From Streptomyces sp. NBC_00433 (lineage in GTDB: Bacteria > Actinomycetota > Actinomycetes > Streptomycetales > Streptomycetaceae): a DNA stretch of 64,000 bases. The notes below the pieces were generated by a model that was given only the letters and a program-made list of their open reading frames with translations, did no database searches and had not been told where the DNA came from. The translations under genes were made by a program, and so were the position numbers. Location: NCBI GenBank assembly GCA_036015235.1, contig CP107926.1:7253501-7317500 (forward strand), given 5' to 3'. Numbering within the stretch: the stretch's first letter is position 1; each line of letters opens with the position of its first letter. Shown here piece by piece: positions 1-64,000 of this stretch.

Positions 1-420
1 CAGTTCCTCGCGCCCCTGGGTGGGGCCCCCTTGCCGGAAGGGAGCGGCGTGCCTTCGCGCGGTAGCGGTAGGGCGGCCCCTTGCTCGGGGGTGCGGGGAA
101 TGGTGCGATCAGCCCCTGCTGGGCGTGTGGGCGTCACCGGTCGTGAGGGGCTGTTCGGTCGGTGCCGGGCCACCGGCTGGTGGGTGGTTGCGCGCGCAGT
201 TCCTCGCGCCCCTGGGTGGGGCCCCCTTGCCGGAAGGGAACGGCGTGCCCCACCGCGACCGGGGGAAGCGTGCCCCCTGCGGGAGGGGAACCGAACAGCC
301 CCGCGGCAGCGGATGGGCACCCCCTTGCCGGAAGGGAACCGCACGCCCCCCCGCGCGGTAGCGGATGCGCACCCCCTGCGGAAGGGGAGGCGGGGGCGGG
401 GAGGGCCTACGCTGAGTGGG
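1..420. repeat. Intergenic region with direct repeats
   Basis: No gene is supported here. A 43-bp block at 1-43 recurs without mismatch at 197-239, and the similarity continues for about ten more bases. A shorter core, CCCCTTGCCGGAAGGGA, appears in both copies and again near 321-337, with a degenerate relative near 370-390. The core can fold into a small CCTT/AAGG hairpin. The block begins with CAGTTCCTCGCGCCCC, a relative of the GGGGAACTGCGCG repeats found elsewhere in the window. Open frames across it are GC-rich artefacts. Confidence 0.7.
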
Positions 421-479
421 GCGGGCGGCGCGGGCCGCTCGCGTCGTCGAGCCCGACGTGTCGAATGGGAGCTGTCCCG

Positions 480-1955
480 ATGTCCGCAAGTCCTCTCGTC
501 CTGCCGCCCGTACGGCTGCTGTCCCCGGACGAACTGGCGCAACTGGCGCTGGCCGTGCCACTGCTCGACCGCGCGCTGCGGCTGGCCCGGTGGGCGGCGC
601 CGGAGCGCGCGGTGGACGCGATGGGGGGGCTGACGGACGCCGATCTGGTGGCCGCCGCCGAGGAGTTGGGCGGGGGAGAGGACGCGGACGACGTCTGGCT
701 CGTGGAGACCGCGCAGGCGTGGGCCGTCGCCGTGGACACCGGGCTGGTCGAGCTGGAGATCGAGGAGGAGGCGGAGGAGTCCACCCCGCCGGGTGAGGTG
801 GCCGGGCGGGCGGTGCCGGGCGAGGCGGCCGAGCGGCTGGCCGCGGGGGAGCCGCAGGATGTGCTGGACGTGTGGCTCGCCGCGGCCGAGGCCACGCTCG
901 CGGAGGCCGCGTCGCCGGACCTGGAGCAGCTGCCGGACGACCTGGGCGACGTGGACGAGCACGAGTGGGACCCGGAGGAGGAGGCCGAGTTCCTCGACAC
1001 CGCGCTGGCCAACCTCTACACCCTGATGGCGCTGGACGACGGCTCGGAGGCCACCCAGGGCGCGGTGCCGCTGCCGGTGCTGGCCGCGTCGCTGGTGGTG
1101 CCCGAGGAGATGGAGCAGCCGAGTGACGCGGTGCTCGAAGAGGTCACCGAGGTCATGATGCGGCTGGACGACCACTTCCGGGTGCTGGCGCCGTCGGGAC
1201 TGGTGGACTACCAGCCGGTGGACGAGGCGCTGATCGAGGAGGACGAGGAGCCGGGGCCGCAGGCGCAGGGCGGCGAGCTGGACCCGGAGGAGCTTTCCCG
1301 CTACGGGCTGGTGCGGCTCACCCCGCTCGGCGTGCACGGCCTGCGCGAGCTGCTCATGGACGCGGGCGCGGTGGCGCCGGTGGTGGGCGACCTCGCGGGC
1401 GCGACCGGCACCGACCTGCTGGACGCGCTGGCCGGCTACCCGGACCACACGGCCCGCGCGGAGGCGGAGCTGTGGCTCCTCGACCGCAAACCGGTGGACG
1501 CGGCGAAGGAGTTGCTGGCGGCGGCCCGCGGTGACGACGACGGCGCCCCGAGCCGGCGGCTGATGTGCCAGCAGACCCTGACCCTGGTGGGCACCGAGGC
1601 CGAGCCCGCCCTGCGCGAGGTGCTCGACGACCGGCAGCTCGGCGGTCTGGCCCGGGTGTGGCTCACCGAGAGCGGCGCGTCCGACGTCCCGACGCCCGAC
1701 GCGGACATGATCTTCTGGCTGACCATCGACACCCTGGCCGCCCAGCTGGCCGCGGACGACGACCCGGAGCTGCTGTCGGACCTGGTCCGCGACCTGGTCG
1801 CGCGGCACGACGGCTTCTTCGACGCGGCCTGGCGGGTGGAGCACCCGGCGACCGCCGACGTGCTGGAGGCGATGGGCCGGCTGCACCCGGACCGCAAGGC
1901 CGCCAAGGACGCCCGCAAGGCCGCCTTCAAGGCCCGCTCCCGCGACGGGGTCTGA
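480..1955 (+). CDS. Acidic protein of unknown function (491 aa)
   Basis: Product not recognised. The ATG at 480 is chosen because GGGAGC lies about 8 nt upstream; longer in-frame versions run into the repeat region. The protein is soluble, very rich in Asp and Glu (acidic stretches around residues 85-105 and 150-180), and has no signal peptide or membrane segment. Its start (SPDELAQLALAVPLLDRALR, then LARWAAPERAV) and its end (HPDRKAAKDARKAAF) resemble the protein at 52491-53861, so the two are probably distant paralogues with alpha-helical repeat-like C-terminal halves. It is followed by a strong terminator and appears monocistronic. Confidence 0.8.
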   Translation: MSASPLVLPPVRLLSPDELAQLALAVPLLDRALRLARWAAPERAVDAMGGLTDADLVAAAEELGGGEDADDVWLVETAQAWAVAVDTGLVELEIEEEAEESTPPGEVAGRAVPGEAAERLAAGEPQDVLDVWLAAAEATLAEAASPDLEQLPDDLGDVDEHEWDPEEEAEFLDTALANLYTLMALDDGSEATQGAVPLPVLAASLVVPEEMEQPSDAVLEEVTEVMMRLDDHFRVLAPSGLVDYQPVDEALIEEDEEPGPQAQGGELDPEELSRYGLVRLTPLGVHGLRELLMDAGAVAPVVGDLAGATGTDLLDALAGYPDHTARAEAELWLLDRKPVDAAKELLAAARGDDDGAPSRRLMCQQTLTLVGTEAEPALREVLDDRQLGGLARVWLTESGASDVPTPDADMIFWLTIDTLAAQLAADDDPELLSDLVRDLVARHDGFFDAAWRVEHPATADVLEAMGRLHPDRKAAKDARKAAFKARSRDGV

Positions 1956-1963
1956 GGACCGCC

Positions 1964-1999
1964 GGTCGGGGAGGGCGGCACCGTCCGCCCTCCCCGACC
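1964..1999 (+). terminator. Intrinsic terminator hairpin
   Basis: A 15-bp GC-rich perfect inverted repeat (arms 1964-1978 and 1985-1999, loop CACCGT) starts 8 bases after the stop of the preceding gene. There is no long U tract, which is usual for actinobacterial terminators. Confidence 0.75.
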
Positions 2000-2067
2000 C
2001 GCCCTTTGGGTCTCCCTTTGCGAATTCTTGGGGTCACCAGGAAGCCGCCCCTCTCCGTATCCGCTCC

Positions 2068-2089
2068 GTTCACCGGCAGTTGGCCGCCG
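2068..2089 (+). promoter_or_regulatory. Candidate PHO box upstream of phosphatase gene
   Basis: GTTCACCGGCA is followed directly by GTTGGCCGCCG, an 11-bp direct-repeat layout like Streptomyces PhoP sites. The first unit has a perfect GTTCACC, the second is degenerate. It lies about 55 nt before the start of a predicted phosphatase gene, which suits phosphate control. The assignment is inferred from motif and context. Confidence 0.4.
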
Positions 2090-2142
2090 GCCGGGAGCGT
2101 GGCCGCTGTATGCACGCGACATCGCGACATGAGGGAGCCACC

Positions 2143-3651
2143 GTGCCGCTCAGCCGGAGAGACTTCGTCCACCGTTCCGCGGCCACCGGCGCGGGGATCG
2201 CCCTCGCCGGCGCTGTCGACGTGCTGGCCACCGCGCCTGGCGCGCTCGCCGCGGGGGCGCCCGCGGGCCACGGCGACCACGACCACGATCACGGCCACCA
2301 GCACGGCCACTGCCCCGAGTTGGGCTACGGGCCGCTGATCGCCGACCCGGCGGGCCTGCTCGCGCTGCCGGCCGGCTTCGCCTACCGGGTCGTCACCCGT
2401 ACGGGTACGACCACGCTGGAGTCCGGTGAGACGACCCCGTCCAACCACGACGGCACCGCCGCCTTCGCGGGCGAGCGCGGCGCCACCCTGCTGGTCAACA
2501 ACCACGAGATCGGCGGCCCGCTGACCGCCGCGGCGCACCCCGTACCGCATGTCGCGGGGCTCGTATACGACCCCGCCGCGGCCGGCGGCTGCACGGTCGT
2601 CGAGGTGCCGAAGCACTGGCGCGGCGACGAGGACGGCCGCGGCAGGGGCCACGCGGAGCCGGTCACCGAGTGGGTCGGCATCGCCGGCACCGCCACCAAC
2701 TGCGCTGGCGGCGCGACCCCTTGGGGCACCTGGCTGACCTGCGAGGAGACCGAGGACCGGGCCGGCTCCAACGGCATGACCAAGGACCACGGCTACGTCT
2801 TCGAGGTCGACCCGCACGACCGGCACGCGAACCGTGATCCCAAGCCCGTCAAGGCACTGGGCCGTTACGCGCACGAGGCCGTCGTGGTGGACCCCAAGCG
2901 CGGCCACCTCTACCTCACCGAGGACGCGTCGGGCCCCAACGGCCTGCTCTACCGCTGGACTCCGCCGCACGGCTTCCACCACGGCCGCGGCCGGCTCGCC
3001 GGGCTCGGCGACACCGACGGTGTGCTGCAGGCCTTCCGCTGCTTCGACTCCCTCGGCCGCTTCGTGGACGACCTGTCCCGCGCGACGAGGATCGGCACCC
3101 GCTACGGCGTGGACTGGGTCGACGTCCCGGACCGCGACGCGCGGACCACCTCGGTCCGCAAGCAGTTCAGGGACGGCGAGGTCACCAGGGCGCGCAAGCT
3201 GGAGGGCATGTGGTGGGCCGACGGCGGCACTTACGTCGTGTCGTCCTTCGCCCGCGAGGAGAGCCCGGTCCAGCACGACGGCGCCGTGTGGTTCTACGAT
3301 CCGGCCCGCCGCACCCTGACCCTCAAGGTGCTGCTCGGCGTCAACACCGCGCCGGAGCAGGACGGCCCCTTCGACGGCCCCGACAACATCACGGTGTCGC
3401 CGTACGGCGGCCTGATCATCGCCGAGGACGGCGTCGGCGTGCAGCACCTGTTCGGCGCGCTGGACGACGGCCGCACCTACCCGCTGGCGCGCAACGAGCT
3501 GAACATCGGCAGCGAAGCGGAGCCGGAGTACAGCGAGTTCACCGGCGTGACCTTCTCGCCCGACGGCGAGACGCTCTTCGCCAACATCCAGACGCCGGGC
3601 ATCATGGTCGCCGTCACCGGCCCCTGGCGGCGCCAGAGTGCCCGCCGCTGA
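2143..3651 (+). CDS. PhoX-like (DUF839) phosphatase, Tat-exported
   Basis: A 502-residue protein of the DUF839/PhoX family, which contains secreted alkaline phosphatases and related beta-propeller enzymes. The GTG at 2143 follows a GGGAG site and places the twin-arginine motif SRRDFV directly at the N-terminus, followed by a hydrophobic stretch (about residues 14-35), so Tat export is expected. A His-rich run (GDHDHDHGHQHGH) follows the signal and may bind metal. Family-like stretches include CEETEDRAGSNG, GRYAHEAVVVDP, WADGGTYVVSSFAREES and FTGVTFSPDGETLFANIQTP. It is shorter than typical PhoX enzymes (about 650-700 residues), so phosphatase activity is inferred. It stands alone between two terminators. 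Confidence 0.8.
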   Translation: MPLSRRDFVHRSAATGAGIALAGAVDVLATAPGALAAGAPAGHGDHDHDHGHQHGHCPELGYGPLIADPAGLLALPAGFAYRVVTRTGTTTLESGETTPSNHDGTAAFAGERGATLLVNNHEIGGPLTAAAHPVPHVAGLVYDPAAAGGCTVVEVPKHWRGDEDGRGRGHAEPVTEWVGIAGTATNCAGGATPWGTWLTCEETEDRAGSNGMTKDHGYVFEVDPHDRHANRDPKPVKALGRYAHEAVVVDPKRGHLYLTEDASGPNGLLYRWTPPHGFHHGRGRLAGLGDTDGVLQAFRCFDSLGRFVDDLSRATRIGTRYGVDWVDVPDRDARTTSVRKQFRDGEVTRARKLEGMWWADGGTYVVSSFAREESPVQHDGAVWFYDPARRTLTLKVLLGVNTAPEQDGPFDGPDNITVSPYGGLIIAEDGVGVQHLFGALDDGRTYPLARNELNIGSEAEPEYSEFTGVTFSPDGETLFANIQTPGIMVAVTGPWRRQSARR

Positions 3652-3680
3652 GAGTCCACCCCCGGACGAACGGGGGCGAA

Positions 3681-3713
3681 CGGCCGCCCGGGAGCACGGC
3701 TCCCGGGCGGCCG
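3681..3713 (+). terminator. Strong intrinsic terminator
   Basis: A perfect 15-bp inverted repeat with a 3-nt loop (arms 3681-3695 and 3699-3713) lies 30 bases downstream of the phosphatase gene. The converging nuclease fragment ends at 3731, so it may act in both directions. Confidence 0.85.
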
Positions 3714-3730
3714 TATCGTTTCCGCGCGGG

Positions 3731-4000
3731 TCAGCAGCCGTTGAGTATCGAGCTGAGCGCCGACTTCTCCGCGCTGTCCACGGTCAGCCCGTAGTAGTGC
3801 TTGACCTGCACCCAGGCGCGGGCATAGGTGCACTGGTACGACGCGCGCGGCAGCCACTCGGCCGGGTCGTCGTCGCCCTTGGAGCGGTTGGACGACGCCG
3901 AGACGGCGATGAGCTGCGGACGGGTCACGTCGTTGGCCAGGCCCTGCCGCTGGGCGGTGGTCCACGCCCACGCGCCGGAGTCCCACGCCTCGGCCAGCGG
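3731..4000 (-). pseudogene. C-terminal half of a split secreted HNH nuclease gene
   Basis: Read on the minus strand this begins at PLAEAWDSGAWAWTTAQRQ and runs through RPQLIAVSASSNRSKGDDDP to AEKSALSSILNGC, the normal end of the secreted HNH nuclease family common in Streptomyces. Everything before PLAEAW is missing at this place: in intact relatives the metal-binding Asp-His (DxDH) precedes it by a few residues. That upstream half is found at 5074-5443 in the same orientation. The fragment has no start codon or ribosome-binding site of its own and is presumably not translated. It retains the SNRSKG helix of the beta-beta-alpha metal fold. Confidence 0.85.
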
Positions 4001-4001
4001 C

Positions 4002-4238
4002 GAACGGCACCGAGCCAAGAGTGGACCGGCTTCCGCAATTCCCGCGGATCGTCCGACCGACTCCTCGACCTCGGCCGCTGTGCGAGCGCTGACTACACGC
4101 CTGACGCGGCAAAGGCAGGCTCACCGCGAGGAGGTGGCAAGGCTCCGTAAGGCCCTGGAAGTCGCGCAAGGCGAGAACCTCGCTCTGCGGCGAGCGCTCG
4201 CCCAGTACGAGTGGCAGGCACTGGCTGGTGACGTCTGA
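4002..4238 (+). pseudogene. 3' fragment of an unidentified coiled-coil protein gene
   Basis: An open frame runs from the insertion boundary to TGA at 4236-4238. The plausible part reads AAVRALTTRLTRQRQAHREE, then VARLRKALEVAQGENLALRR, then ALAQYEWQALAGDV, a heptad-like helix typical of coiled coils. No start codon with a ribosome-binding site precedes it, and the 5' part lies over the nuclease remnant in another frame, so this looks like the tail of a gene cut at the insertion boundary. It vaguely resembles the C-terminal coiled coil of accessory proteins encoded beside transposon recombinases, but I cannot name it. Confidence 0.45.
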
Positions 4239-4263
4239 TACCAGACAAACGTCACCAGCCAGT
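4220..4263. terminator. Bidirectional terminator between convergent genes
   Basis: A perfect 15-bp inverted repeat (ACTGGCTGGTGACGT at 4220-4234, its complement at 4249-4263) encloses a 14-nt loop that contains a smaller GTCTG/CAGAC repeat. The stop codon of the plus-strand fragment is inside the structure and the minus-strand gene ends 7 bases beyond it. Confidence 0.85.
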
Positions 4264-4269
4264 TCCCTT

Positions 4270-4800
4270 CTAACCGATGCCGGTGACGCTGAGAGCCGTG
4301 GTCCAGTTCGCCTTGATCGCGGTGCGGGCAGCGTTGAGGGTGATGGTGCCCTTGCACACCGCGTTCTTCAGTTTCGTCTCCACACCGTCCTTGGTGGTGG
4401 AGTTCTTGGTGCCGGAGTGCGGCTCGGGCCACAGGTTGTTCGGATCCCGCGGTGATCCGCCGAGTTCGAGGGGGATCTGGTGGTCTTCCTCGTAGTCGGA
4501 CATGTTCGTGTCGCTGTACCCGTAGTCGATGATCCCCTGTGCTTTGAGCGCGTTGGTGTAGGAGGTGGGCGGGCGGACGGTCGCCGTCCAGCCGGACACG
4601 CAGATCGTGGAGCCGATCGTCGACTGGGTGACAGCAGAGTTGTACACACCGGGAGTACACGACCGGTCCGGCAGCGGCAGGTAGGACTGGGAGCAGGTGC
4701 TGGCCTGTGCGGTGCCGGCGCTGACGCCGAGGATGAGGCCGCTGATCGCCAAGGCGAGAGCAGAACCGGTGGCAGTCGCTATCCGTATTCGGGAAGACAT
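4270..4800 (-). CDS. Small secreted HNH-like protein
   Basis: A 176-residue exported protein. The ATG at 4800 follows a good GAGGAGA site. Residues 1-33 form a Sec signal peptide ending near AQA-ST. The mature part has four cysteines, fitting extracellular disulphides, and an HNH-like segment DHQIPLELGGSPRDPNNLWP: an Asp-His pair followed by the P-L-E-L-G-G and N-L-W-P elements seen in many small secreted actinobacterial proteins of this kind. Nuclease activity is plausible but not shown. The gene sits wholly inside the insert that splits the neighbouring HNH nuclease gene, so the insert replaced one secreted HNH-type gene with another. Confidence 0.75.
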   Translation of the reverse strand: MSSRIRIATATGSALALAISGLILGVSAGTAQASTCSQSYLPLPDRSCTPGVYNSAVTQSTIGSTICVSGWTATVRPPTSYTNALKAQGIIDYGYSDTNMSDYEEDHQIPLELGGSPRDPNNLWPEPHSGTKNSTTKDGVETKLKNAVCKGTITLNAARTAIKANWTTALSVTGIG

Positions 4801-4918
4801 GGGAATCTCGATCTCCTCAGATAGTCAGGCTCATGACAGGAATGTTTCGAGGACGTTGGGCAGCGCTCTGTCGTCCGGGCCGTGCCGCCGATCGTTGGGC
4901 TCCGCGGCACAGTCCGGG

Positions 4919-5443
4919 CTACAGACCGCGGGTGGCCTGGGTGGGAAGATTCGTCGCCGTATCAGGAGCGGCCGGCCGGTCGGTCCGAAGGGCCATCGCA
5001 TGTGTGAGCGGTATGCCGTCGACGTCTTGAACTGCTGCTTCAGGCACCTGGTTCATCACGGGTGCAGATAAGAGGTGGTCGACGTCGAACGTCGACGGGT
5101 TGGTGGTGGTCGCCCCGTCGTAGGCGCTGGTCCAACTGCCCGACGTGGACTTGCAGGAGCTGTCGGTCACCACACCGCTGCCGTCGCGCTTGAGGACGTA
5201 CTCGCGGGTGTCACAGGTCCCGGAGATGGTGATCCAGGTCGGGAAGAGGTCGCGGTTGTAGGTGGAGGCGTGCGTCTCGGGGGTCGCCGCCATCCCGGCG
5301 AGGTAAGTGCGGGCGGTGGAGGCGGCGATGGGGGTGGGCAGCGCGGCCTGTGCGGTGCCGCTGCTCGCCAGCAGGGCGGTGGCGGCGAGTGCGGCGGCGC
5401 CGGCGATCGAGCCTATTCGGAGTGCGGGACGGTTTGCGGGCAT
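4919..5443 (-). pseudogene. N-terminal half of the split secreted HNH nuclease gene
   Basis: Residues 1-33 are a Sec signal peptide, followed by PTPIAASTARTYLAGM and RDLFPTWITISGTCDTREYV, the standard start of the secreted HNH nuclease family. Family similarity runs to FDVDHL, encoded down to about 5074, which carries the first metal-binding Asp-His. After that the frame continues for about 50 unrelated residues to a stop at 4919. The natural continuation (PLAEAWDSG...) lies at 3731-4000. Any product would be secreted but lack most of the active site. The start is supported by GGGAG about 9 nt before ATG 5443. Confidence 0.85.
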
Positions 5444-5592
5444 GGCTGAGCGCTCCCGTGGCTAGGGGTGAGGATGGTGCGGACATGCCACTCCAGCGTC
5501 CCGGCCAGGGGTCTATGCGGGTAGATGGTCAGCGGTAAAATCTAGGTGACCATGACAAAAACGCCCGCGCGCGTGATGCGGTGAACGGACAC

Positions 5593-5631
5593 GCGGACGG
5601 CCCGGCTCCGCAAGGGAGTCGGGCCCGTCCG
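5593..5631 (-). terminator. Terminator hairpin after TerD-family gene
   Basis: GCGGACGGCCCGGCTCC at 5593-5609 pairs with GGAGTCGGGCCCGTCCGC with one bulge and one G-T pair, separated by a 4-nt loop. It lies about 45 bases past the stop of the minus-strand TerD-family gene. Confidence 0.65.
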
Positions 5632-5675
5632 CCGCGCCGCGGGTGAGCCGGGCCGCTCGCCGCGCCCGGGTCGGC

Positions 5676-6896
5676 TCAGAGGGCCGCGGCCCCCGGCTTG
5701 ACGAGGGACTTCGCGGTGCGCGCGTCCACGAACGAACCGAGCGCGGTCATCTCCCACTCGCCCGAGAACTGCTTGACCAGCTTGGCCATCAGCACACCCG
5801 TCTTGGCCTCGCCGCTGGTGAGGTCGAAGCGCACCAGCTCCTCGCCGGAAGCGGCGTCAAGCAGCCGGCAGTACGCCTTCGCGACCTTGTTGAACTTCTG
5901 CCCCGAATACGAGTTGACGGTGAAGAGCAGGCCGGTGGCCTCCGGCGGCAGCCCGCCGAGGTGGACGGTGATCGACTCGTCGTCGCCCGAGCCGTCGCCG
6001 GTGAGGTTGTCCCCGGAGTGCTGGATCGCGCCGTTCAGCACGGTGAGCCGGCCGAAGTAGCAGGTGTCCAGGTGGTTGCGCTGCGGGCCGTAGACGATGA
6101 CCGACGCGTCGAGGTCGATGTCCCGGCCGCCGAAGGCCGGCTCCCAGCCCAGGCCCATACGGACCGAGGACAGCAGCGGCTTGCCGCCCTTGACCAGCGA
6201 CACCGTCTCGTTCTTCCGCAGGTTGACCCGGCCCTTGTCCAGGTTGATCCGGCCGGACGCGGCGGACGCGGCCGCCGGGGGCTGGGCCGGCGGCGCGGCG
6301 GGCGGCGGGGGCGGCAGGTGGGTGGCCGCGGGTCCGGTCGGCGCGGCCTGCGGCGCCTGGGGTGCCTGCGCGGCCTGCGGCGCCGGTGCGGCGGGCTCGT
6401 CGACATTCACCCCGAAGTCGGTGGCGATGCCCGCCAGCCCGTTGGAATAGCCCTGCCCGACCGCGCGGACCTTCCAGGCGCCGCCCCTGCGGTAGACCTC
6501 GACCACCACCAGGGCGGTCTCCGGGCCGAGCCCGGCCGGGGCGAAGGTGGCGATCGCCGAACCGTCGTCGGCATTGCGCACGGTGGCCGTCGGCACCGTC
6601 CCCGCGAAGGCGGCGCCGCCGTCCAGGCTCGCCGTCACCACGATCTTCTCGATACCGGCGGGCACCGCCTCGGTGTCCACCGTGATGGCGTCAGGGCCGG
6701 AACCGCCGCCGGAGCGGTAGGTCACCCCCGGGCCGCCCTGCGGCTGGTTGTAGAAGACGAAGTCGTCGTCGGAGCGCACCTTGCCGTCGGCGGTGAGGAG
6801 CAGGCCCGAGACGTCGAGCCGCGCCGGCGCGGCCACCTCGACGGCCACGCGGGGGACGGACAGCGGCACGTTCGAGCCAGGTGTCATTGCGGTCAT
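5676..6896 (-). CDS. TerD-family protein with two TerD-like domains
   Basis: A 406-residue cytoplasmic protein. Residues about 1-175 form a TerD-like domain (VRSDDDFVFYNQPQ, ALVVVEVYRRGGAWKVRAVG). A linker rich in Pro, Ala and Gln spans about 176-215. A second domain covers 216-400, with the GGRDIDLDASVIVYG strand and the acidic loop SGDNLTGDGSGDDE; both are typical calcium-binding elements of TerD/TerZ proteins. The family is linked to tellurite and general stress tolerance, and Streptomyces often has several members with unclear individual roles. Starts at 6896 or 6886 are both possible. No other ter gene is adjacent. Confidence 0.85.
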   Translation of the reverse strand: MTAMTPGSNVPLSVPRVAVEVAAPARLDVSGLLLTADGKVRSDDDFVFYNQPQGGPGVTYRSGGGSGPDAITVDTEAVPAGIEKIVVTASLDGGAAFAGTVPTATVRNADDGSAIATFAPAGLGPETALVVVEVYRRGGAWKVRAVGQGYSNGLAGIATDFGVNVDEPAAPAPQAAQAPQAPQAAPTGPAATHLPPPPPAAPPAQPPAAASAASGRINLDKGRVNLRKNETVSLVKGGKPLLSSVRMGLGWEPAFGGRDIDLDASVIVYGPQRNHLDTCYFGRLTVLNGAIQHSGDNLTGDGSGDDESITVHLGGLPPEATGLLFTVNSYSGQKFNKVAKAYCRLLDAASGEELVRFDLTSGEAKTGVLMAKLVKQFSGEWEMTALGSFVDARTAKSLVKPGAAAL

Positions 6897-6931
6897 GTCC
6901 GGCTAACGACCGACTCCGCTTTGCGGTTCCA

Positions 6932-7633
6932 TTACCCGGCCGCCCGGGGGACGGCCCGTACGTCGAGGCCGTCGGTGGAGCGTGCGGGCAGCGCGAAGGC
7001 GGACACGGTCTCCGGCGGCAGCGGGCGCAGACCGAGCAGGCCGTGGACCGCCGCGGCGGTCAGCGTGTGCCACAGCCCGGCCTGCCGCAGCATGGCGTGG
7101 TCCCCGCCGGGCACCACGAAGCGGCACACCTGCGCGCCCGCGGCCCGTGCCCGTACCGCCGTCATCAGCGACTCGCGCGGCGAGGTGATCCGGTCGGCCG
7201 CCGCGTGCACGAACACCAGCCGCACACCGGCCAGCTGCTCGACCGGGTCCTCCGGCGGGCACCACGCGGCGAGCGCGACCACCCCCGCGACCCCCGGCTC
7301 CGCCGCGATCCGCAGCGCGGCCCTGGCCCCCATCGAATGGCCGACCAGCACGGTGGGAAGCCCCCCGGTGCGCTCCCGCAGCGCGGCCAGCGCCTCGGCG
7401 GCGTCCCGCGCGGCGTCCGCGCGCTCCCCGTTCCAGCCGCGGTGCCGGTAGCGCGCCTCGGCGACCGCCAGGCCGCCGCCCCTGCCGACGGCCGCCACGA
7501 ACGGCCGCATCCGCCGCGACGGCGGATTCAGCCACGAGGGGCGGCGCAGGCCGTGCTCCGCACCGCCGTGCAGCAGCAGCACGGCGCCCTCGGCGCCCGG
7601 CGCCGCCTCGCGCATCACGATCCGGGGGTCCAC
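6932..7633 (-). CDS. Alpha/beta hydrolase
   Basis: About 233 residues with a full alpha/beta-hydrolase layout: an oxyanion-type LLLHGGAEHG near residue 20, nucleophile elbow GHSMGARAAL, a late acid in HAAADRITS and the catalytic His in PGGDHAML. No signal peptide, so it is probably a cytoplasmic esterase or dienelactone-hydrolase-like enzyme. The GTG at 7633 abuts GGAGG and the true start is uncertain by several codons. It begins about 27 bases after the stop of the uronate dehydrogenase gene and is probably co-transcribed. Because uronate dehydrogenase makes an aldarolactone, a lactone-hydrolysing role is tempting, but this is only inference. Confidence 0.75.
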   Translation of the reverse strand: MDPRIVMREAAPGAEGAVLLLHGGAEHGLRRPSWLNPPSRRMRPFVAAVGRGGGLAVAEARYRHRGWNGERADAARDAAEALAALRERTGGLPTVLVGHSMGARAALRIAAEPGVAGVVALAAWCPPEDPVEQLAGVRLVFVHAAADRITSPRESLMTAVRARAAGAQVCRFVVPGGDHAMLRQAGLWHTLTAAAVHGLLGLRPLPPETVSAFALPARSTDGLDVRAVPRAAG

Positions 7634-7659
7634 CTCCGTACGATCCCACGGCTCCCGGG

Positions 7660-8469
7660 TCAGTACGGCCAGATCGGCGGGTCGGTGCAGAAGGCGCCGC
7701 CCAGGTTGGCGTGGGCAGGGTCGGCCGGGTCGAGTTCGCCCTGGGCGGCGACGAGGGCGGCGGCGAAGGGCTCGGAGTCGTCCTGGGGCTCGTAGCCGAG
7801 CGCGCGGGCCGGGCCGAGGTCCCACCACAGCCGGGTGTTGGCCGAGCTGCCGTGGACGACGGTGTGCCCGGTCACGTCGGCGGTGAGGGCGGCGTGGAGG
7901 AGGCGGGCGCCGTCCTCGGGGCTCATCCAGACCGACAGCATGCGGACCGTGGTGGGTTCGGGGAAGCAGGAGCCGATCCGGATCGACACCGTGTCGATGC
8001 CGTGCCGGTCGGCGTAGAGCTGCGCCAGGTCCTCGCCGAAGCACTTGGACAGGCCGTAGTAGGTGTCGGGGCGGCGCGGGGTGCCGACCGGGATGAGCGG
8101 GTCGCCGCCCTGCGGGCGCGGGGTGAAGCCGACGGCGTGGTTGCTGGACGCGAAGACGATCCGCCGCACCCCTTCCTCGCGCGCCGCCTCGTAGAGGTTG
8201 TAGGTGCCCTCGATGTTGGCCCGCAGGATCTTCTCGAAGGTGGACTCCAGCGAGATTCCGGCCAGGTGGACGACGGCGTCGACCCCGCGTACGGCGGCGC
8301 GCAGCGCGTCGCGGTCGGCGAGGTCCGCGGTGATCGCGTCGGGCTCGCCGTCGATCGGCAGCATGTCCAGCAGCCGCAGCCGGTAGCCGTAGGACGGCAG
8401 GAGTCCGCGCATGAGGGTGCCGAGTCCTCCGGCGGCGCCGGTGAGCAGAATGGTGCGGGGAGCGGGCAT
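7660..8469 (-). CDS. udh: Uronate dehydrogenase (NAD-dependent)
   Basis: A 269-residue extended SDR. The Rossmann motif TGAAGGLG is at residues 10-17, VVHLAG near 67, and the catalytic YxxxK lies in YYGLSKCFGEDLAQLY. The stretches RIVFASSNHAVGF, RIGSCFPEP and GSSANTRLWWD match the uronate dehydrogenase family as I know it. That family oxidises D-glucuronate or D-galacturonate to the aldarolactone, the first step of oxidative uronate breakdown. The gene is divergent from kdgD, and two candidate operators lie between them. Substrate preference cannot be read from sequence. Confidence 0.85.
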   Translation of the reverse strand: MPAPRTILLTGAAGGLGTLMRGLLPSYGYRLRLLDMLPIDGEPDAITADLADRDALRAAVRGVDAVVHLAGISLESTFEKILRANIEGTYNLYEAAREEGVRRIVFASSNHAVGFTPRPQGGDPLIPVGTPRRPDTYYGLSKCFGEDLAQLYADRHGIDTVSIRIGSCFPEPTTVRMLSVWMSPEDGARLLHAALTADVTGHTVVHGSSANTRLWWDLGPARALGYEPQDDSEPFAAALVAAQGELDPADPAHANLGGAFCTDPPIWPY

Positions 8470-8585
8470 GGGGAGGCCTCCTCGGTCTCACCGGCCCCAG
8501 GGGGCCACTGACGTGACGGACGCGCCGGCGGGTGCCGCCGGAGCGGTGGGCCGGCGGCGCCGCGGCGAGTATATCCGTGGCCGAG

Positions 8586-8602
8586 GTTCAGGTATATGGA
8601 CG
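8586..8602. promoter_or_regulatory. Candidate IclR operator A (udh side)
   Basis: GTTCAGGTATATGGACG resembles the sites at 8681-8697 and 14517-14533, all following a GTTC-N8-GAAC-like palindromic plan. A TATACT -10-like element for udh lies at 8568-8573 on the minus strand, so this site would overlap the -35 region. Binding by the nearby IclR protein is inferred. Confidence 0.45.
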
Positions 8603-8644
8603 AGAGTGGCCCAGTGCGGGTACGTGTGAGCCGCGCTCGGCGGC

Positions 8645-8697
8645 TTGACCCGTATGTGCATGCTCGCTTAGCGTGGCAGCGTTCATGAATATAGACG
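8645..8697 (+). promoter_or_regulatory. kdgD promoter with candidate operator B
   Basis: A vegetative-type promoter is visible: TTGACC at 8645-8650, an 18-nt spacer, and TAGCGT at 8669-8674. The predicted start site falls at the left edge of GTTCATGAATATAGACG (8681-8697), a close relative of sites A and C. A regulator bound there would block transcription initiation. Confidence 0.5.
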
Positions 8698-8740
8698 TGA
8701 ATCATATGAGCGCACAGACCGGACCTCCAGGGGGAACCCG

Positions 8741-9673
8741 ATGACCGCACCCTCACTCGCCGAGCGTCTCGACGGCCTGCTGTTCTTCCCCGTGACGGCC
8801 TTCGGCCCCGACGGCGGTCTCGACCTCGACGCCTTCCGCGCGCACGTGCGCGCGGGGGTGGACGCGGGCGCGGCGGCCGTCTTCGCCTGCTGCGGCACCG
8901 GCGAATTCCACGCCCTGTCGCCCGCGGAGTTCGGCGCGTGCGTGGCCGCCGCGGTCGAGGAGACCGCGGGCAGGGTGCCGGTCGTCGCGGGCGCGGGCTA
9001 CGGCACCGCGCTGGCCCTCGAATACGCCGGCATCGCGGAGCGGGCCGGCGCCGACGGGCTGCTGGCGATGCCGCCGTATCTGGTCGTCCCCGACCAGGAG
9101 GGCCTGCTGCGCCACTATTCCGCGCTCGCGGCGGGCACCGCGCTCGACGTCATCGTCTACCAGCGCGACAACGCGGTCTTCACGCCCGCCACCGTCGTCG
9201 AACTCGCCAGGGTGCCCAACATCATCGGCCTCAAGGACGGGCACGGCGACCTCGACCTGATGCAGCGCATCGTCAGCGCGGTCCGCACCGAACTGCCCGG
9301 CGACGGCTTCCTCTACTTCAACGGCCTGCCCACCGCGGAACTGACCGGGCTCGCCTACCGCGGCCTGGGCGTGACCCTCTACTCCTCGGCCGTCTACGCC
9401 TTCTCCCCGGAGATCGCCCTCGCCTTCCACCGGGCGCTGACCACCGGCGACGACGCGACCGTCGACCGGCTGATCGACGGCTTCTACCGCCCGCTGGTCA
9501 ACCTCCGCAACCAGGGCCGGGGTTACGCCGTGTCGCTGGTCAAGGCGGCAGTGCGGCTGCGCGGCCTGGACGTCGGCGAGGTCCGGCCGCCGCTGTCGGA
9601 GCCGTCACCCGCGCACATCAAGGAACTGGCCGAACTGATCGAGCGCGGGCTCGCGTTGCTGGGAGAGCGCTGA
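8741..9673 (+). CDS. kdgD: 5-dehydro-4-deoxyglucarate dehydratase
   Basis: A 310-residue DHDPS/NAL-superfamily TIM barrel. Features include LFFPVTAFGPDGGLDLDAF at the start, CCGTGEFHALSP, the YQRD tyrosine, and NIIGLKDGHGDL with the Schiff-base lysine near residue 165; the long DLDLMQRIVSAV segment fits KdgD. KdgD dehydrates and decarboxylates 5-keto-4-deoxyglucarate to 2-oxoglutarate semialdehyde. The ATG at 8741 is preceded by a GGGGGAA site. The gene next to it starts one base after the stop. Udh upstream and the semialdehyde dehydrogenase at 14572 are the preceding and following pathway steps; the aldarate dehydratase that would link udh to kdgD is not in this window. Confidence 0.88.
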   Translation: MTAPSLAERLDGLLFFPVTAFGPDGGLDLDAFRAHVRAGVDAGAAAVFACCGTGEFHALSPAEFGACVAAAVEETAGRVPVVAGAGYGTALALEYAGIAERAGADGLLAMPPYLVVPDQEGLLRHYSALAAGTALDVIVYQRDNAVFTPATVVELARVPNIIGLKDGHGDLDLMQRIVSAVRTELPGDGFLYFNGLPTAELTGLAYRGLGVTLYSSAVYAFSPEIALAFHRALTTGDDATVDRLIDGFYRPLVNLRNQGRGYAVSLVKAAVRLRGLDVGEVRPPLSEPSPAHIKELAELIERGLALLGER

Positions 9674-9674
9674 C

Positions 9675-10868
9675 ATGCGGACCTCCGCCTTCGTCTACCC
9701 CTGGGACGTTCTCGGCGACCCCGCCGCCGCCGGGCGGATCGCCGCACTCGGCGTGCGGCAGGTCACCCTCGCCGCCGCCTACCACTCCACCCGGGCCCTC
9801 ACCCCGCGCCACCCGCGGCACCGGGTGGTCACCGCCGAATACGCCGCCGCGCTCTACCCGCCGGACGAGAAGCGCTGGCAGGGAAGGGAGTTGCGGCCGT
9901 ACGCGGCAGGGCCGTGGGCCGCGGCCGACGACGCCTGGGCCGCCGCGGCGGCCGAACTGCGGGCCGCCGGGCTCGACGTGCACAGCTGGGTGGTGCTCGC
10001 CCACAACTCCCGGCTGGGCGCGGAGCACCCGGAGACCAACGTCGTCAACGCCTACGGCGACCGCTACCCCTGGGCGCCCTGCATCGCCCAGGACGCCGTC
10101 CGCGGCTACCTGCTCGACCTCGCCGCCGAGGCCGCCGCGCGCCCCGGCGCGGCCGGCACCGAGCTGGAGTCGCTCGGCTGGTACGGGCTCGCGCACCTGC
10201 ACGCGCACGACAAGATCGGCGGGGTGCCGCTCGGCGACGCCGCCCACTACCTGATGTCGCTCTGCTTCTGCCCGCGCTGCCGCGACGGCTACGCGGGCCT
10301 CGGCGCCGACCCCGAGGAGCTGGCCGCGGCCGTCCGCAGCGCGCTGGCGCCGGTGTGGTCGGGCGGCGGCGGCGACGCGGCGGGACTGCCCGGCATCGAG
10401 CGGCTGCTCGGCGCCCGGTGGACCGAACTGACCCTGGCCTGGCGTACGGAGACCGCCGGCTCGCTCCAGGAGCAGGCCGTCGCGGCGGTGCGGGCCGCGG
10501 CCGAACCCGGCTTCCAGGTGCTGATGCACGCCGATCCGGCCGTCCACCGCTGCGGCGCCAACGCCGGTGTGCGGCCCGCCAGGATCCTCGCCCACGCCGA
10601 CGGCCTGGTGCTGCCCTGCCCGGGAGGCCCCGCCGGAGCGGCCGGCCGCGAGGCGGTGCTCGCCCCGGTCGCCGCGCACGCGGGTCCGCACACCGTCGTC
10701 GCCGCCAACTTCACGGTGGTGTCCGGCATGGGCGGGAGCCCCGGCACCCTCGCCGCCGACGCCGCGCACGCCGCGGAGTTGGGCGCCACCCAACTGCGGC
10801 TCTACCACGCGGGACTCGCCTCGGACGCCGACCTGGCCGCGGTCCGCGCGGCACTGTCCACCGGTTGA
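9675..10868 (+). CDS. Unknown protein co-transcribed with kdgD
   Basis: A 397-residue protein I do not recognise. It begins MRTSAFVYPWDVLGDP and reads like a TIM-barrel hydrolase-like protein: short strands ending in Asp or His alternate with Ala-rich helices (GLDVHSWVVLAHNSR, ESLGWYGLAHLHAHDK). CFCPRC at about residues 197-202 is a CxxC pair that could bind metal. There is no signal peptide. The start is one base after the kdgD stop codon, so translation is coupled and a role in uronate or aldarate use is likely. It could be a glycosidase-like or sugar-acid-processing enzyme. Confidence 0.75.
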   Translation: MRTSAFVYPWDVLGDPAAAGRIAALGVRQVTLAAAYHSTRALTPRHPRHRVVTAEYAAALYPPDEKRWQGRELRPYAAGPWAAADDAWAAAAAELRAAGLDVHSWVVLAHNSRLGAEHPETNVVNAYGDRYPWAPCIAQDAVRGYLLDLAAEAAARPGAAGTELESLGWYGLAHLHAHDKIGGVPLGDAAHYLMSLCFCPRCRDGYAGLGADPEELAAAVRSALAPVWSGGGGDAAGLPGIERLLGARWTELTLAWRTETAGSLQEQAVAAVRAAAEPGFQVLMHADPAVHRCGANAGVRPARILAHADGLVLPCPGGPAGAAGREAVLAPVAAHAGPHTVVAANFTVVSGMGGSPGTLAADAAHAAELGATQLRLYHAGLASDADLAAVRAALSTG

Positions 10869-10982
10869 CCGGAGCGCGGCGATCATGGGGGTACCGCCGC
10901 GCCCCGGAGCATCACCGGTCGGGTGAGGCAGGAGGGTGGTGCATACCCAAGTCGCCACCGGTGCATGGGAGGTTGCCGTGTT

Positions 10983-11002
10983 TCCCGGATTTATTTCCGG
11001 GA
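10983..11002. terminator. Weak hairpin between convergent genes
   Basis: TCCCGGA and TCCGGGA form a 7-bp stem around a TTTATT loop in the 200-bp gap between two convergent genes. The A/T-rich surroundings are unusual for this DNA. Terminator function is only suggested. Confidence 0.35.
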
Positions 11003-11072
11003 GATTTCCCGGCGTCGCGTCCCGGCGGCCCGCCGCCGCCCGAGGGCGTGCGGAAGGGGCGCTGACCGCGGT

Positions 11073-11975
11073 TCAGAAGATGCCGCTGACCTGGGCGGAG
11101 CTGCCCGAGCCGTACCGGGCGGTGACCGTGTAGCCGTCGCCGTCCGTACCGCCCTGTCCCGGGTCGTGGCTGAACTGGCCGGAGAAGGTGTAAGTGCCCG
11201 GCGCGAGGGTCTGCCCGGCGTTGAGCGTCCAGCGGTAGACCAGGTCCTGTCCCTCCACGGTGACCTGGGCGGCGGGGCCGCCCGGTACCGTCGTCCACGA
11301 GTTGGTGCTGGTCTCGTGGCTGTTCCTGGCGATCCGCAGCTCCACCGTCAGCGACGTCAGCGTCTGGGTCGTCGCCAGGTCGACGTCGCTCTGCGTCCAG
11401 TAGTCGTTGCTGCCGGAGCCGATGACGCCGTTGGACGACAGCGGGCCGTCGCTGGTCGGTGCCTGGGCGCCGCTGTCGTGCCCGCCCGACGGCCCCGGCG
11501 TGGTGCCCGGCGCGCTGGCGCTCGGCGGCTTCGAGGGGAGCGCGGCCGGGGGTTTGCGGCCGGGTGTGCCGTGCGGGGTGGTGGCGGCCCTGCGGTGCCC
11601 GGGGGCCGGAGGGGTGTGCCGCGGCACCGGCGCCCGCGTGCCGGTGCTGCCCGAGGTGGCGCTCTGGGCGGCCGGCGACGTCGCGGTGTCCGTGTCGCCC
11701 GACGTGACGACCGTGCCGGTCGGCTGGTTGTCGCCGGTCACGGCGCCCACCGCGAGGCCGCCGATACCGATCGCGCCCGCCACCGCCGCCGTCACCGCGG
11801 TCACCCGCATCCAGGGCGCCGCGGGCGGCCGGTCGTGGCCCCGGGCACCGGAGCCGTGCACTCCCGGCCTGGTGTCGTCGGCGGCCATCGCGTGCTCGAC
11901 CCTGGCCAGCATCCGTTCCCTGTCGGGCCGGTGGGCGTCGGCCGCGTTCCGCAGCCGCTCCGGCAGATCGGTCAT
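11073..11975 (-). CDS. Membrane-anchored protein coupled to sigma factor
   Basis: 300 residues: a cytoplasmic N-terminus (1-53), one membrane helix about 56-77 (MRVTAVTAAVAGAIGIGGLA), a long Thr/Pro/Ala/Gly-rich extracellular linker about 80-185, and a C-terminal beta-sandwich-like domain (LTSLTVELRIARNSHET, YRWTLNAGQTLAPGTYTFSG, GDGYTVTARYGSGSS). The start overlaps the stop of the ECF sigma gene by ATGA, so it is probably its regulator, in the place of an anti-sigma factor. No zinc-binding HxxxCxxC motif is seen in the short N-terminus, so it is not a classical ZAS-type anti-sigma. Confidence 0.75.
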   Translation of the reverse strand: MTDLPERLRNAADAHRPDRERMLARVEHAMAADDTRPGVHGSGARGHDRPPAAPWMRVTAVTAAVAGAIGIGGLAVGAVTGDNQPTGTVVTSGDTDTATSPAAQSATSGSTGTRAPVPRHTPPAPGHRRAATTPHGTPGRKPPAALPSKPPSASAPGTTPGPSGGHDSGAQAPTSDGPLSSNGVIGSGSNDYWTQSDVDLATTQTLTSLTVELRIARNSHETSTNSWTTVPGGPAAQVTVEGQDLVYRWTLNAGQTLAPGTYTFSGQFSHDPGQGGTDGDGYTVTARYGSGSSAQVSGIF

Positions 11976-12715
11976 CGCATTCCCCGTCCCGTACGAGTAC
12001 GAGCACGAGTCACAGGACCCGCCGCACCCAGCAATCGCTGTGCACCCGGGCCGATTTCACCCGCAGCGCCGTCTGCCGCGCCGGCCGCGCCGTCCGATTG
12101 CCCGGCGCGCGGCAGGCGTTCGGGACCGGCGGCCCTTCGTCCGGCCGCCGATCCGGCCTCCTGCACCGTATCGGCTTCCGCTGTCCACGGTTCGAGCAGC
12201 CTTTCCAACTCCGCGATGCCCCGGGAGGTCTGGCTCTTGACCGTGCCGACCGAGATGCCCAGCGCCGCCGCGGTGTCGCGCTCGGACAGGTCGAACGCGT
12301 GCCGCAGCACCACGCAGGCCCGCTTGCGGAACGGCAGCCGCTGCAGCGCCTCCCGCAGGTCGAGCACCGCGGGCAGGTCGGGCCCTTCGGTGCGCTCCGG
12401 GCGCTGCGACCAGAACAGCGCGACCCGGCGCCGCTCGCGCACCGCGCTGCGTATCCGGGAGCGTGCCAGGTTCGCCACCACACCGCGCGCGTACGCCACC
12501 GGGTGGTCGGCGGTCCGCACCCGGTCCCAGCGCCGCCACAGGGCCACCAGGGCGTCCGCCGCGAGGTCGTCGGCGGCGTCCGCCTCGCCGGTCAACAGAT
12601 GGGCGAGACGGGCGAGTTCGGCGTAATGCCGTTCGAAGAACGCGTGGAACGCGGCGGCATCGTCGTCGACGGCAGTGCCCACGGTCACCTCTTCCTGCCC
12701 GGACCTCCCCGCCAC
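11972..12715 (-). CDS. SigE-family (SIG-like) ECF RNA polymerase sigma factor
   Basis: 247 residues. Region 2 covers about 20-85 (FHAFFERHYAELARLAHLLT, DLAADALVALWRRWDR, AYARGVVANLARSRIR) and region 4 about 115-175 (ALQRLPFRKRACVVLRHAFD, LSERDTAAALGISVGTVKSQ). This is the layout of the Streptomyces SigE-family 70-kDa-type ECF factors. A low-complexity, Gly/Ala/Arg-rich tail of about 60 residues follows region 4. The ATG at 12715 gives a natural length; GTG at 12685 is an alternative. It is coupled to the membrane protein gene downstream. The target promoters are unknown. Confidence 0.85.
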   Translation of the reverse strand: MAGRSGQEEVTVGTAVDDDAAAFHAFFERHYAELARLAHLLTGEADAADDLAADALVALWRRWDRVRTADHPVAYARGVVANLARSRIRSAVRERRRVALFWSQRPERTEGPDLPAVLDLREALQRLPFRKRACVVLRHAFDLSERDTAAALGISVGTVKSQTSRGIAELERLLEPWTAEADTVQEAGSAAGRRAAGPERLPRAGQSDGAAGAADGAAGEIGPGAQRLLGAAGPVTRARTRTGRGMR

Positions 12716-12828
12716 GGCGCGGCGAGAGCGTAGCAGCGGGGAAAGGCTATGGGCAGAGGTCGGGAATCATCTTTCTTTCCCGCGGTAACCGCTGGTCGAC
12801 GGGTTGTGACCGGAGAATGCCGGTGGCA

Positions 12829-13623
12829 TCAGCCGCCGGCACGCACGCAGCGCTGCACCCGGGTCACCAGCGGCAGGCCGAACTCGCCCGCGGACGTCTC
12901 GGGACGCGAGCGCAGGTAGTCCCTGATGCCTTCGAGGACAGCCGCCCGCTCTGCGGCCTCCATCACCAGGATGTGCGAGTGCGTCGCCACCGTGGCGGCC
13001 AGCGACTCGACCGAGCGCCGCATGGTGTGCGGGAAGTCCGCGTCCACCGCGGCGGAGAAGTCCGGGTGCGGCGCGATCCTGCGGCCCGGGTTGGTCGCCC
13101 AGCTCAGGTAGGACACCTGGGTCGGCGAGACCGCGGAGAGCCCGGCGACCCACTCGACCCGGTCGTCCTCGGCGTTGGACAGCGTCGCCAGCGGGCCGCC
13201 GGGCCGCAGCACCCGGGCGATCTCGGGCAGCGCCCGGTCCTGGTCGAACCAGTGGATCGCCTGCCCGACCAGCACCGCGTCCACCGACGCGTCCGGCAGC
13301 GGGATGCTCTCGGCGGAGCCGCCGAGCGCGGTGGCCGCCGGCACCTGGCGGCGTAGCTCGTCGAGCATGGCCGGGTCGGGTTCCACCGCGGTCACCCGGT
13401 GGCCGAGCGCGACCAGGCCGCGGGTCAGCTTGCCGGTGCCTGCCGCCAGGTCGAGCACGTCGAGGCCCGCTCCATCGGCCTTGGCGGCGGGCGCCAGCGC
13501 CCAGGCGAGGGCTTCCGCCGGATAGTCGGGCCGGTGGGCGGCGTATTCGGCGGCGACCGCGCCGAAGGAGGCGGCCCTCTTCGCGTACAGCTCCGGGTCG
13601 TACCCGGTCCCGTGAGTGCTCAT
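12829..13623 (-). CDS. Class I SAM-dependent methyltransferase
   Basis: 264 residues with motif I LDLAAGTGKLTRGL near residue 56, motif II VTAVEPDPAML and the motif III/IV region VDAVLVGQAIHWFD, followed by LPEIARVLRPGG. The fold and the AIHWFD signature match ubiquinone/Trm9-like methyltransferases (Methyltransf_11 type) of unknown small-molecule substrate. The N-terminal YAKRAASFGAVAAEYAAHRP is typical. It stands alone between the sigma-factor gene and the IclR gene. Confidence 0.85.
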   Translation of the reverse strand: MSTHGTGYDPELYAKRAASFGAVAAEYAAHRPDYPAEALAWALAPAAKADGAGLDVLDLAAGTGKLTRGLVALGHRVTAVEPDPAMLDELRRQVPAATALGGSAESIPLPDASVDAVLVGQAIHWFDQDRALPEIARVLRPGGPLATLSNAEDDRVEWVAGLSAVSPTQVSYLSWATNPGRRIAPHPDFSAAVDADFPHTMRRSVESLAATVATHSHILVMEAAERAAVLEGIRDYLRSRPETSAGEFGLPLVTRVQRCVRAGG

Positions 13624-13673
13624 GCCGCGACCCTACGGCCGGTGCCGTCGCGGGTAGGCGCGGGGCCGGGGGG

Positions 13674-14444
13674 TCAGAGGTGCCTGGTGGCGAGCAGCAG
13701 GCGGTCGCGGGCGTCGAAGAGGGCGTCCTTGATCATCTGCTCGTGGCCGGCCGTGAGCCTGGCCACCGGGACCGAGCAGCTCACCGCGTCGCGCGCGGGC
13801 GTCCGGTAGGGGACCGCGATGCCGAAGCAGCGCAGCCCCAGGGTGTTCTCCTCGCGGTCCACCGCGAAGCCCTGCTCGCGGATGACCGCGAGCTCCGCGA
13901 TCAGCTTCTCCCGGTCGGTGTGGGTGTGCTCGGTGAGCGGCTCCAGCGTCTCCGGCAGCAGCTTGCGCACCTGCTCGTCCGTATACGTGGCGAGCAGCGC
14001 CTTGCCCAGCGACGTGGAGTGCGCGGGCAGCCGCCGGCCGACCCGGGTGAAGGGGCGCAGGTAGTGCTGCGACTGCCGGGTCGCCAGGTAGACCACGCTC
14101 GTGCCGTCGAGGCGCGCGAGGTGGATGGTCTCGCTGGTGTCGTCCGACATCCGGTCCAGCGTCGGCCGGGCCGCGGCCACCACCTCGTCACCGTCGATGT
14201 AGGAGGTGCCGACGAGCAGCGCGCGCACACCGATGCCGTACCGCGTGCCGGTCGCGTCGGTCTCGATCCAGCCCAGGTCGACCAGGGTGCGCAGCAGCAT
14301 GTAGAGGCTGGACTTGGGGTAGCCGACCGATTCCTGCACGGAGGCGAGGCTGTGCATGCCGGGCCGGCCCGCGAAGAACTCCAGCAGTTCCACCGTGCGG
14401 ACGGCGGACTTGACCTGGGAACCGGCTCCCTCGGCAGCACTCAT
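13674..14444 (-). CDS. IclR-family regulator of uronate/aldarate genes
   Basis: 256 residues. An N-terminal winged helix (about 10-70: SAVRTVELLEFFAGRPGMHS, SVGYPKSSLYMLLRTLVDLG) is followed by an IclR effector domain (about 80-250: LDRMSDDTSETIHLARLDGT, LPAHSTSLGKALLA, GFAVDREENTLGLRCFGIAV). The ATG at 14444 has AGAGGGG nine bases upstream. It is divergent from the semialdehyde dehydrogenase gene and separated by about 125 bp with two palindromic elements. Relatives of one of these also lie between udh and kdgD, so this protein is the best candidate regulator of the whole pathway. The inducer is probably a uronate, aldarate or intermediate. Confidence 0.85.
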   Translation of the reverse strand: MSAAEGAGSQVKSAVRTVELLEFFAGRPGMHSLASVQESVGYPKSSLYMLLRTLVDLGWIETDATGTRYGIGVRALLVGTSYIDGDEVVAAARPTLDRMSDDTSETIHLARLDGTSVVYLATRQSQHYLRPFTRVGRRLPAHSTSLGKALLATYTDEQVRKLLPETLEPLTEHTHTDREKLIAELAVIREQGFAVDREENTLGLRCFGIAVPYRTPARDAVSCSVPVARLTAGHEQMIKDALFDARDRLLLATRHL

Positions 14445-14498
14445 GGCGCTCGACCCCTCTTGTTCGGCCGGGAGGCCCGGACGTAGGCTCCCCTGAGA

Positions 14499-14533
14499 TT
14501 CACATGTGAAGACGTCGTTCAGTATATAGAACG
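14499..14533. promoter_or_regulatory. IclR / dehydrogenase divergent operator region
   Basis: Two elements are visible: the perfect palindrome TTCACATGTGAA (14499-14510) and site C, GTTCAGTATATAGAACG (14517-14533), with perfect GTTC/GAAC arms. Site C resembles sites A and B between udh and kdgD. The A/T-rich centre stands out from the surrounding DNA. Confidence 0.55.
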
Positions 14534-14571
14534 ATGACGGTATGCAGGACGGAAATGTGGAGGTTATTCCG

Positions 14572-16086
14572 GTGGCAGTTCCAGTCTGGAGCGTCGACCC
14601 CCGTAGCGGGAAGCAGCGCGAGCAGGTCGCCGTCGAGGCTGCGGCGGCCGATGTCGACGCCGCCGTCCGCGCCGCCGCCGGGGCGATCCCCGCCCTCGCC
14701 GACCGCAGCGTACGCTCCCGGCTGCTGCGGGCCGCTGCCGGGGCGCTGGAGGGATCGGCGGCCGAAGTCGTCGCCGCCGCCGACGCCGAGACCGCGCTCG
14801 GCGTGCCCCGGCTCACCGGCGAACTGGCACGTACCGCCTACCAGCTGCGCGCCTTCGCCGAGGTCGTGGACGAGGGCGCCTTCCTCGACGTGATCATCGA
14901 CCACGCCGACCCGGCCGCGCAGCCGATCCCGCGGCCCGACCTGCGCCGGATGAAGATCCCGCTCGGCGTCGTCGCCGTCTACGCGGCCAGCAACTTCCCG
15001 CTCGCCTTCTCCGTCCCCGGCGGCGACACCGCCAGCGCGCTGGCCGCCGGCTGCCCGGTCGTGGTCAAGGCGCACCCCGACCACCCGGCCACCTCCGCGC
15101 TGTGCGCCGAACTGCTGCGCGGCGCCGCCGTCTCCGTCGGCCTGCCCGCCGACACCGTCGTCCTGCTGCACGGCTTCCAGGCCGGCGTCGAGCTGGTACG
15201 CCACCCGCTGGTCGCCGCCGCGGGCTTCACCGGCTCCGTCCCCGGCGGCCGCGCCCTCTACGACGCGGCGGCCGCCCGCCCGCAGCCGATCCCCTTCTAC
15301 GGCGAGCTGGGCAGCCTCAACCCGGTCGTCGTCACCGAGGCCGCCGCCGCCGAGCGCGCCGAGCAGATCGGCACCGGGCTCGCCGGGTCCTTCACCCTCG
15401 GGGTCGGCCAGTTCTGCACCAAGCCCGGCCTGGTGCTCGCCCCGGCCGGACAGGACGGCGACCGGCTGGTGGCCGCGCTCACCGCCGCCGCGGGCGAGGC
15501 TGCGCCCGGCGTGCTGCTCGACTCCCGCATGCGGGACACCTTCCTCAAGGGCGCCGCCGCCCGTGCCGCGCTGCCCGGCGTGTCCGCGCCGGTCGTCCCT
15601 GCGGGGGAGGGGGAGACCGGGGTGCGCCCCGGCTTCGTCACCGTCGCGGCGCCCGAGCTGGACGAGTCCCTGCTGGAGGAGTGCTTCGGCCCGCTGACCG
15701 TGGTCGTACGCTACGGGTCCGCGGCCGAGCTTGCCGCCGTCCTCGACCGGCTCCCCGGCAACCTCACCGCGACCGCGCACCTCGGCTCCGCCGAGGCCGA
15801 GCAGGAGGGCGGTCCCGCGGCGGCCCTGCTGGCCCGCCTCACCGCGCTGGCCGGCCGCGTCCTGGTCAACGGCTGGCCCACCGGCGTCGCCGTCGCCCCC
15901 GCCCAGCACCACGGCGGCCCCTACCCGGCCACCACCTCGACCTCCACCTCGGTGGGCGCCACCGCCATCGAACGCTGGCTCCGCCCGGTCGCCTACCAGG
16001 ACACCCCGCCGGCCCTGCTGCCCGCCGAACTCCGCGAGTCCAACCCGCTGGGCATCCCCCGTCGCGTGGACGGCACCCGGTCGTAA
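14572..16086 (+). CDS. 2-oxoglutarate semialdehyde dehydrogenase (NADP-type ALDH)
   Basis: 504 residues of the aldehyde dehydrogenase superfamily. The GTG at 14572 is preferred because GGAGG sits 8 bases upstream; ATG 14542 would add ten residues. Visible motifs are YAASNFPLAFSVPGGDTASA (cofactor region), VVVKAHPDHPATS, GFTGSVPGG, the catalytic-Glu region GELGSLNPVVV and catalytic Cys in GQFCTKPG. The AxxNFPLAFS and GQFCTKPG combination is characteristic of the alpha-ketoglutaric semialdehyde dehydrogenases of aldarate pathways. It would convert the KdgD product to 2-oxoglutarate. Its position beside the IclR gene and the shared operator support this. Confidence 0.85.
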   Translation: MAVPVWSVDPRSGKQREQVAVEAAAADVDAAVRAAAGAIPALADRSVRSRLLRAAAGALEGSAAEVVAAADAETALGVPRLTGELARTAYQLRAFAEVVDEGAFLDVIIDHADPAAQPIPRPDLRRMKIPLGVVAVYAASNFPLAFSVPGGDTASALAAGCPVVVKAHPDHPATSALCAELLRGAAVSVGLPADTVVLLHGFQAGVELVRHPLVAAAGFTGSVPGGRALYDAAAARPQPIPFYGELGSLNPVVVTEAAAAERAEQIGTGLAGSFTLGVGQFCTKPGLVLAPAGQDGDRLVAALTAAAGEAAPGVLLDSRMRDTFLKGAAARAALPGVSAPVVPAGEGETGVRPGFVTVAAPELDESLLEECFGPLTVVVRYGSAAELAAVLDRLPGNLTATAHLGSAEAEQEGGPAAALLARLTALAGRVLVNGWPTGVAVAPAQHHGGPYPATTSTSTSVGATAIERWLRPVAYQDTPPALLPAELRESNPLGIPRRVDGTRS

Positions 16087-16154
16087 GGGCCCGCCCGCCG
16101 ATACGCGGTGGCCCGCCGGCAGCTCCCCCGCCCCGGCCGGCCACCCGCGTACGG

Positions 16155-16661
16155 TCACGGCGTGCGGCCGTACGGAAAGCCGTCCAGGGCGCGCTGCATG
16201 AGCGCCAGGTCCGCCGTCCCCATGTCCTGATCGGCCTCGGCCTGCCGCGACAGCGCCAACTCGGCCCAGACGATCTTCCCGCCGACCGCGGAACGCTGGA
16301 CTCCGAGGCGCGTACTCATCGACTCCACGAGGAAGAGCCCCCTGCCGCCCTCCGCGTCGAAAGTCGGCGCCGCGATGACCGGTGATCCGGCGCCCCGGTC
16401 CCACACCTCGATGTACAGCCCGCCGCCGACGAGACGCAATTGCACCCCGACATGACACGGGTAGCCCTGCCCTGCGCTGTTCTTCACCGCGTTGGTGACC
16501 AGCTCCGAGACGATCAGTTCGGCGGAGTCGATCTGCTCGGGCAGCCCCCAGGCCGGGAGCGTCCCCCGGACGAACTCCCGCGACAGGCGGACCGCCGCGG
16601 TCTCCGCGGCCAGACGGATGCTGGAGACGCACATGCTCCTGGGCGTCGGTGAGGTGATCAT
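16155..16661 (-). CDS. RsbW-like ATP-binding regulatory protein
   Basis: 168 residues with a GHKL/HATPase_c_2 fold: LIVSELVTNAVKNS carries the N-box Glu and Asn, VWDRGAGSP the G1 box, and GGRGLFLVESMSTRLGV the later glycine box. Proteins of this size act as anti-sigma or serine-kinase regulators and are very numerous in Streptomyces. Last gene of a three-gene minus-strand operon, overlapping the previous stop by ATGA. Its partner is unknown. Confidence 0.8.
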   Translation of the reverse strand: MITSPTPRSMCVSSIRLAAETAAVRLSREFVRGTLPAWGLPEQIDSAELIVSELVTNAVKNSAGQGYPCHVGVQLRLVGGGLYIEVWDRGAGSPVIAAPTFDAEGGRGLFLVESMSTRLGVQRSAVGGKIVWAELALSRQAEADQDMGTADLALMQRALDGFPYGRTP

Positions 16662-16975
16662 TTCCGGCTCACCGCCTCGTGCACCTCGGCGTCGGCGGTG
16701 TGCACGACGTACGCCCAGAGGTGCTCCTGGAGCAGGGCGTGGGTCCCGAAGTGCTCGACGGACGGTACGACGACAGCGCCGTCGCCCGTGTTCCGCAACT
16801 CCCCGACCAGCTCGGTTAACTCGGCGATGCTGCCTTCGTCGACCTCCTGGTAAATAGCCGCCAGGAAGTACCCTTCGACCTGTGCCCAGCGGAACAGCAG
16901 CAGCTCGTCGTTGGTGATCTCCTCTTCCGACCGGCCCTCGTGCGCGAGCATGTAGCCGTAGATATGACGCCTCAT
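16658..16975 (-). CDS. Small resolvase-like protein between two ATPase genes
   Basis: 105 residues, acidic, soluble. The order RHIYGYMLAHEG, FRWAQVEGYFLAAIYQE, ELTELVGELRNTGDGAVVVP and SVEHFG follows the beta-alpha pattern of serine-recombinase catalytic domains (YxR-x-S strand, GY-x-IY-x-E, VVVPS-x-x-HL). The catalytic serine and the conserved arginines are missing and there is no DNA-binding domain. If real, it is a catalytically dead resolvase-like domain used for regulation or protein contact. Both ends overlap neighbours by ATGA, so the three proteins should be made together. Confidence 0.6.
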   Translation of the reverse strand: MRRHIYGYMLAHEGRSEEEITNDELLLFRWAQVEGYFLAAIYQEVDEGSIAELTELVGELRNTGDGAVVVPSVEHFGTHALLQEHLWAYVVHTADAEVHEAVSRK

Positions 16976-17397
16976 GGCTTCCTCCCTGGTCCCGGCGCCA
17001 GCCGGATCTCGAACCACACGCTCTTGCCGATGACCCGGGGGATCACGCCCCACCGGTCGGCCAGGCCCGCCACGACGCGAAGCCCCCGGCCGCTCTCGTG
17101 CACCGCGTCGTCGCCCGGCGCGCGCCGGACCGTTCTGGGCATACCGGTCGCCCAGTCGCGCACCTCGACGCGAAGGCGCTCCCCGTCCAGGTGGTAGCCG
17201 ACGCTGACCCGGCTCCCCCTGGCCGCACGCCCATGAACGACGGCGTTGGTGACCAGTTCGGAGACGATCGACGCTACGGCGTCCGCTACTTCGGTGAGTC
17301 CCCACTCGTTGGATAATCGGCGAGCAGTCGCGCGAGCGGCGGCTATCGCAGGTCGATACCGCCGGTAGTGCGCCAGCTCCGTCCGCTGGACGGTCAT
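16972..17397 (-). CDS. RsbW-like ATP-binding regulatory protein
   Basis: 141 residues, GHKL ATPase fold: SIVSELVTNAVVHGRAA (N box), RVEVRDWATGMPR (G1-like box) and SGRGLRVVAGLADRWGVIP (glycine-rich lid). First gene of the three-gene operon; ATG at 17397 lies close to GGGGGCC. It is divergent from the XRE/DUF397 pair across about 200 bp. Pairing of such ATPases with XRE-DUF397 genes is a recurrent Streptomyces arrangement (WhiJ-like loci). Confidence 0.82.
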   Translation of the reverse strand: MTVQRTELAHYRRYRPAIAAARATARRLSNEWGLTEVADAVASIVSELVTNAVVHGRAARGSRVSVGYHLDGERLRVEVRDWATGMPRTVRRAPGDDAVHESGRGLRVVAGLADRWGVIPRVIGKSVWFEIRLAPGPGRKP

Positions 17398-17604
17398 GTG
17401 GCCCCCTTCGTAAGGGTGTTCGGTGGCCGTACGCGGTCCGGTGGGTGCCGTACATTAGTCGCGTATTGCCACTGTGAGTAGTGTGCACCCTGACAAACCC
17501 GAAGTGTCAAGTCCTCACTTTGCGTACGCGTGAAGCCTGTTGCTCTCACAGTCGGCGGGCGGCACACTTGGCCAGCAAGAAGGACCAGGAAGGCGACACC
17601 TCCC

Positions 17605-18468
17605 GTGCCCATCAACAGCAACCCGACGATCCGCGAGCGACGCCTTGCGCGACGTCTCCGAGAACTCCGGACGGCCGCGGGCCTGACCCACGCGGACACC
17701 GCACAGGTACTGGGGTCGGCCGAGTCGAAGGTCGGCCGCATCGAGAACGCCCAGTCAGGCATCCGACTCCCCGACCTGCGCGCGCTGTTGGACGCCTACG
17801 GCGTGACCGATCCGGCCGAACGCCACGCGATCGAGGTGCTGTCGCGCGAGGCCAAGAAGAAGGGTTGGTGGTCGCAGTACGCGAAGGCCGTCGACTCGGA
17901 CTATGCCGCGTTCGTGGCGATCGAGTCAGACGCCGCCGAGCTGTACAACGTCCAGACCAACTTGGTGCCCGGCCTGCTGCAAACTGCGGAGTACACCTCG
18001 GCGCTGATCGAGCTGCAGGCTCCCGACTCCACTCCCGAGCAAGTGGAAGCGCAGATCAGCGTTCGACGGGAGCGCCGCCAACTCATCACCAGGGATGTGC
18101 CGTTGCAGCTCTGGGTGATCATCTCGGAGAGCGTGCTCTACCACCGTGTCGGCGACTCGGGAGTGATGCGGACGCAGTTGGAAGCGCTGGCCGAGGACAG
18201 CCGCAGGCCGAACGTCCAATTGCAGGTGCTCCCGCGGGAAGACCCCATGAACGCGTGCCTGTTCGGTCCGTTCGTGATCATCAGCTTCGCGGCGTCGGCC
18301 GAGACGGACATCATCTACACCGAGTCGCCGACCAGCACGGTCTTCTACGAGGAGCCGGAGGACGTGGAGACGTACACCACGCTTTTCCGTCGACTCAACG
18401 TGGCCGCAGCCAGCGTCAGCAAGTCACGGGCGCTCATCCAGGACGCCCTCAAGGAAGTGAGTAAGTGA
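17605..18468 (+). CDS. XRE-family regulator with DUF5753 domain
   Basis: 287 residues. The helix-turn-helix is at about 9-62 (RERRLARRLRELRTAAGLTH, AQVLGSAESKVGRIENAQSG) and a DUF5753 domain at about 90-275 (VQTNLVPGLLQTAEYTSALI, RQLITRDVPLQLWVIISESV, VQLQVLPRED, GPFVIISF). The GTG at 17605 has GGAAGG about 11 nt upstream and fits the family start (PINSNPTIRERRL). With the overlapping DUF397 gene it forms the common WhiJ-like regulatory pair. Such pairs have been linked to development and antibiotic control, but each has its own targets. Confidence 0.85.
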   Translation: MPINSNPTIRERRLARRLRELRTAAGLTHADTAQVLGSAESKVGRIENAQSGIRLPDLRALLDAYGVTDPAERHAIEVLSREAKKKGWWSQYAKAVDSDYAAFVAIESDAAELYNVQTNLVPGLLQTAEYTSALIELQAPDSTPEQVEAQISVRRERRQLITRDVPLQLWVIISESVLYHRVGDSGVMRTQLEALAEDSRRPNVQLQVLPREDPMNACLFGPFVIISFAASAETDIIYTESPTSTVFYEEPEDVETYTTLFRRLNVAAASVSKSRALIQDALKEVSK

Positions 18469-18689
18469 TGAAGCCGTACATCGAGTCCGCCTCGGCCCCC
18501 ACGCTGGAGTGGGTGAAGTCCTCCTACTCCGGCAACAACGGCGACTGCGTCGAGGTCGCCGCCCTCCCGGACGGCAGCCGCGCCCTGCGCGACAGCAAAG
18601 ACCCCCACGGCCCGGCGCTGGTCTTCCCCGCCGGCGCGTTCGCCGCTTTCGTCAGCGCCGCGATAGCCGGCGACCTCGCCGAGCGGTAG
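18465..18689 (+). CDS. DUF397 protein
   Basis: 74 residues matching DUF397: LEWVKSSYSGNNGDCVEVAA, then LPDGSRALRDSKDPHGPALV. The gene overlaps the XRE stop codon (GTG at 18465 or ATG at 18468). DUF397 proteins partner XRE-DUF5753 regulators and are thought to modulate them by direct binding. Confidence 0.88.
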   Translation: MMKPYIESASAPTLEWVKSSYSGNNGDCVEVAALPDGSRALRDSKDPHGPALVFPAGAFAAFVSAAIAGDLAER

Positions 18690-18997
18690 CCGCAGCACGC
18701 ATCGGGTCGGCTGTGCGGGCACGATCGCAGGCGGCGGAGCCGGTGACGGCTCAGCTCAGGTCCGGGTGAGTGCGGCTGCTCGCTGCGCGAGTTCGGGTGC
18801 GCCGGGGATTCCTCGCTTGCTGTAGACGGCCATCGTCGAGCGGACTGTCATCAGCTCCTTCCGATTGCGGTCAGAGACCACGCCGTCCATGAGGTCCATG
18901 CACTGGCTGCTACCCGGCAATGACCAGCACGGACAGTCAGCGGGTCATCGACGCCCTCCACGCCATCTGGTCCTGACCCGGCGGGGTGGGCCGGCCG
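18690..18997. other. Gap with possible gene remnant
   Basis: No full gene is supported. On the minus strand a short open stretch (18899-18756) reads MDLMDGVVSDRNRKELM and then STMAVYSKRGIPGAPELAQR, with AAGGAG before an internal ATG at 18851. It continues upstream as a Cys-containing stretch (ADCPCWSLPG) to a stop. This looks like the C-terminal remnant of a protein I cannot name. The rest shows nothing. Confidence 0.35.
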
Positions 18998-19876
18998 TCA
19001 GATCACGGGCGGGCGGCCCAGCCGCGCCATCTGCCACACCGTGCTCCACCGCATCGGCCGCCGCGGAGGGCACGACACCCGGACACCCTCGAAGAACCCG
19101 GACCACCACGCCTTGAGCCCGGCAACCGGCGGCCGCCGGACCAGCGTGTAGACGGCCCACGTCGCCAGATAAACCGGCACCAGAAGAGCGGGAAGATGAC
19201 GCTTGGCCAGCCACACCCGATTCCGGGCCGTCATCCGGAAGTAGGCCGCGTGCCGAGCCGGATCGGTGCGGGGATGCTGCAGCACCATGTCGGCGCGATA
19301 GTCGATCCGCCAGCCGCCGTCCAGCGCACGCCAGGCGAAGTCGGTCTCCTCATGCGCGTAGAAGAACTCGGCAGGGAACAGGCCGACCTGGTCGATCACG
19401 CTCACGCGGATCGCGTGCCCCCCACCCAGGAACGTGGTGACCGCACCGGACTGCAGCGGGTCATTGCCACCGAGGCGAGGCACGTGGCGACGCTGGGTGA
19501 CCCCGAGTTCGTCGGCGATCCGAAAGCTGACGACGCCCAGCTTCGCATCCTCCTCGAAGGCATCCCGGATCAGCCGGAACGTATCGGTACGGGGTAGCAG
19601 CCCGTCGTCGTCCAGGACCACCAGCACGTCGGTGCCGGTCGTCTCTCGCAGCCGCTCGACCCCGGCATTGCGCCCGCCTGGGATGCCCAGGTTCTCCGGC
19701 AGCTCCACGGCATCCACCCAGTCCGGCAGCTCAGGCAGCTTCGCCCCCTGCCCGAGTACGACGGTCCGCACGCCGCTGCCGCCGCCGTCCTGGGCTCGTA
19801 CCGATTCCAGCAGCGCCGTCAGCTCCGCAGGGCGGTTTCCCATCGTCAGTACCACCACGCCCAGCGTGAGGCCCAT
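18998..19876 (-). CDS. Family 2 glycosyltransferase
   Basis: 292 residues, GT-A fold: LGVVVLTMGNRPAELTALLE at the start, NLGIPGGRNAGVER, the nucleotide/metal motif VVLDDDG near residue 92, and the acceptor-side FYAHEETDFAWR. The C-terminal part is basic with a hydrophobic stretch (about 230-250, LPALLVPVYLATWAVYTLVR), suggesting membrane attachment. The GGRNAG/HEETDF arrangement is that of rhamnosyl- or galactofuranosyl-type transferases acting on surface glycans; the sugar is unknown. ATG 19876 follows AAGGA. Isolated gene. Confidence 0.85.
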   Translation of the reverse strand: MGLTLGVVVLTMGNRPAELTALLESVRAQDGGGSGVRTVVLGQGAKLPELPDWVDAVELPENLGIPGGRNAGVERLRETTGTDVLVVLDDDGLLPRTDTFRLIRDAFEEDAKLGVVSFRIADELGVTQRRHVPRLGGNDPLQSGAVTTFLGGGHAIRVSVIDQVGLFPAEFFYAHEETDFAWRALDGGWRIDYRADMVLQHPRTDPARHAAYFRMTARNRVWLAKRHLPALLVPVYLATWAVYTLVRRPPVAGLKAWWSGFFEGVRVSCPPRRPMRWSTVWQMARLGRPPVI

Positions 19877-19964
19877 CGCACCGTTCCTTCAAGAAGGCTT
19901 CATCACTTCGCCGACGACCGCCCTCGCGGGAGGCAAGCGCAGCGCGACCTGGCCAACACCGGTC

Positions 19965-19987
19965 GTTCACCGGACCATAAGGTGAAC
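19965..19987. promoter_or_regulatory. Inverted repeat upstream of glycosyltransferase gene
   Basis: GTTCACC and GGTGAAC form a perfect 7-bp inverted repeat with a 9-nt spacer (CGGACCATAA region), about 90 bp before the glycosyltransferase start. GTTCACC is also the PhoP half-site, but the inverted rather than tandem arrangement argues against a standard PHO box. It may be an operator. Confidence 0.35.
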
Positions 19988-20061
19988 TCCAGGTGTCCGA
20001 TCCAGATTGCCACACCTGCCGCCGCCGCACGTACCGAGTGCTCGTCGGGAAGATCCGTGGC

Positions 20062-21467
20062 TCAGGGGGCGGCCGGGGTCGGGCGGGGGGCGAGCGCGGT
20101 TGCCAGGGCCGTCAGGGAGACCAGGGCGGCCGCGATCAGGATGCTCAGGCGCATGCCGGTCATGAAGTGCGCCCGGTCGGCGACCAGCGAGCCGAAGAGG
20201 GCGACGCTCAGGCCGCCCGCGACCTGGCGGGCCGCGTTGAGCACGCCGGCCGCCAGGCCCGCGCGCTCCGCGGGGACGGCGCCCATCGCCGCGGCGGTCA
20301 GCGGCGGCACCGCCAGCGCGCCGCCCAGGCCCAGCGGGATCATCGCGAAGGCCAGCAGCGCGGCCGGCGTGCCGGCGCCGACCGGGAGCAGCAGGAGCAG
20401 GCCCGCGGCCATCAGGAGCTGGCCGGCGATCATCGGCAGGCGCGGGCCGTAGCGGTTGCTGAGCCGGCCGGAGACGACGTTGACCGTGGAGATCAGCACC
20501 GTCATCGGCAGGAACATCAGCCCCGCGGTGAGCGCGGACTGCCCGCGCACCTGCTGGAAGTACAGCCCGAGGACGAAGAACATCCCGAAGAAGCCGACGC
20601 TGAGCGCCGAGCCCGCCGCGATGGAGACGGTGACGACGGGGTTGCGGAACAGGCCGAGCGGCACCACCGGGTGCGGGTGCCGGGACTCGATCGCGAAGAA
20701 GGCCGCGGTCGCGACGACCGCCACCCCCGCCGCGGCCCATCCGGCGGAGCCGCCCTCGACCACCGCGAAGGTCAGCGCGGCCAGCGCCAGCACCGCGGTG
20801 AGCTGGCCGGGGACGTCCAGCGGCACCCGGCGGCGCTCCGTACGCCCGGTGCGGGAGGTGAGCAGCAGGGCGACCGCCGCGAAGGGGAGGTTGACCAGGA
20901 AGATGCCCCGCCAATTCCACGCCGTGGTCAGCGCGCCGCCGGCGACCGGGCCGAGCGCGATGGCGGACGAACCGCCCACCGCCCACAGCGAGATGGCCCT
21001 GGCCCGCCGGGCGGCGTCGGGTAGGCCTGCCTGACCAGGGCGAGCGAGGACGGCAGGACGACCGCGGCGGCCACGCCCTGCAGGACCCTGGCGCTGATCA
21101 GGACGCCGAGTCCGGGCGCCGCGCCGCAGGCCAGCGAGGCGGCGGCGAAGACCGCGACACCGCCGGTGAAGGCCCGCCCGGCGCCGATCCGGTCGGACAG
21201 CGCGCCGGTGGACAGCATCAGCGCGGCGAAGGCCAGCGTGTAGCCGTCCACCACCCATTGCAGCGCGGACAGTCCGCCGTGCAGGTCGCCGCCGATCGCG
21301 GGCAGCGCCACGTTGACGACGGAGGCGTCGAGGGTGATGAGGAAGAAGCCGAGCAGCGCGGCGGCCAGGGTGCGGCCGGCGGGCGCGGGGCGCGCGGCGG
21401 GCGCCGAATCCCCGGTGGGGGAGGGGAGTTGCCCGGTGCGTGCGGTGAGGTCCTGTGGCATGTCCAC
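20062..21467 (-). pseudogene. DHA2-type MFS drug exporter, frameshifted
   Basis: Two frames together make one 14-helix MFS transporter of about 468 residues. The N-terminal part (from 21467) reads GFFLITLDASVVNVALPAIG, LQWVVDGYTLAFAALMLSTG, ALSDRIGAGRAF and SSLALVRQAYP. The C-terminal part continues one base out of frame from DAARRARAISLWAVGGSSAI to the stop at 20062. The break is at about 21016-21020, where one base appears missing before the GGGTA. Either the gene is inactive or this is a sequencing error in a G run. It is divergent from a GlxA-type regulator that may control it. Confidence 0.85.
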
Positions 21468-21532
21468 CAGCCTGGCGGTGCCCGGCGGCGTACAGTAGTG
21501 GCCGGAATGCCAAACACCCGGAGGTTCTGGCC

Positions 21533-22504
21533 ATGACGGTCGCCGCTCGCCGCCCGCACCGCGTGGTGGTCATCGGGCACCAGCCGGTGTCGATGTTCAA
21601 CCTCGCCGTGCCCGACATGCTCTTCGCCAAGGTCGAGGTCGACGGACTGCCCGGCTACGAGGTGGAGTTGTGCACCCCGGAGCCCGGCGTGGTCCGCACC
21701 AGCGGCGGCGCGGACGTGGTGATCCGCAGCGGGCTCGACGCCGTGGACCGGGCCGACACGGTGATCGTGGCGGGCACCGGCTCCAAGGAGGAGCCCGACC
21801 CGCGGGTGCTCGCGGCGCTGCGCGCTGCCGCGGCGGCCGGCAAGCGCGTCGCGTCGATCTGCACCGGGGCCTTCCTGCTCGCCGAGGCGGGCCTGCTCGA
21901 CGGCCGCCGGGCGACCACGTATTGGACCTACACCAGCGAGTTCACCGACCGCTTCCCGGCCGTCGACGTCCAGCCCGACGTGCTGTTCGTGCAGGACGGC
22001 CAGCTGGTGACCTCGTCGGGATACGCGGCGGGCATCGACCTGTGCCTGCACATCATCCGCACCGACTTCGGCGCCGCCGTCGCCAACAGCGTGGCCCGGC
22101 TCGCCCTGGTGGCACCCGTACGGCCGGGCGGGCAGGCGCAGTTCACCGAGACGCCGCTGCCCGCGGAGACCGGCACGTCCTTCGCCGACACCCGCGCCTG
22201 GGCGATGACCCGGCTCGACCAGCCGCTCACCCTCACCGACCTGGCCCGGCACGCGGCGGTCAGCGTGCGCACCCTCACCCGGCGCTTCCACGCCGAGACC
22301 GGGCTCAGCCCGCTGCAATGGCTGCTGCACCAGCGCCTGGACCGGGCCCGCGAACTGCTGGAGACCACCACGCTGCCGGTCGACCAGGTCGCCAGGGCCA
22401 GCGGCCTGGGCACGTCGGACTCGCTGCGCCAGCACCTGCTGCGCCGGGTCGGCCTGACCCCCAGCGACTACCGCAGCAGCTTCAGCCGCCTGACGACCGC
22501 CTGA
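21533..22504 (+). CDS. GlxA-type AraC-family transcriptional regulator
   Basis: 323 residues. Residues about 8-175 form a DJ-1/PfpI-like domain (VVVIGHQPVSMFNLAVPDML; ICTGAFLLAEAGLLDGR with the elbow Cys). Residues about 215-320 carry two AraC helix-turn-helix units (LTLTDLARHAAVSVRTLTRR, FHAETGLSPLQWLLHQRLDR, ASGLGTSDSLRQHLLRRVGL). GGAGG lies 7 bases before ATG 21533. Divergent from the MFS gene with 65 bp between, so regulation of that exporter is likely. The ligand is unknown. Confidence 0.87.
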   Translation: MTVAARRPHRVVVIGHQPVSMFNLAVPDMLFAKVEVDGLPGYEVELCTPEPGVVRTSGGADVVIRSGLDAVDRADTVIVAGTGSKEEPDPRVLAALRAAAAAGKRVASICTGAFLLAEAGLLDGRRATTYWTYTSEFTDRFPAVDVQPDVLFVQDGQLVTSSGYAAGIDLCLHIIRTDFGAAVANSVARLALVAPVRPGGQAQFTETPLPAETGTSFADTRAWAMTRLDQPLTLTDLARHAAVSVRTLTRRFHAETGLSPLQWLLHQRLDRARELLETTTLPVDQVARASGLGTSDSLRQHLLRRVGLTPSDYRSSFSRLTTA

Positions 22505-22530
22505 CCGCCGCGACCTCGTAAAGTGCCGTC

Positions 22531-23610
22531 ATGGGCGACGTGCTGCACATCAAGGGCCGGATCCTGGCCGGACCGGACGACGTACGCGACGAGCTGTGGG
22601 TGGTCGGCGGCCGGATCAGCTACCGGCGGCCCGCCGCGGAGGCGGTGGAGGTCGGCGGCTGGGTGCTGCCCGGCCTGGTCGACGCGCACTGCCACGTCGG
22701 CCTGGACCAGCACGGCGCCGTCGACCGGGACACCGCGGAGAAGCAGGCACTCGCCGACCGGGAGGCCGGGGCGCTGCTGCTGCGCGACGCCGGGTCGCCC
22801 AGCGACACCCGCTGGACCGACGAGCGCGACGACCTGCCGCGGATCATCAGGGCCGGCCGCCACATCGCCCGCACCCGCCGCTACATCCGCAACTACGCCC
22901 ACGAGGTCGAGCCCGGCGACCTGACCGCCTACGTCCGCGGGGAGGCCAGGCGCGGCGACGGCTGGGTCAAGCTGGTCGGCGACTGGATCGACCGGGACAA
23001 GGGCGATCTGGCGCCGTGCTGGCCCAAGGACGCGGTGGCCGAGGCGATCGCCGCCGCCCACCAGGAGGGCGCCCGTGTCACCGCGCACTGCTTCGCCGAG
23101 GACTCGCTCGCCGACCTGGTGACCGCCGGCATCGACTGCGTCGAGCACGCCACCGGGCTCACTGACGAGACGATCCCGCTCTTCGCCGAGCACGGCGTCG
23201 CCATCGTGCCGACCCTGGTCAACATCGCCACCTTCCCGCGGCTCGCGGACTCCGGCGAGGCCAAATTCCCGCGCTGGTCCGACCACTTGCGCCGGCTGCA
23301 CGCCCGCCGCCACGAGACCGTGCGCGATGCCTACGACGCCGGCATCGCCGTCTACACCGGTACGGACGCGGGCGGCAGCCTGCCGCACGGGCTGATCGCG
23401 GCCGAGGTCGAGGAGCTGGTCACCGCGGGCCTGCCGGTCGGGGCGGCACTGTCCGCCGCGACCTGGGGCGCCCGCAAATGGCTGGGGCGCCCGGGTCTGA
23501 CCGAGGGAGCACCGGCCGACCTGGTCGTCTACGACGCGGACCCGCGCGAGGACGTACGGGTGCTCGCCGCGCCGCGCCGGATCGTGCTGCGCGGCAAGGT
23601 CGTGGGCTGA
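22531..23610 (+). CDS. Amidohydrolase-family metal-dependent hydrolase
   Basis: 359 residues. Metal ligands are visible: HxH in LVDAHCHVGLDQ (about residues 53-55), a likely bridging Lys in GWVKLVGDW, His in RVTAHCFAED, His in VEHATGL and the catalytic Asp in VYTGTDAGG. A small beta-sandwich is built from both ends. The layout matches imidazolonepropionase/prolidase-like amidohydrolases; the substrate is not predictable. It starts 26 bases after the regulator gene and may be co-transcribed. Confidence 0.82.
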   Translation: MGDVLHIKGRILAGPDDVRDELWVVGGRISYRRPAAEAVEVGGWVLPGLVDAHCHVGLDQHGAVDRDTAEKQALADREAGALLLRDAGSPSDTRWTDERDDLPRIIRAGRHIARTRRYIRNYAHEVEPGDLTAYVRGEARRGDGWVKLVGDWIDRDKGDLAPCWPKDAVAEAIAAAHQEGARVTAHCFAEDSLADLVTAGIDCVEHATGLTDETIPLFAEHGVAIVPTLVNIATFPRLADSGEAKFPRWSDHLRRLHARRHETVRDAYDAGIAVYTGTDAGGSLPHGLIAAEVEELVTAGLPVGAALSAATWGARKWLGRPGLTEGAPADLVVYDADPREDVRVLAAPRRIVLRGKVVG

Positions 23611-23979
23611 CCCGCGGGACGGTGAGCGCGCCGGCCGGGGCGGTGCGTACGGTACGCCGCTGCCGCCGTGCGCGGGCGCGCTGTTGACCTGCCCGTGACG
23701 GCCCGCGCCGCCGGGCGTTGAACTCGTCCTGGCTACCCGGCACGTCAACAGGGGTGCAGCCGTGCTCCTGCCGGGAGAGTGACGCGCGGGAACTGCCGTG
23801 CCACGGAATTCGAAGATGTTCACGAAAACCACCCTTATGGGTGAACTGGCTGCGCGTAGCCGCGGATTCACTCTCAGTGCGTAAACATGGCTGCCCTGAC
23901 GCCCCGGCGGCTGTCCCCAACGACACCCTGCCGCGCGGCAATCCGTCTTCTCCGATGTCACCCGTGGGGGTCCCACACC
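23611..23979. other. Intergenic region with inverted repeat
   Basis: No gene is supported. A nested inverted repeat lies at 23818-23846: outer arms GTTCAC/GTGAAC and an inner CACCC-TTAT-GGGTG hairpin. It is about 135 bp before the LAETG protein gene and may be part of its promoter region or an operator. The rest shows nothing clear. Confidence 0.4.
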
Positions 23980-25281
23980 GTGTACCGCACCATCAACTTC
24001 CGCTCTTCCACCCGCCGTTCCGCTGCCGTCGGCGCCGCCGTCGCGCTCGCCGCGGGAGCCGCGGTCCTTGCCCCCGCCGCGCAGGCGGCGCCCGCAGGAG
24101 CGGCGGGCGGCGGCACGTCGAGCGCGGCGGTGCTGCGCGCGGGCCTGGACGTCTCGCTGCTCGGCAGGGCCGTGGACGTCCCGGTGAACGTGTCGCTCAA
24201 CGATGTGCACGCGCCCGCCGACGCCCGGCGGACCGCGCTCACCGTGAAGGTCGGCGGCGGCGTGGAGAACGGGCGCGGCGTCACCATGCTGCGGGCCGAT
24301 GTGGCCACCGCGAAGGCCACCGCCGACGCGCACGAGGCCGAGGGATACGCCAACGTCGTGAACGCCCAGGTCCATGTGCCCGGTCTGCCACTGCTCGCCC
24401 TGGTCAACGTCCGCGCGATCACCTCCACGGCCACCTGCGAGGCCGGCCACCGGCCCACCGCGCACTCCGAACTGCTCGGCCTGACCGTGCTCGGCCGGCA
24501 CATCGCGCTCAGCACGGTCGGCACGACGGACCTGTCCGTGCCCGGGGTCGGCCGGGTGAGCCTGGACCTCACCAGGACCTCGACCACCTCGAACACGGCG
24601 GCCGCGACCGCTCTGCGGCTCTCCCTGCGCCTCAACCCGCTGAGCCTGGGCGTGGCCGAGGTCGGCGGCTCGGTGACGCTGGCGCAGGCCGCCTGCAAGA
24701 CCCCGCACAAGGGCGGCTCCGGGTCGGGCGGTTCGACGACGGGTTCGACCTCGGGGTCGACGGCCGGGTCCACGAGCGGCTCCACGGCCGGTTCCACCAC
24801 CGGCTCCACGAGGGGGTCAACGAGCGGGTCCACGGCGGGCTCGACGGCCGGGTCCACGAGCGGCTCCACGGCCGGTTCCACCAGCGGGTCCACCACCGGC
24901 GGGAGCACCAAGGGGACCACCGACGGCGGAGCCGCGACCGGCGGTTCGACGGCCGGAGGCACCGCAGGAAGCACCTCGGGCAGCACGTCCGGTGGGACCG
25001 CGGGCAGCACCGCCGGCGCCTCGGGCGGCAGCGGTTCCGGCGGGCCTACCGACGCCACCGCCTCCGGCGGGTCGACGGGCGCCGCGTCCGGCGCCACCGG
25101 CGGCGGCGACGCGCTCACCCAGACCGGCCCCGACACCGGCGACCTCGCGGAGACCGGGGCCAGTTCCTCCACCCCCTACCTGGCGATCGGCGCCGCGGGC
25201 CTGGTGACCGCCGGAGCGGCGACGTATCTGCTGACCGCCCGCCGCCGCAGGACCGCGGCCGCGGCGGACCCGCGGGACTGA
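23980..25281 (+). CDS. LAETG-anchored surface protein (SCO1860 family)
   Basis: 433 residues. GTG 23980 follows a G-rich site. The N-terminus is a signal peptide (about 12-45, ending AQA-AP). A domain of about 200 residues follows (SSAAVLRAGLDVSLLGRAVD, HVPGLPLLALVNVRAITSTA, one Cys pair), then a Gly/Ser/Thr stalk of about 130 residues, then the sorting signal LAETG, a hydrophobic helix and RRRR. LAETG is the motif of class E sortases in Streptomyces. It would be covalently linked to peptidoglycan with the stalk spanning the wall. This family sits next to the cob cluster in Streptomyces as I recall, but its function is not known. Confidence 0.88.
   Translation: MYRTINFRSSTRRSAAVGAAVALAAGAAVLAPAAQAAPAGAAGGGTSSAAVLRAGLDVSLLGRAVDVPVNVSLNDVHAPADARRTALTVKVGGGVENGRGVTMLRADVATAKATADAHEAEGYANVVNAQVHVPGLPLLALVNVRAITSTATCEAGHRPTAHSELLGLTVLGRHIALSTVGTTDLSVPGVGRVSLDLTRTSTTSNTAAATALRLSLRLNPLSLGVAEVGGSVTLAQAACKTPHKGGSGSGGSTTGSTSGSTAGSTSGSTAGSTTGSTRGSTSGSTAGSTAGSTSGSTAGSTSGSTTGGSTKGTTDGGAATGGSTAGGTAGSTSGSTSGGTAGSTAGASGGSGSGGPTDATASGGSTGAASGATGGGDALTQTGPDTGDLAETGASSSTPYLAIGAAGLVTAGAATYLLTARRRRTAAAADPRD
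24715..25110 (+). repeat. Tandem low-complexity repeats coding the wall stalk
   Basis: Imperfect units of 12-36 bp encoding STSGSTAG, STTGSTRG and similar peptides repeat more than ten times. Near-identical blocks (for example GGGTCCACGAGCGGCTCCAC) recur at the DNA level, so copy number may vary between strains. It is coding, not a CRISPR array: there are no unique spacers. Confidence 0.8.
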
Positions 25282-25500
25282 CGGGAAACAGCGACAGTTC
25301 CGTAGCAAGGTCACAGGGAAGGTCACAAGGGGGGAACGAAAGCCTCCAGGGCGGCGCCGTACCACGGACGCCGCCCTCTAGGCTTGCCCGGGACCAGCAA
25401 CTCGTCCGCGGTCCGGGGGAGTTGGCGGAGGTCCATCTCAGCTCGGCGCTGGGGGCTACGACATGGTGGGCGCTGAGCGCACTGGCAGGCGGGGCGGGGC

Positions 25501-28500
25501 ATGACGGACGGGCTTTTCGCGGGACGCTACGAACTGGCCGAGCTGCTCGGCCACGGAGGCATGGCCCGCGTCCACCGCGCCCGGGACACCCGGATGGGCC
25601 GGACCGTCGCCGTCAAGACGCTGCTGCCCGAGCTGGCCGGCGACCCCGACGCCCGGCGCCGCTTCGCCCGCGAGGCCCAGGCGGCGGGCGCGCTCAACCA
25701 CCCCGGCATCGTCACCGTCCACGACCAGGACGAGGTCCGCGACGGCGACGAGGTGGTGCCCTACCTCGTCATGGAGTACGTCCGCGGTGCGACGCTGTCC
25801 CAACTCACCCGGCAGGCGGTCTACTTCGCGCCGGAGCGGGCGGTGCGCATCGCCTGCGACATCCTCGACGCGCTCGCCCACGCGCACAGCCGCGGCACCG
25901 TCCACCGCGACGTGAAGCCCGCGAACGTGATGGTCACCAGCGAAGGCGTCATCAAGGTCGCCGACTTCGGTATCGCGCGCGTCCTGGCCAGCGACTCCCG
26001 GCTGACCACCACCGGGTCCGCGATCGGCACCCCCAGCTACATGTCGCCCGAGCAGATCAACGGCGCCGAGGTCGACGCCCGCAGCGACGTCTACGCGGTC
26101 GGCTGCGTCCTGACCGAACTGCTCACCGGCAGGCCGCCTTTCACCGACGGCAACCCGCTCAACCTGATGTATTGGCACGTCCACACCCCGCCGCCCGCCC
26201 CGTCGGCCCGCAACCCGCGGGTGCCGCGGGAAGTGGACGAGCTGGTGCTCACGGCGCTCGCCAAGGACCCGGCGGCCCGGCATTTCGACGCCGCGGTCTT
26301 CCGCGACCGGCTGCGCTCCTGGCTGACCGTCTCCGGGCACTCGGCGCTGCTGGCCGGCCCCGCGGTGCCGCCCGGCGAGGACAGCGCGACCCGCCCGCTG
26401 GGCGGCGGCGCCGACCCGAGGGCCACCTTCGGCGCGGGCGGCGGCCTCCCGGCCCTCCCCGCCGCATCCGGCCCGCGCACCCCGCCCGGTCCCGGCGCCC
26501 AGACCCCGCCCGCCCCCGCCACGCCTCCCGCCGCGTCCACACCGCCCTCCACACCCTCCGCCCCCGCCACGCCGCCGCCCCGCACGCCGAACCCCTTCGG
26601 CGCCGCCCCGGAGTCCACACCGCTGCCGTCCGGCCCCGCCGAGCACCCGGCGTACGCGCTCAAGCCGCAGGTGCCGCTGCCGCCGCCTTACCACCCCGGC
26701 ACCCCGCCGCCGCTCAACGGGCCCAGCGGCACCGGGGAGTTCGACCCGGCCCGGCGTGCCAGACGGCGCTGGATCGCGGGGGTGTCCGGCTTCGCGGTGG
26801 TCGCCGTCGCGGCGACCGTGACCTTCGTCTTCGTCCCCATGGGCGGGGGCGGCGGCGACCCGTCGCCCACCTCGCCCACCGGCAGCCACCGGCCGACCGG
26901 CACCGCCGTCAAGGAAGCCGCGCTGAAGCTGCACGGCGGCAAGGAGGGCACGGGCTACGACGGCGGCCTCGACGGGGTGGTGAAGCCGTCGTCCACGAAG
27001 GGCGGCACGCTGCAACTGGCCGCGTCCTCCGCCGAGGACGGCATGCTCGACCCGGCGCGCACCTACGTCCAGCCGTCGTGGAATCTGCAACGCCTCTACC
27101 TGCGCAAGCTGGTGGACTACGCGCCCGTGCCGGGGCCGGGCGGGCGCAAGCTGGTGGCCGACCTCGCCACCGACACCGGCCGCGTCAGCTCCGACGGCCG
27201 CACCTGGACCTTCACCCTCAAGTCCGGTCTCAGCTACGAGAACGGCGCCCCCATCACGTCCCAGGACATCAAATACGGCATCGAGCGGACCTTCGACCGG
27301 TCGGTCTTCGGCAGCGGGCCCAGCTACTTCGTCGACCTGCTCGACCAGGGCCAGCACTACCCGGGCCCCTACAAGGACTCCGACCCTGACAAGCTGGGCC
27401 TGCGCTCGGTCCACACCCCCGACGCGTCCACCATCGTCTTCACCCTCGCCAAGCCCTTCGCCGACTTCCGCTACGTGCTGGCGATGTCCATCGCCGCGCC
27501 CGTGCCGCGCACCGCGGACAAGAACGACGGCAAGGACTTCCAGGACCACCCGCTCAGCAGCGGCCCTTACCGGGTCGCCAGCTACGTCGAGAACAACTCG
27601 CTGCACCTGATCCGCAATCCCCAGTGGAAGCAGTCGACCGACCCCATCCGCTCCGCCCTTCCCGACGCGATCGACCTGCGCGTCTACAACAGCCAGGACG
27701 CCGTCGAGGACGCGCTGCTGACCGGCTCCGCCGACCTGGACCTCAACGGGCAGACGCTGTCCGACGGCGCCGAGGCCAGAGTGCTCAACGACGCGTCGCT
27801 GAAGAACCGGTCCGACCTCGTCTACACCGGCGCCACCCGCTATCTGACCCTGCAGACGGACATCCCGCCGTTCAACAACCAGGCCTGCCGCACGGCCGTC
27901 CAATACGCCGTCGACCGCTCGCAGGTACGGGCCGCGCTCGGCGGGGAGTACGAGGGCGGCGACATCGCGAGCACGATGCTGCCGCCGGTCGTCGACGGCT
28001 ACGACCCGAACGCCCACCCCTTCGGCTACGACGACGGCGCCGCCTACCCGACGCTGGCCAAGCAGCAGTTGACCGCCTGCGGAAAGGCGGGCGGCTTCGA
28101 CGTCACCCTCGCGGGACCCGCCAACTCGCCGCGGCTGGTGGAGGCGATGGTGGCCGTCCAGCACACGCTGGCCGCGGTCGGCATCAAGGTCAAGATCCAG
28201 CAGGTGGAGACGGGGACCTACTACGCGACCCTGGGCTCGCCCAGCAAACTCAAGCAGGCCGGCTGGGGCATGGCCCTGACCGTCTGGGCGGCCGACTGGC
28301 CCACCGGCGGCGGCTTCCTGCGCACCCTCATCCAGCCCGGCAGCCCCAGCAACTACGCGGGCCTCGACGACTCCGAGCTCAACGCCATCGCCGGCAAGGC
28401 CGACACCCTCACCGACCCCGCCGAGGCCGCCGACCAGTGGAAGGCCGCGGACGCCGCCCTGATGCGCGACTCCGTGATGGTGCCGCTGGTCTACACCCGC

Positions 28501-28593
28501 CACCTGGTCTACCGCGGCAGCCGGCTCACCAACGCCTACCAGCAGCAGGTGATCGGCGGGATCGACCTCACCGCGCTGGGGGTTCAGCCATAG
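25501..28593 (+). CDS. Receptor Ser/Thr kinase fused to oligopeptide-binding domain
   Basis: 1030 residues. Kinase domain about 10-280: LGHGGMARVHRA (P loop), VAVKTLLPE (Lys), HRDVKPANVMV (catalytic loop), DFGIAR and GTPSYMSPEQ. A Pro/Ala-rich juxtamembrane linker (about 285-415) leads to one membrane helix (about 422-443, RWIAGVSGFAVVAVAATVTF). The outside part, about 495-1030, is a complete SBP_bac_5 (DppA/OppA-like) domain: GRTWTFTLKSGLSYENGAPI, YGIERTFDRS, LSSGPYRVASY, AVQYAVDRSQVRAALGG. Normally such a binding protein works with an ABC importer, but none is adjacent. Peptide sensing that controls the kinase is inferred. The 3' end overlaps the convergent cobC gene by 26 bases. Confidence 0.9.
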   Translation: MTDGLFAGRYELAELLGHGGMARVHRARDTRMGRTVAVKTLLPELAGDPDARRRFAREAQAAGALNHPGIVTVHDQDEVRDGDEVVPYLVMEYVRGATLSQLTRQAVYFAPERAVRIACDILDALAHAHSRGTVHRDVKPANVMVTSEGVIKVADFGIARVLASDSRLTTTGSAIGTPSYMSPEQINGAEVDARSDVYAVGCVLTELLTGRPPFTDGNPLNLMYWHVHTPPPAPSARNPRVPREVDELVLTALAKDPAARHFDAAVFRDRLRSWLTVSGHSALLAGPAVPPGEDSATRPLGGGADPRATFGAGGGLPALPAASGPRTPPGPGAQTPPAPATPPAASTPPSTPSAPATPPPRTPNPFGAAPESTPLPSGPAEHPAYALKPQVPLPPPYHPGTPPPLNGPSGTGEFDPARRARRRWIAGVSGFAVVAVAATVTFVFVPMGGGGGDPSPTSPTGSHRPTGTAVKEAALKLHGGKEGTGYDGGLDGVVKPSSTKGGTLQLAASSAEDGMLDPARTYVQPSWNLQRLYLRKLVDYAPVPGPGGRKLVADLATDTGRVSSDGRTWTFTLKSGLSYENGAPITSQDIKYGIERTFDRSVFGSGPSYFVDLLDQGQHYPGPYKDSDPDKLGLRSVHTPDASTIVFTLAKPFADFRYVLAMSIAAPVPRTADKNDGKDFQDHPLSSGPYRVASYVENNSLHLIRNPQWKQSTDPIRSALPDAIDLRVYNSQDAVEDALLTGSADLDLNGQTLSDGAEARVLNDASLKNRSDLVYTGATRYLTLQTDIPPFNNQACRTAVQYAVDRSQVRAALGGEYEGGDIASTMLPPVVDGYDPNAHPFGYDDGAAYPTLAKQQLTACGKAGGFDVTLAGPANSPRLVEAMVAVQHTLAAVGIKVKIQQVETGTYYATLGSPSKLKQAGWGMALTVWAADWPTGGGFLRTLIQPGSPSNYAGLDDSELNAIAGKADTLTDPAEAADQWKAADAALMRDSVMVPLVYTRHLVYRGSRLTNAYQQQVIGGIDLTALGVQP

Positions 28594-29653
28594 CGGTGGC
28601 CAGCGCACTGGCGAAGCCGTCGACCGTACGGCGGTCGCGCACCGCCACCCGCAGCCAGTCGGGACCCAGACCGGGGAAGGTGTCGGCCCTGCGCACCGCG
28701 TAGCCCAACGCCCGCAGCCGCTTCCTGACCTGCGCCGCGCCCGGCAACCGCAGCAGCACGAAGGGCGCGGCGGGCGCGTCGCCCGCGACCTCCACCGCGG
28801 GGAAGTCCCGCAGCCGGGACAGCAGGTAGTCCCGGTCGGCCGCCACCTCCACCGCCGCCGCGGCCGCCTCCGCGAGCGCGTCCGCGCCCACGCACGCGCG
28901 GGCCGCCGCGAGCGCGGGCGTCGAGACCGCCCACAGCGGCTGCGCGCGCTCCAGCGCCGCGACCTGCTCCCGGGCGCCGAGGACATAGCCGATCCGCAGC
29001 CCGGCGAGCCCCCAGGTCTTGGTGAGGCTGCGCAGCACCAGCAGTCCCGGTACGTCCCGGGCCGCCGCCAGCGACTCCGGCTCGCCCGGCACCGCGTCCA
29101 TGAAGGCCTCGTCCACCACCAGCGTCCGCCCGGCCCGCGCCAACTCCCGCACGAGCGCCGCCGGATGCAGCACCGACGTCGGATTCGTCGGATTGCCGAG
29201 CACCACCAGGTCGGCGTCCCGCGGCACCGCCGCCGGGTCGAGCCGGAAGCCGTCCGCCGCCGCCAGCAGCACCCGTTCCACGTCGTGGCCCGCGGCCCGC
29301 AGCGCCGCCTCCGGCTCGGTGAACTGCGGGTGCACCACCACCGCGTGCCGCGGCCGCAGCGCCCTGGCCAGCAGGACGAAGGCCTCCGCCGCGCCCGCCG
29401 TCAGCAGCACCTCCCGCTCGTCCGCCCTGCCGTGCCGCAGCGCCACCGCCCGCCGGGCGGCCCGCCCGTCCGGGTAGGCGGCAAGTCCCGTCAGCGAGGC
29501 GGCGATCCGCTCGGCCAGCCACGAAGGCGGCGTGCCCGTACGCACGTTGACCGCCAGGTCCACCAGGCCGCCGCCGACCTCCGCGTCACCGTGGTGCGCC
29601 AGGTCGTAGCCGTCCGCGGCGGCCGGTGTGCCGCGCTCAGTGGGTGTGAGCAT
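28568..29653 (-). CDS. cobC: CobC-like PLP-dependent aminotransferase/decarboxylase
   Basis: 361 residues of fold-type I PLP enzymes of the HisC/CobD family, here in the actinobacterial CobC (Rv2231c-like) form. Landmarks are LVDLAVNVRTGTPPSWLAER, VLLTAGAAEAFVLLARAL, the LGNPTNPTS loop, VVDEAFMDAVPGE and the PLP Lys in RSLTKTWGLAGLRIGY. The family makes (R)-1-amino-2-propanol phosphate from threonine phosphate for the cobinamide side chain. It is the last gene of the cobalamin operon and overlaps the end of cbiX by 17 bases. Confidence 0.85.
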   Translation of the reverse strand: MLTPTERGTPAAADGYDLAHHGDAEVGGGLVDLAVNVRTGTPPSWLAERIAASLTGLAAYPDGRAARRAVALRHGRADEREVLLTAGAAEAFVLLARALRPRHAVVVHPQFTEPEAALRAAGHDVERVLLAAADGFRLDPAAVPRDADLVVLGNPTNPTSVLHPAALVRELARAGRTLVVDEAFMDAVPGEPESLAAARDVPGLLVLRSLTKTWGLAGLRIGYVLGAREQVAALERAQPLWAVSTPALAAARACVGADALAEAAAAAVEVAADRDYLLSRLRDFPAVEVAGDAPAAPFVLLRLPGAAQVRKRLRALGYAVRRADTFPGLGPDWLRVAVRDRRTVDGFASALATAMAEPPAR

Positions 29654-30536
29654 GGGGGTGCCCGTGGCCGCCGTGCGCGTGGGACGGGTCGTCCGGGTGG
29701 TGGTGCGGCTGCTGCGGCAGGCCCACCCGGTCCTCGAAACCGGGCATCCGCACCCGGTAGACGCAGCTGTCGCAGTTCATCCGCAGGTCGCCGCCCACCG
29801 CCTCGCGGTAGCGCTCCATCACCAGCTGCGCCAGCTCGGGCGCCGCGCCGATCACCTCCGCGCACCGCACCTCGACGCCGTCCTGCCCGGCCGCCCACCC
29901 CGCGGCCTGCTCCCGCACCCGGTCCGGCAGCACCCCGCTGAAGAGGAAGTACGGCAGCACCACGACCGTCCGCGCGCCCAGCCGCCGGCAGCGCTCCAGG
30001 CCCGCGGCGACCGACGGCTCGGCCAGCGACACGAAAGCGGTCTCCACCCCCGCGTAGCCGCGGCCCTCCCACAGCAGCCTGGCCGCCTTGAAGACCTCGG
30101 CATTGGCGTCCGGATCGGTCGAACCGCGACCGACCAGCAGCACCGTCGCGCCCGCCCGGTCCGCCCCCGCGAGGGCCTCGTCCACCCGCCGCTCCAGCAC
30201 CGAGAGCAGCCCCGGATGCGGCCCCAGCGGGCGCCCGTAGGCGAACGACGTGCCCGGATGGCGCCGCTCCTCCCGGGCCAGCGCCGCCGGTATGTCGCCC
30301 TTCGCGTGTCCGGCGGAGACCAGCACCAGCGGCACCGCGGCGAAGTGCCGCACGCCCGCGCCGGCCATCGCCGCGACCGAGTCCGCCAACGGCGGCGGCG
30401 ACAACTCGATGAAGCCGCCGCCGACCGCCAACTCCGGGTTCGCGTCGCCCAGTTGCGCCACGAAGTCGCGGAAGGCGGCCGCACCGGCCGCATCGCGGGT
30501 GCCATGGCCGACGAGGAGGAGTGCGGGGGGTGTCAC
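29637..30536 (-). CDS. cbiX: CbiX-type sirohydrochlorin chelatase-like protein
   Basis: 299 residues. Two CbiX repeats carry the chelatase His in LLVGHGTRD (residues 5-13) and SAGHAKGDIPAAL; the second half has LLVGRGSTDPDANAEVFKAA. After the core comes MNCDSCVYRVRMPGFEDRVG, a CxxC-containing stretch, and a His-rich tail (HHHPDD, HAHGGHGHPHAHTH) that probably binds metal. GTG 30536 overlaps the cobH stop. In organisms that also have CobN the cobalt-insertion role is unclear; it may supply or buffer metal or serve another tetrapyrrole. Confidence 0.85.
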   Translation of the reverse strand: MTPPALLLVGHGTRDAAGAAAFRDFVAQLGDANPELAVGGGFIELSPPPLADSVAAMAGAGVRHFAAVPLVLVSAGHAKGDIPAALAREERRHPGTSFAYGRPLGPHPGLLSVLERRVDEALAGADRAGATVLLVGRGSTDPDANAEVFKAARLLWEGRGYAGVETAFVSLAEPSVAAGLERCRRLGARTVVVLPYFLFSGVLPDRVREQAAGWAAGQDGVEVRCAEVIGAAPELAQLVMERYREAVGGDLRMNCDSCVYRVRMPGFEDRVGLPQQPHHHPDDPSHAHGGHGHPHAHTH

Positions 30537-31132
30537 AGGACGTTCTCCTTGGGATCTTGTACGGCGGCGGGGGTGTAGAGCAGCGCGTTGAGCGCGGCGG
30601 CGGCCACCGCGGAGCCGCCCTTCTCCGAGATGTTGCTGACCGAGGGCAGCCCCGAGGCCCGCAGGTGCGCCTTGCTCTCCGCGGCACCCACGAAACCGAC
30701 CGGCAGGCCGATCACCAGCGCCGGCGCCGCGTCCAGCACGAGCAGTTCCTCCAGCGCGGTCGGCGCGCAGCCGATCACCCACAGCGCGCCGGGACCCACC
30801 TGCTCGTACGCCAGCCGCACCGCGTGCGCGCTGCGGGTCAGCCCAGGACCCGCGACGGCGTCCCCCAGCCGGCAGACCGCGCGGCGGCCCGTGATGCCCG
30901 CCGCGACCATCGCGACGTCGGCGACGACCGGGGCGCCCGCGTGCAAGGCGGCGTGTGCGGCGGCCAGTTCGGCCTCGTCGGCGACCAGGTCGTCGGCGTA
31001 CGCCAGATCCGCACTCGAGTGGATCACCCGCTCCAGCACCGCGCGGTGCAGGCGGGGGAGCCCCGAGGTGTCCAGGCGGGACCGCAGGATGCGGAAGGAC
31101 TCCTGCTCGATGGGGTGGACGGTGCGGCTCAT
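30533..31132 (-). CDS. cobH: Precorrin-8X methylmutase
   Basis: 199 residues, CobH/CbiC family. PIEQESFRILRSRLD starts the fold, the catalytic His lies in RVIHSSADLAYADDL, and GLPVGFVGAAESKAHL and GLPSVSNISEKGGSAVAAAA are the conserved substrate-binding blocks. It moves the C-11 methyl to C-12, giving hydrogenobyrinic acid. The stop overlaps the cbiX start, and the start overlaps the stop of the cbiG/cobJ gene. Confidence 0.92.
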   Translation of the reverse strand: MSRTVHPIEQESFRILRSRLDTSGLPRLHRAVLERVIHSSADLAYADDLVADEAELAAAHAALHAGAPVVADVAMVAAGITGRRAVCRLGDAVAGPGLTRSAHAVRLAYEQVGPGALWVIGCAPTALEELLVLDAAPALVIGLPVGFVGAAESKAHLRASGLPSVSNISEKGGSAVAAAALNALLYTPAAVQDPKENVL

Positions 31133-33510
31133 GCGCCGCCCTCCTGCCACCGGTAGCCGCGCGGGGTGACCATCCGGCCCGCGACGACGCGGGACGCGGT
31201 ATTTCCGACGGTGACCACCGACACCATGTCGACGGTGGACGGGTCCACGTCCGCGAGCGTGGTGACGGTGACCTCCTCGTCCGGCCGGGACGCGGCCCGT
31301 ACGACACCGACGGGTGTGCCCGGGTCGCGGTGCTCCGCCAGCAGGGCCAGCGCCTTGGGCAACTGCCAGTGCCTGCCGCGGCTGCGCGGGTTGTAGAAGG
31401 TCACCACCAGGTCCGCCTCGGCCGCCGCCCGCACCCGCCGCTCGATCACCTCCCACGGGGTGTGCAGGTCCGACAGGCTGATCGACACATGGTCGTGCCC
31501 GAGCGGCGCGCCCAGCAGCGACGCCGCCGCCAGGGCTGCGGTCACGCCCGGCACGCCGACCACGTCGATGTCGTCCGCGGCCTCCGCGAGGGCCGGCGAG
31601 GCCATCGCGTACACCCCGGCGTCGCCGCTGCCGATCAGCGCGACCGCGTGCCCCGCGCGGGCCTCGGCCACCGCGGTGCGCGCCCGCTCCTCCTCGGCGC
31701 CCAGCCCCGACTCCAGCACCCGGGTGCCGGGCAGCAGCAGATCCCGGATCTGCGCCACGTACTGGTCGAGCCCGACGACCACCGACGCGCGCCGCAATTC
31801 CGCGGTGGCCCGCGGCGTCAGCAGATCCCGGGCCCCGGGCCCGAGCCCCACCACCGCCAGCCGCCCACGCGGCCTGCGCCGCGCCACCGCGACGGTGGCC
31901 ATCGCCGACTTCCGCTTCTCGACGACGAGTTCGCCCCCCGAGCCGGCCGCAAGCAGCGCCGCGGCCTCGGCGACCGACGGCGTACCGACCGCGCGCAGCG
32001 GCGCCGCCGACGGGTTGGGCACGCTCACCCCCGCGAGGGCCTCCGCCCCGAAGGTCACGAGCGGCACCCCCAGTCGTGCCGCCGCCGCCACGATCCCCGC
32101 CTCCTGCGCCTTGGCGTCCACGGTGGCCATCCGCCACACACTCCCCTCGGCGACCCCGCCCGCCGCCAACGCCGCCCTGACCAGCCCCACCACTTCCTCC
32201 ACGGCCACCCCCCGACTCCCCCCGACCCCCACGACCAGCCCCGGCGGCCGCACCACCACGACGCGCTCCGCGGGCTCCACGACCCGATCCGTGACCCACA
32301 CCCAATACCCGTCCCGGGCGCGGACATCGAAGGAGGACCCTTCCCCCACCCGGCGGAGGTGGCCTGCCTCGGCGTCGTGCGGCTCCCCGTATTCCGCGAC
32401 GGGGTCGCGGGGTGCGCCCGTGAGGTGCGGGCGTTCCCCCGCCCGGGGGTGGGCGCCTGCGTCGGCGGAGTGCGCAGCGCTCCATTCCGCCGCGGCGGCG
32501 GGGTCGCGGGGTTCGCTTGTGCCAGCGAGGTGCGGGGCACCCGATTCCGCCGCCGCGGCGGGAAGCGAAGTGGGCGTGTTCGGCGGTGCCGAGCCGTCCT
32601 CCGCGGGGCTGGGTTGGGCACCACCGGGTTGCGTCGCTTCGCGTCCCGCCGTTGCGGCGGTGTGGGGGGCGGGGTCGTCGCCCGTCCAGGGGCGGGCGTC
32701 CTCGCCGTCGTGCGGCTCCCCGTATCCCGCGACGGGGTCGCGGGGTGCGCCTGCGCTGGTGAGGTGCGGGCGTTCCCCCGCCCGGGAGTGGGCGCCTGCG
32801 TCGGCGGTGTGCGGGGCACTCCGTTCCGCCGCCGCGGCGGGAAGCGGGATGGTCGTGTTCGGCGGTGCCGAGTCGGCCTGGCCACCGCCGGGTTGCGTCG
32901 TGTCGCGTCCCGCCGTTGCGGCGGTGTGGGGGGCGCCTGCGTCAGGGGAGTGCGGGGCACTCCGTTCCGCCGCCGCGGTGGGAAGCGGAGTGGGCGGGGC
33001 CGAGTCGGGGGCTGGCGGGGCGAGGGGGAGTGGGGGGAGAGGCCAGGTCGAGTCGGCGTGGAGGTGGACGGGGGTGCCGTCCAGGAGGGCGCGGGTGACG
33101 GCGGGGAGGGCGCCCTCGGCGGGGTAGGGGAGGGCGTCCAGGGCGGGAGTGGAGGTCGTGTCGGTCGCTGTGGTGATGACCGGCACGGTCGTCAGGACCG
33201 TCGAGACCGCCTGCGCGAGCGCGTTGGCCCCGGCGGCGTGCCCGCCGAGGAGGGCGATCGCGTGGCGGTGGGCCTCGTCCACCGTCACGACGGCCGGGTC
33301 GGACGCCTTGCTCACCAGCAGCGGGGCGAGCAGGCGGACGGCGGCGCCGGTGGCGAGGAAGACGACCAGCTGGTCGCACTCGGTGAAGGCGGTGCGGAGG
33401 AGGTCGCGGACGGGGGCGCCGCCGTAGTGGCGGGTGCGGTCCGGCCATGCGGCGGCGAGCCGGTCGCAGCCGGTCCTGCCCGCAGCCGTGGTGGAGATGA
33501 GGCCGATCAC
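31129..33510 (-). CDS. cobJ: CbiG-CobJ fusion with very long repeat insert
   Basis: 793 residues. The N-terminal CbiG part (1 to about 155: IGLISTTAAGRTGCDRLAAA, LVVFLATGAAVRLLAPLL) and CbiG C-terminal part (about 388-525: VVGVGGSRGVAVEEVVGLVR, WRMATVDAKAQEAGIVAAAA) are separated by about 230 residues of Ala/Pro/His/Glu-rich repeats. The C-terminal CobJ/CbiH methyltransferase (about 549-793: LAVVGLGPGARDLLTPRATA, ALIGSGDAGVYAMASP, VTVGNTASRVVAGRMVTPRG) methylates C-17 and contracts the ring. Such fusions are usually about 550 residues. GTG 33510 overlaps the cobL stop. The insert keeps frame and probably forms a disordered loop. Confidence 0.88.
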   Translation of the reverse strand: MIGLISTTAAGRTGCDRLAAAWPDRTRHYGGAPVRDLLRTAFTECDQLVVFLATGAAVRLLAPLLVSKASDPAVVTVDEAHRHAIALLGGHAAGANALAQAVSTVLTTVPVITTATDTTSTPALDALPYPAEGALPAVTRALLDGTPVHLHADSTWPLPPLPLAPPAPDSAPPTPLPTAAAERSAPHSPDAGAPHTAATAGRDTTQPGGGQADSAPPNTTIPLPAAAAERSAPHTADAGAHSRAGERPHLTSAGAPRDPVAGYGEPHDGEDARPWTGDDPAPHTAATAGREATQPGGAQPSPAEDGSAPPNTPTSLPAAAAESGAPHLAGTSEPRDPAAAAEWSAAHSADAGAHPRAGERPHLTGAPRDPVAEYGEPHDAEAGHLRRVGEGSSFDVRARDGYWVWVTDRVVEPAERVVVVRPPGLVVGVGGSRGVAVEEVVGLVRAALAAGGVAEGSVWRMATVDAKAQEAGIVAAAARLGVPLVTFGAEALAGVSVPNPSAAPLRAVGTPSVAEAAALLAAGSGGELVVEKRKSAMATVAVARRRPRGRLAVVGLGPGARDLLTPRATAELRRASVVVGLDQYVAQIRDLLLPGTRVLESGLGAEEERARTAVAEARAGHAVALIGSGDAGVYAMASPALAEAADDIDVVGVPGVTAALAAASLLGAPLGHDHVSISLSDLHTPWEVIERRVRAAAEADLVVTFYNPRSRGRHWQLPKALALLAEHRDPGTPVGVVRAASRPDEEVTVTTLADVDPSTVDMVSVVTVGNTASRVVAGRMVTPRGYRWQEGGA
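32345..33045 (-). repeat. In-frame imperfect repeat array inside cbiG/cobJ
   Basis: Blocks recur at DNA level: about 115 bp starting at 32376 and again at 32709 (spacing 333 bp), a 48-bp block at 32624 and 32888 (spacing 264 bp), and a TTCCGCCGCCGCGG core near 32540, 32820 and 32960. Spacings are multiples of three, so the frame is kept. It looks like duplication-driven growth of a linker. Confidence 0.8.
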
Positions 33511-34757
33511 GCGGGTGCTCCTTCGGTACGGGGGGCGGCGGGCCGGGTGGCCCACAGGACGAAGACGGGGTTGGCCGCGGCGAGCCGTGTGACGTCGCCG
33601 GGCAGCGGGGCGAGCCGGGAGGACTGCAGGAGGACGCCGTCCGCCGTGAGCCCCGCCGCCCCGAGGGCGGCGCGGACGGCGCCGACCCGGTCGACCGCGG
33701 CGAGCGTCACGACGACGGCCCGCCGCGCGCGCAGCGCGCACGCGGCCACGACGTCCGCCACGTCCGAGCCGCCGCCGCCGACGAAGACGGCGTCGGGGTC
33801 CGGCAGTTGCCCGAGCACGCCGGGCGCGCGGCCGACCACCGCCTCGACGTCCACCCCGTGGGCCGCGGCATTGGCCCGCACCCGGGCCACCGCGTCCGCG
33901 GACTTGTCGACGGCGACGACGGCCGCCCCGAACCGCGCGCATTCGACGGCCACCGACCCGGACCCGGCCCCGATGTCCCAGACCAGCTCACCCGTACGCG
34001 GTCCGAGCCGCGCCAGCGCCAGGGCCCGCACCTCGAATTTCGTGACCATGGAGTCCCGGTGCGCGAAGTCCGCCTCGGGCAGCGCCCAACCGGCCGGCGC
34101 CGTACGCGGACCGGCGACCGTACCGGCGGCGGACGCCACCGAGGCGCCGGGCCGCAGGCACAGCACGACGCCGACCGCCTCGCCCCAGTCCCGCCCCGCG
34201 GCCTCTTCCGGGGAGACGGAGACCACCCTCTCCCCGGGGGAGCCGAGCCCGGTGGCGACGACCAGCGTGCGGGACAGTCCGCTACGGGCCAGGGCCGCGC
34301 CCAATTCCGCGGGACCGGCGCCGGGTCCGGTCAGGACGGCCGCTTTCGGGGCGGCGCGGCAGACGTTCACCGCGGCCCGCAGATCCCGCCCGTGCGCGCT
34401 GACCACGACGGCGTCGTCCCAGCTCAGCCCGGTCCGGGCGAAGGCGACCGCGACGGACGGCGCCGACGGCCGTACGTCGAGCGCCGCCGCGCCGAACCGC
34501 GCGCCCAGCGCCCGTACGATCCCGAAGAAGCCGGGGTCGCCGGAGGCCAGCACCACCACCCGGCCGCCGGCGGCCGCGCACGCGCCGATCTCGTCGAGCG
34601 CGGGCGCCAGCGGCCCGAGGACCAACTGCCGCACGCCGTACGGCATTTCGGCCGCGCCGAGATGCCGGGCCGCACCGACCACCAGGTCGGCGGCACCGAC
34701 CACCGGTGGCGGCCCGCCCGTTCCCGTGCCGAGGACGGTGATCACCGCGTCACCCAC
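33507..34757 (-). CDS. cobL: Precorrin-6Y C5,15-methyltransferase (decarboxylating)
   Basis: 416 residues: an N-terminal CbiE-type tetrapyrrole methylase (about 1-210: VVVLASGDPGFFGIVRALGA, VSAHGRD) fused to a C-terminal CbiT-type domain (about 235-405: DSMVTKFEVRALALARLGPR, the SAM loop VWDIGAGSGSVAVE, AVFVGGGG). CobL methylates C-5 and C-15 and removes the C-12 acetate carboxylate. Its start overlaps the end of cobM by 8 bases, and its stop overlaps the next start. Confidence 0.92.
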   Translation of the reverse strand: MGDAVITVLGTGTGGPPPVVGAADLVVGAARHLGAAEMPYGVRQLVLGPLAPALDEIGACAAAGGRVVVLASGDPGFFGIVRALGARFGAAALDVRPSAPSVAVAFARTGLSWDDAVVVSAHGRDLRAAVNVCRAAPKAAVLTGPGAGPAELGAALARSGLSRTLVVATGLGSPGERVVSVSPEEAAGRDWGEAVGVVLCLRPGASVASAAGTVAGPRTAPAGWALPEADFAHRDSMVTKFEVRALALARLGPRTGELVWDIGAGSGSVAVECARFGAAVVAVDKSADAVARVRANAAAHGVDVEAVVGRAPGVLGQLPDPDAVFVGGGGSDVADVVAACALRARRAVVVTLAAVDRVGAVRAALGAAGLTADGVLLQSSRLAPLPGDVTRLAAANPVFVLWATRPAAPRTEGAPA

Positions 34758-35565
34758 GGGACTCGCGCAGGGCGCGCCGCGCGGCGGGGTCGGCCCGCCG
34801 GAAACCGTGGAAGTGCCCCGGGTGGTAGAGGTGCGACCGCGTCCCCGACGCGGACAGCGCGGGCCCGACCAGGAAGAGCGTGTGCTTCCACAGGCGGTGC
34901 GCCTTGACCGTCTCCTCCAGCGTCGCGATGGTGCAGTGCAGCAGCAATTCCTCGGGCCAGCTGACCTGGTGGGCGACGATGACCGGCGTGTCCGTCGGAT
35001 AGCCGCCCTCCAGCAGCTCGGCGGCGAGCTGCCCGGACCTGGCGGCGGACAGGAAGACCGCCATCGTCGTGCCGTGCCGGGCGAATTCCCGCACCTCCTC
35101 GCCCGGCGGCATCGGGGTCTTCCCGCCGCCCAGCCGGGTCAGCACCACCGACTGGGCGACCTCGGGAATCGTCAACTCCCGCCCGGCCGCCGCCGCCACC
35201 GCCGAGAACGACGACACCCCGGGCACGATCTCCACCTCGACGCCCAACTCGGCGCACCGGTCGACCTGTTCCTGCGTACCGCCCCACAGTGCCGGGTCGC
35301 CCGAGTGGATCCGCGCGCACCGCAAGTCCTCGCGCCGCGCTCGCTCGTAGACCGCGACGACGTCCTCCAGCGACATCGCCGCCGAGTCGAGGATCTCCGC
35401 GTCGGGCCTGGCGTGCTCAAGGACCGCCGCCTGCACCAGACTTGCCGCCCAGATGACGATGTCCGCCTCGGCGATGGCCTTCGCCGCCCGGAAGGTGAGC
35501 AGATCGGCCGCGCCGGGCCCCGCGCCCACGATGGTGACCTTGGCGTTCCCACGCGGGTCGCTCAC
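34750..35565 (-). CDS. cobM: Precorrin-4 C11-methyltransferase
   Basis: 271 residues. KVTIVGAGPGAADLLTFRAA is the first strand and SAM loop; DADIVIWAASLVQ-type sequence, RIHSGDPALWGGTQEQ and VEIVPGVSSFSAVAAAAGRE are the CobM/CbiF blocks. It adds a methyl at C-11. The GTG at 35565 overlaps the cobI stop (GTGA). Confidence 0.92.
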   Translation of the reverse strand: MSDPRGNAKVTIVGAGPGAADLLTFRAAKAIAEADIVIWAASLVQAAVLEHARPDAEILDSAAMSLEDVVAVYERARREDLRCARIHSGDPALWGGTQEQVDRCAELGVEVEIVPGVSSFSAVAAAAGRELTIPEVAQSVVLTRLGGGKTPMPPGEEVREFARHGTTMAVFLSAARSGQLAAELLEGGYPTDTPVIVAHQVSWPEELLLHCTIATLEETVKAHRLWKHTLFLVGPALSASGTRSHLYHPGHFHGFRRADPAARRALRESRG

Positions 35566-36290
35566 AGTTTTCCTCCCCTGCCGTCCCGCCGCGCGGGCGC
35601 GATCAGCGTCGACAGATACGGCAGCGGGCCGTCGAGCAGCTCCGCCGCCGGGCGGATCGACTCCTCGGGCAGCCCCAGCGCGCTGCCCCACACCGCGCCC
35701 TCGGTCCTGCCGGTCGCCGCCAGCGCGGCGGCGACCTCGGCCGCGAGCCGGCCGAATTTGTACGCCACGACGGTGCCGGGTCCTTCGAGCGCCGCCTTGA
35801 GCACCGCGGCCCCCGCGGTCACCGGCACCAGCGTCAACGGCTCGGTGCCCTCGGTCAGTACGGCCCCGCTGCGGGCCGCCAGATCCTGCATCGCGGTGAT
35901 GCCCGGCACCGTGGCGACCGCCACCCCCGGCAGCGACTCGACGATGGTGTGCGCGAGATACGTGAACGTCGAATACACATTCGGGTCCCCGATCGTCGCG
36001 AAGGCCACCGCCCCGTGCTCCCGCAGCAGTTCGGCCACCCGCGCACCCGCCGCGTCCCACGCGGCCTCGCGACGGGCCCGGTCGGAGCGCTCGTTCAGCG
36101 CGAAGACCACCCGGACGACGCGGTCCGCGGCCACGTAGTGCCGCACCGTCGCCTCGGCCCGCCCGACCTCGCCGGTGTCCATCACCGGCACCACCACGGC
36201 GCCCGCCGCGCGCAGCGCGTTGACGCCCTTCACCGTCACCAGCTCGGGATCGCCGGGGCCGACCCCGACCCCGGTCAGTCGCAGGTCCAT
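35562..36290 (-). CDS. cobI: Precorrin-2 C20-methyltransferase
   Basis: 242 residues. LTGVGVGPGDPELVTVKGVN is the N-terminal signature, followed by FATIGDPNVYSTFTYLAHTI and VATVPGITAMQDLAARSG, typical of CobI/CbiL. It makes precorrin-3A. ATG 36290 overlaps the end of cobB by 16 bases, so the two are translationally coupled. Confidence 0.92.
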   Translation of the reverse strand: MDLRLTGVGVGPGDPELVTVKGVNALRAAGAVVVPVMDTGEVGRAEATVRHYVAADRVVRVVFALNERSDRARREAAWDAAGARVAELLREHGAVAFATIGDPNVYSTFTYLAHTIVESLPGVAVATVPGITAMQDLAARSGAVLTEGTEPLTLVPVTAGAAVLKAALEGPGTVVAYKFGRLAAEVAAALAATGRTEGAVWGSALGLPEESIRPAAELLDGPLPYLSTLIAPARRDGRGGKL

Positions 36291-37720
36291 GCGGCACACC
36301 TCTCGACGAAACGGGTCGCCAGCGACGGCTCGGCGGCCCAGTGCAGATGCAGATACGAGGCGTGCACATTCCCGTCCACGAAGCCCTCGGTGCGGCGCTC
36401 GGGCTGCGTGAAGCCCCACGCGGCGGCGGCACCCCGCGGCGGGTCCACCTCCGTACGGTGGAATTCGTGCCCGCGCAGACGGGTGCCCTGCGCCGCCAGC
36501 GGGCTGTCCGCCAGCGCGACGGCCTCGCGGTAGCCCAGGGTGAGGCGGCCGGTCATCCTCGCCTCGACCGGCAGCCGGCCGCACATCGACCGGCCGTCGA
36601 GGGTGCGGGAGAGGTAGAGCAGGCCCGCGCATTCCGCTGCGACCGGGGCCCCGAGGCCCGCGATCTCCTGGCGGAGGGCCTTGTTGGCGGAGAGCTGCTC
36701 CGCGTGGAGTTCGGGGAAGCCGCCGCCCAGGATGAGGCCCTGGGCGCCGGTGGGGAGGGATTCCGCGGTGAGCGGGTCGAAGGGGGTGACCTCCGCCCCC
36801 GCGGCGGTGAGCAGTTCCGCCTGCTCGGCGTAGTGGAAGGTGAAGGCGGGGCCGGTGGCGACGGCGATCACGGGGCGCCTGCGGCGGGCTTTCTCCCCTG
36901 ACCCGCCCCTTCCCGAAACCGGGGCTCCGCCCCGGACCCCGGTCCCCGAACGCCGGACGGGCTGGAAACGCTCCGCCTCCACCTCCGCTTCCGGGCTCCA
37001 GGGGGTGTCCGGGAGGGGTGGGGCCGTGTGGGAAAGGGCCAGGAGGGCGGGGAGGTCGCAGGCGTCGCGGACGCGGGCGGCGGCGGAGCGGACGAAGTGG
37101 CGGGCGGCGGCGGCGCGTTCGGCGGCGGGGACGAGGCCGAGGTGCCGGGAGGGCACCACCAGGTCGTCCCGGCGGCCGAGCGCGCCCAGGCAGGGGACGC
37201 CCACCTCTTCGAGCGCGTCGCGCAGGACGCGCTCGTGCCGCGCGGAGGCGACCTTGTTGAGGACGACCGCCCCCAGCCGCAGCAGCGGGTCGAAGGACGC
37301 GAAGCCGTGGACGAGCGCGGCCACCGACCGCGCCTGCGCGGACGCGTCGACGACCAGCACCACCGGCGCCCGCAGGATCGTGGCGACCTGGGCGGTGGAG
37401 GCGAGTTCGCCGTGGCCGGTGGCGCCGTCGAAGAGGCCCATCACGCCTTCCACGACGGCGAGGTCGCAGCCCGCGGAGCCGTGCAGGAAGAGCGGGGCGA
37501 CGCGCTCCGGGCCGCACAGGTACGGGTCGAGGTTGCGGCCGGGGCGACCGGTGGCGAGGGCGTGGTAGCCGGGGTCGATGTAGTCGGGGCCGACCTTGTG
37601 CGGGGACACGGCGAGGCCCGCGTCGGTGAAGGCGGCCATCAGGCCGGTCGCGACGGTGGTCTTGCCGCTGCCGGAGGAGGGCGCGGCGATGACGAGGCGG
37701 GCTGCCGTCCGGTCTACCAC
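36275..37720 (-). CDS. cobB: Cobyrinic/hydrogenobyrinic acid a,c-diamide synthase
   Basis: 481 residues. The N-terminal ATPase (LVIAAPSSGSGKTTVATGLM, the HKVGPDYIDPGYH switch, VVEGVMGLFDGATGHGE) joins a C-terminal class I glutamine amidotransferase (GLILGGGFPELHAEQLSANK, the AAECAGLLYLS Cys, late His in RGHEFH). A linker of about 38 residues at 237-275 (ERFQPVRRSGTGVRGGAP) is encoded by DNA that looks like a Streptomyces intergenic repeat. GTG 37720 follows GAGGGG and overlaps the cobO end; ATG starts do not fit. Confidence 0.9.
   Translation of the reverse strand: MVDRTAARLVIAAPSSGSGKTTVATGLMAAFTDAGLAVSPHKVGPDYIDPGYHALATGRPGRNLDPYLCGPERVAPLFLHGSAGCDLAVVEGVMGLFDGATGHGELASTAQVATILRAPVVLVVDASAQARSVAALVHGFASFDPLLRLGAVVLNKVASARHERVLRDALEEVGVPCLGALGRRDDLVVPSRHLGLVPAAERAAAARHFVRSAAARVRDACDLPALLALSHTAPPLPDTPWSPEAEVEAERFQPVRRSGTGVRGGAPVSGRGGSGEKARRRRPVIAVATGPAFTFHYAEQAELLTAAGAEVTPFDPLTAESLPTGAQGLILGGGFPELHAEQLSANKALRQEIAGLGAPVAAECAGLLYLSRTLDGRSMCGRLPVEARMTGRLTLGYREAVALADSPLAAQGTRLRGHEFHRTEVDPPRGAAAAWGFTQPERRTEGFVDGNVHASYLHLHWAAEPSLATRFVERCAAWTCD
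36894..37010. repeat. Intergenic-type repeat inside the cobB coding region
   Basis: GGGGCTCCGCCCCGGACCCC and GAACGCCGGACGGGCTGG match, in order, the two halves of the repeat at 40380-40502 (there CAATCGCCGGACGGGCTGG and, inverted, GGGGTCTGGGGCGGAGCCCC). In cobB the element is read through as a linker between the two catalytic domains. Confidence 0.7.
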
Positions 37721-38310
37721 TCGATGCCCCTCTGCCCCTTCTGGCCGGTGTCCATGGGGTGCTTGACCTTCGACATGTCGGTGACCAGGTCGGCGGCGTC
37801 GACCAGCGCGGGCGGCGCGTTGCGACCGGTGATCACGACATGCTGGACACCGGGGCGGTCCCGCAGCACCGACACGACCTCGTCGGTGTCGACCCAGCCC
37901 CAATGCATCGGGTAGGCGAACTCGTCCAGCACGTACAGCCGGTAGGTCTCCGCCGCCAGGTCGCGCTTGACCTGCTGCCAGCCCTCGACGGCGGCCTCCT
38001 CGCTGCTCTCCGGCGAGCGCTGCACCCACGACCAGCCCTCGCCCATCTTGTGCCAGGCCACCGTGCCGCCCTCGCCGGAGTCGCCGAGCACCCGCAGCGC
38101 CCGCTCCTCGCCGACCTTCCACTTGGCGGACTTCACGAACTGGAACACCCCGACCGGCCAGCCCTGATTCCACGCCCGCAGCGCGAGGCCGAAGGCGGCC
38201 GTCGACTTCCCCTTGCCGATGCCGGTGTGCACGATCGTCAGCGGCCGGTTGCGGCGCTGCCGGGTCGTCAGACCGTCGTCGGGCACCACTTCCGGCTGTC
38301 CCTGCGGCAT
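37714..38310 (-). CDS. cobO: Cob(I)yrinic acid a,c-diamide adenosyltransferase
   Basis: 198 residues of the CobA/CobO/BtuR type. The P loop is GIGKGKSTAAFGLALRAW, followed by VGVFQFVKSAKWKVGEE, LYVLDEFAYPMHWGW and HVVITGRNAPPALVDAADLV. It adenosylates the reduced corrinoid. Start codon A overlaps the stop of the chelatase gene (TAATG). Confidence 0.93.
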   Translation of the reverse strand: MPQGQPEVVPDDGLTTRQRRNRPLTIVHTGIGKGKSTAAFGLALRAWNQGWPVGVFQFVKSAKWKVGEERALRVLGDSGEGGTVAWHKMGEGWSWVQRSPESSEEAAVEGWQQVKRDLAAETYRLYVLDEFAYPMHWGWVDTDEVVSVLRDRPGVQHVVITGRNAPPALVDAADLVTDMSKVKHPMDTGQKGQRGIEW

Positions 38311-40367
38311 TACGCGGCCCTCCTGATGTCCTTGACCAGTGCGGAGACCGTGTCGGCCCGCAGTTCGTCGAGCGTGACGGCGACCCCGGCCAGGTCGGCG
38401 GCGAGCGCGCCCGCGAGGCCGAGGCGTACCGGCCCCGACTCGCAGTCCACGACCACCGCGGCCGTGCCCGAGGCGGCCAGCAGGCGGGCCGCGCGGGCGC
38501 CCAGCGCCACGGGTTCCGGGCCGCCGGTGGCCCGCCCGTCGGTCACCACGACCAGCAGCGGGCGCCGCGACGGGTCGCGCAGCCGCTCGATCCGCAGCAC
38601 CTCGTGCGCCTTGAGCAGGCCCGCGGCAAGCGGCGTACGGCCCCCGGTCGGCAGCGTCTCCAGCCGCGCCGCCCCCGCGTCCACCGACGACGTCGGCGGC
38701 AGCGCCAACTCCGCGCCGGTGCCGCGGAAAGTGACCAGGCCGACCTTGTCGCGCCGCTGGTAGGCGTCCAGCAGCAGCGACAGGACCGCCCCCTTCACCG
38801 CCGACATCCGCTGCCTGGCGGCCATCGAGCCGGACGCGTCGACCACGAAGAGCACCAGATTGCCCTCACGGCCCTCCCGCACCGCCTGCCGGAGGTCGTC
38901 CCTGCGCAGAACAAGTCCGGGTCCGCTGCGGCCCCTTGCCCGCTGATACGGGGCCGCCGCCCGCACCGTCGCCGCCAGGTGCAGCTTCCCGAGGGCGCCG
39001 CCGTCGGGCCGCCGGGCCCCGGTCGTACGCCCCTGCGCGGTCCGCGCCCGCGAACGCCGCCCCGCCGCGCCCTCGCCGAGCCCCGGCACGGTCAGCGTCC
39101 GCGCCTTGAACGGTTCGGCGGCGGGTGCCACGGGCTGCTCCCGCTGCGGGCCGCCGGAGGGGGCGTCCGCGCCGGCGGAAGGCGTCGGGGCCTCCGCCCC
39201 CGTCGGGTCCCCCTCCGACTCCGGCTCCGCAGGTGTCGGCGGCGCGGTGTCGTGGCCCGGCCCGTCCTGGGGCTGCGGCGGCTGCTCACCGCCGCCGTCC
39301 GGGCCGCCGTCCGGCCCCCCGTCCGGGTCGGGGTCCTCGTCGTCGCCGCCGGACTCCGCCTTGGCCCGCGCCAGCGTCTCGTCGAGCTTGTCCTCGTCGA
39401 GTCCCGGCGCGTCGAAGGGATTGCGGCGCCGCCGGTGCGGCAGCGCCAGCAGCGCCGCCTGCCGTACGTCCTCGGCCAGCACCACCGTGCGGCCCGCCCA
39501 CGCGGCCAGCGCCGTCGCGGTACGGGCCATCACGATGTCGGCCCGCATGCCGTCGACCTCGAAGGCCGCGCAGGTCGCCGCGATCTGCCGCAGGGCGGCG
39601 TCGCCGAGCCGCACCTCGGGCAGCAGCGCGCGGGCGGTGACGATACGCGTCCGCACCTGCTCCTCCTGCGGCGCCCAACGCGCCGCGAAGCCCGCCGGGT
39701 CGGCGTCGTAGGCCAGCCGCCGCCGCACCACCTCGACGCGCTCGTCCGTCTCGCGGGACGCCGCGACCTCGACGGTCAGCCCGAAGCGGTCGAGCAACTG
39801 CGGCCGCAGCTCGCCCTCTTCCGGGTTCATCGTGCCGACCAGCAGGAAACGGGCCGCGTGCCGTACGGAGACGCCCTCGCGCTCGACGTAGCTCGCGCCC
39901 ATCGCGGCCGCGTCCAGCAGCAGGTCGACGAGGTGGTCGTGCAGGAGGTTGACCTCGTCCACGTACAGCACGCCGCGGTGCGCTGCCGCGAGCAGGCCGG
40001 GCTCGAAGGACTTCACGCCCTCGGCGAGGGCGCGCTCGATGTCGAGCGCCCCGACCAGGCGGTCCTCGGAGGCGCCGACGGGCAGCTCCACGAGCCTCGC
40101 GGGGCGCTCCCCGCCAGTCCCCTCCGGGTGGGGGCCGTCGGGGCACTGCGGGTCGGCGGACCCGGGCTCGCAGGAGAACCTGCACCCGGGGATGACGCGT
40201 ACGCCCGGGAGGAGGGCGGCCACCGCCCGGACGGCGGTCGACTTGGCGGTGCCCTTCTCGCCCCTGACGAGCACGCCGCCCACTGCCGGGGAGACGGCGT
40301 TGAGCACCAGTGCCAGGCGCAAATCTTCCTGCCCGACCAGGGCGCTGAACGGGTAGGGCGTGCTCAC
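38310..40367 (-). CDS. Cobaltochelatase ATPase subunit (ChlI/ChlD-like)
   Basis: 685 residues. AAA+ domain about 1-330: Walker [19 protein letters not shown], then [19 protein letters not shown] with Cys residues, Walker B region [20 protein letters not shown] and the sensor [21 protein letters not shown] Pro/Asp/Gly-rich linker (about 355-450) leads to a von Willebrand A domain with [17 protein letters not shown] near 509 and [11 protein letters not shown]. It combines the ChlI and ChlD halves and works with CobN for ATP-driven cobalt insertion. GTG 40367 follows GAGGGGGA. Confidence 0.88.
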
Positions 40368-40512
40368 ATGTCCCCCTCTGTACGCGTCCTCAATCGCCGG
40401 ACGGGCTGGTTTTGTCTGGCCCCCGCGTCCACTTGCCGGTGCGTCCTCAACTGCCGGACGGGCCGGAAGTGCTCGGCCCCGGGGTCTGGGGCGGAGCCCC
40501 AGGGGGGTGGGG
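40368..40512. repeat. Intergenic repeat between chelatase subunit genes
   Basis: Two copies of a GCCGGACGGGC-containing unit (near 40391 and 40452) and an inverted GGGGTCTGGGGCGGAGCCCC block fill the gap between cobN and the ATPase subunit gene. The same elements occur inside cobB. They could form hairpins that reduce read-through within the operon. Confidence 0.7.
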
Positions 40513-44285
<3,773 letters not shown>

Positions 44286-44289
<4 letters not shown>

Positions 44290-45779
44290 GGTGCCCCCGG
44301 TGGGACGAAGGGGAGTCCGGCGGGTGCGCCGTCCTCGATGAGCCGCAGCAGCGCGGCGGTGTCCAGGTGCTCTTCGACCAGGTCGCCGAGCCGGTCGAGC
44401 TGCGCTTCGCGCAGCGCGCCGAAGTCGGTGCCGGGCGCCGGGACGAAGCGGCGGCCCGCGGCGGCGGCGACCCGGCGCAGGAAGGCGCGGCGGAAGCCGT
44501 CGCTCTCCAGCGAGCCGTGCCAGTGGGTGCCCCACACCGCGCCGACCCGGCAGCCGTCGAGGAAGTCCTCGTCCCCGCCCAGCACTTCGGCGACCCCGTG
44601 GTGGATCTCGTAGCCCTCGACCGGCTCGCCGTAGGCCCGACCCGCGGGCCGCGCCAGGGTCTTGGCGGCGGCGAAGCGGATACGGGCGGGCAGCAGGCCG
44701 AGGCCGGGGACCTGGCCGGCCTTCGACTCGACGTCGTCCTCGATGTGCTCGGCCAGGATCTGGAAGCCGCCGCAGATGCCGAGCACCGGGCGCCCTTCCG
44801 CCGCCCGGCGCCCCACCGCGGCCGCCAGGCCGCGGACCCGCAGCCACTCCAGCGCCCTGACCGTGCCGCGGGTGCCGGGCAGCACCACCAGGTCGGCGTC
44901 CGCGACGTCCTCGGGGCGGTCGGTGAAGCGGACGGCGACACCGGGCTCCGCGGCGAGGGCGTCCAGGTCGGTGAAGTTCGACATCAGCGGCAGCGCGACG
45001 ACGGCGACCCGCAGCACGTCCTCGCCGTACGGCCGCCCCGCCTCCGACTCCCGTACGCGCAGGCCGTCCTCCTCGTCGATGCCGAGGCCGCGGGCGTACG
45101 GCAGCACGCCCAGGGTGGGCCGGCCGGTGAGCCGGCGCAGCATGTCGAGGCCCGGTTCGAGCAGGGTGACGTCGCCGCGGAATTTGTTCACCACGTAGCC
45201 CGCGATCAGCGCCTGGTCCTCGGGCGCGAGCAGCGCGGTCGTGCCGAAGAAGGAGGCGAAGACGCCGCCGCGGTCGATGTCGCCCACGACGAGGGCGGGG
45301 ATGTTCGCGCGGCGCGCGAGGCCCATGTTGACGATGTCCGTACGGCGCAGGTTGATCTCGGCGGGGCTGCCCGCGCCCTCGCAGATCACCGCGTCGTACG
45401 AACGCCCCAGCTCCGCCAGGCAGTCCACGACCACGTCCAGCAACTCGCCCTGCCTGCCGCCGTGTCCGTGGTAGCCGCGGGCCGACATCTCGCCGACCGC
45501 CTTCCCCAGCAGCACGACCTGGCTGCTGCGGTCGCTCCCCGGCTTGAGCAGCACCGGATTCATCAGCGCGGACGGCTCCACGCGGGCCGCCTGCGCCTGC
45601 ATGGCCTGCGCCCGGCCGATCTCGGCGCCGTCGCGCGTGACGAAGGAGTTGAGCGACATGTTCTGCCCCTTGAAGGGGGCGACCCGCATGCCCCGGCGCA
45701 CCAGGAAGCGGCACACCCCGGCGGTGACGACGCTCTTGCCGGCGTCCGAGGCGGTACCGGCGATCATCAGCCCGCGCAT
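44286..45779 (-). CDS. cobQ: Cobyric acid synthase
   Basis: 497 residues. ATPase start [47 protein letters not shown] and [12 protein letters not shown] are CobQ marks; the C-terminal amidotransferase domain has the catalytic Cys in [15 protein letters not shown] and the His in [19 protein letters not shown]. It amidates the b, d, e and g side chains of adenosylcobyrinic diamide. Its start overlaps the end of cobD by 13 bases. Confidence 0.93.
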
Positions 45780-46816
45780 GGGGGTGTCACCCCCCGTGCG
45801 ACCTCAGCCGTACGCGGCCGGCCGGTGCCTGCCGCGAGTCCGGCGGGACGCGCGGGCCGCGGCGGGAAGAGGCGGCCGCCGAGGGCCCTGCGGGGGAGCA
45901 GGGACGCGGTTGCGGTCAGCGCCAGCGCCAGTGCTGAGACGCGGCGGGAGAGGGCGATGGCGCGGGGGATGTCGGCGGGGGTCGGGGCGGGGTAGGCGGG
46001 GCCGAGGACGGGGCGGTGTTCGGTGCGGCCGGCGTAGGAGAGGGTGCCGCCGAGGCGGAGGTGGAGGGCGCCGGCGAAGGCGGCCTCGACGGGTCCCGCG
46101 TTCGGGCTCGGGTGGGCGGCGGCGTCGCGGCGCCAGGTGCGCAGGGCGTCCACCGGGTGGGGGGAGGCCAGCGCCGCGAGCGTCGCGGTGAGGCGGGCGC
46201 CGGGCCAGCCGGCGGCGTCGTCGAGCCGGGCCGCGGCCCACCCGAAGCGCAGGTGGCGCGGCGAGCGGTGCCCGACCATCGCGTCGAGCGTGTTGACCGC
46301 GCGGAAGCCCGCGAGCCCCGGCAGCCCGCCCAGGGCGCCCCAGACGAGGGCGCCGACGACCGCGTCCGAGGTGTTCTCGGCGACCGACTCCACGACGGCC
46401 CTGGCGATCCCGTCGGCGTCCAGGTGCTGCGGGTCCCGCCCGCACAGGTGCGGCAGCCTCGCCCTGGCCGCGTCGACGTCCCCGGCGTCCAGCGCGGCCG
46501 CGACGGCCCGTGCCTCCCTGGCCAGCGAGGTGCCGCCGAGCACCGACCAGGTGCAGGCCGCGGTCAGCCCGGCCGACAGCGCGGCGCGGGGCCGTACCGC
46601 CCGCCCGGCGAGGGCCGCGGCACCCACCACGGCACCGGCGCACAGCGCCGCGTAGGCCGCGCCGCTGAACCGGTCGTCCCGCCACATCCGGCGCTCCAGC
46701 GCCCCCGCCGCGCGCCCGAAGGCCGCGACCGGATGGCCGCGGCGCGGGTCGCCCGCGACGAGATCGCCGAGAAAGCCGAGCGCGGCGCCGTACGCGTATA
46801 CGCGATCGGCACGCAT
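45767..46816 (-). CDS. cobD: Adenosylcobinamide-phosphate synthase, membrane protein
   Basis: 349 residues, CobD/CbiB family integral membrane protein. [19 protein letters not shown] is the N-terminal signature, with [40 protein letters not shown] and [17 protein letters not shown] following. It joins the aminopropanol moiety to adenosylcobyric acid. First gene of the operon, about 125 bases after the riboswitch aptamer. The last 45 residues are Pro/Arg/Ala-rich and probably not part of the core. Confidence 0.9.
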
Positions 46817-46825
46817 CAGCTCAGA

Positions 46826-46847
46826 CCGCCGTCACCCTCCGGGGGGA
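46826..46847 (-). promoter_or_regulatory. Possible SD-linked hairpin of the riboswitch platform
   Basis: Read on the minus strand, CCGTCCCCCCGGAGGGTGACGG folds as CCGTC/GACGG plus CCC/GGG with GGAGG in the loop and right arm. It lies between the aptamer and the cobD start. The spacing from GGAGG to ATG is about 19 nt, longer than usual, so this may be a terminator-like or masking structure rather than a true ribosome-binding site. Confidence 0.35.
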
Positions 46848-46934
46848 CGGCGTACAGGAACACGTACCGGGAGGTCGGGGAGTGGCGCCGGGCATGGCAG
46901 AAGTCCTCACTCAGGGTCCGCGCCCTGGTTCGAC

Positions 46935-47095
46935 GTGACCGGCGGTGAGAGTCTCCTGGCTCCCGGATCTACGCACTCCCGGTCTTCCAACCGGTGAACC
47001 GGCCGTGACGTACGGGTTGGGAGTGCACTCCCCGGTGACAGTGGCGGGACCGCGCCGGATTCACACCGGACTTCCTCTCCTGCCGCCGTATGGCC
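46935..47095 (-). ncRNA. Cobalamin riboswitch
   Basis: On the minus strand the aptamer core is clear: GGAAGTCCGGTGTGAATCC, then GGTCCCGCCACTGTCA (near 47053-47036) and the B12 box GAGCCAGGAGACTCTC (about 46963-46948). It precedes cobD and therefore controls the whole cobalamin operon; rising cobalamin should lower expression. The expression platform may be the hairpin described at 46826-46847. Confidence 0.92.
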
Positions 47096-47100
47096 TCCGC

Positions 47101-47129
47101 AGTCCACCACGTGCGGGTGGGCCCGTCAA
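47101..47129 (-). promoter_or_regulatory. Promoter of the cobalamin operon
   Basis: On the minus strand TTGACG (47129-47124) is followed by a 17-nt spacer and TGGACT (47106-47101), a good vegetative promoter. Transcription would start near 47094, just before the riboswitch aptamer. Confidence 0.6.
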
Positions 47130-47189
47130 CCGGCCCTTGACCTGGGTCGACGGAGTGTGGTGAGGTCCACACCCCGCCGCGGGCCGGGG

Positions 47190-47387
47190 CTACTTGGCGA
47201 CGATCAGCCAGATGCCCCAGGCGATGGCCGCCGCGCAGGCGGCGAAGCAGGCGTAGGCCCCGCCGCGCGCGGCGACGGCCGGACGGGCCAGGCCGACCAC
47301 GCCGAGGGTGAAGACGCCGACCAGGCCGACGGTGGAAAGCAGCGTGACGGCCAGGACCGTGCCGAGGGCGTGCCAGTCGATGCTCAT
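47190..47387 (-). CDS. Small two-helix membrane protein
   Basis: 65 residues. Two hydrophobic helices (about 8-34 and 42-61: TVLAVTLLSTVGLVGVFTLG and CFAACAAAIAWGIWLIV) flank a short loop. It begins 18 bases after the phosphate transporter gene in the same direction, so both are probably one unit. The function is not known; an accessory role to the transporter is only a guess from position. Confidence 0.75.
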   Translation of the reverse strand: MSIDWHALGTVLAVTLLSTVGLVGVFTLGVVGLARPAVAARGGAYACFAACAAAIAWGIWLIVAK

Positions 47388-47405
47388 ACGGGACTCCTCG
47401 GGAGG

Positions 47406-48614
47406 TCAGGCGGTCGGGGCCGGGGAGGTCGTGCCCGGGAGGCCGACCGGCGGCTGGATGACGGCGGCGATGGCCGCGGTGACCGCGCCCTGCGGCTCGG
47501 CGGCAGCCGCGGGCTCGTCGTTGACGTTGGCGTGGGTGATCGGCTTGCGGCGGGCCGCCGTGCGGATCGTGGCGCAGATCGCCAGGCCGGCGACGGCGAC
47601 CGTGACCACGCCCCAGGTGCCCTGGTCGGTCAGCAGCGCGGCCCCGGCGGCGACCAGCCCCGCCGCGGGCAGCGTCAGCGCCCACGCGGCGACCATCCGC
47701 CCCGCGGTCCCCCAGCGCACGACCGCGCCGGTGCGGCCGAGCCCGGCGCCCATCACCGAGCCGGAGCAGACCTGGGTGGTGGACAGCGCGAAGCCGAGGT
47801 GGGAGGAGGCCAGGATGGTCGCGGCGGCACCGGTCTGCGCCGCGAAGCCCTGCTGCGGCTGGATGTCGGTGAGGCCCTTGCCCATGGTGCGGATGATCCG
47901 CCAGCCGCCGATGTACGTGCCCAGCGCGATCGCGGTGCCCGCCGAGACGATGACCCACAGCGGCGGGTCGGCGTGCGGGGCGACGACGCCGCCGGTGATC
48001 AGCGCGAGGGTGATGACGCCCATCGTCTTCTGCGCGTCGTTGGTGCCGTGGGCGAGCGAGACCAGGCCCGCTGAGGCGATCTGCCCGGCCCGGTAGCCCT
48101 TGGCGGTGGTGCCGGGGTCGGCGTGGCGGCCGAGGCGGTAGCTCAGCCGGGTGGCGAGGGTCGCGGCGAGGCCCGCCACGACCGGCGCGGCGAGCGCCGG
48201 GATGAGGACCTTCATCACGACTGCTTCGCCGTGCACCCCGTGCCGCCCGACCGCGACCAGCGTGGCGCCGATCAGGCCGCCGAACAGCGCGTGCGAGGAG
48301 CTGGACGGCAGTCCGGCCAGCCAGGTCAGCATGTTCCAGACGATCGCGCCGACCAGCGCCGCGAAGATCATCTCGGGTTTGATGCCCGATGACTCGTCGA
48401 TGATGCCGCCGGAGATGGTCTTGGCGACCTCCACGGACAGGAAGGCGCCGACGAGGTTGAGAACGGCGGACATGGCCACCGCCGTCTTGGGTTTGAGTGC
48501 ACCGGTGGAGATGGTGGTGGCCATCGCGTTGGCGGTGTCGTGGAAGCCGTTCGTGAAGTCGAACACGAGTGCGGTGGCGATGACGATTCCGATCAGGAGC
48601 GTCATGTGTTCCAT
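47406..48614 (-). CDS. PiT-family low-affinity phosphate transporter
   Basis: 402 residues (ATG 48614; 48605 is an alternative). Both PiT signatures are present: FTNGFHDTANAMATTISTGA near the N-terminus and SLAHGTNDAQKTMGVITLAL near the middle, with about ten membrane helices. A charged tail of about 50 residues ends the protein. A strong PHO box lies 54 bases upstream, so PhoP controls it. Matches the Streptomyces pitH2 position beside the cob cluster as I recall. Confidence 0.9.
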   Translation of the reverse strand: MEHMTLLIGIVIATALVFDFTNGFHDTANAMATTISTGALKPKTAVAMSAVLNLVGAFLSVEVAKTISGGIIDESSGIKPEMIFAALVGAIVWNMLTWLAGLPSSSSHALFGGLIGATLVAVGRHGVHGEAVVMKVLIPALAAPVVAGLAATLATRLSYRLGRHADPGTTAKGYRAGQIASAGLVSLAHGTNDAQKTMGVITLALITGGVVAPHADPPLWVIVSAGTAIALGTYIGGWRIIRTMGKGLTDIQPQQGFAAQTGAAATILASSHLGFALSTTQVCSGSVMGAGLGRTGAVVRWGTAGRMVAAWALTLPAAGLVAAGAALLTDQGTWGVVTVAVAGLAICATIRTAARRKPITHANVNDEPAAAAEPQGAVTAAIAAVIQPPVGLPGTTSPAPTA

Positions 48615-48667
48615 GGACCCAGGCAATCCGTTGGTGGGGCAGTGGCGAGCTGACCGTACGGATCATT

Positions 48668-48689
48668 GGTGAACGGAAGGTGAACTGGC
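48668..48689 (-). promoter_or_regulatory. PHO box upstream of PiT gene
   Basis: On the minus strand GTTCACC-TTCC-GTTCACC gives two perfect 7-bp half-sites at exact 11-bp spacing, the canonical Streptomyces PhoP binding unit. It is about 54 bases from the pit start codon. Confidence 0.85.
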
Positions 48690-48860
48690 AGCGGACTCGC
48701 GGTGCCAAGGTGACGTGCGGATGAACACAATGACAACGGAAACCCTTCTGGGGCCCGGAATCCGGCGGCCGCGGGCGCCCTGAAATGCCGTATGCCCCAG
48801 CTGCCGTCGTTCAGCCGCGTCCAGTGCGGTTGTCCCTGTGCCGCTCCGCCGCCCGGCGCC

Positions 48861-50252
48861 TCAGTGCCGCCCGGACAGCCGGTCGGCATACCGCGCCACC
48901 GGGTCGGTCGCCGCGCTCCGGCCGGTCAGCTCGCGCCGGTCGGCGCCCCGGTAGGCCGCGTACATCCCGCGCACCCCCGCCCAGCGCAGCGGCTCCGGCT
49001 CCCAGCGCCGCACCCGGTGGCCCACCCACGGCAGCGCCGTCAGCTCGGTGCCGTGCCCCTGCCCCGAGTCCTGCCGCACCAGGTCCCGCAGCGTACGGGC
49101 GGCCAGATTCGACGTCGCCACCCCGCTGCCGACATAGCCGCCCGCCCAGCCCAGGCCCGTCGTACGGTCCAGCTGCACGCTCGCGCACCAGTCGCGCGGC
49201 ACCCCCAGCACCCCCGACCAGGCGTGCTCGACCGCGACCCCCGCCGTCGCGGGGAAGAGCCGCACCAGCACCTCGCGCAGCGCGGCCACCGTACGCTCCG
49301 AGGTCCGCCCGTCGTTGTCGGTACGCGAACCGAAGCGGTACGGCACCCCGCGCCCGCCCAGCGCGATCCGGCCGTCCGCGGTGCGCTGCGCGTACATGTA
49401 CGCGTGCGCCAGGTCGCCCAGCGTCTCGCCGCCCTCCCAGCCGATCGTCTCCCACATCTCCGGCGACAGCGGCTCCGTCACGATCATCGAGGAATTCATC
49501 GGCAGCCAGGTGCGGCGCTGCCCCTTCACCGACGCGGTGAAGCCCTCGGTGCAGCGCAGCACGTACGGCGCGCGGACCGTGCCGTACGGGGTGACCGCGT
49601 GCTTGGGGCGGATCTCGGTCACCACCGTCGACTCGTGGACGGTCACCCCGAGCCGCTCCACCGCCGCGGCCAGCCCCTGCAGCAGCTTCACCGGATGCAC
49701 CCGGGCGCCGTGCGGCGTCCAGCTCGCCCCGACCGTGCCCGCCGCCCTGATCCGCCGCGCCGACTCCGCCGCGCCGAGCAGCACCCGGTCCTTCTCGCCG
49801 AAGGCCGCCTCCCGGTCGTGGTACGCCCGCAGCCGCGCCAACTGCGCCGGCGAATACGCCACTTCCAGCACCCCGCCCTGCTGGATGTCCGCGTCGATGC
49901 CCTCGGCCGCGGCGACCCGCACCACCTCGTCCACGGTGGAATTCATCGCCCGCTGCAAGGCGACCGCCGCGTCGTGGCCGTGCAGCTCGGCATAGCGGTC
50001 GCGGCCCGCGATGCCGTTGTAGAGCCAGCCGCCATTGCGCCCGGAGGCGCCGTAGCCGCAGAACTTCGCCTCCAGCACGGTGATCCGCAGGAAGGGCACG
50101 GCCTGCTTCAGGTAATACGCCGTCCACAGCCCCGTGTAGCCGCCGCCGACGATCACCACGTCGGCCTCCGCGTCCCCGGGCAGCGGCTCGCGCGGCAGCG
50201 GTATGCCCGTGCCTGCGTACCAGAACGAGATTCCGCCGTTGACGGTGGCCAT
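48861..50252 (-). CDS. FAD-dependent amino-acid oxidase-type oxidoreductase
   Basis: 463 residues. The dinucleotide motif VVIVGGGYTGLWTAYYL lies at about 32-48, followed by FCGYGASGRNGGW, a DAO-family signature, and GLGWAGGYVGSGVATSNLAA near the C-terminus. Relatives oxidise amines, sarcosine or gamma-glutamylputrescine; the substrate is not predictable. Divergent from the class II aldolase gene with about 95 bp between. ATG 50252 is chosen because the family normally starts just before SFWY. Confidence 0.82.
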   Translation of the reverse strand: MATVNGGISFWYAGTGIPLPREPLPGDAEADVVIVGGGYTGLWTAYYLKQAVPFLRITVLEAKFCGYGASGRNGGWLYNGIAGRDRYAELHGHDAAVALQRAMNSTVDEVVRVAAAEGIDADIQQGGVLEVAYSPAQLARLRAYHDREAAFGEKDRVLLGAAESARRIRAAGTVGASWTPHGARVHPVKLLQGLAAAVERLGVTVHESTVVTEIRPKHAVTPYGTVRAPYVLRCTEGFTASVKGQRRTWLPMNSSMIVTEPLSPEMWETIGWEGGETLGDLAHAYMYAQRTADGRIALGGRGVPYRFGSRTDNDGRTSERTVAALREVLVRLFPATAGVAVEHAWSGVLGVPRDWCASVQLDRTTGLGWAGGYVGSGVATSNLAARTLRDLVRQDSGQGHGTELTALPWVGHRVRRWEPEPLRWAGVRGMYAAYRGADRRELTGRSAATDPVARYADRLSGRH

Positions 50253-50348
50253 AATGCACCTGCAATCGCTGTGGAGCCCGGTGATGTGCGGGGACGCTAC
50301 TGCGCTCCCGGCGGCCACGGCAACGCCTGAGGGACATGGGAGGCCGTT

Positions 50349-50993
50349 GTGCGCGACGCAGTCGAGAAAGCCTGGTCGGACGTGGTCGACACGGCCCGCC
50401 GCACCGTCACCGACGGCCTCGTCGTCGGCACGTCGGGCAACGTGTCCGCGCGGGTCGGCGATCTGGTCGTCGTGACGCCCACCGCGATGCCCTACGACCG
50501 GCTGCGCCCCCAGGACCTGGTCGCCGTCGACCTCGAAGGCCGCCAGGTGCGCGGGGCGCTGCGGCCCACCAGCGAACTGCCGCTGCACCTGGCCGTCTAC
50601 GGCGGGACCGACGCGCAGGCGATCGTCCACACGCACGCGCCGCACGCGACGGCCGTCTCCACGCTGGTGGACGAGCTGCCGCCGATCCACTACGTCACCG
50701 CCGCCCTCGGCGGGCCGGTCCGCGTCGCCCCCTACGCCCTCTACGGCACGCCCGAGCTCGCCGCCCTCGCCCTGGCCGCCCTCGCCGACCGCACGGCGTG
50801 CCTCCTGGGCAACCACGGCACCCTCGCGTACGGCTCCACGCTCGACGTCGCCTACGAGCGCACGGCCCAGCTCGAATGGATGAGCCACGTCTGGCTCCTC
50901 GCCACCGCCTCCGGCGGCCCACGCCTCCTCACCCCCGCGGACCTCGCCGCGGCGGCAACCCGCCTCTCCACGTACGCCCAGCCGGGGGCCTGA
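50349..50993 (+). CDS. Class II aldolase/adducin-family protein (fuculose-P aldolase-like)
   Basis: 214 residues. GLVVGTSGNVSARVGDLVVV holds the phosphate-binding loop, PTSELPLHLAVY the catalytic Glu, VHTHAPHATAVS the zinc His pair and LLGNHGTLAYG the third His. It should cleave a phosphorylated ketose. GTG 50349 follows GGGAGG. The neighbouring gene is divergent, so no pathway is suggested by context. Confidence 0.85.
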   Translation: MRDAVEKAWSDVVDTARRTVTDGLVVGTSGNVSARVGDLVVVTPTAMPYDRLRPQDLVAVDLEGRQVRGALRPTSELPLHLAVYGGTDAQAIVHTHAPHATAVSTLVDELPPIHYVTAALGGPVRVAPYALYGTPELAALALAALADRTACLLGNHGTLAYGSTLDVAYERTAQLEWMSHVWLLATASGGPRLLTPADLAAAATRLSTYAQPGA

Positions 50994-51311
50994 CGCACGC
51001 CCCTCACCCGCGCCCCTTTCGGCCTGCGTCCTACTACGCCGAGCGTTCGCCCCTGGAGGGTGAGCGTTTTTCAGGGGCGCGTGGGGGTACCCCCGGGCGA
51101 AGCGCTGGGGGATAACGGAGCGCCCCGCCGGAGAGGCGCGAAAGAAAGCAACGCCACAGCAAGGGGCAATCACCCGGGGGCGCGGGGAGCTGCGCGACGA
51201 ACCCCCACCGGGCGGCAGGTGCGGGGCCGGCATGCCCGGCAGGGCGGCCGGGTACCCGGCGAGGGTACGCAGGAGTGGCCGAGAGCAGAGAGGTCGGTGA
51301 AACTGGAGGGG
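50994..51311. repeat. Dispersed repeat, copy A
   Basis: The gap contains a repeat whose hairpin has GCCCCTG (51050-51056) and CAGGGGC (51072-51078) arms around GAGGGTGAGCGTTTTT, followed by the perfect palindrome GGGGGTACCCCC at 51083-51094 and GGGGAGCTGCGCGACGA near 51186. Related copies are at 53905-54017 (inverted) and 60930-61050. No gene is supported. Confidence 0.75.
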
Positions 51312-52427
51312 ATGCGACTACGAACCGCCGTGGCGACAGCCACCGCCGCCCTGGGTGCCGGCACCGCCGCCGTCGTGGCGGTCGGCCGGTACGGCTCGCG
51401 TTTCGCCCTCAAGCCGTCCGCCGAGGGCCCGGCGCCGGAGGGCACGGTCACCGTGCACACGGTCACCGCGGACCGCGTCGTCCTGACCCGCACCGCCGCG
51501 TCGGGCCGCCGCGGGACGTACGGCCTGGCGGCCGACGGCCTGCACGCGATCGCCGGCGACGTGGTCGACGGCACCGCCTACTCCGTGACCAGGAAGCTGC
51601 TCGCCGTACCGCACGGCTCGCTGGACCCGGGCGCCCCGGTCAGGATGACCCCGCAGGTGCACTGCGGGAATCCGCGGGTGGCGCTGGGCCTGGACTACAC
51701 CGAGGTCGAGGTGCCGGGCGAGCTGGGCCCGCTGCCCGGCTGGTATCTGCCGGGCGCCCGCAGCACCTGGGTGATCAGCGTGCACGGCCTGGGCGCGACC
51801 CGCGAGCACGCGATGAACGTGCTGCCCGCCCTGCACCACCACCGCTTCACCCAGTTGGTCCTGGGCTACCGCGGCGACCCCGAGGCCCCGGCGCCGCCCG
51901 ACGGCATCGGGCACCTGGGCCGGACCGAGTGGCGCGACCTGGACGCGGCGATGCGCTACGCGGTGGAGTACGGCGCCCAGCGCATCGTGCTCTACGGCTG
52001 GTCCACCGGCGCGACCATGGCCCTGCACGCGCAGCACCTGTCCGCGGTCGGGAACCTCGTCCGCGGCCTGGTCCTGGACTCGCCGGTGCTGGACTGGCGT
52101 GCCACGGTAGCCGCCGCCGCGCAGTGGCACGGGCTGCCCGCCAACCTGACACCGCTGGCCGTACGCGCGGCCGAGGGGCGTACGGAACCCTCGGGACGGC
52201 ACGGCGCCGCCCCCGCCGTCCCGGCGCCGCCCACCGTGCCGACGCTGATCTTCCACGGCCCCGAGGACACCCTGGCGCCCTGGGGCCCGTCCCGTGAACT
52301 CGCCGCGCGCTACCCGGATCTGGTGGTCCTGCACAGCGTGCGCGGCGCCCAGCACGGGGCGATGTGGAATGCCGACCCGGTCGGCTACGAGGAGATCCTG
52401 CGCCGCTTCCTGACCCCGCTCATGTGA
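51312..52427 (+). CDS. Alpha/beta hydrolase, membrane-anchored or exported
   Basis: 371 residues. GGAGGGG precedes ATG 51312. Residues 1-27 are a hydrophobic Ala/Thr/Val-rich helix that could be a signal anchor. Hydrolase marks: SVHGLGATREHAMNVLPAL, the nucleophile elbow YGWSTGATMALHAQHL, acid in FHGPEDTLAPWG and the late His in RGAQHGAMW. An esterase or peptidase-like function is likely; the substrate is unknown. Confidence 0.82.
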   Translation: MRLRTAVATATAALGAGTAAVVAVGRYGSRFALKPSAEGPAPEGTVTVHTVTADRVVLTRTAASGRRGTYGLAADGLHAIAGDVVDGTAYSVTRKLLAVPHGSLDPGAPVRMTPQVHCGNPRVALGLDYTEVEVPGELGPLPGWYLPGARSTWVISVHGLGATREHAMNVLPALHHHRFTQLVLGYRGDPEAPAPPDGIGHLGRTEWRDLDAAMRYAVEYGAQRIVLYGWSTGATMALHAQHLSAVGNLVRGLVLDSPVLDWRATVAAAAQWHGLPANLTPLAVRAAEGRTEPSGRHGAAPAVPAPPTVPTLIFHGPEDTLAPWGPSRELAARYPDLVVLHSVRGAQHGAMWNADPVGYEEILRRFLTPLM

Positions 52428-52490
52428 GCGGGGAACGCGGGAAAGTCCGGCCGATTGGGAATCTGGGCGCACAACGGCGAGACTGCTCCA

Positions 52491-53861
52491 GTGACGTCCC
52501 GTAGCCCGCGAGACACTCCGCTCCGCCTCGTCCCCCGCCGGCCGCTCACCGCCGCCCGCAGGACCGCGACCACGCGCAGGCCAAGGCCGCCGCGCCCGCC
52601 GGAAGGCACACCCCCGCTGCCGGAACTCGCCCGGCTCGCCCGAGCCGAACTCGCCGCCGCCGTACGGCTCGCACGCTGGGCGGGTACGGGCCCCGGCACC
52701 GCGGGGCCGACCGGCATACTGCCCGCGGACGCGCTCACCGAGGCCGCGGCAGCCCTCGGCCTGACCCCCGGCCAGATCCGCACCGCCTGGGACCGCGCCA
52801 GGCTGTCCGGCCTGATCGAACTGCACGGCGGCACCGCCCGCCCCGGCTGGCGGCTGCGCGCCTGGGACACCGACGACACCGCGGTGCTGCGCGGCTGGGT
52901 CGCGCTCTTCGACGCCTGGTCCCTCGCGCACCCCTTCCTGCCCGGCGACCGCAGCGGCCCCGACCCGGCGCTGGTCGCCGAAGTCGTCGAGGCGGCACCG
53001 CAGTTGCTGTCCTTCCTGCACCTGTCGAACGGCCCGGTGCCGATCGACACGCTGCTCGACCTGCTCCGCCAGCGGGTCGCCGAACTGCGAACAGAACGCC
53101 ATGAGCCGCCCGCCGACGGCGCCGGCGACCCGCTGCCGACGCTGCTCGACTGGACGCTGGAGGCCGCCGTGCGGGTGGGAGCGCTCCGCCCCCGCGACCC
53201 GCAGCGGCCCGACGAGGTCGTGCTCACCGCGCTCGGCAGCTGGGCGGTGTGGGTCAAGCTGGAGCAGATCTGCGTTGCCGCGCAGGGCCCCGCCGGGCAC
53301 ATGGAGCAGTCCGCCGCCACCATGCTCCGCGCCTGCGCCCGCCTGTCTCCTGGCCCCGCGCGGGCCGAATACCGCGCCTGGCTCGCCGCGCGGCCCGTCG
53401 CCCCCGCCGTCGCCGAACTCCTCGACACCGCCCGCGGCGACGACGCGCTGCTGCGCGGCCTGGCCTTCGAGGCGCTGCGTGTCGTCGGCGACCCGGCGGA
53501 GCCGGCGGTACGCGAGGTGGTCTCCGAGCCGGTGCTGCGGCCGTACGCGGTGCTGTGGCTCGCCGAACTCGACGGCGGCGACCCCGACACCGCGACCGGG
53601 CTCCTCACCCGGGAGGAGGCCACGTGGCTGTGGGTCGACACGGCGGCCGCGGTCGCGGACCACGGCGAGGACCATCTGCTGGTCAGCCATCTGGAGACCG
53701 CCGTCCAGGGCTCCGTGCCAGGACTTCTCGAAGAGGTCCGCGACGTCGGCCACCCGCGGACCGTCCAGGTCCTCGTCGCCCTCGCCGCCGCCCACCCCGA
53801 CCCCATCCTGGCCAAGGCCATGCGCAAGGCCGCATTCCAGGTCCACACGGGCGAGGCGTAG
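52491..53861 (+). CDS. Protein of unknown function, paralogue of the 480-1955 gene
   Basis: 456 residues; product not recognised. A basic, Arg/Pro-rich start (about 1-40) is followed by LPELARLARAELAAAVRLAR, then an Ala/Leu-rich helical protein. It resembles the first gene of the window in the LARLAR...AVRLARWAG opening, in the mid-region, and in the end HPDPILAKAMRKAAFQVHTG. GTG 52491 is chosen; no strong ribosome-binding site is seen, so other starts are possible. HEAT-like repeats in the C-terminal half (LLRGLAFEALRVVGDPAEPA, VLVALAAAHPDPILAKAMRK) are plausible. Confidence 0.75.
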   Translation: MTSRSPRDTPLRLVPRRPLTAARRTATTRRPRPPRPPEGTPPLPELARLARAELAAAVRLARWAGTGPGTAGPTGILPADALTEAAAALGLTPGQIRTAWDRARLSGLIELHGGTARPGWRLRAWDTDDTAVLRGWVALFDAWSLAHPFLPGDRSGPDPALVAEVVEAAPQLLSFLHLSNGPVPIDTLLDLLRQRVAELRTERHEPPADGAGDPLPTLLDWTLEAAVRVGALRPRDPQRPDEVVLTALGSWAVWVKLEQICVAAQGPAGHMEQSAATMLRACARLSPGPARAEYRAWLAARPVAPAVAELLDTARGDDALLRGLAFEALRVVGDPAEPAVREVVSEPVLRPYAVLWLAELDGGDPDTATGLLTREEATWLWVDTAAAVADHGEDHLLVSHLETAVQGSVPGLLEEVRDVGHPRTVQVLVALAAAHPDPILAKAMRKAAFQVHTGEA

Positions 53862-54160
53862 AGCCTCCCTCGCCCTCACACTGGCGGCCCGTCGTGGCTT
53901 GTCTCGCAGTTCCCGGGGGTACCCCCACGCGCCCTTGAAAAACGCTCACCCTCCAGGGGCGAACGCCTGGCGGCGGAGGACGCAGGACCCAAAGGGGCGC
54001 GGGGAACTGCGCGACCAGCCACCCACGCAGCGGCACTGTGGACTCCGTGACAGCACCCCGCAGGGAGTGGCGGGGAACTGCGCGCGCAGCCCACCACCGG
54101 GCCGCGGGCAAGGGCACCCCCGCGAGGGGGAAGAAGGCGGGCGCCCGGCACGGGCGAAGG
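53862..54160. repeat. Dispersed repeat, copy B (inverted)
   Basis: GGGGGTACCCCC at 53915-53926, then AAAAACGCTCACCCTCCAGG and GGGGCGCGGGGAACTGCGCG (to about 54013) are the reverse complement of copy A. A second GGGGAACTGCGCG lies near 54071. No gene is supported. Confidence 0.75.
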
Positions 54161-54167
54161 CAGTTGC

Positions 54168-54213
54168 ATGGGGCCAGTAGACTGGCCCCATGGTTGCACT
54201 GCTCCTCGATTAG
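54168..54213 (+). promoter_or_regulatory. Leader palindrome and possible leaderless upstream ORF
   Basis: ATGGGGCCAGT-AG-ACTGGCCCCAT (54168-54191) is a perfect 11-bp inverted repeat. Inside it, TAGACT (54178-54183) sits 6 bases before ATG 54190, the spacing of leaderless Streptomyces promoters. The ATG opens a 7-codon frame (MVALLLD, stop at 54211-54213), 67 bases before the ABC-F start. ABC-F genes are often controlled by ribosome attenuation on such short frames. Confidence 0.45.
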
Positions 54214-54280
54214 ACCTGGCGCAACGCCGCGACACGCCCACCGGCCGTGAGGCCATTCGTTACGCCATGGAGCCAACCCC

Positions 54281-55879
<1,599 letters not shown>

Positions 55880-56261
55880 CCGGTCGCGGCGCCGCCGACC
55901 TGGGGGGACGCCGGGTGATCATGCGGATTGGATCATTCGGCCCACCGCGGGTCCGTCATCTGTGTGAGTCGGGCTGGTACCCCCCGGGCGGGGCCGCCCG
56001 CGTGGCGGCAGCGCTTGGTGATCAGTGGTGTGACGTCGGCAAACACCTTACCGATGGCCGCTGACCTGCTGGTATTGCGCGGGCTTCGTTCCCGGGTCGG
56101 AATTGGGCGGCGGAAATTTCCCGCCGGGACCCGTTCTTCGCCTCGTATCGCGGCATTCATGTTGCGAATGTCCCGTGACGGACCTTGTCGAATGGGTGGC
56201 CAGGAAGGCGCTTAGGGGTGATCATGAGAGTCCATAGCGCACTTCCCTGGAGGAGGCACGG
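55880..56261. promoter_or_regulatory. gbn upstream region with clustered GATC sites
   Basis: No gene is supported in 382 bp. GATC occurs at 55917, 55931, 56020 and 56220, about four times the density expected for this base composition. The downstream gene resembles Gbn, which binds GATC, so autoregulation is plausible. Confidence 0.5.
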
Positions 56262-56483
56262 GTGGCCGAGACTCTGAAGAAGGGCAGCCGGGTGACCGGC
56301 GCCGCGCGCGAGAAGCTCGCGGCGGACCTGAAGAAGAAGTACGACTCCGGTGCGAGTATCCGGGCACTGGCCGAGGAGACCGGCCGGTCCTATGGATTCG
56401 TGCACCGGATGCTCAGCGAGTCCGGCGTGACCCTGCGCGGACGCGGCGGGGCGACCAGGGGCAAGAAGGCGGTCACGGCCTGA
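56262..56483 (+). CDS. gbn: Gbn-like GATC-binding nucleoid-associated protein
   Basis: 73 residues. A basic N-terminus (ETLKKGSRVTGAAREKLAAD) precedes one helix-turn-helix (KKYDSGASIRALAEETGRSY, GFVHRMLSESGVTLRGRGG). Size, sequence style and the enoyl-CoA hydratase neighbour agree with Gbn (SCO1839) of S. coelicolor, reported as a small nucleoid-associated protein that binds GATC and influences development and antibiotic output. GTG 56262 follows AGGAGG. Assignment is from memory of that protein, not a search. Confidence 0.75.
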   Translation: MAETLKKGSRVTGAAREKLAADLKKKYDSGASIRALAEETGRSYGFVHRMLSESGVTLRGRGGATRGKKAVTA

Positions 56484-56603
56484 GCCGGCCCTGACGTCCT
56501 GATGCCGACGGGCGGGCATCTCCCGCACCCAGCGGGTCGGCGTGCCGCACGGATGGTTACTCTTCGGTAGTAACCAAGTCCGCGGTCCGCTCGGAGGTGC
56601 CCG

Positions 56604-57401
56604 ATGCCCGATGACAAGATCCTGCTCGAACACGACGGAGTCCGGCTGGTCCTGGACGGCACCGGCACCGTCGCCACCATCACCCTGTGCAACCCGGCCA
56701 AGCGCAACGCCCAGTCGCCTGCCTTGTGGGAGGCGCTGATCGAGGCGGGCCGGCTGCTGCCGGGGCAGGTACGGGTCGCGGTGCTGCGCGCCGAGGGGCC
56801 GTCCTTCTCCGCCGGTCTCGACCGGAAGGCGTTCACACCCGAGGGCTTCGACGGCGGTCCGTCGTTCCTGGAACTCGGGCGCGGATCCGAGGCCGACCTC
56901 GACGCGACCATCGCCATGTACCAGCAGGCCTTCACCTGGTGGCGGCGCACCGACCTGATCACGGTCGCCGCCGTCCAGGGGCATGCCATCGGGGCCGGCT
57001 TCCAGCTCGCGCTGGCCTGCGACCTGCGGGTGTGCGCCGACGACGTGCGGTTCGCCATGCGCGAGACCGGCCTCGGGCTCGTCCCCGACCTGACCGGCAC
57101 CAAGCCGCTCGCCGAGCTGGTCGGATACGGCCGCGCGCTGGAGATCTGCGTCACCGGGCGCTACGTGCACGCCGAGGAGGCCGAGCGCACCGGCCTGGCC
57201 AACCTGGTCGTGCCCGCCGCCGAGCTGGACGCCGCCGTCGCCGACCTGGCCGCCGCCCTGCTGGCCCCGCCGCGCGACGCCGTCAACGAGACCAAGGCGC
57301 TGCTGCGTACTGCCCTGTCCCACACCGAGGCCGACCAGTTCGCGGCCGAGCGCGCCGCCCAGGCCCGCAGGCTGCGCAGCCTGACCGGCGCGGCGGAGTA
57401 G
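56604..57401 (+). CDS. Enoyl-CoA hydratase/isomerase family protein
   Basis: 265 residues, crotonase fold. VATITLCNPAKRNAQSPALW, then VAVLRAEGPSFSAGLDRKAF (oxyanion/CoA region) and VAAVQGHAIGAGFQLALACD, then DVRFAMRETGLGLVPDLTGT with a candidate acidic residue in the catalytic region. It hydrates or isomerises an acyl-CoA. GGAGG precedes the ATG. Possibly transcribed with gbn, but an about 120-bp gap separates them. Confidence 0.85.
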   Translation: MPDDKILLEHDGVRLVLDGTGTVATITLCNPAKRNAQSPALWEALIEAGRLLPGQVRVAVLRAEGPSFSAGLDRKAFTPEGFDGGPSFLELGRGSEADLDATIAMYQQAFTWWRRTDLITVAAVQGHAIGAGFQLALACDLRVCADDVRFAMRETGLGLVPDLTGTKPLAELVGYGRALEICVTGRYVHAEEAERTGLANLVVPAAELDAAVADLAAALLAPPRDAVNETKALLRTALSHTEADQFAAERAAQARRLRSLTGAAE

Positions 57402-57421
57402 CGCCCGGCGCGGCCGCGCGG

Positions 57422-58186
57422 TCAGTGCGTGTCGGTCACCACGACCGCCGTCGTCACCGGCCCGGGGGCGCCCGCCGCCGCCACCGGGGCGATCGCCGCC
57501 GTCACCGCCCGAGCCACCGCGAACGGGCGGTGGCCCGCCGCCACCGCGAACTGCAGCTGTACGCGGCGGCCCGCCGGGCCCTCCGCGTCCGCCGCGGTGT
57601 CGCGGACCCGGACACCGCTGCCGAGGCCGGCCAGCCGCCGGGTCAGCCGCAGCACCCCGGGCACGGCCAGCGCGGCGGCCGCCACCAGGGCCGCGGGGGC
57701 GCCGGCGGCCGGGGCGTCGGCCAGCTCCCGCGCCGCGTCGCCGTCGTCCACCACCACGCCTTCCAGCACCGGATCGGCCGCCGCCCCGCCGTCGAGCAGC
57801 CCGGTGACCTCCAGATCGACCGAGTGGACGGGCACCCCGAGCCAGTCCTCGGCCGTCGCCCACAGCGCGGCCCGCAGCCGCTCCGCGGTGCGCGGCAGCG
57901 GGTCGTCGAGCCCGGCCTCGAAGTCCGCGGTGATCCGCAGCGGCCGGTAGGGCAGCGCGCCCACCGGCGCGGCGCCGCCCGGCCGTCCGGGCTCGGACGC
58001 CTCCCCGTCCAGTGCCAGGTCCACCGCCCCCAGCCGTACGCCGCCGACGCCGTCCGCGGCCCGCCGCAGGGCGCCGACAGCGGCGCTCTCGGTGATCCAG
58101 GCGGCGTCCGCGGCCTCGCCGAGCGGAAGGAGCCGCCCCAATGCCACCTGCTCCCTGACGGTCCTGGCCAGTCGGTCCATGGTCAC
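57422..58186 (-). CDS. Unknown protein divergent from Asp23 operon
   Basis: 254 residues I do not recognise by family. Ala/Gly-rich, no signal peptide or membrane helix. Two segments (RLGAVDLALDGEA and LRITADFEAGLDDPLPRTAE to VHSVDLEVTGLLD; later VQLQFAVAAGHRPFAVARAV) have the strand pattern of Asp23-like domains, so a degenerate double Asp23-like fold is possible. Annotators have given relatives the name nucleopolyhedrovirus P10 family, which tells nothing about function. It lies back to back with the Asp23 operon. Confidence 0.6.
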   Translation of the reverse strand: MTMDRLARTVREQVALGRLLPLGEAADAAWITESAAVGALRRAADGVGGVRLGAVDLALDGEASEPGRPGGAAPVGALPYRPLRITADFEAGLDDPLPRTAERLRAALWATAEDWLGVPVHSVDLEVTGLLDGGAAADPVLEGVVVDDGDAARELADAPAAGAPAALVAAAALAVPGVLRLTRRLAGLGSGVRVRDTAADAEGPAGRRVQLQFAVAAGHRPFAVARAVTAAIAPVAAAGAPGPVTTAVVVTDTH

Positions 58187-58323
58187 CGGGTCTCATCGCC
58201 TTCCGATGTGCCGACCACTCGGATGGGGGGCGGCCGTCCCCTCTGGGTGCATCCCCGCAGCGCTTCCGGGCATGCCCGTTTAGTGTGGTGCACGGAGCAG
58301 CCCAGACGAAGGGACGACTCGCG

Positions 58324-58830
58324 ATGACGGACAGCACGCAGCACAACCGGCCGGAGCCCGAGGGCTCGTCGATAACAGCGGAGAGCGGCAGGACCCTCGA
58401 CAAGGGCAACGTCGGCTCGGGCCGCAAGGCACTCGGCGACCCCGCGAGCCGCGGCCGCACCACGATCGCCGACGGCGTGGTCGAGAAGATCGCCGGACTC
58501 GCGGCCCGTGACGTGGTGGGCGTGCACGCGATGGGCACCGGACTGTCCCGCACGTTCGGTGCGGTACGCGACCGGGTCCCCGGCAGCACCCGCTCGGTGA
58601 CCCGCGGCGTCAAGGCCGAGGTGGGCGAGGTGCAGACCGCGCTCGACCTGGACATCGTCGTGGAGTACGGCGTGTCCATCGTCGAAGTCGCCCGCGCGGT
58701 GCGGGAGAACGTGATCGCGGCGGTCGAGCGGATGACCGGGCTCGAAGTCGTCGAGGTCAATGTCGCGGTCGGCGACGTGAAGTTGCCCGACGAGGACGAT
58801 GATGACGACCGTGAGCAGCGGGTCCAGTAG
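58324..58830 (+). CDS. Asp23/Gls24 envelope stress protein 1
   Basis: 168 residues. After a charged, disordered N-terminus (about 1-40) comes the Asp23 domain: TTIADGVVEKIAGLAARDVV, GVKAEVGEVQTALDLDIVVE, EVARAVRENVIAAVERMTGL, EVVEVNVAVGDVKL, ending in an Asp-rich tail (DEDDDDDRE). First gene of a six-cistron unit with AmaP. ATG 58324 follows GAAGGGA. Confidence 0.88.
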   Translation: MTDSTQHNRPEPEGSSITAESGRTLDKGNVGSGRKALGDPASRGRTTIADGVVEKIAGLAARDVVGVHAMGTGLSRTFGAVRDRVPGSTRSVTRGVKAEVGEVQTALDLDIVVEYGVSIVEVARAVRENVIAAVERMTGLEVVEVNVAVGDVKLPDEDDDDDREQRVQ

Positions 58831-58912
58831 TGGGACCGGGGCGGCACACCGGCCCTGAGACGCGGCCCGCGGCGGTGCGGGCGGGCGCAGCCGAACGGAC
58901 GGGATGCGAACG

Positions 58913-59113
58913 ATGAGCATGGCGGTGATCGGCCTGGTGGCCGGAATGGCACTGGGGTTCGCCGGGTATTTCGGCGGCTTCGGCGCCTTCCTCGTAGTGG
59001 CACTGCTCGGTGCCGTCGGCTTCGTGGCGGGCAAGTTCTTCGACGGCGACCTCGAAGCCGGGGACTTCTTCCGCACGCGTGACCGCGACCGTGACCGGGA
59101 CCGGCGGCGCTGA
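58913..59113 (+). CDS. Small membrane protein of the Asp23 operon
   Basis: 66 residues: two close hydrophobic helices (AVIGLVAGMALGFAGYFGGF, FLVVALLGAVGFVAGKFF), then a charged tail of alternating Asp/Arg. GGGA is 8 nt before ATG 58913, preferred over 58904. It resembles DUF2273-type proteins that accompany Asp23 genes. The stop overlaps the next start by one base. Confidence 0.75.
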   Translation: MSMAVIGLVAGMALGFAGYFGGFGAFLVVALLGAVGFVAGKFFDGDLEAGDFFRTRDRDRDRDRRR

Positions 59114-59481
59114 TGGCCTCAGCCGTGCCCGGCCAACTGCCCCCCGCCGACCGCGGCGCGCTGCGGATCGCCGACCGGGTGGTCGCCAAGATCGCAGCCC
59201 AGGCGGCGGGTGAGGTGCTGGCCGACGCGCCGGGCGCGGACCTGGTGCCGGACGACGCCCAGCCGCACGCCTCCGTGTCGGTACGCAAGGACACCGCCAG
59301 GCTGCGGCTGGCGCTCGAACTGGGCTACCCGGCGAACATCGGGGCGGTGTGCCACACGATCCGGCGCCACGTCACCGGCAAGGTCGAGGCGTTGACGGGT
59401 ATGGATGTACCCGAGGTGGCCATCGAGGTCGAGCGGCTGCACTCGGCGGCGACGCGCCGCAAGGAGGGGAGGGTCGAATGA
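59113..59481 (+). CDS. Asp23/Gls24 envelope stress protein 2
   Basis: 122 residues: LRIADRVVAKIAAQAAGEVL, SVRKDTARLRLALELGYPAN, IRRHVTGKVEALTGMDVPEV. Second Asp23 protein of the operon, shorter than the first and lacking its acidic tail. Overlaps both neighbours (TGATG and ATGA). Confidence 0.85.
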   Translation: MASAVPGQLPPADRGALRIADRVVAKIAAQAAGEVLADAPGADLVPDDAQPHASVSVRKDTARLRLALELGYPANIGAVCHTIRRHVTGKVEALTGMDVPEVAIEVERLHSAATRRKEGRVE

Positions 59482-60170
59482 GCGACGACGAGGGCAGCCA
59501 CCTCTACCGCGAGCAGGACCCGACCAGGTCCAATGCCGAGAACGCCCGCGTGAGCATGGCCAAAGAGCCCGAGATCGAGCCGTACGCGGTCACGTTCGGC
59601 CTGCCGGGCGGCGGCCAGGGCCCCAAGGTCCGCCGCTTCTGGTCCGGCCGCCGCATCCCCGCGGCGCTGACCGCCGCGGTGCTGTTCGGACTCGCCGGAC
59701 TCTTCCTCTACGACATCGCCTCGGTCCGCGCCGACCGCAAGGCGATGCGGTGGCGTGTCAGCCTCGCCCACCAGCTCGCCACCCGGCACCTGGAAGACGT
59801 CTGGATCATCCTCGGCGCCTCCGTGGCCGCCGCGCTCGGCCTGTGGCTGCTCATCCTCGCCCTCACCCCCGGCGAGCGACAGGTGCTGCCGATGGCCCGC
59901 AGCGGATCGGCCGGCGTCCGCGCGGGACTCGACCGGCACGCCGCCGAACTGGTGCTGCGCGACCGGGCGATGGAGGTCTCCGGGGTGCGCACGGCCAAGG
60001 TCGACGTCGGCCGCCGCAAGATCAAGGCCCGCGCCACCTCGCACTTCCGCGAACTCGAGGAAGTGCGCTCCGACCTGACAACCGCGCTCGGCCAGGCCGT
60101 ACGCCAGCTGGGCCTGTCCAGGTCGCCGCACCTGAGCATCCACCTCCAGCGGGCCGAGAAGAAGGGGTGA
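59478..60170 (+). CDS. Membrane protein of the Asp23 operon (DUF6286-like)
   Basis: 230 residues. Charged N-terminus, two membrane helices (about 61-81, IPAALTAAVLFGLAGLFLYD; about 111-133, VWIILGASVAAALGLWLLIL), then a C-terminal Asp23-like domain (VRAGLDRHAAELVLRDRAME, KVDVGRRKIKARATSHFREL). It resembles AmaP-type anchors. ATG overlaps the previous stop. Confidence 0.8.
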   Translation: MSDDEGSHLYREQDPTRSNAENARVSMAKEPEIEPYAVTFGLPGGGQGPKVRRFWSGRRIPAALTAAVLFGLAGLFLYDIASVRADRKAMRWRVSLAHQLATRHLEDVWIILGASVAAALGLWLLILALTPGERQVLPMARSGSAGVRAGLDRHAAELVLRDRAMEVSGVRTAKVDVGRRKIKARATSHFRELEEVRSDLTTALGQAVRQLGLSRSPHLSIHLQRAEKKG

Positions 60171-60177
60171 CAGGGCG

Positions 60178-60774
60178 ATGCGCACCACGTTCAACCGGGT
60201 CATGCTCGGGCTGACCGGCCTGGTCCTCCTGGTGGTCGGCCTGTCCGTGCTGGTCGGCGGCCTCGACCTGCAACGCCACTGGGATTTCACGATGCCCGAC
60301 TGGTGGCCCTTCAGCGGCCCCAAGGACGTCCTGCTCTCCGAGCACAACAGGACCCGCTACCGCTCCGACGGCTGGTGGTGGCCGGTGGTCTTCGTCGTGC
60401 TCGGCGTGCTCTTCGTGGGCGCCCTGTGGTGGCTGCTGGCCCAGGCCCGCACCAGGCGGCTGCGGCAGATCAGGATCGACAGCGGCGACGGCCAGGGCGC
60501 GCTGCTGCGCGGGCGGGCGCTGGAGAATGTGCTGCGCTCCGAGTCCGAGGCGTATGACGGGGTCGAGTGGTCCAACGCGGTGCTCGGTGGGCGGCGGGGG
60601 GCGCCCGAGGCGCGCCTCGTGCTGGGGCTCGCCCCGCATGCCACCCCCGAGGATGTTGTCGCCGGGCTCGACGCGGAGGTCCTCGAACACGCCCGCGCGT
60701 CGGCCGGGCTTCCCGGCCTTCCCGCGGAGGCGCGCCTCCGCGCGGTCCGCCACCGTGCGGCCAGGGTCTCCTGA
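60178..60774 (+). CDS. amaP: AmaP-like alkaline shock response membrane anchor
   Basis: 198 residues: helix one at 8-30 (VMLGLTGLVLLVVGLSVLVG), a Trp-rich loop, helix two near 67-88 (WWPVVFVVLGVLFVGALWWL), and a C-terminal domain with SNAVLGGRRGAPEARLVLGL and PEDVVAGLDAEVLEHAR. The topology fits AmaP, which ties Asp23 to the membrane. Last gene of the operon; seven bases after the previous stop. Confidence 0.8.
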   Translation: MRTTFNRVMLGLTGLVLLVVGLSVLVGGLDLQRHWDFTMPDWWPFSGPKDVLLSEHNRTRYRSDGWWWPVVFVVLGVLFVGALWWLLAQARTRRLRQIRIDSGDGQGALLRGRALENVLRSESEAYDGVEWSNAVLGGRRGAPEARLVLGLAPHATPEDVVAGLDAEVLEHARASAGLPGLPAEARLRAVRHRAARVS

Positions 60775-61058
60775 CCCCGCCCGCCCTTCTTCCCGGGGTG
60801 CCCCCGCGCCCTGCCACTTCCCCAGGCGGTGGGCTGGTCGCGCAGTTCTCCCCCAGAGCTTCGCCTGGGGGTACCCCCACGCGCCCCTGAGGTCCTGCCC
60901 CTTGCGGTGCGTTGCTTGTCTGCGACGCCATCGTGGCGGGGCGCGCAGTTCCCCGCGCCCCTTTGGGCCTGCGTCCTCCTGCGCCCGGCGTTCGCCCCTG
61001 GAGGGTAAGCGTCTTTCAGGGGCGCGGGGGGTACCCTCACGCGAAGCGCGGCGCAAGG
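60775..61058. repeat. Dispersed repeat, copies C
   Basis: Between convergent genes. GGGGGTACCCCC at 60867-60878, GCGCAGTTCCCCGCGCCCCT near 60948, and the GCCCCTG...CAGGGGC hairpin near 60994-61023 repeat copy A in direct orientation, while the first part is inverted. No gene is supported. Confidence 0.75.
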
Positions 61059-61820
61059 TCAGAGGGGGCGTTGGGTGCCGCCGTCGACGGGGAGCATGAC
61101 GCCGGTCAGGAAGGACGCCGCCGGGGAGAGAAGGAACGCGGCGGCCCGGCCGAACTCGGCCGGGGAACCGTACCGCCGCAGCGGAATGCGCTCGACGTGC
61201 CGCGCCCGCGCTGCCGCGGGATCCCCCCCGACCGCATCCAGCTCGCGCACGCGATCCGTGTCGATGCGGGACGGAAGCAGCCCGACGACACGGATCCCGC
61301 GGGGACCGACCTCCGCGGCGAGGGTCTTGGCGTAGCCGGCCAGCCCCGGCCGCAGGCCGTTGGAGATCGCCAACCCGGGGATGGGCTCGTGGACCGAGCC
61401 GGAGAGCACGAAGCCGATGACCCCGCCGTCACCGAGACATTCCGCGGCGGCCCGCGCCAGCCGCACCGCTCCGAGGAAGACCGACTCGAAGGCGGCCTGC
61501 CACTGCTCGTCGCCGACGTCTGCGGCCGCGCCCGGCGGCGGCCCGCCGACGCTGATCAGCACGCCGTCGACCGTGCCGAAGCGGGTCCTGGCGGTGGCCA
61601 GCAGCAACTGCGCCGTCGCGGGGTCGGCGTTGTCCGCGACGACGCCCAGCGCCCGCTCGGGCCCGCCGAGTTCCGCCGCGGCCGCGTCGACGGTGGCCGC
61701 GGTGCGCCCGGAGAGCACCACCTTCGCGCCCTCGGCGGCGAGTTCGCGGGCCGCGGCGAGGCCGAGGCCGCGGCCGCCGCCGGTGACCACGTAGACCCGG
61801 TCCTTGAGTCCGAGGTCCAT
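61059..61820 (-). CDS. Short-chain dehydrogenase/reductase
   Basis: 253 residues. NAD(P)-binding motif VVTGGGRGLGLAAARELA near residues 11-28, VVADNADPATAQ, VLISVGGPPPG (NAG-equivalent region) and GFVLSGSVHEPIPGLAISN. The catalytic Tyr-x3-Lys is not clearly present: AISN-type residues occupy that place, as in some divergent SDRs, so activity is uncertain. It starts 3 bases after the GH15 stop and is its operon partner. Confidence 0.8.
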   Translation of the reverse strand: MDLGLKDRVYVVTGGGRGLGLAAARELAAEGAKVVLSGRTAATVDAAAAELGGPERALGVVADNADPATAQLLLATARTRFGTVDGVLISVGGPPPGAAADVGDEQWQAAFESVFLGAVRLARAAAECLGDGGVIGFVLSGSVHEPIPGLAISNGLRPGLAGYAKTLAAEVGPRGIRVVGLLPSRIDTDRVRELDAVGGDPAAARARHVERIPLRRYGSPAEFGRAAAFLLSPAASFLTGVMLPVDGGTQRPL

Positions 61821-61823
61821 GGC

Positions 61824-63611
61824 TCAGCCCCTCCTTCCGCTCCGGCCCGACAGCGCGAGCGCGGTGTTGACCAGTCCGACGTGGCTGAACGCCTGGGGGT
61901 AGTTGCCCAGTTGGCGCCCGGCGACGGGGTCCCACTCCTCGGCGAGGAGCCCGACGTCGTTGCGTACGGCCAGCAGCCGTTCGAAGAGCTCCCGGGCCTC
62001 GTCGGTGCGCCCGATGGCGTGCAGCGCGTCGGCGAGCCAGAACGAGCAGGCCAGGAAGGCGCCTTCGGAGCCGGGCAGCCCGTCGACGCCGTTGGCCTCG
62101 GGGGAGTAGCGGCGGACGAATCCGCCGTGGTCCAGCTCCCGCCGGACCGCCTCGACCGTGCCGATCACCCGGGGGTCGGTCGCCGGCAGGAAGCCGACCT
62201 GCGGGATGAGCAGCGTGGCCGCGTCGAGTTCCACGGAGCCGTAGGACTGGGTGAAGGTGTTGCGCCGCGGGTCGTAGCCCTTCTCGCAGACCTCGGCGTG
62301 GACTTGTGCCCGCATGGAGCGCCAGCGGTCCGCGTCGCCGCGCAGGTCGGGGCTGGCCTCGACGGTGCGCACCGCGCGGTCGGCCGCGGCCCAGGCCATC
62401 ACCTTGGAGTGCACGAAGTGCCGGCGCGGGCCGCGTACCTCCCACAGGCCCTCGTCCGGCTCGTGCCACTTGGTCTCCAGGAATTCCATCAGCATCCGCT
62501 GCAGGTTCCAGGCGTGCGATTCGTCGCGCAGCCCGCTGTTCCTGGCCAGGAAGAGCGAGTCGAGCACCTCGCCGTAGACGTCGAGTTGGAGCTGGTCGGC
62601 GGCGGCATTGCCGATCCTGACCGGTGCGGAGTTCGCGTAGCCCTTCAGCCAGGGCACCTCGTATTCCGGCAGCCGCCGCTCGCCCGCGATGCCGTACATG
62701 ATCTGCAGGTCGGCCGGGTCGCCGGCCACGGCCCGCAGCAGCCAGTCCCGCCAGGCCCGCGCCTCGGAGAGGAAGCCGCCGGCGAGCAGGGCGTTCAGGG
62801 TGAGGGCGGCGTCCCGCAGCCAGCAGTAGCGGTAGTCCCAGTTGCGGACCCCGCCGATCTCCTCGGGCAGCGAGGTGGTCGCGGCGGCGGCGATTCCGCC
62901 GCTGGGCGCGTAGGTCAGCGCCTTGAGGGTGATCATGGAGCGCAGGACGGCCGATCGCCACGGCCCGTCGTAGCGGCACTGGGCCGACCACTTCTCCCAG
63001 TCCGCCAGGCTCTGTTCCAGCGCCGTGAAGGGCGGCACCCGGCGCGGCTGCTTGGCGTGCGAGGGGTGCCAGGTCAGGACGAAGGCGATCTTGTCGCCGG
63101 CGGCGACGGTGACGTCGGAGTAGGTCCGCATGTCCTTGCCGTACATCGGCAGCGGCGGCTCGGTGCGCAGCCACACCGCGTCGGGGCCCGCGATGGCCAC
63201 CCGGTGGCGGTCGGTGCGCCGCACCCAGGGCACCACGCTGCCGTAGTCGAAGCGCAGCGCCAGCTCGCTGCGCATCTCCACCGAGCCGGAGAGGCCCTCG
63301 ACGATCCTGATCAGGTCGGGCGCGCGGTCGCGCTGCGGCATGAAGTCGGTGACCTTGACGCTGCCGCCGGGTGTCCGCCAGACGGTGTCGAGCACCAGCG
63401 TGTCGCCCCGGTAGGAGCGCTCGGCGCACTCCTCGGCGTCCAGCGGGGCGATCTTCCAGCGGCCGTTGCCGTCGTCGCCGAGCAGCGCGGCGAAGCACGC
63501 GGCGGAGTCGAAGCGCGGCAGGCACAGCCAGTCGACCGACCCGTCCCGCCCGACGAGCGCGGCTGTCTGGAGGTCGCCGATCAGCGCGTAGTCCTCGATA
63601 CGTCCTGGCAC
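61824..63611 (-). CDS. Glycoside hydrolase family 15 protein
   Basis: 595 residues. N-terminal beta domain (YALIGDLQTAALVGRDGSVD, WLCLPRFDSAACFAALLG) and C-terminal (alpha/alpha)6 barrel. GGVRNWDYRYCWLRDAALTL holds the conserved barrel motif; LAEEWDPVAGRQLGNYPQAF has the late catalytic Glu. The GH15 family of bacteria has glucoamylase- and trehalase-like enzymes; this start, without a signal peptide, suits a cytoplasmic trehalase- or isomaltase-like enzyme. It is first in an operon with the SDR. Confidence 0.88.
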   Translation of the reverse strand: MPGRIEDYALIGDLQTAALVGRDGSVDWLCLPRFDSAACFAALLGDDGNGRWKIAPLDAEECAERSYRGDTLVLDTVWRTPGGSVKVTDFMPQRDRAPDLIRIVEGLSGSVEMRSELALRFDYGSVVPWVRRTDRHRVAIAGPDAVWLRTEPPLPMYGKDMRTYSDVTVAAGDKIAFVLTWHPSHAKQPRRVPPFTALEQSLADWEKWSAQCRYDGPWRSAVLRSMITLKALTYAPSGGIAAAATTSLPEEIGGVRNWDYRYCWLRDAALTLNALLAGGFLSEARAWRDWLLRAVAGDPADLQIMYGIAGERRLPEYEVPWLKGYANSAPVRIGNAAADQLQLDVYGEVLDSLFLARNSGLRDESHAWNLQRMLMEFLETKWHEPDEGLWEVRGPRRHFVHSKVMAWAAADRAVRTVEASPDLRGDADRWRSMRAQVHAEVCEKGYDPRRNTFTQSYGSVELDAATLLIPQVGFLPATDPRVIGTVEAVRRELDHGGFVRRYSPEANGVDGLPGSEGAFLACSFWLADALHAIGRTDEARELFERLLAVRNDVGLLAEEWDPVAGRQLGNYPQAFSHVGLVNTALALSGRSGRRG

Positions 63612-63663
63612 GGTACGCCTCGCCGCCTCGTGGTGGTGTCAGTCGAGTCTGCTGGTGGCGCGG

Positions 63664-64000
63664 CTAGACCGCTACCGGATCACTGCCTTCCGGCTCCTGC
63701 GGGGTGTCCGGCTCCAGGGGTGTCTCGGACTGCTTCCTGCGGGCGGCCACTATCTCGGCGCGCTCCCGGCGCAGCAGCACCACCCAGCCCACCGGCACCA
63801 TCGCGGTGAACAGCCACCACTGGATCGCGTAGGCCATGTGCGGGCCGATACTGCTGTGGTCGGGCTCGGGGACCACCGCGGGCCCGCCGTGCGCGGGCTT
63901 GGGTGACACCAGCTCCAGGTAGCCGCCGACCGTCTGCTCGGGCAGCCCGCCGGCCGACTTCACCTCGGAGCCGTTGATCAGCATGATCTGCCGCGGCGGC
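63664..64000 (-). CDS. SURF1-family protein, C-terminal part (cut by window edge)
   Basis: Only the last 112 residues are inside the window. LINGSEVKSAGGLPEQTVGG and SSIGPHMAYAIQWWLFTAMV, the second SURF1 membrane helix, identify it. A charged tail of about 35 residues (RKQSETPLEPDTPQEPEGSD) follows. SURF1 proteins assist cytochrome c oxidase assembly. The start lies beyond 64000. Confidence 0.85.
   Translation of the reverse strand, partial: PPRQIMLINGSEVKSAGGLPEQTVGGYLELVSPKPAHGGPAVVPEPDHSSIGPHMAYAIQWWLFTAMVPVGWVVLLRRERAEIVAARRKQSETPLEPDTPQEPEGSDPVAV

Follow-up and report, generated by a model that had tools for sequence, protein, structure and literature searches.

Transposon Tn554 of Staphylococcus aureus has radC as its target and carries resistance genes. 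The elements described here resemble it in a tnpA-tnpB-tnpC layout, strict target choice and, apparently, a 6-bp footprint; target and cargo are different. In Tn554 and in the SEs (strand-biased circularising integrative elements), the left hexamer comes from the target and the right hexamer from the donor, with no true target duplication (PMC10214605). The SEs, described from Gammaproteobacteria, differ from the present elements in having an extra gene, tfp. Tn554-like transposons are also known from actinobacteria, where a short and an abnormally long tyrosine recombinase are encoded together with a TnpC-like third gene (Van Houdt et al. 2012, PMC3414803). The full-size relatives reported below have the same three-gene layout in a similar orientation. 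The part of that source drawn on here gives no target gene or cargo, whereas in the present elements the Asp-His codons of hydrolases are the target, the cargo can be a same-family copy, and one copy is internally deleted. In the open-licence literature we found no report of an Asp-His target, of targeting across several protein families or of same-family cargo; as far as that literature shows, and it cannot prove absence, all three are undescribed.

A nuclease gene split at its Asp-His codons

The window, by which we mean the whole stretch of 64,000 nucleotides analysed (bases 7,253,501-7,317,500 of the 8.99-Mb single-contig genome G000), contains on its minus strand the two halves of a gene for a secreted DUF1524/GmrSD_C nuclease. 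The N-half (5075-5443) runs from the signal peptide through the catalytic Asp-His and ends with FDVDH, the Asp codon at 5080-5078 and the His codon at 5077-5075; its frame extends past the break, into the insert, as far as 4919. The C-half (3731-4000) begins with PLAEAW, first codon 4000-3998, and ends with NGC and the stop codon. At least 17 genomes of the same GTDB genus have an intact homologue of about 214 aa, mostly in the same syntenic place, and the N-half is 83-95% identical in DNA to the syntenic ones. The site is empty in the closest relative, G011, which matches at 95-97% identity across each half of the nuclease gene and at about 96% across the gene on either side. Its intact orthologue scores 35.7 bits against a Pfam GmrSD_C cut-off of 23; the isolated window C-half, 97% identical to the G011 gene, scores 22.0 bits. 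In intact congeners the two halves are contiguous and two codons apart (for example GACCAC CTC GTC CCG CTG in L008), with no natural long insertion at this point. The preliminary description had read the locus as a nuclease gene broken by insertion at its active-site codons with a few bases lost at most, and its coordinates hold. The excess DNA is 4001-5071 (1,071 bp), and the GTC codon alone is missing relative to congeners. Judged from its sequence, the interrupted gene almost certainly no longer yields a working nuclease. The gene was not found in 8 of the 35 congeners, which makes an essential role unlikely.

The 1.07-kb insert holds one complete secreted ORF (4800-4270), which is, as first described, a different exported HNH-like gene, and one 5'-truncated gene. 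The latter had been noted simply as a gene fragment; it lies on the opposite strand (4001-4238, plus) and is identifiable as the 3' end of tnpC (DUF6262), with about the first 60 codons deleted. The remnant is 80% identical to S. caelestis TnpC across residues 64-133, and the S. caelestis protein exceeds the Pfam DUF6262 cut-off (44.8 bits versus 29). A plasmid search using the stub gave no match. Between the two convergent genes lies an inverted repeat (4217-4266, with 21-bp arms at 4217-4237 and 4246-4266), a probable bidirectional terminator. Given this tnpC identity, the insert can be recognised as what a deletion has left behind: the window copy keeps the left end, the cargo and the tnpC stub, and lacks tnpA, tnpB and the right end.

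The left element boundary is marked on the minus strand by CACCTC (5077-5072), the His codon plus the next codon, and these 6 bp following the Asp codon are presumed to be the recombination core. Immediately inside it is the left end of the element, TTATCTGCACC (5071-5061, minus strand), whose counterpart in a second occupied genome, G033, is GTATCCGCACC. The G033 insertion has the identical position, extends about 75 bp further on the right and has both ends present. There, GACCACCTC is followed by GTATCCGCACC at the left boundary and GGTGCGGATAC by CACCTCGTGCC at the right; the two ends are 11-bp perfect inverted repeats of each other and lie between two copies of CACCTC, one on each side of the insertion.

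These features, read with the full-size relatives on which the class assignment rests (the window copy itself being a stub), make it very probable that the insert derives from a Tn554-like tyrosine-recombinase transposon with tnpA-tnpB-tnpC and cargo, of which it is a non-autonomous copy with an internal deletion. The deletion would have joined tnpC at about codon 61 to the target C-half, taking tnpA, tnpB and the right end with it and sparing the gene for the secreted HNH-like protein along with the left end and the tnpC stub. The earlier remark that no transposase is present is accordingly true of the window copy and misleading about its origin. Since this copy has neither a recombinase nor a right end, its own mobility is not demonstrable.

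Full-size relatives and their target

Full elements were reached by way of the G033 right end: a search with its pattern led to S. ruber (G171), and a genome search with the S. ruber recombinase then gave seven loci. In S. ruber, about 10.6 kb separates the halves of a same-family nuclease gene, again at the same codons, and a tyrosine-recombinase gene adjoins the right end. A Tn3 transposase domain lies within these 10.6 kb between the nuclease halves (L042 10429-11616), so this element has itself been invaded. A match to the right-end pattern in G075 (L036/L038) lies in an unrelated gene and was dismissed as a chance match.

Six TnpA relatives have sequence past the right end, and at the same codon each of them adjoins a DUF1524 C-half. 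In S. colonosanans, S. caelestis and S. speibonae (L044, L045 and L046), the N-half is found 5-6 kb away with a tnpA-tnpB-tnpC set between, and the tnpC genes match the window stub at 75-80%. In the full relatives, TnpA (391 aa) and TnpB (749 aa) are both Phage_integrase proteins and TnpC is a DUF6262 protein. One further full element came from a second Streptomyces sample (G858, among 393 genomes), and the same codons also hold a full tnpA-tnpB-tnpC element in Mycolicibacterium canariasense. Ten DUF1524 genes occupied at these codons were counted: those of the window genome, G033, G034, S. ruber, S. colonosanans, S. caelestis, S. speibonae, G858, M. canariasense and NBC_01549, the last on its C-half only. 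A tnpABC relic that has lost the N-terminal part of tnpA was seen in G311 (L078), with no DUF1524 half nearby.

The boundaries define the target closely. Left boundaries read ATCGACCA(C/T)NTS followed by (G/T/A)TATC, right boundaries read GGATA(A/C) followed by CACNTSGT(G/C)CC, and an attB-type target sequence would lie around ATCGACCACCTCGTGCCGCTGGCC. CACNTS cores flank the full elements on both sides. The left and right hexamers are equal in seven of the ten elements with both ends readable (including CACGTC, CACATC and CACCTG pairs) and unequal in S. caelestis, G011 and G014, a pattern that fits either target duplication followed by later change or the Tn554/SE rule with its donor-derived right hexamer. 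In the mechanism we propose, this transposon clade would recognise the DNA that codes for a conserved metal-binding Asp-His pair (roughly ATC-GAC-CAC-NTS), and insertion across the His codon and the next codon would leave a CACNTS hexamer at either end. Hexamers on both sides and short inverted repeats would also be expected of a conventional DDE insertion sequence (11-bp inverted repeats, 6-bp target duplication). We consider such an origin scarcely credible, given that the full elements encode two tyrosine recombinases and a DUF6262 protein, that no DDE transposase was seen in the intact Streptomyces elements, that insertion is site-specific and that three of the hexamer pairs are unequal. 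Should the Tn554-like elements pass through circular or copied intermediates, the expected joint is GGTGCGGATA-CACNTS-GTATCC.

In the TnpA tree, the full elements that target DUF1524 genes form one clade (98/96), which is supported jointly with a sister clade (98/97). Members of the sister clade in G011 and G014 (L068 and L072) split genes of the window cargo's own HNH-like family between EYDH and L, and the member in G241 splits a peptide deformylase gene (Pfam, 87.3 bits) between HEIDH and L. One clade has in this way reached three protein families, each time at the catalytic Asp-His codons. The feature common to the targets is the DNA GACCA(C/T)NTS, coding Asp-His. We infer that it is this DNA that the recombinase reads, and that catalytic motifs are targeted because their codons are conserved. 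Within G000, a longer motif finds no other site with fewer than two mismatches. TnpA relatives outside the supported clade sit at other sites, and no DUF1524 or HNH-family halves were found at the more distant relatives in the class (40-50% identity). One TnpA lineage that lies further off (L066 and L065; G154 and G022) appears, by eye in G154, to adjoin a Tn3-type transposase gene at that gene's 3' end. The Asp-His target gives this poorly characterised group of actinobacterial transposons an identified natural attachment site, and the recombinases could serve as site-specific tools in Streptomyces.

Cargo genes and the question of replacement

The window cargo gene (4270-4800, minus strand) is complete and encodes a 176-aa exported protein with the motif EEDHQIPLELGG...NLW...KD..E. 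In general form this motif is EEDHxxPLxLGG...NLW...KDxxE, with D72, H73, N88, K103, D104 and E107 invariant. No curated profile in Pfam, PHROGs or NCBIfam matched the protein, and it is named HNH-like only for this reason. An AF2 model built from a 13-sequence alignment (pLDDT 92.6, compared with 33.6 from the single sequence) places strands at 69-73 and 89-93 and then a helix at 100-115 over the motif. Its structural matches are nearly all His-Me finger nucleases, at low Z (best 3.9); Foldseek against the PDB returned nothing better than E 1.9, and a sequence search matched no PDB chain. Substitutions in the gene are mostly third-position, and from the sequence it looks intact and under selection. 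Homologues occur, standing alone, in 60 of 150 family genomes. Among the loci with such homologues that were inspected, element DNA is shared only by G000, G033 and G034, so the cargo gene was probably captured by the element.

Two other elements carry an intact gene of the family that they break. The M. canariasense element brings a DUF1524 gene (L048 13715-14428; 60.4 bits) that is 69-71% identical to the broken one, and the G241 element (L067 8643-9230 and 8244-8552) brings a peptide deformylase gene that is 64-76% identical to the broken one. The M. canariasense carried copy has IEHI in place of IDHI, with GAGCAC in place of GACCAC. The G241 carried copy keeps GACCACCTC, so alteration of the site for immunity is not a rule. 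The same-family cargo is real, but it is not general: S. colonosanans, S. caelestis, S. speibonae, G011 and G014 have unrelated cargo (methyltransferase-like, MDMPI, PhzF-like, DUF6183 and others).

The preliminary description proposed that one exported nuclease locus had been replaced by another. This is structurally true of the window, and functional replacement is a plausible hypothesis, most other elements having unrelated cargo. Taken further, it would mean that the element group has been selected to supply a working substitute and that the window cargo functionally replaces the DUF1524 nuclease, which extends the transposon origin rather than competing with it. The two same-family copies speak for such a substitute, as do the exported HNH-like nature of the window cargo and its mostly third-position substitutions. 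The five elements with unrelated cargo speak against it; moreover, the window cargo and its target belong to different families, and the broken gene, not found in some congeners, is unlikely to be essential. On balance we think this reading unlikely, and the window cargo may or may not substitute for the split nuclease. A broader proposal, likewise less likely than not, is that the Tn554-like clade attaches at Asp-His-coding DNA in hydrolases that are unrelated to one another (two HNH-type nuclease families and peptide deformylase) and that it tends to bring along a functional substitute, so that hosts would exchange enzymes at the locus and not lose them. With two clear cases of intact same-family cargo, compensation of the target by a transposon is directly testable.

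Distribution within the genus

The occupied genomes are scattered on the host tree. In a tree of the single gene TerD, G000 groups with G011, G030, G025 and G004, all of them empty; G033 has the empty genomes G012 and G027 near it, and G034 has the empty G009. At third codon positions, the cargo genes of G000 and G033 are 93% identical, and their flanking genes and nuclease halves 73-78%. Scattered copies and a cargo more conserved than the flanking genes indicate horizontal spread of the insert, and the two observations together argue for separate acquisitions. On the tnpC side, the G000 breakpoint is about 7 bp away from that of G033, on which ground their deletions are probably separate, or else one has been reworked. 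Counted against the Tn554-like remnant as we describe it is the finding that G000 and G033 share only 86% identity in the non-coding DNA of the element.

Agreement between these two genomes in where the insert lies, which way it points and what it carries, and in the likeness of their tnpC stubs, would also be expected from a single old insertion inherited vertically in the genus, with precise loss repeated in most species. This is very improbable: in the TerD tree, empty species fall between the three occupied ones, the cargo is far closer between genomes than the flanks, the tnpC breakpoints do not coincide, and precise self-excision is hard for a copy that has no recombinase. Horizontal spread of the insert is the reading we retain. 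The insertion in G034 (L039 6663-10100), for which the target C-half was not found nearby, is the third in the genus and has about 2.5 kb of extra cargo, with ORFs of 494 aa (matching no Pfam family) and 212 aa.
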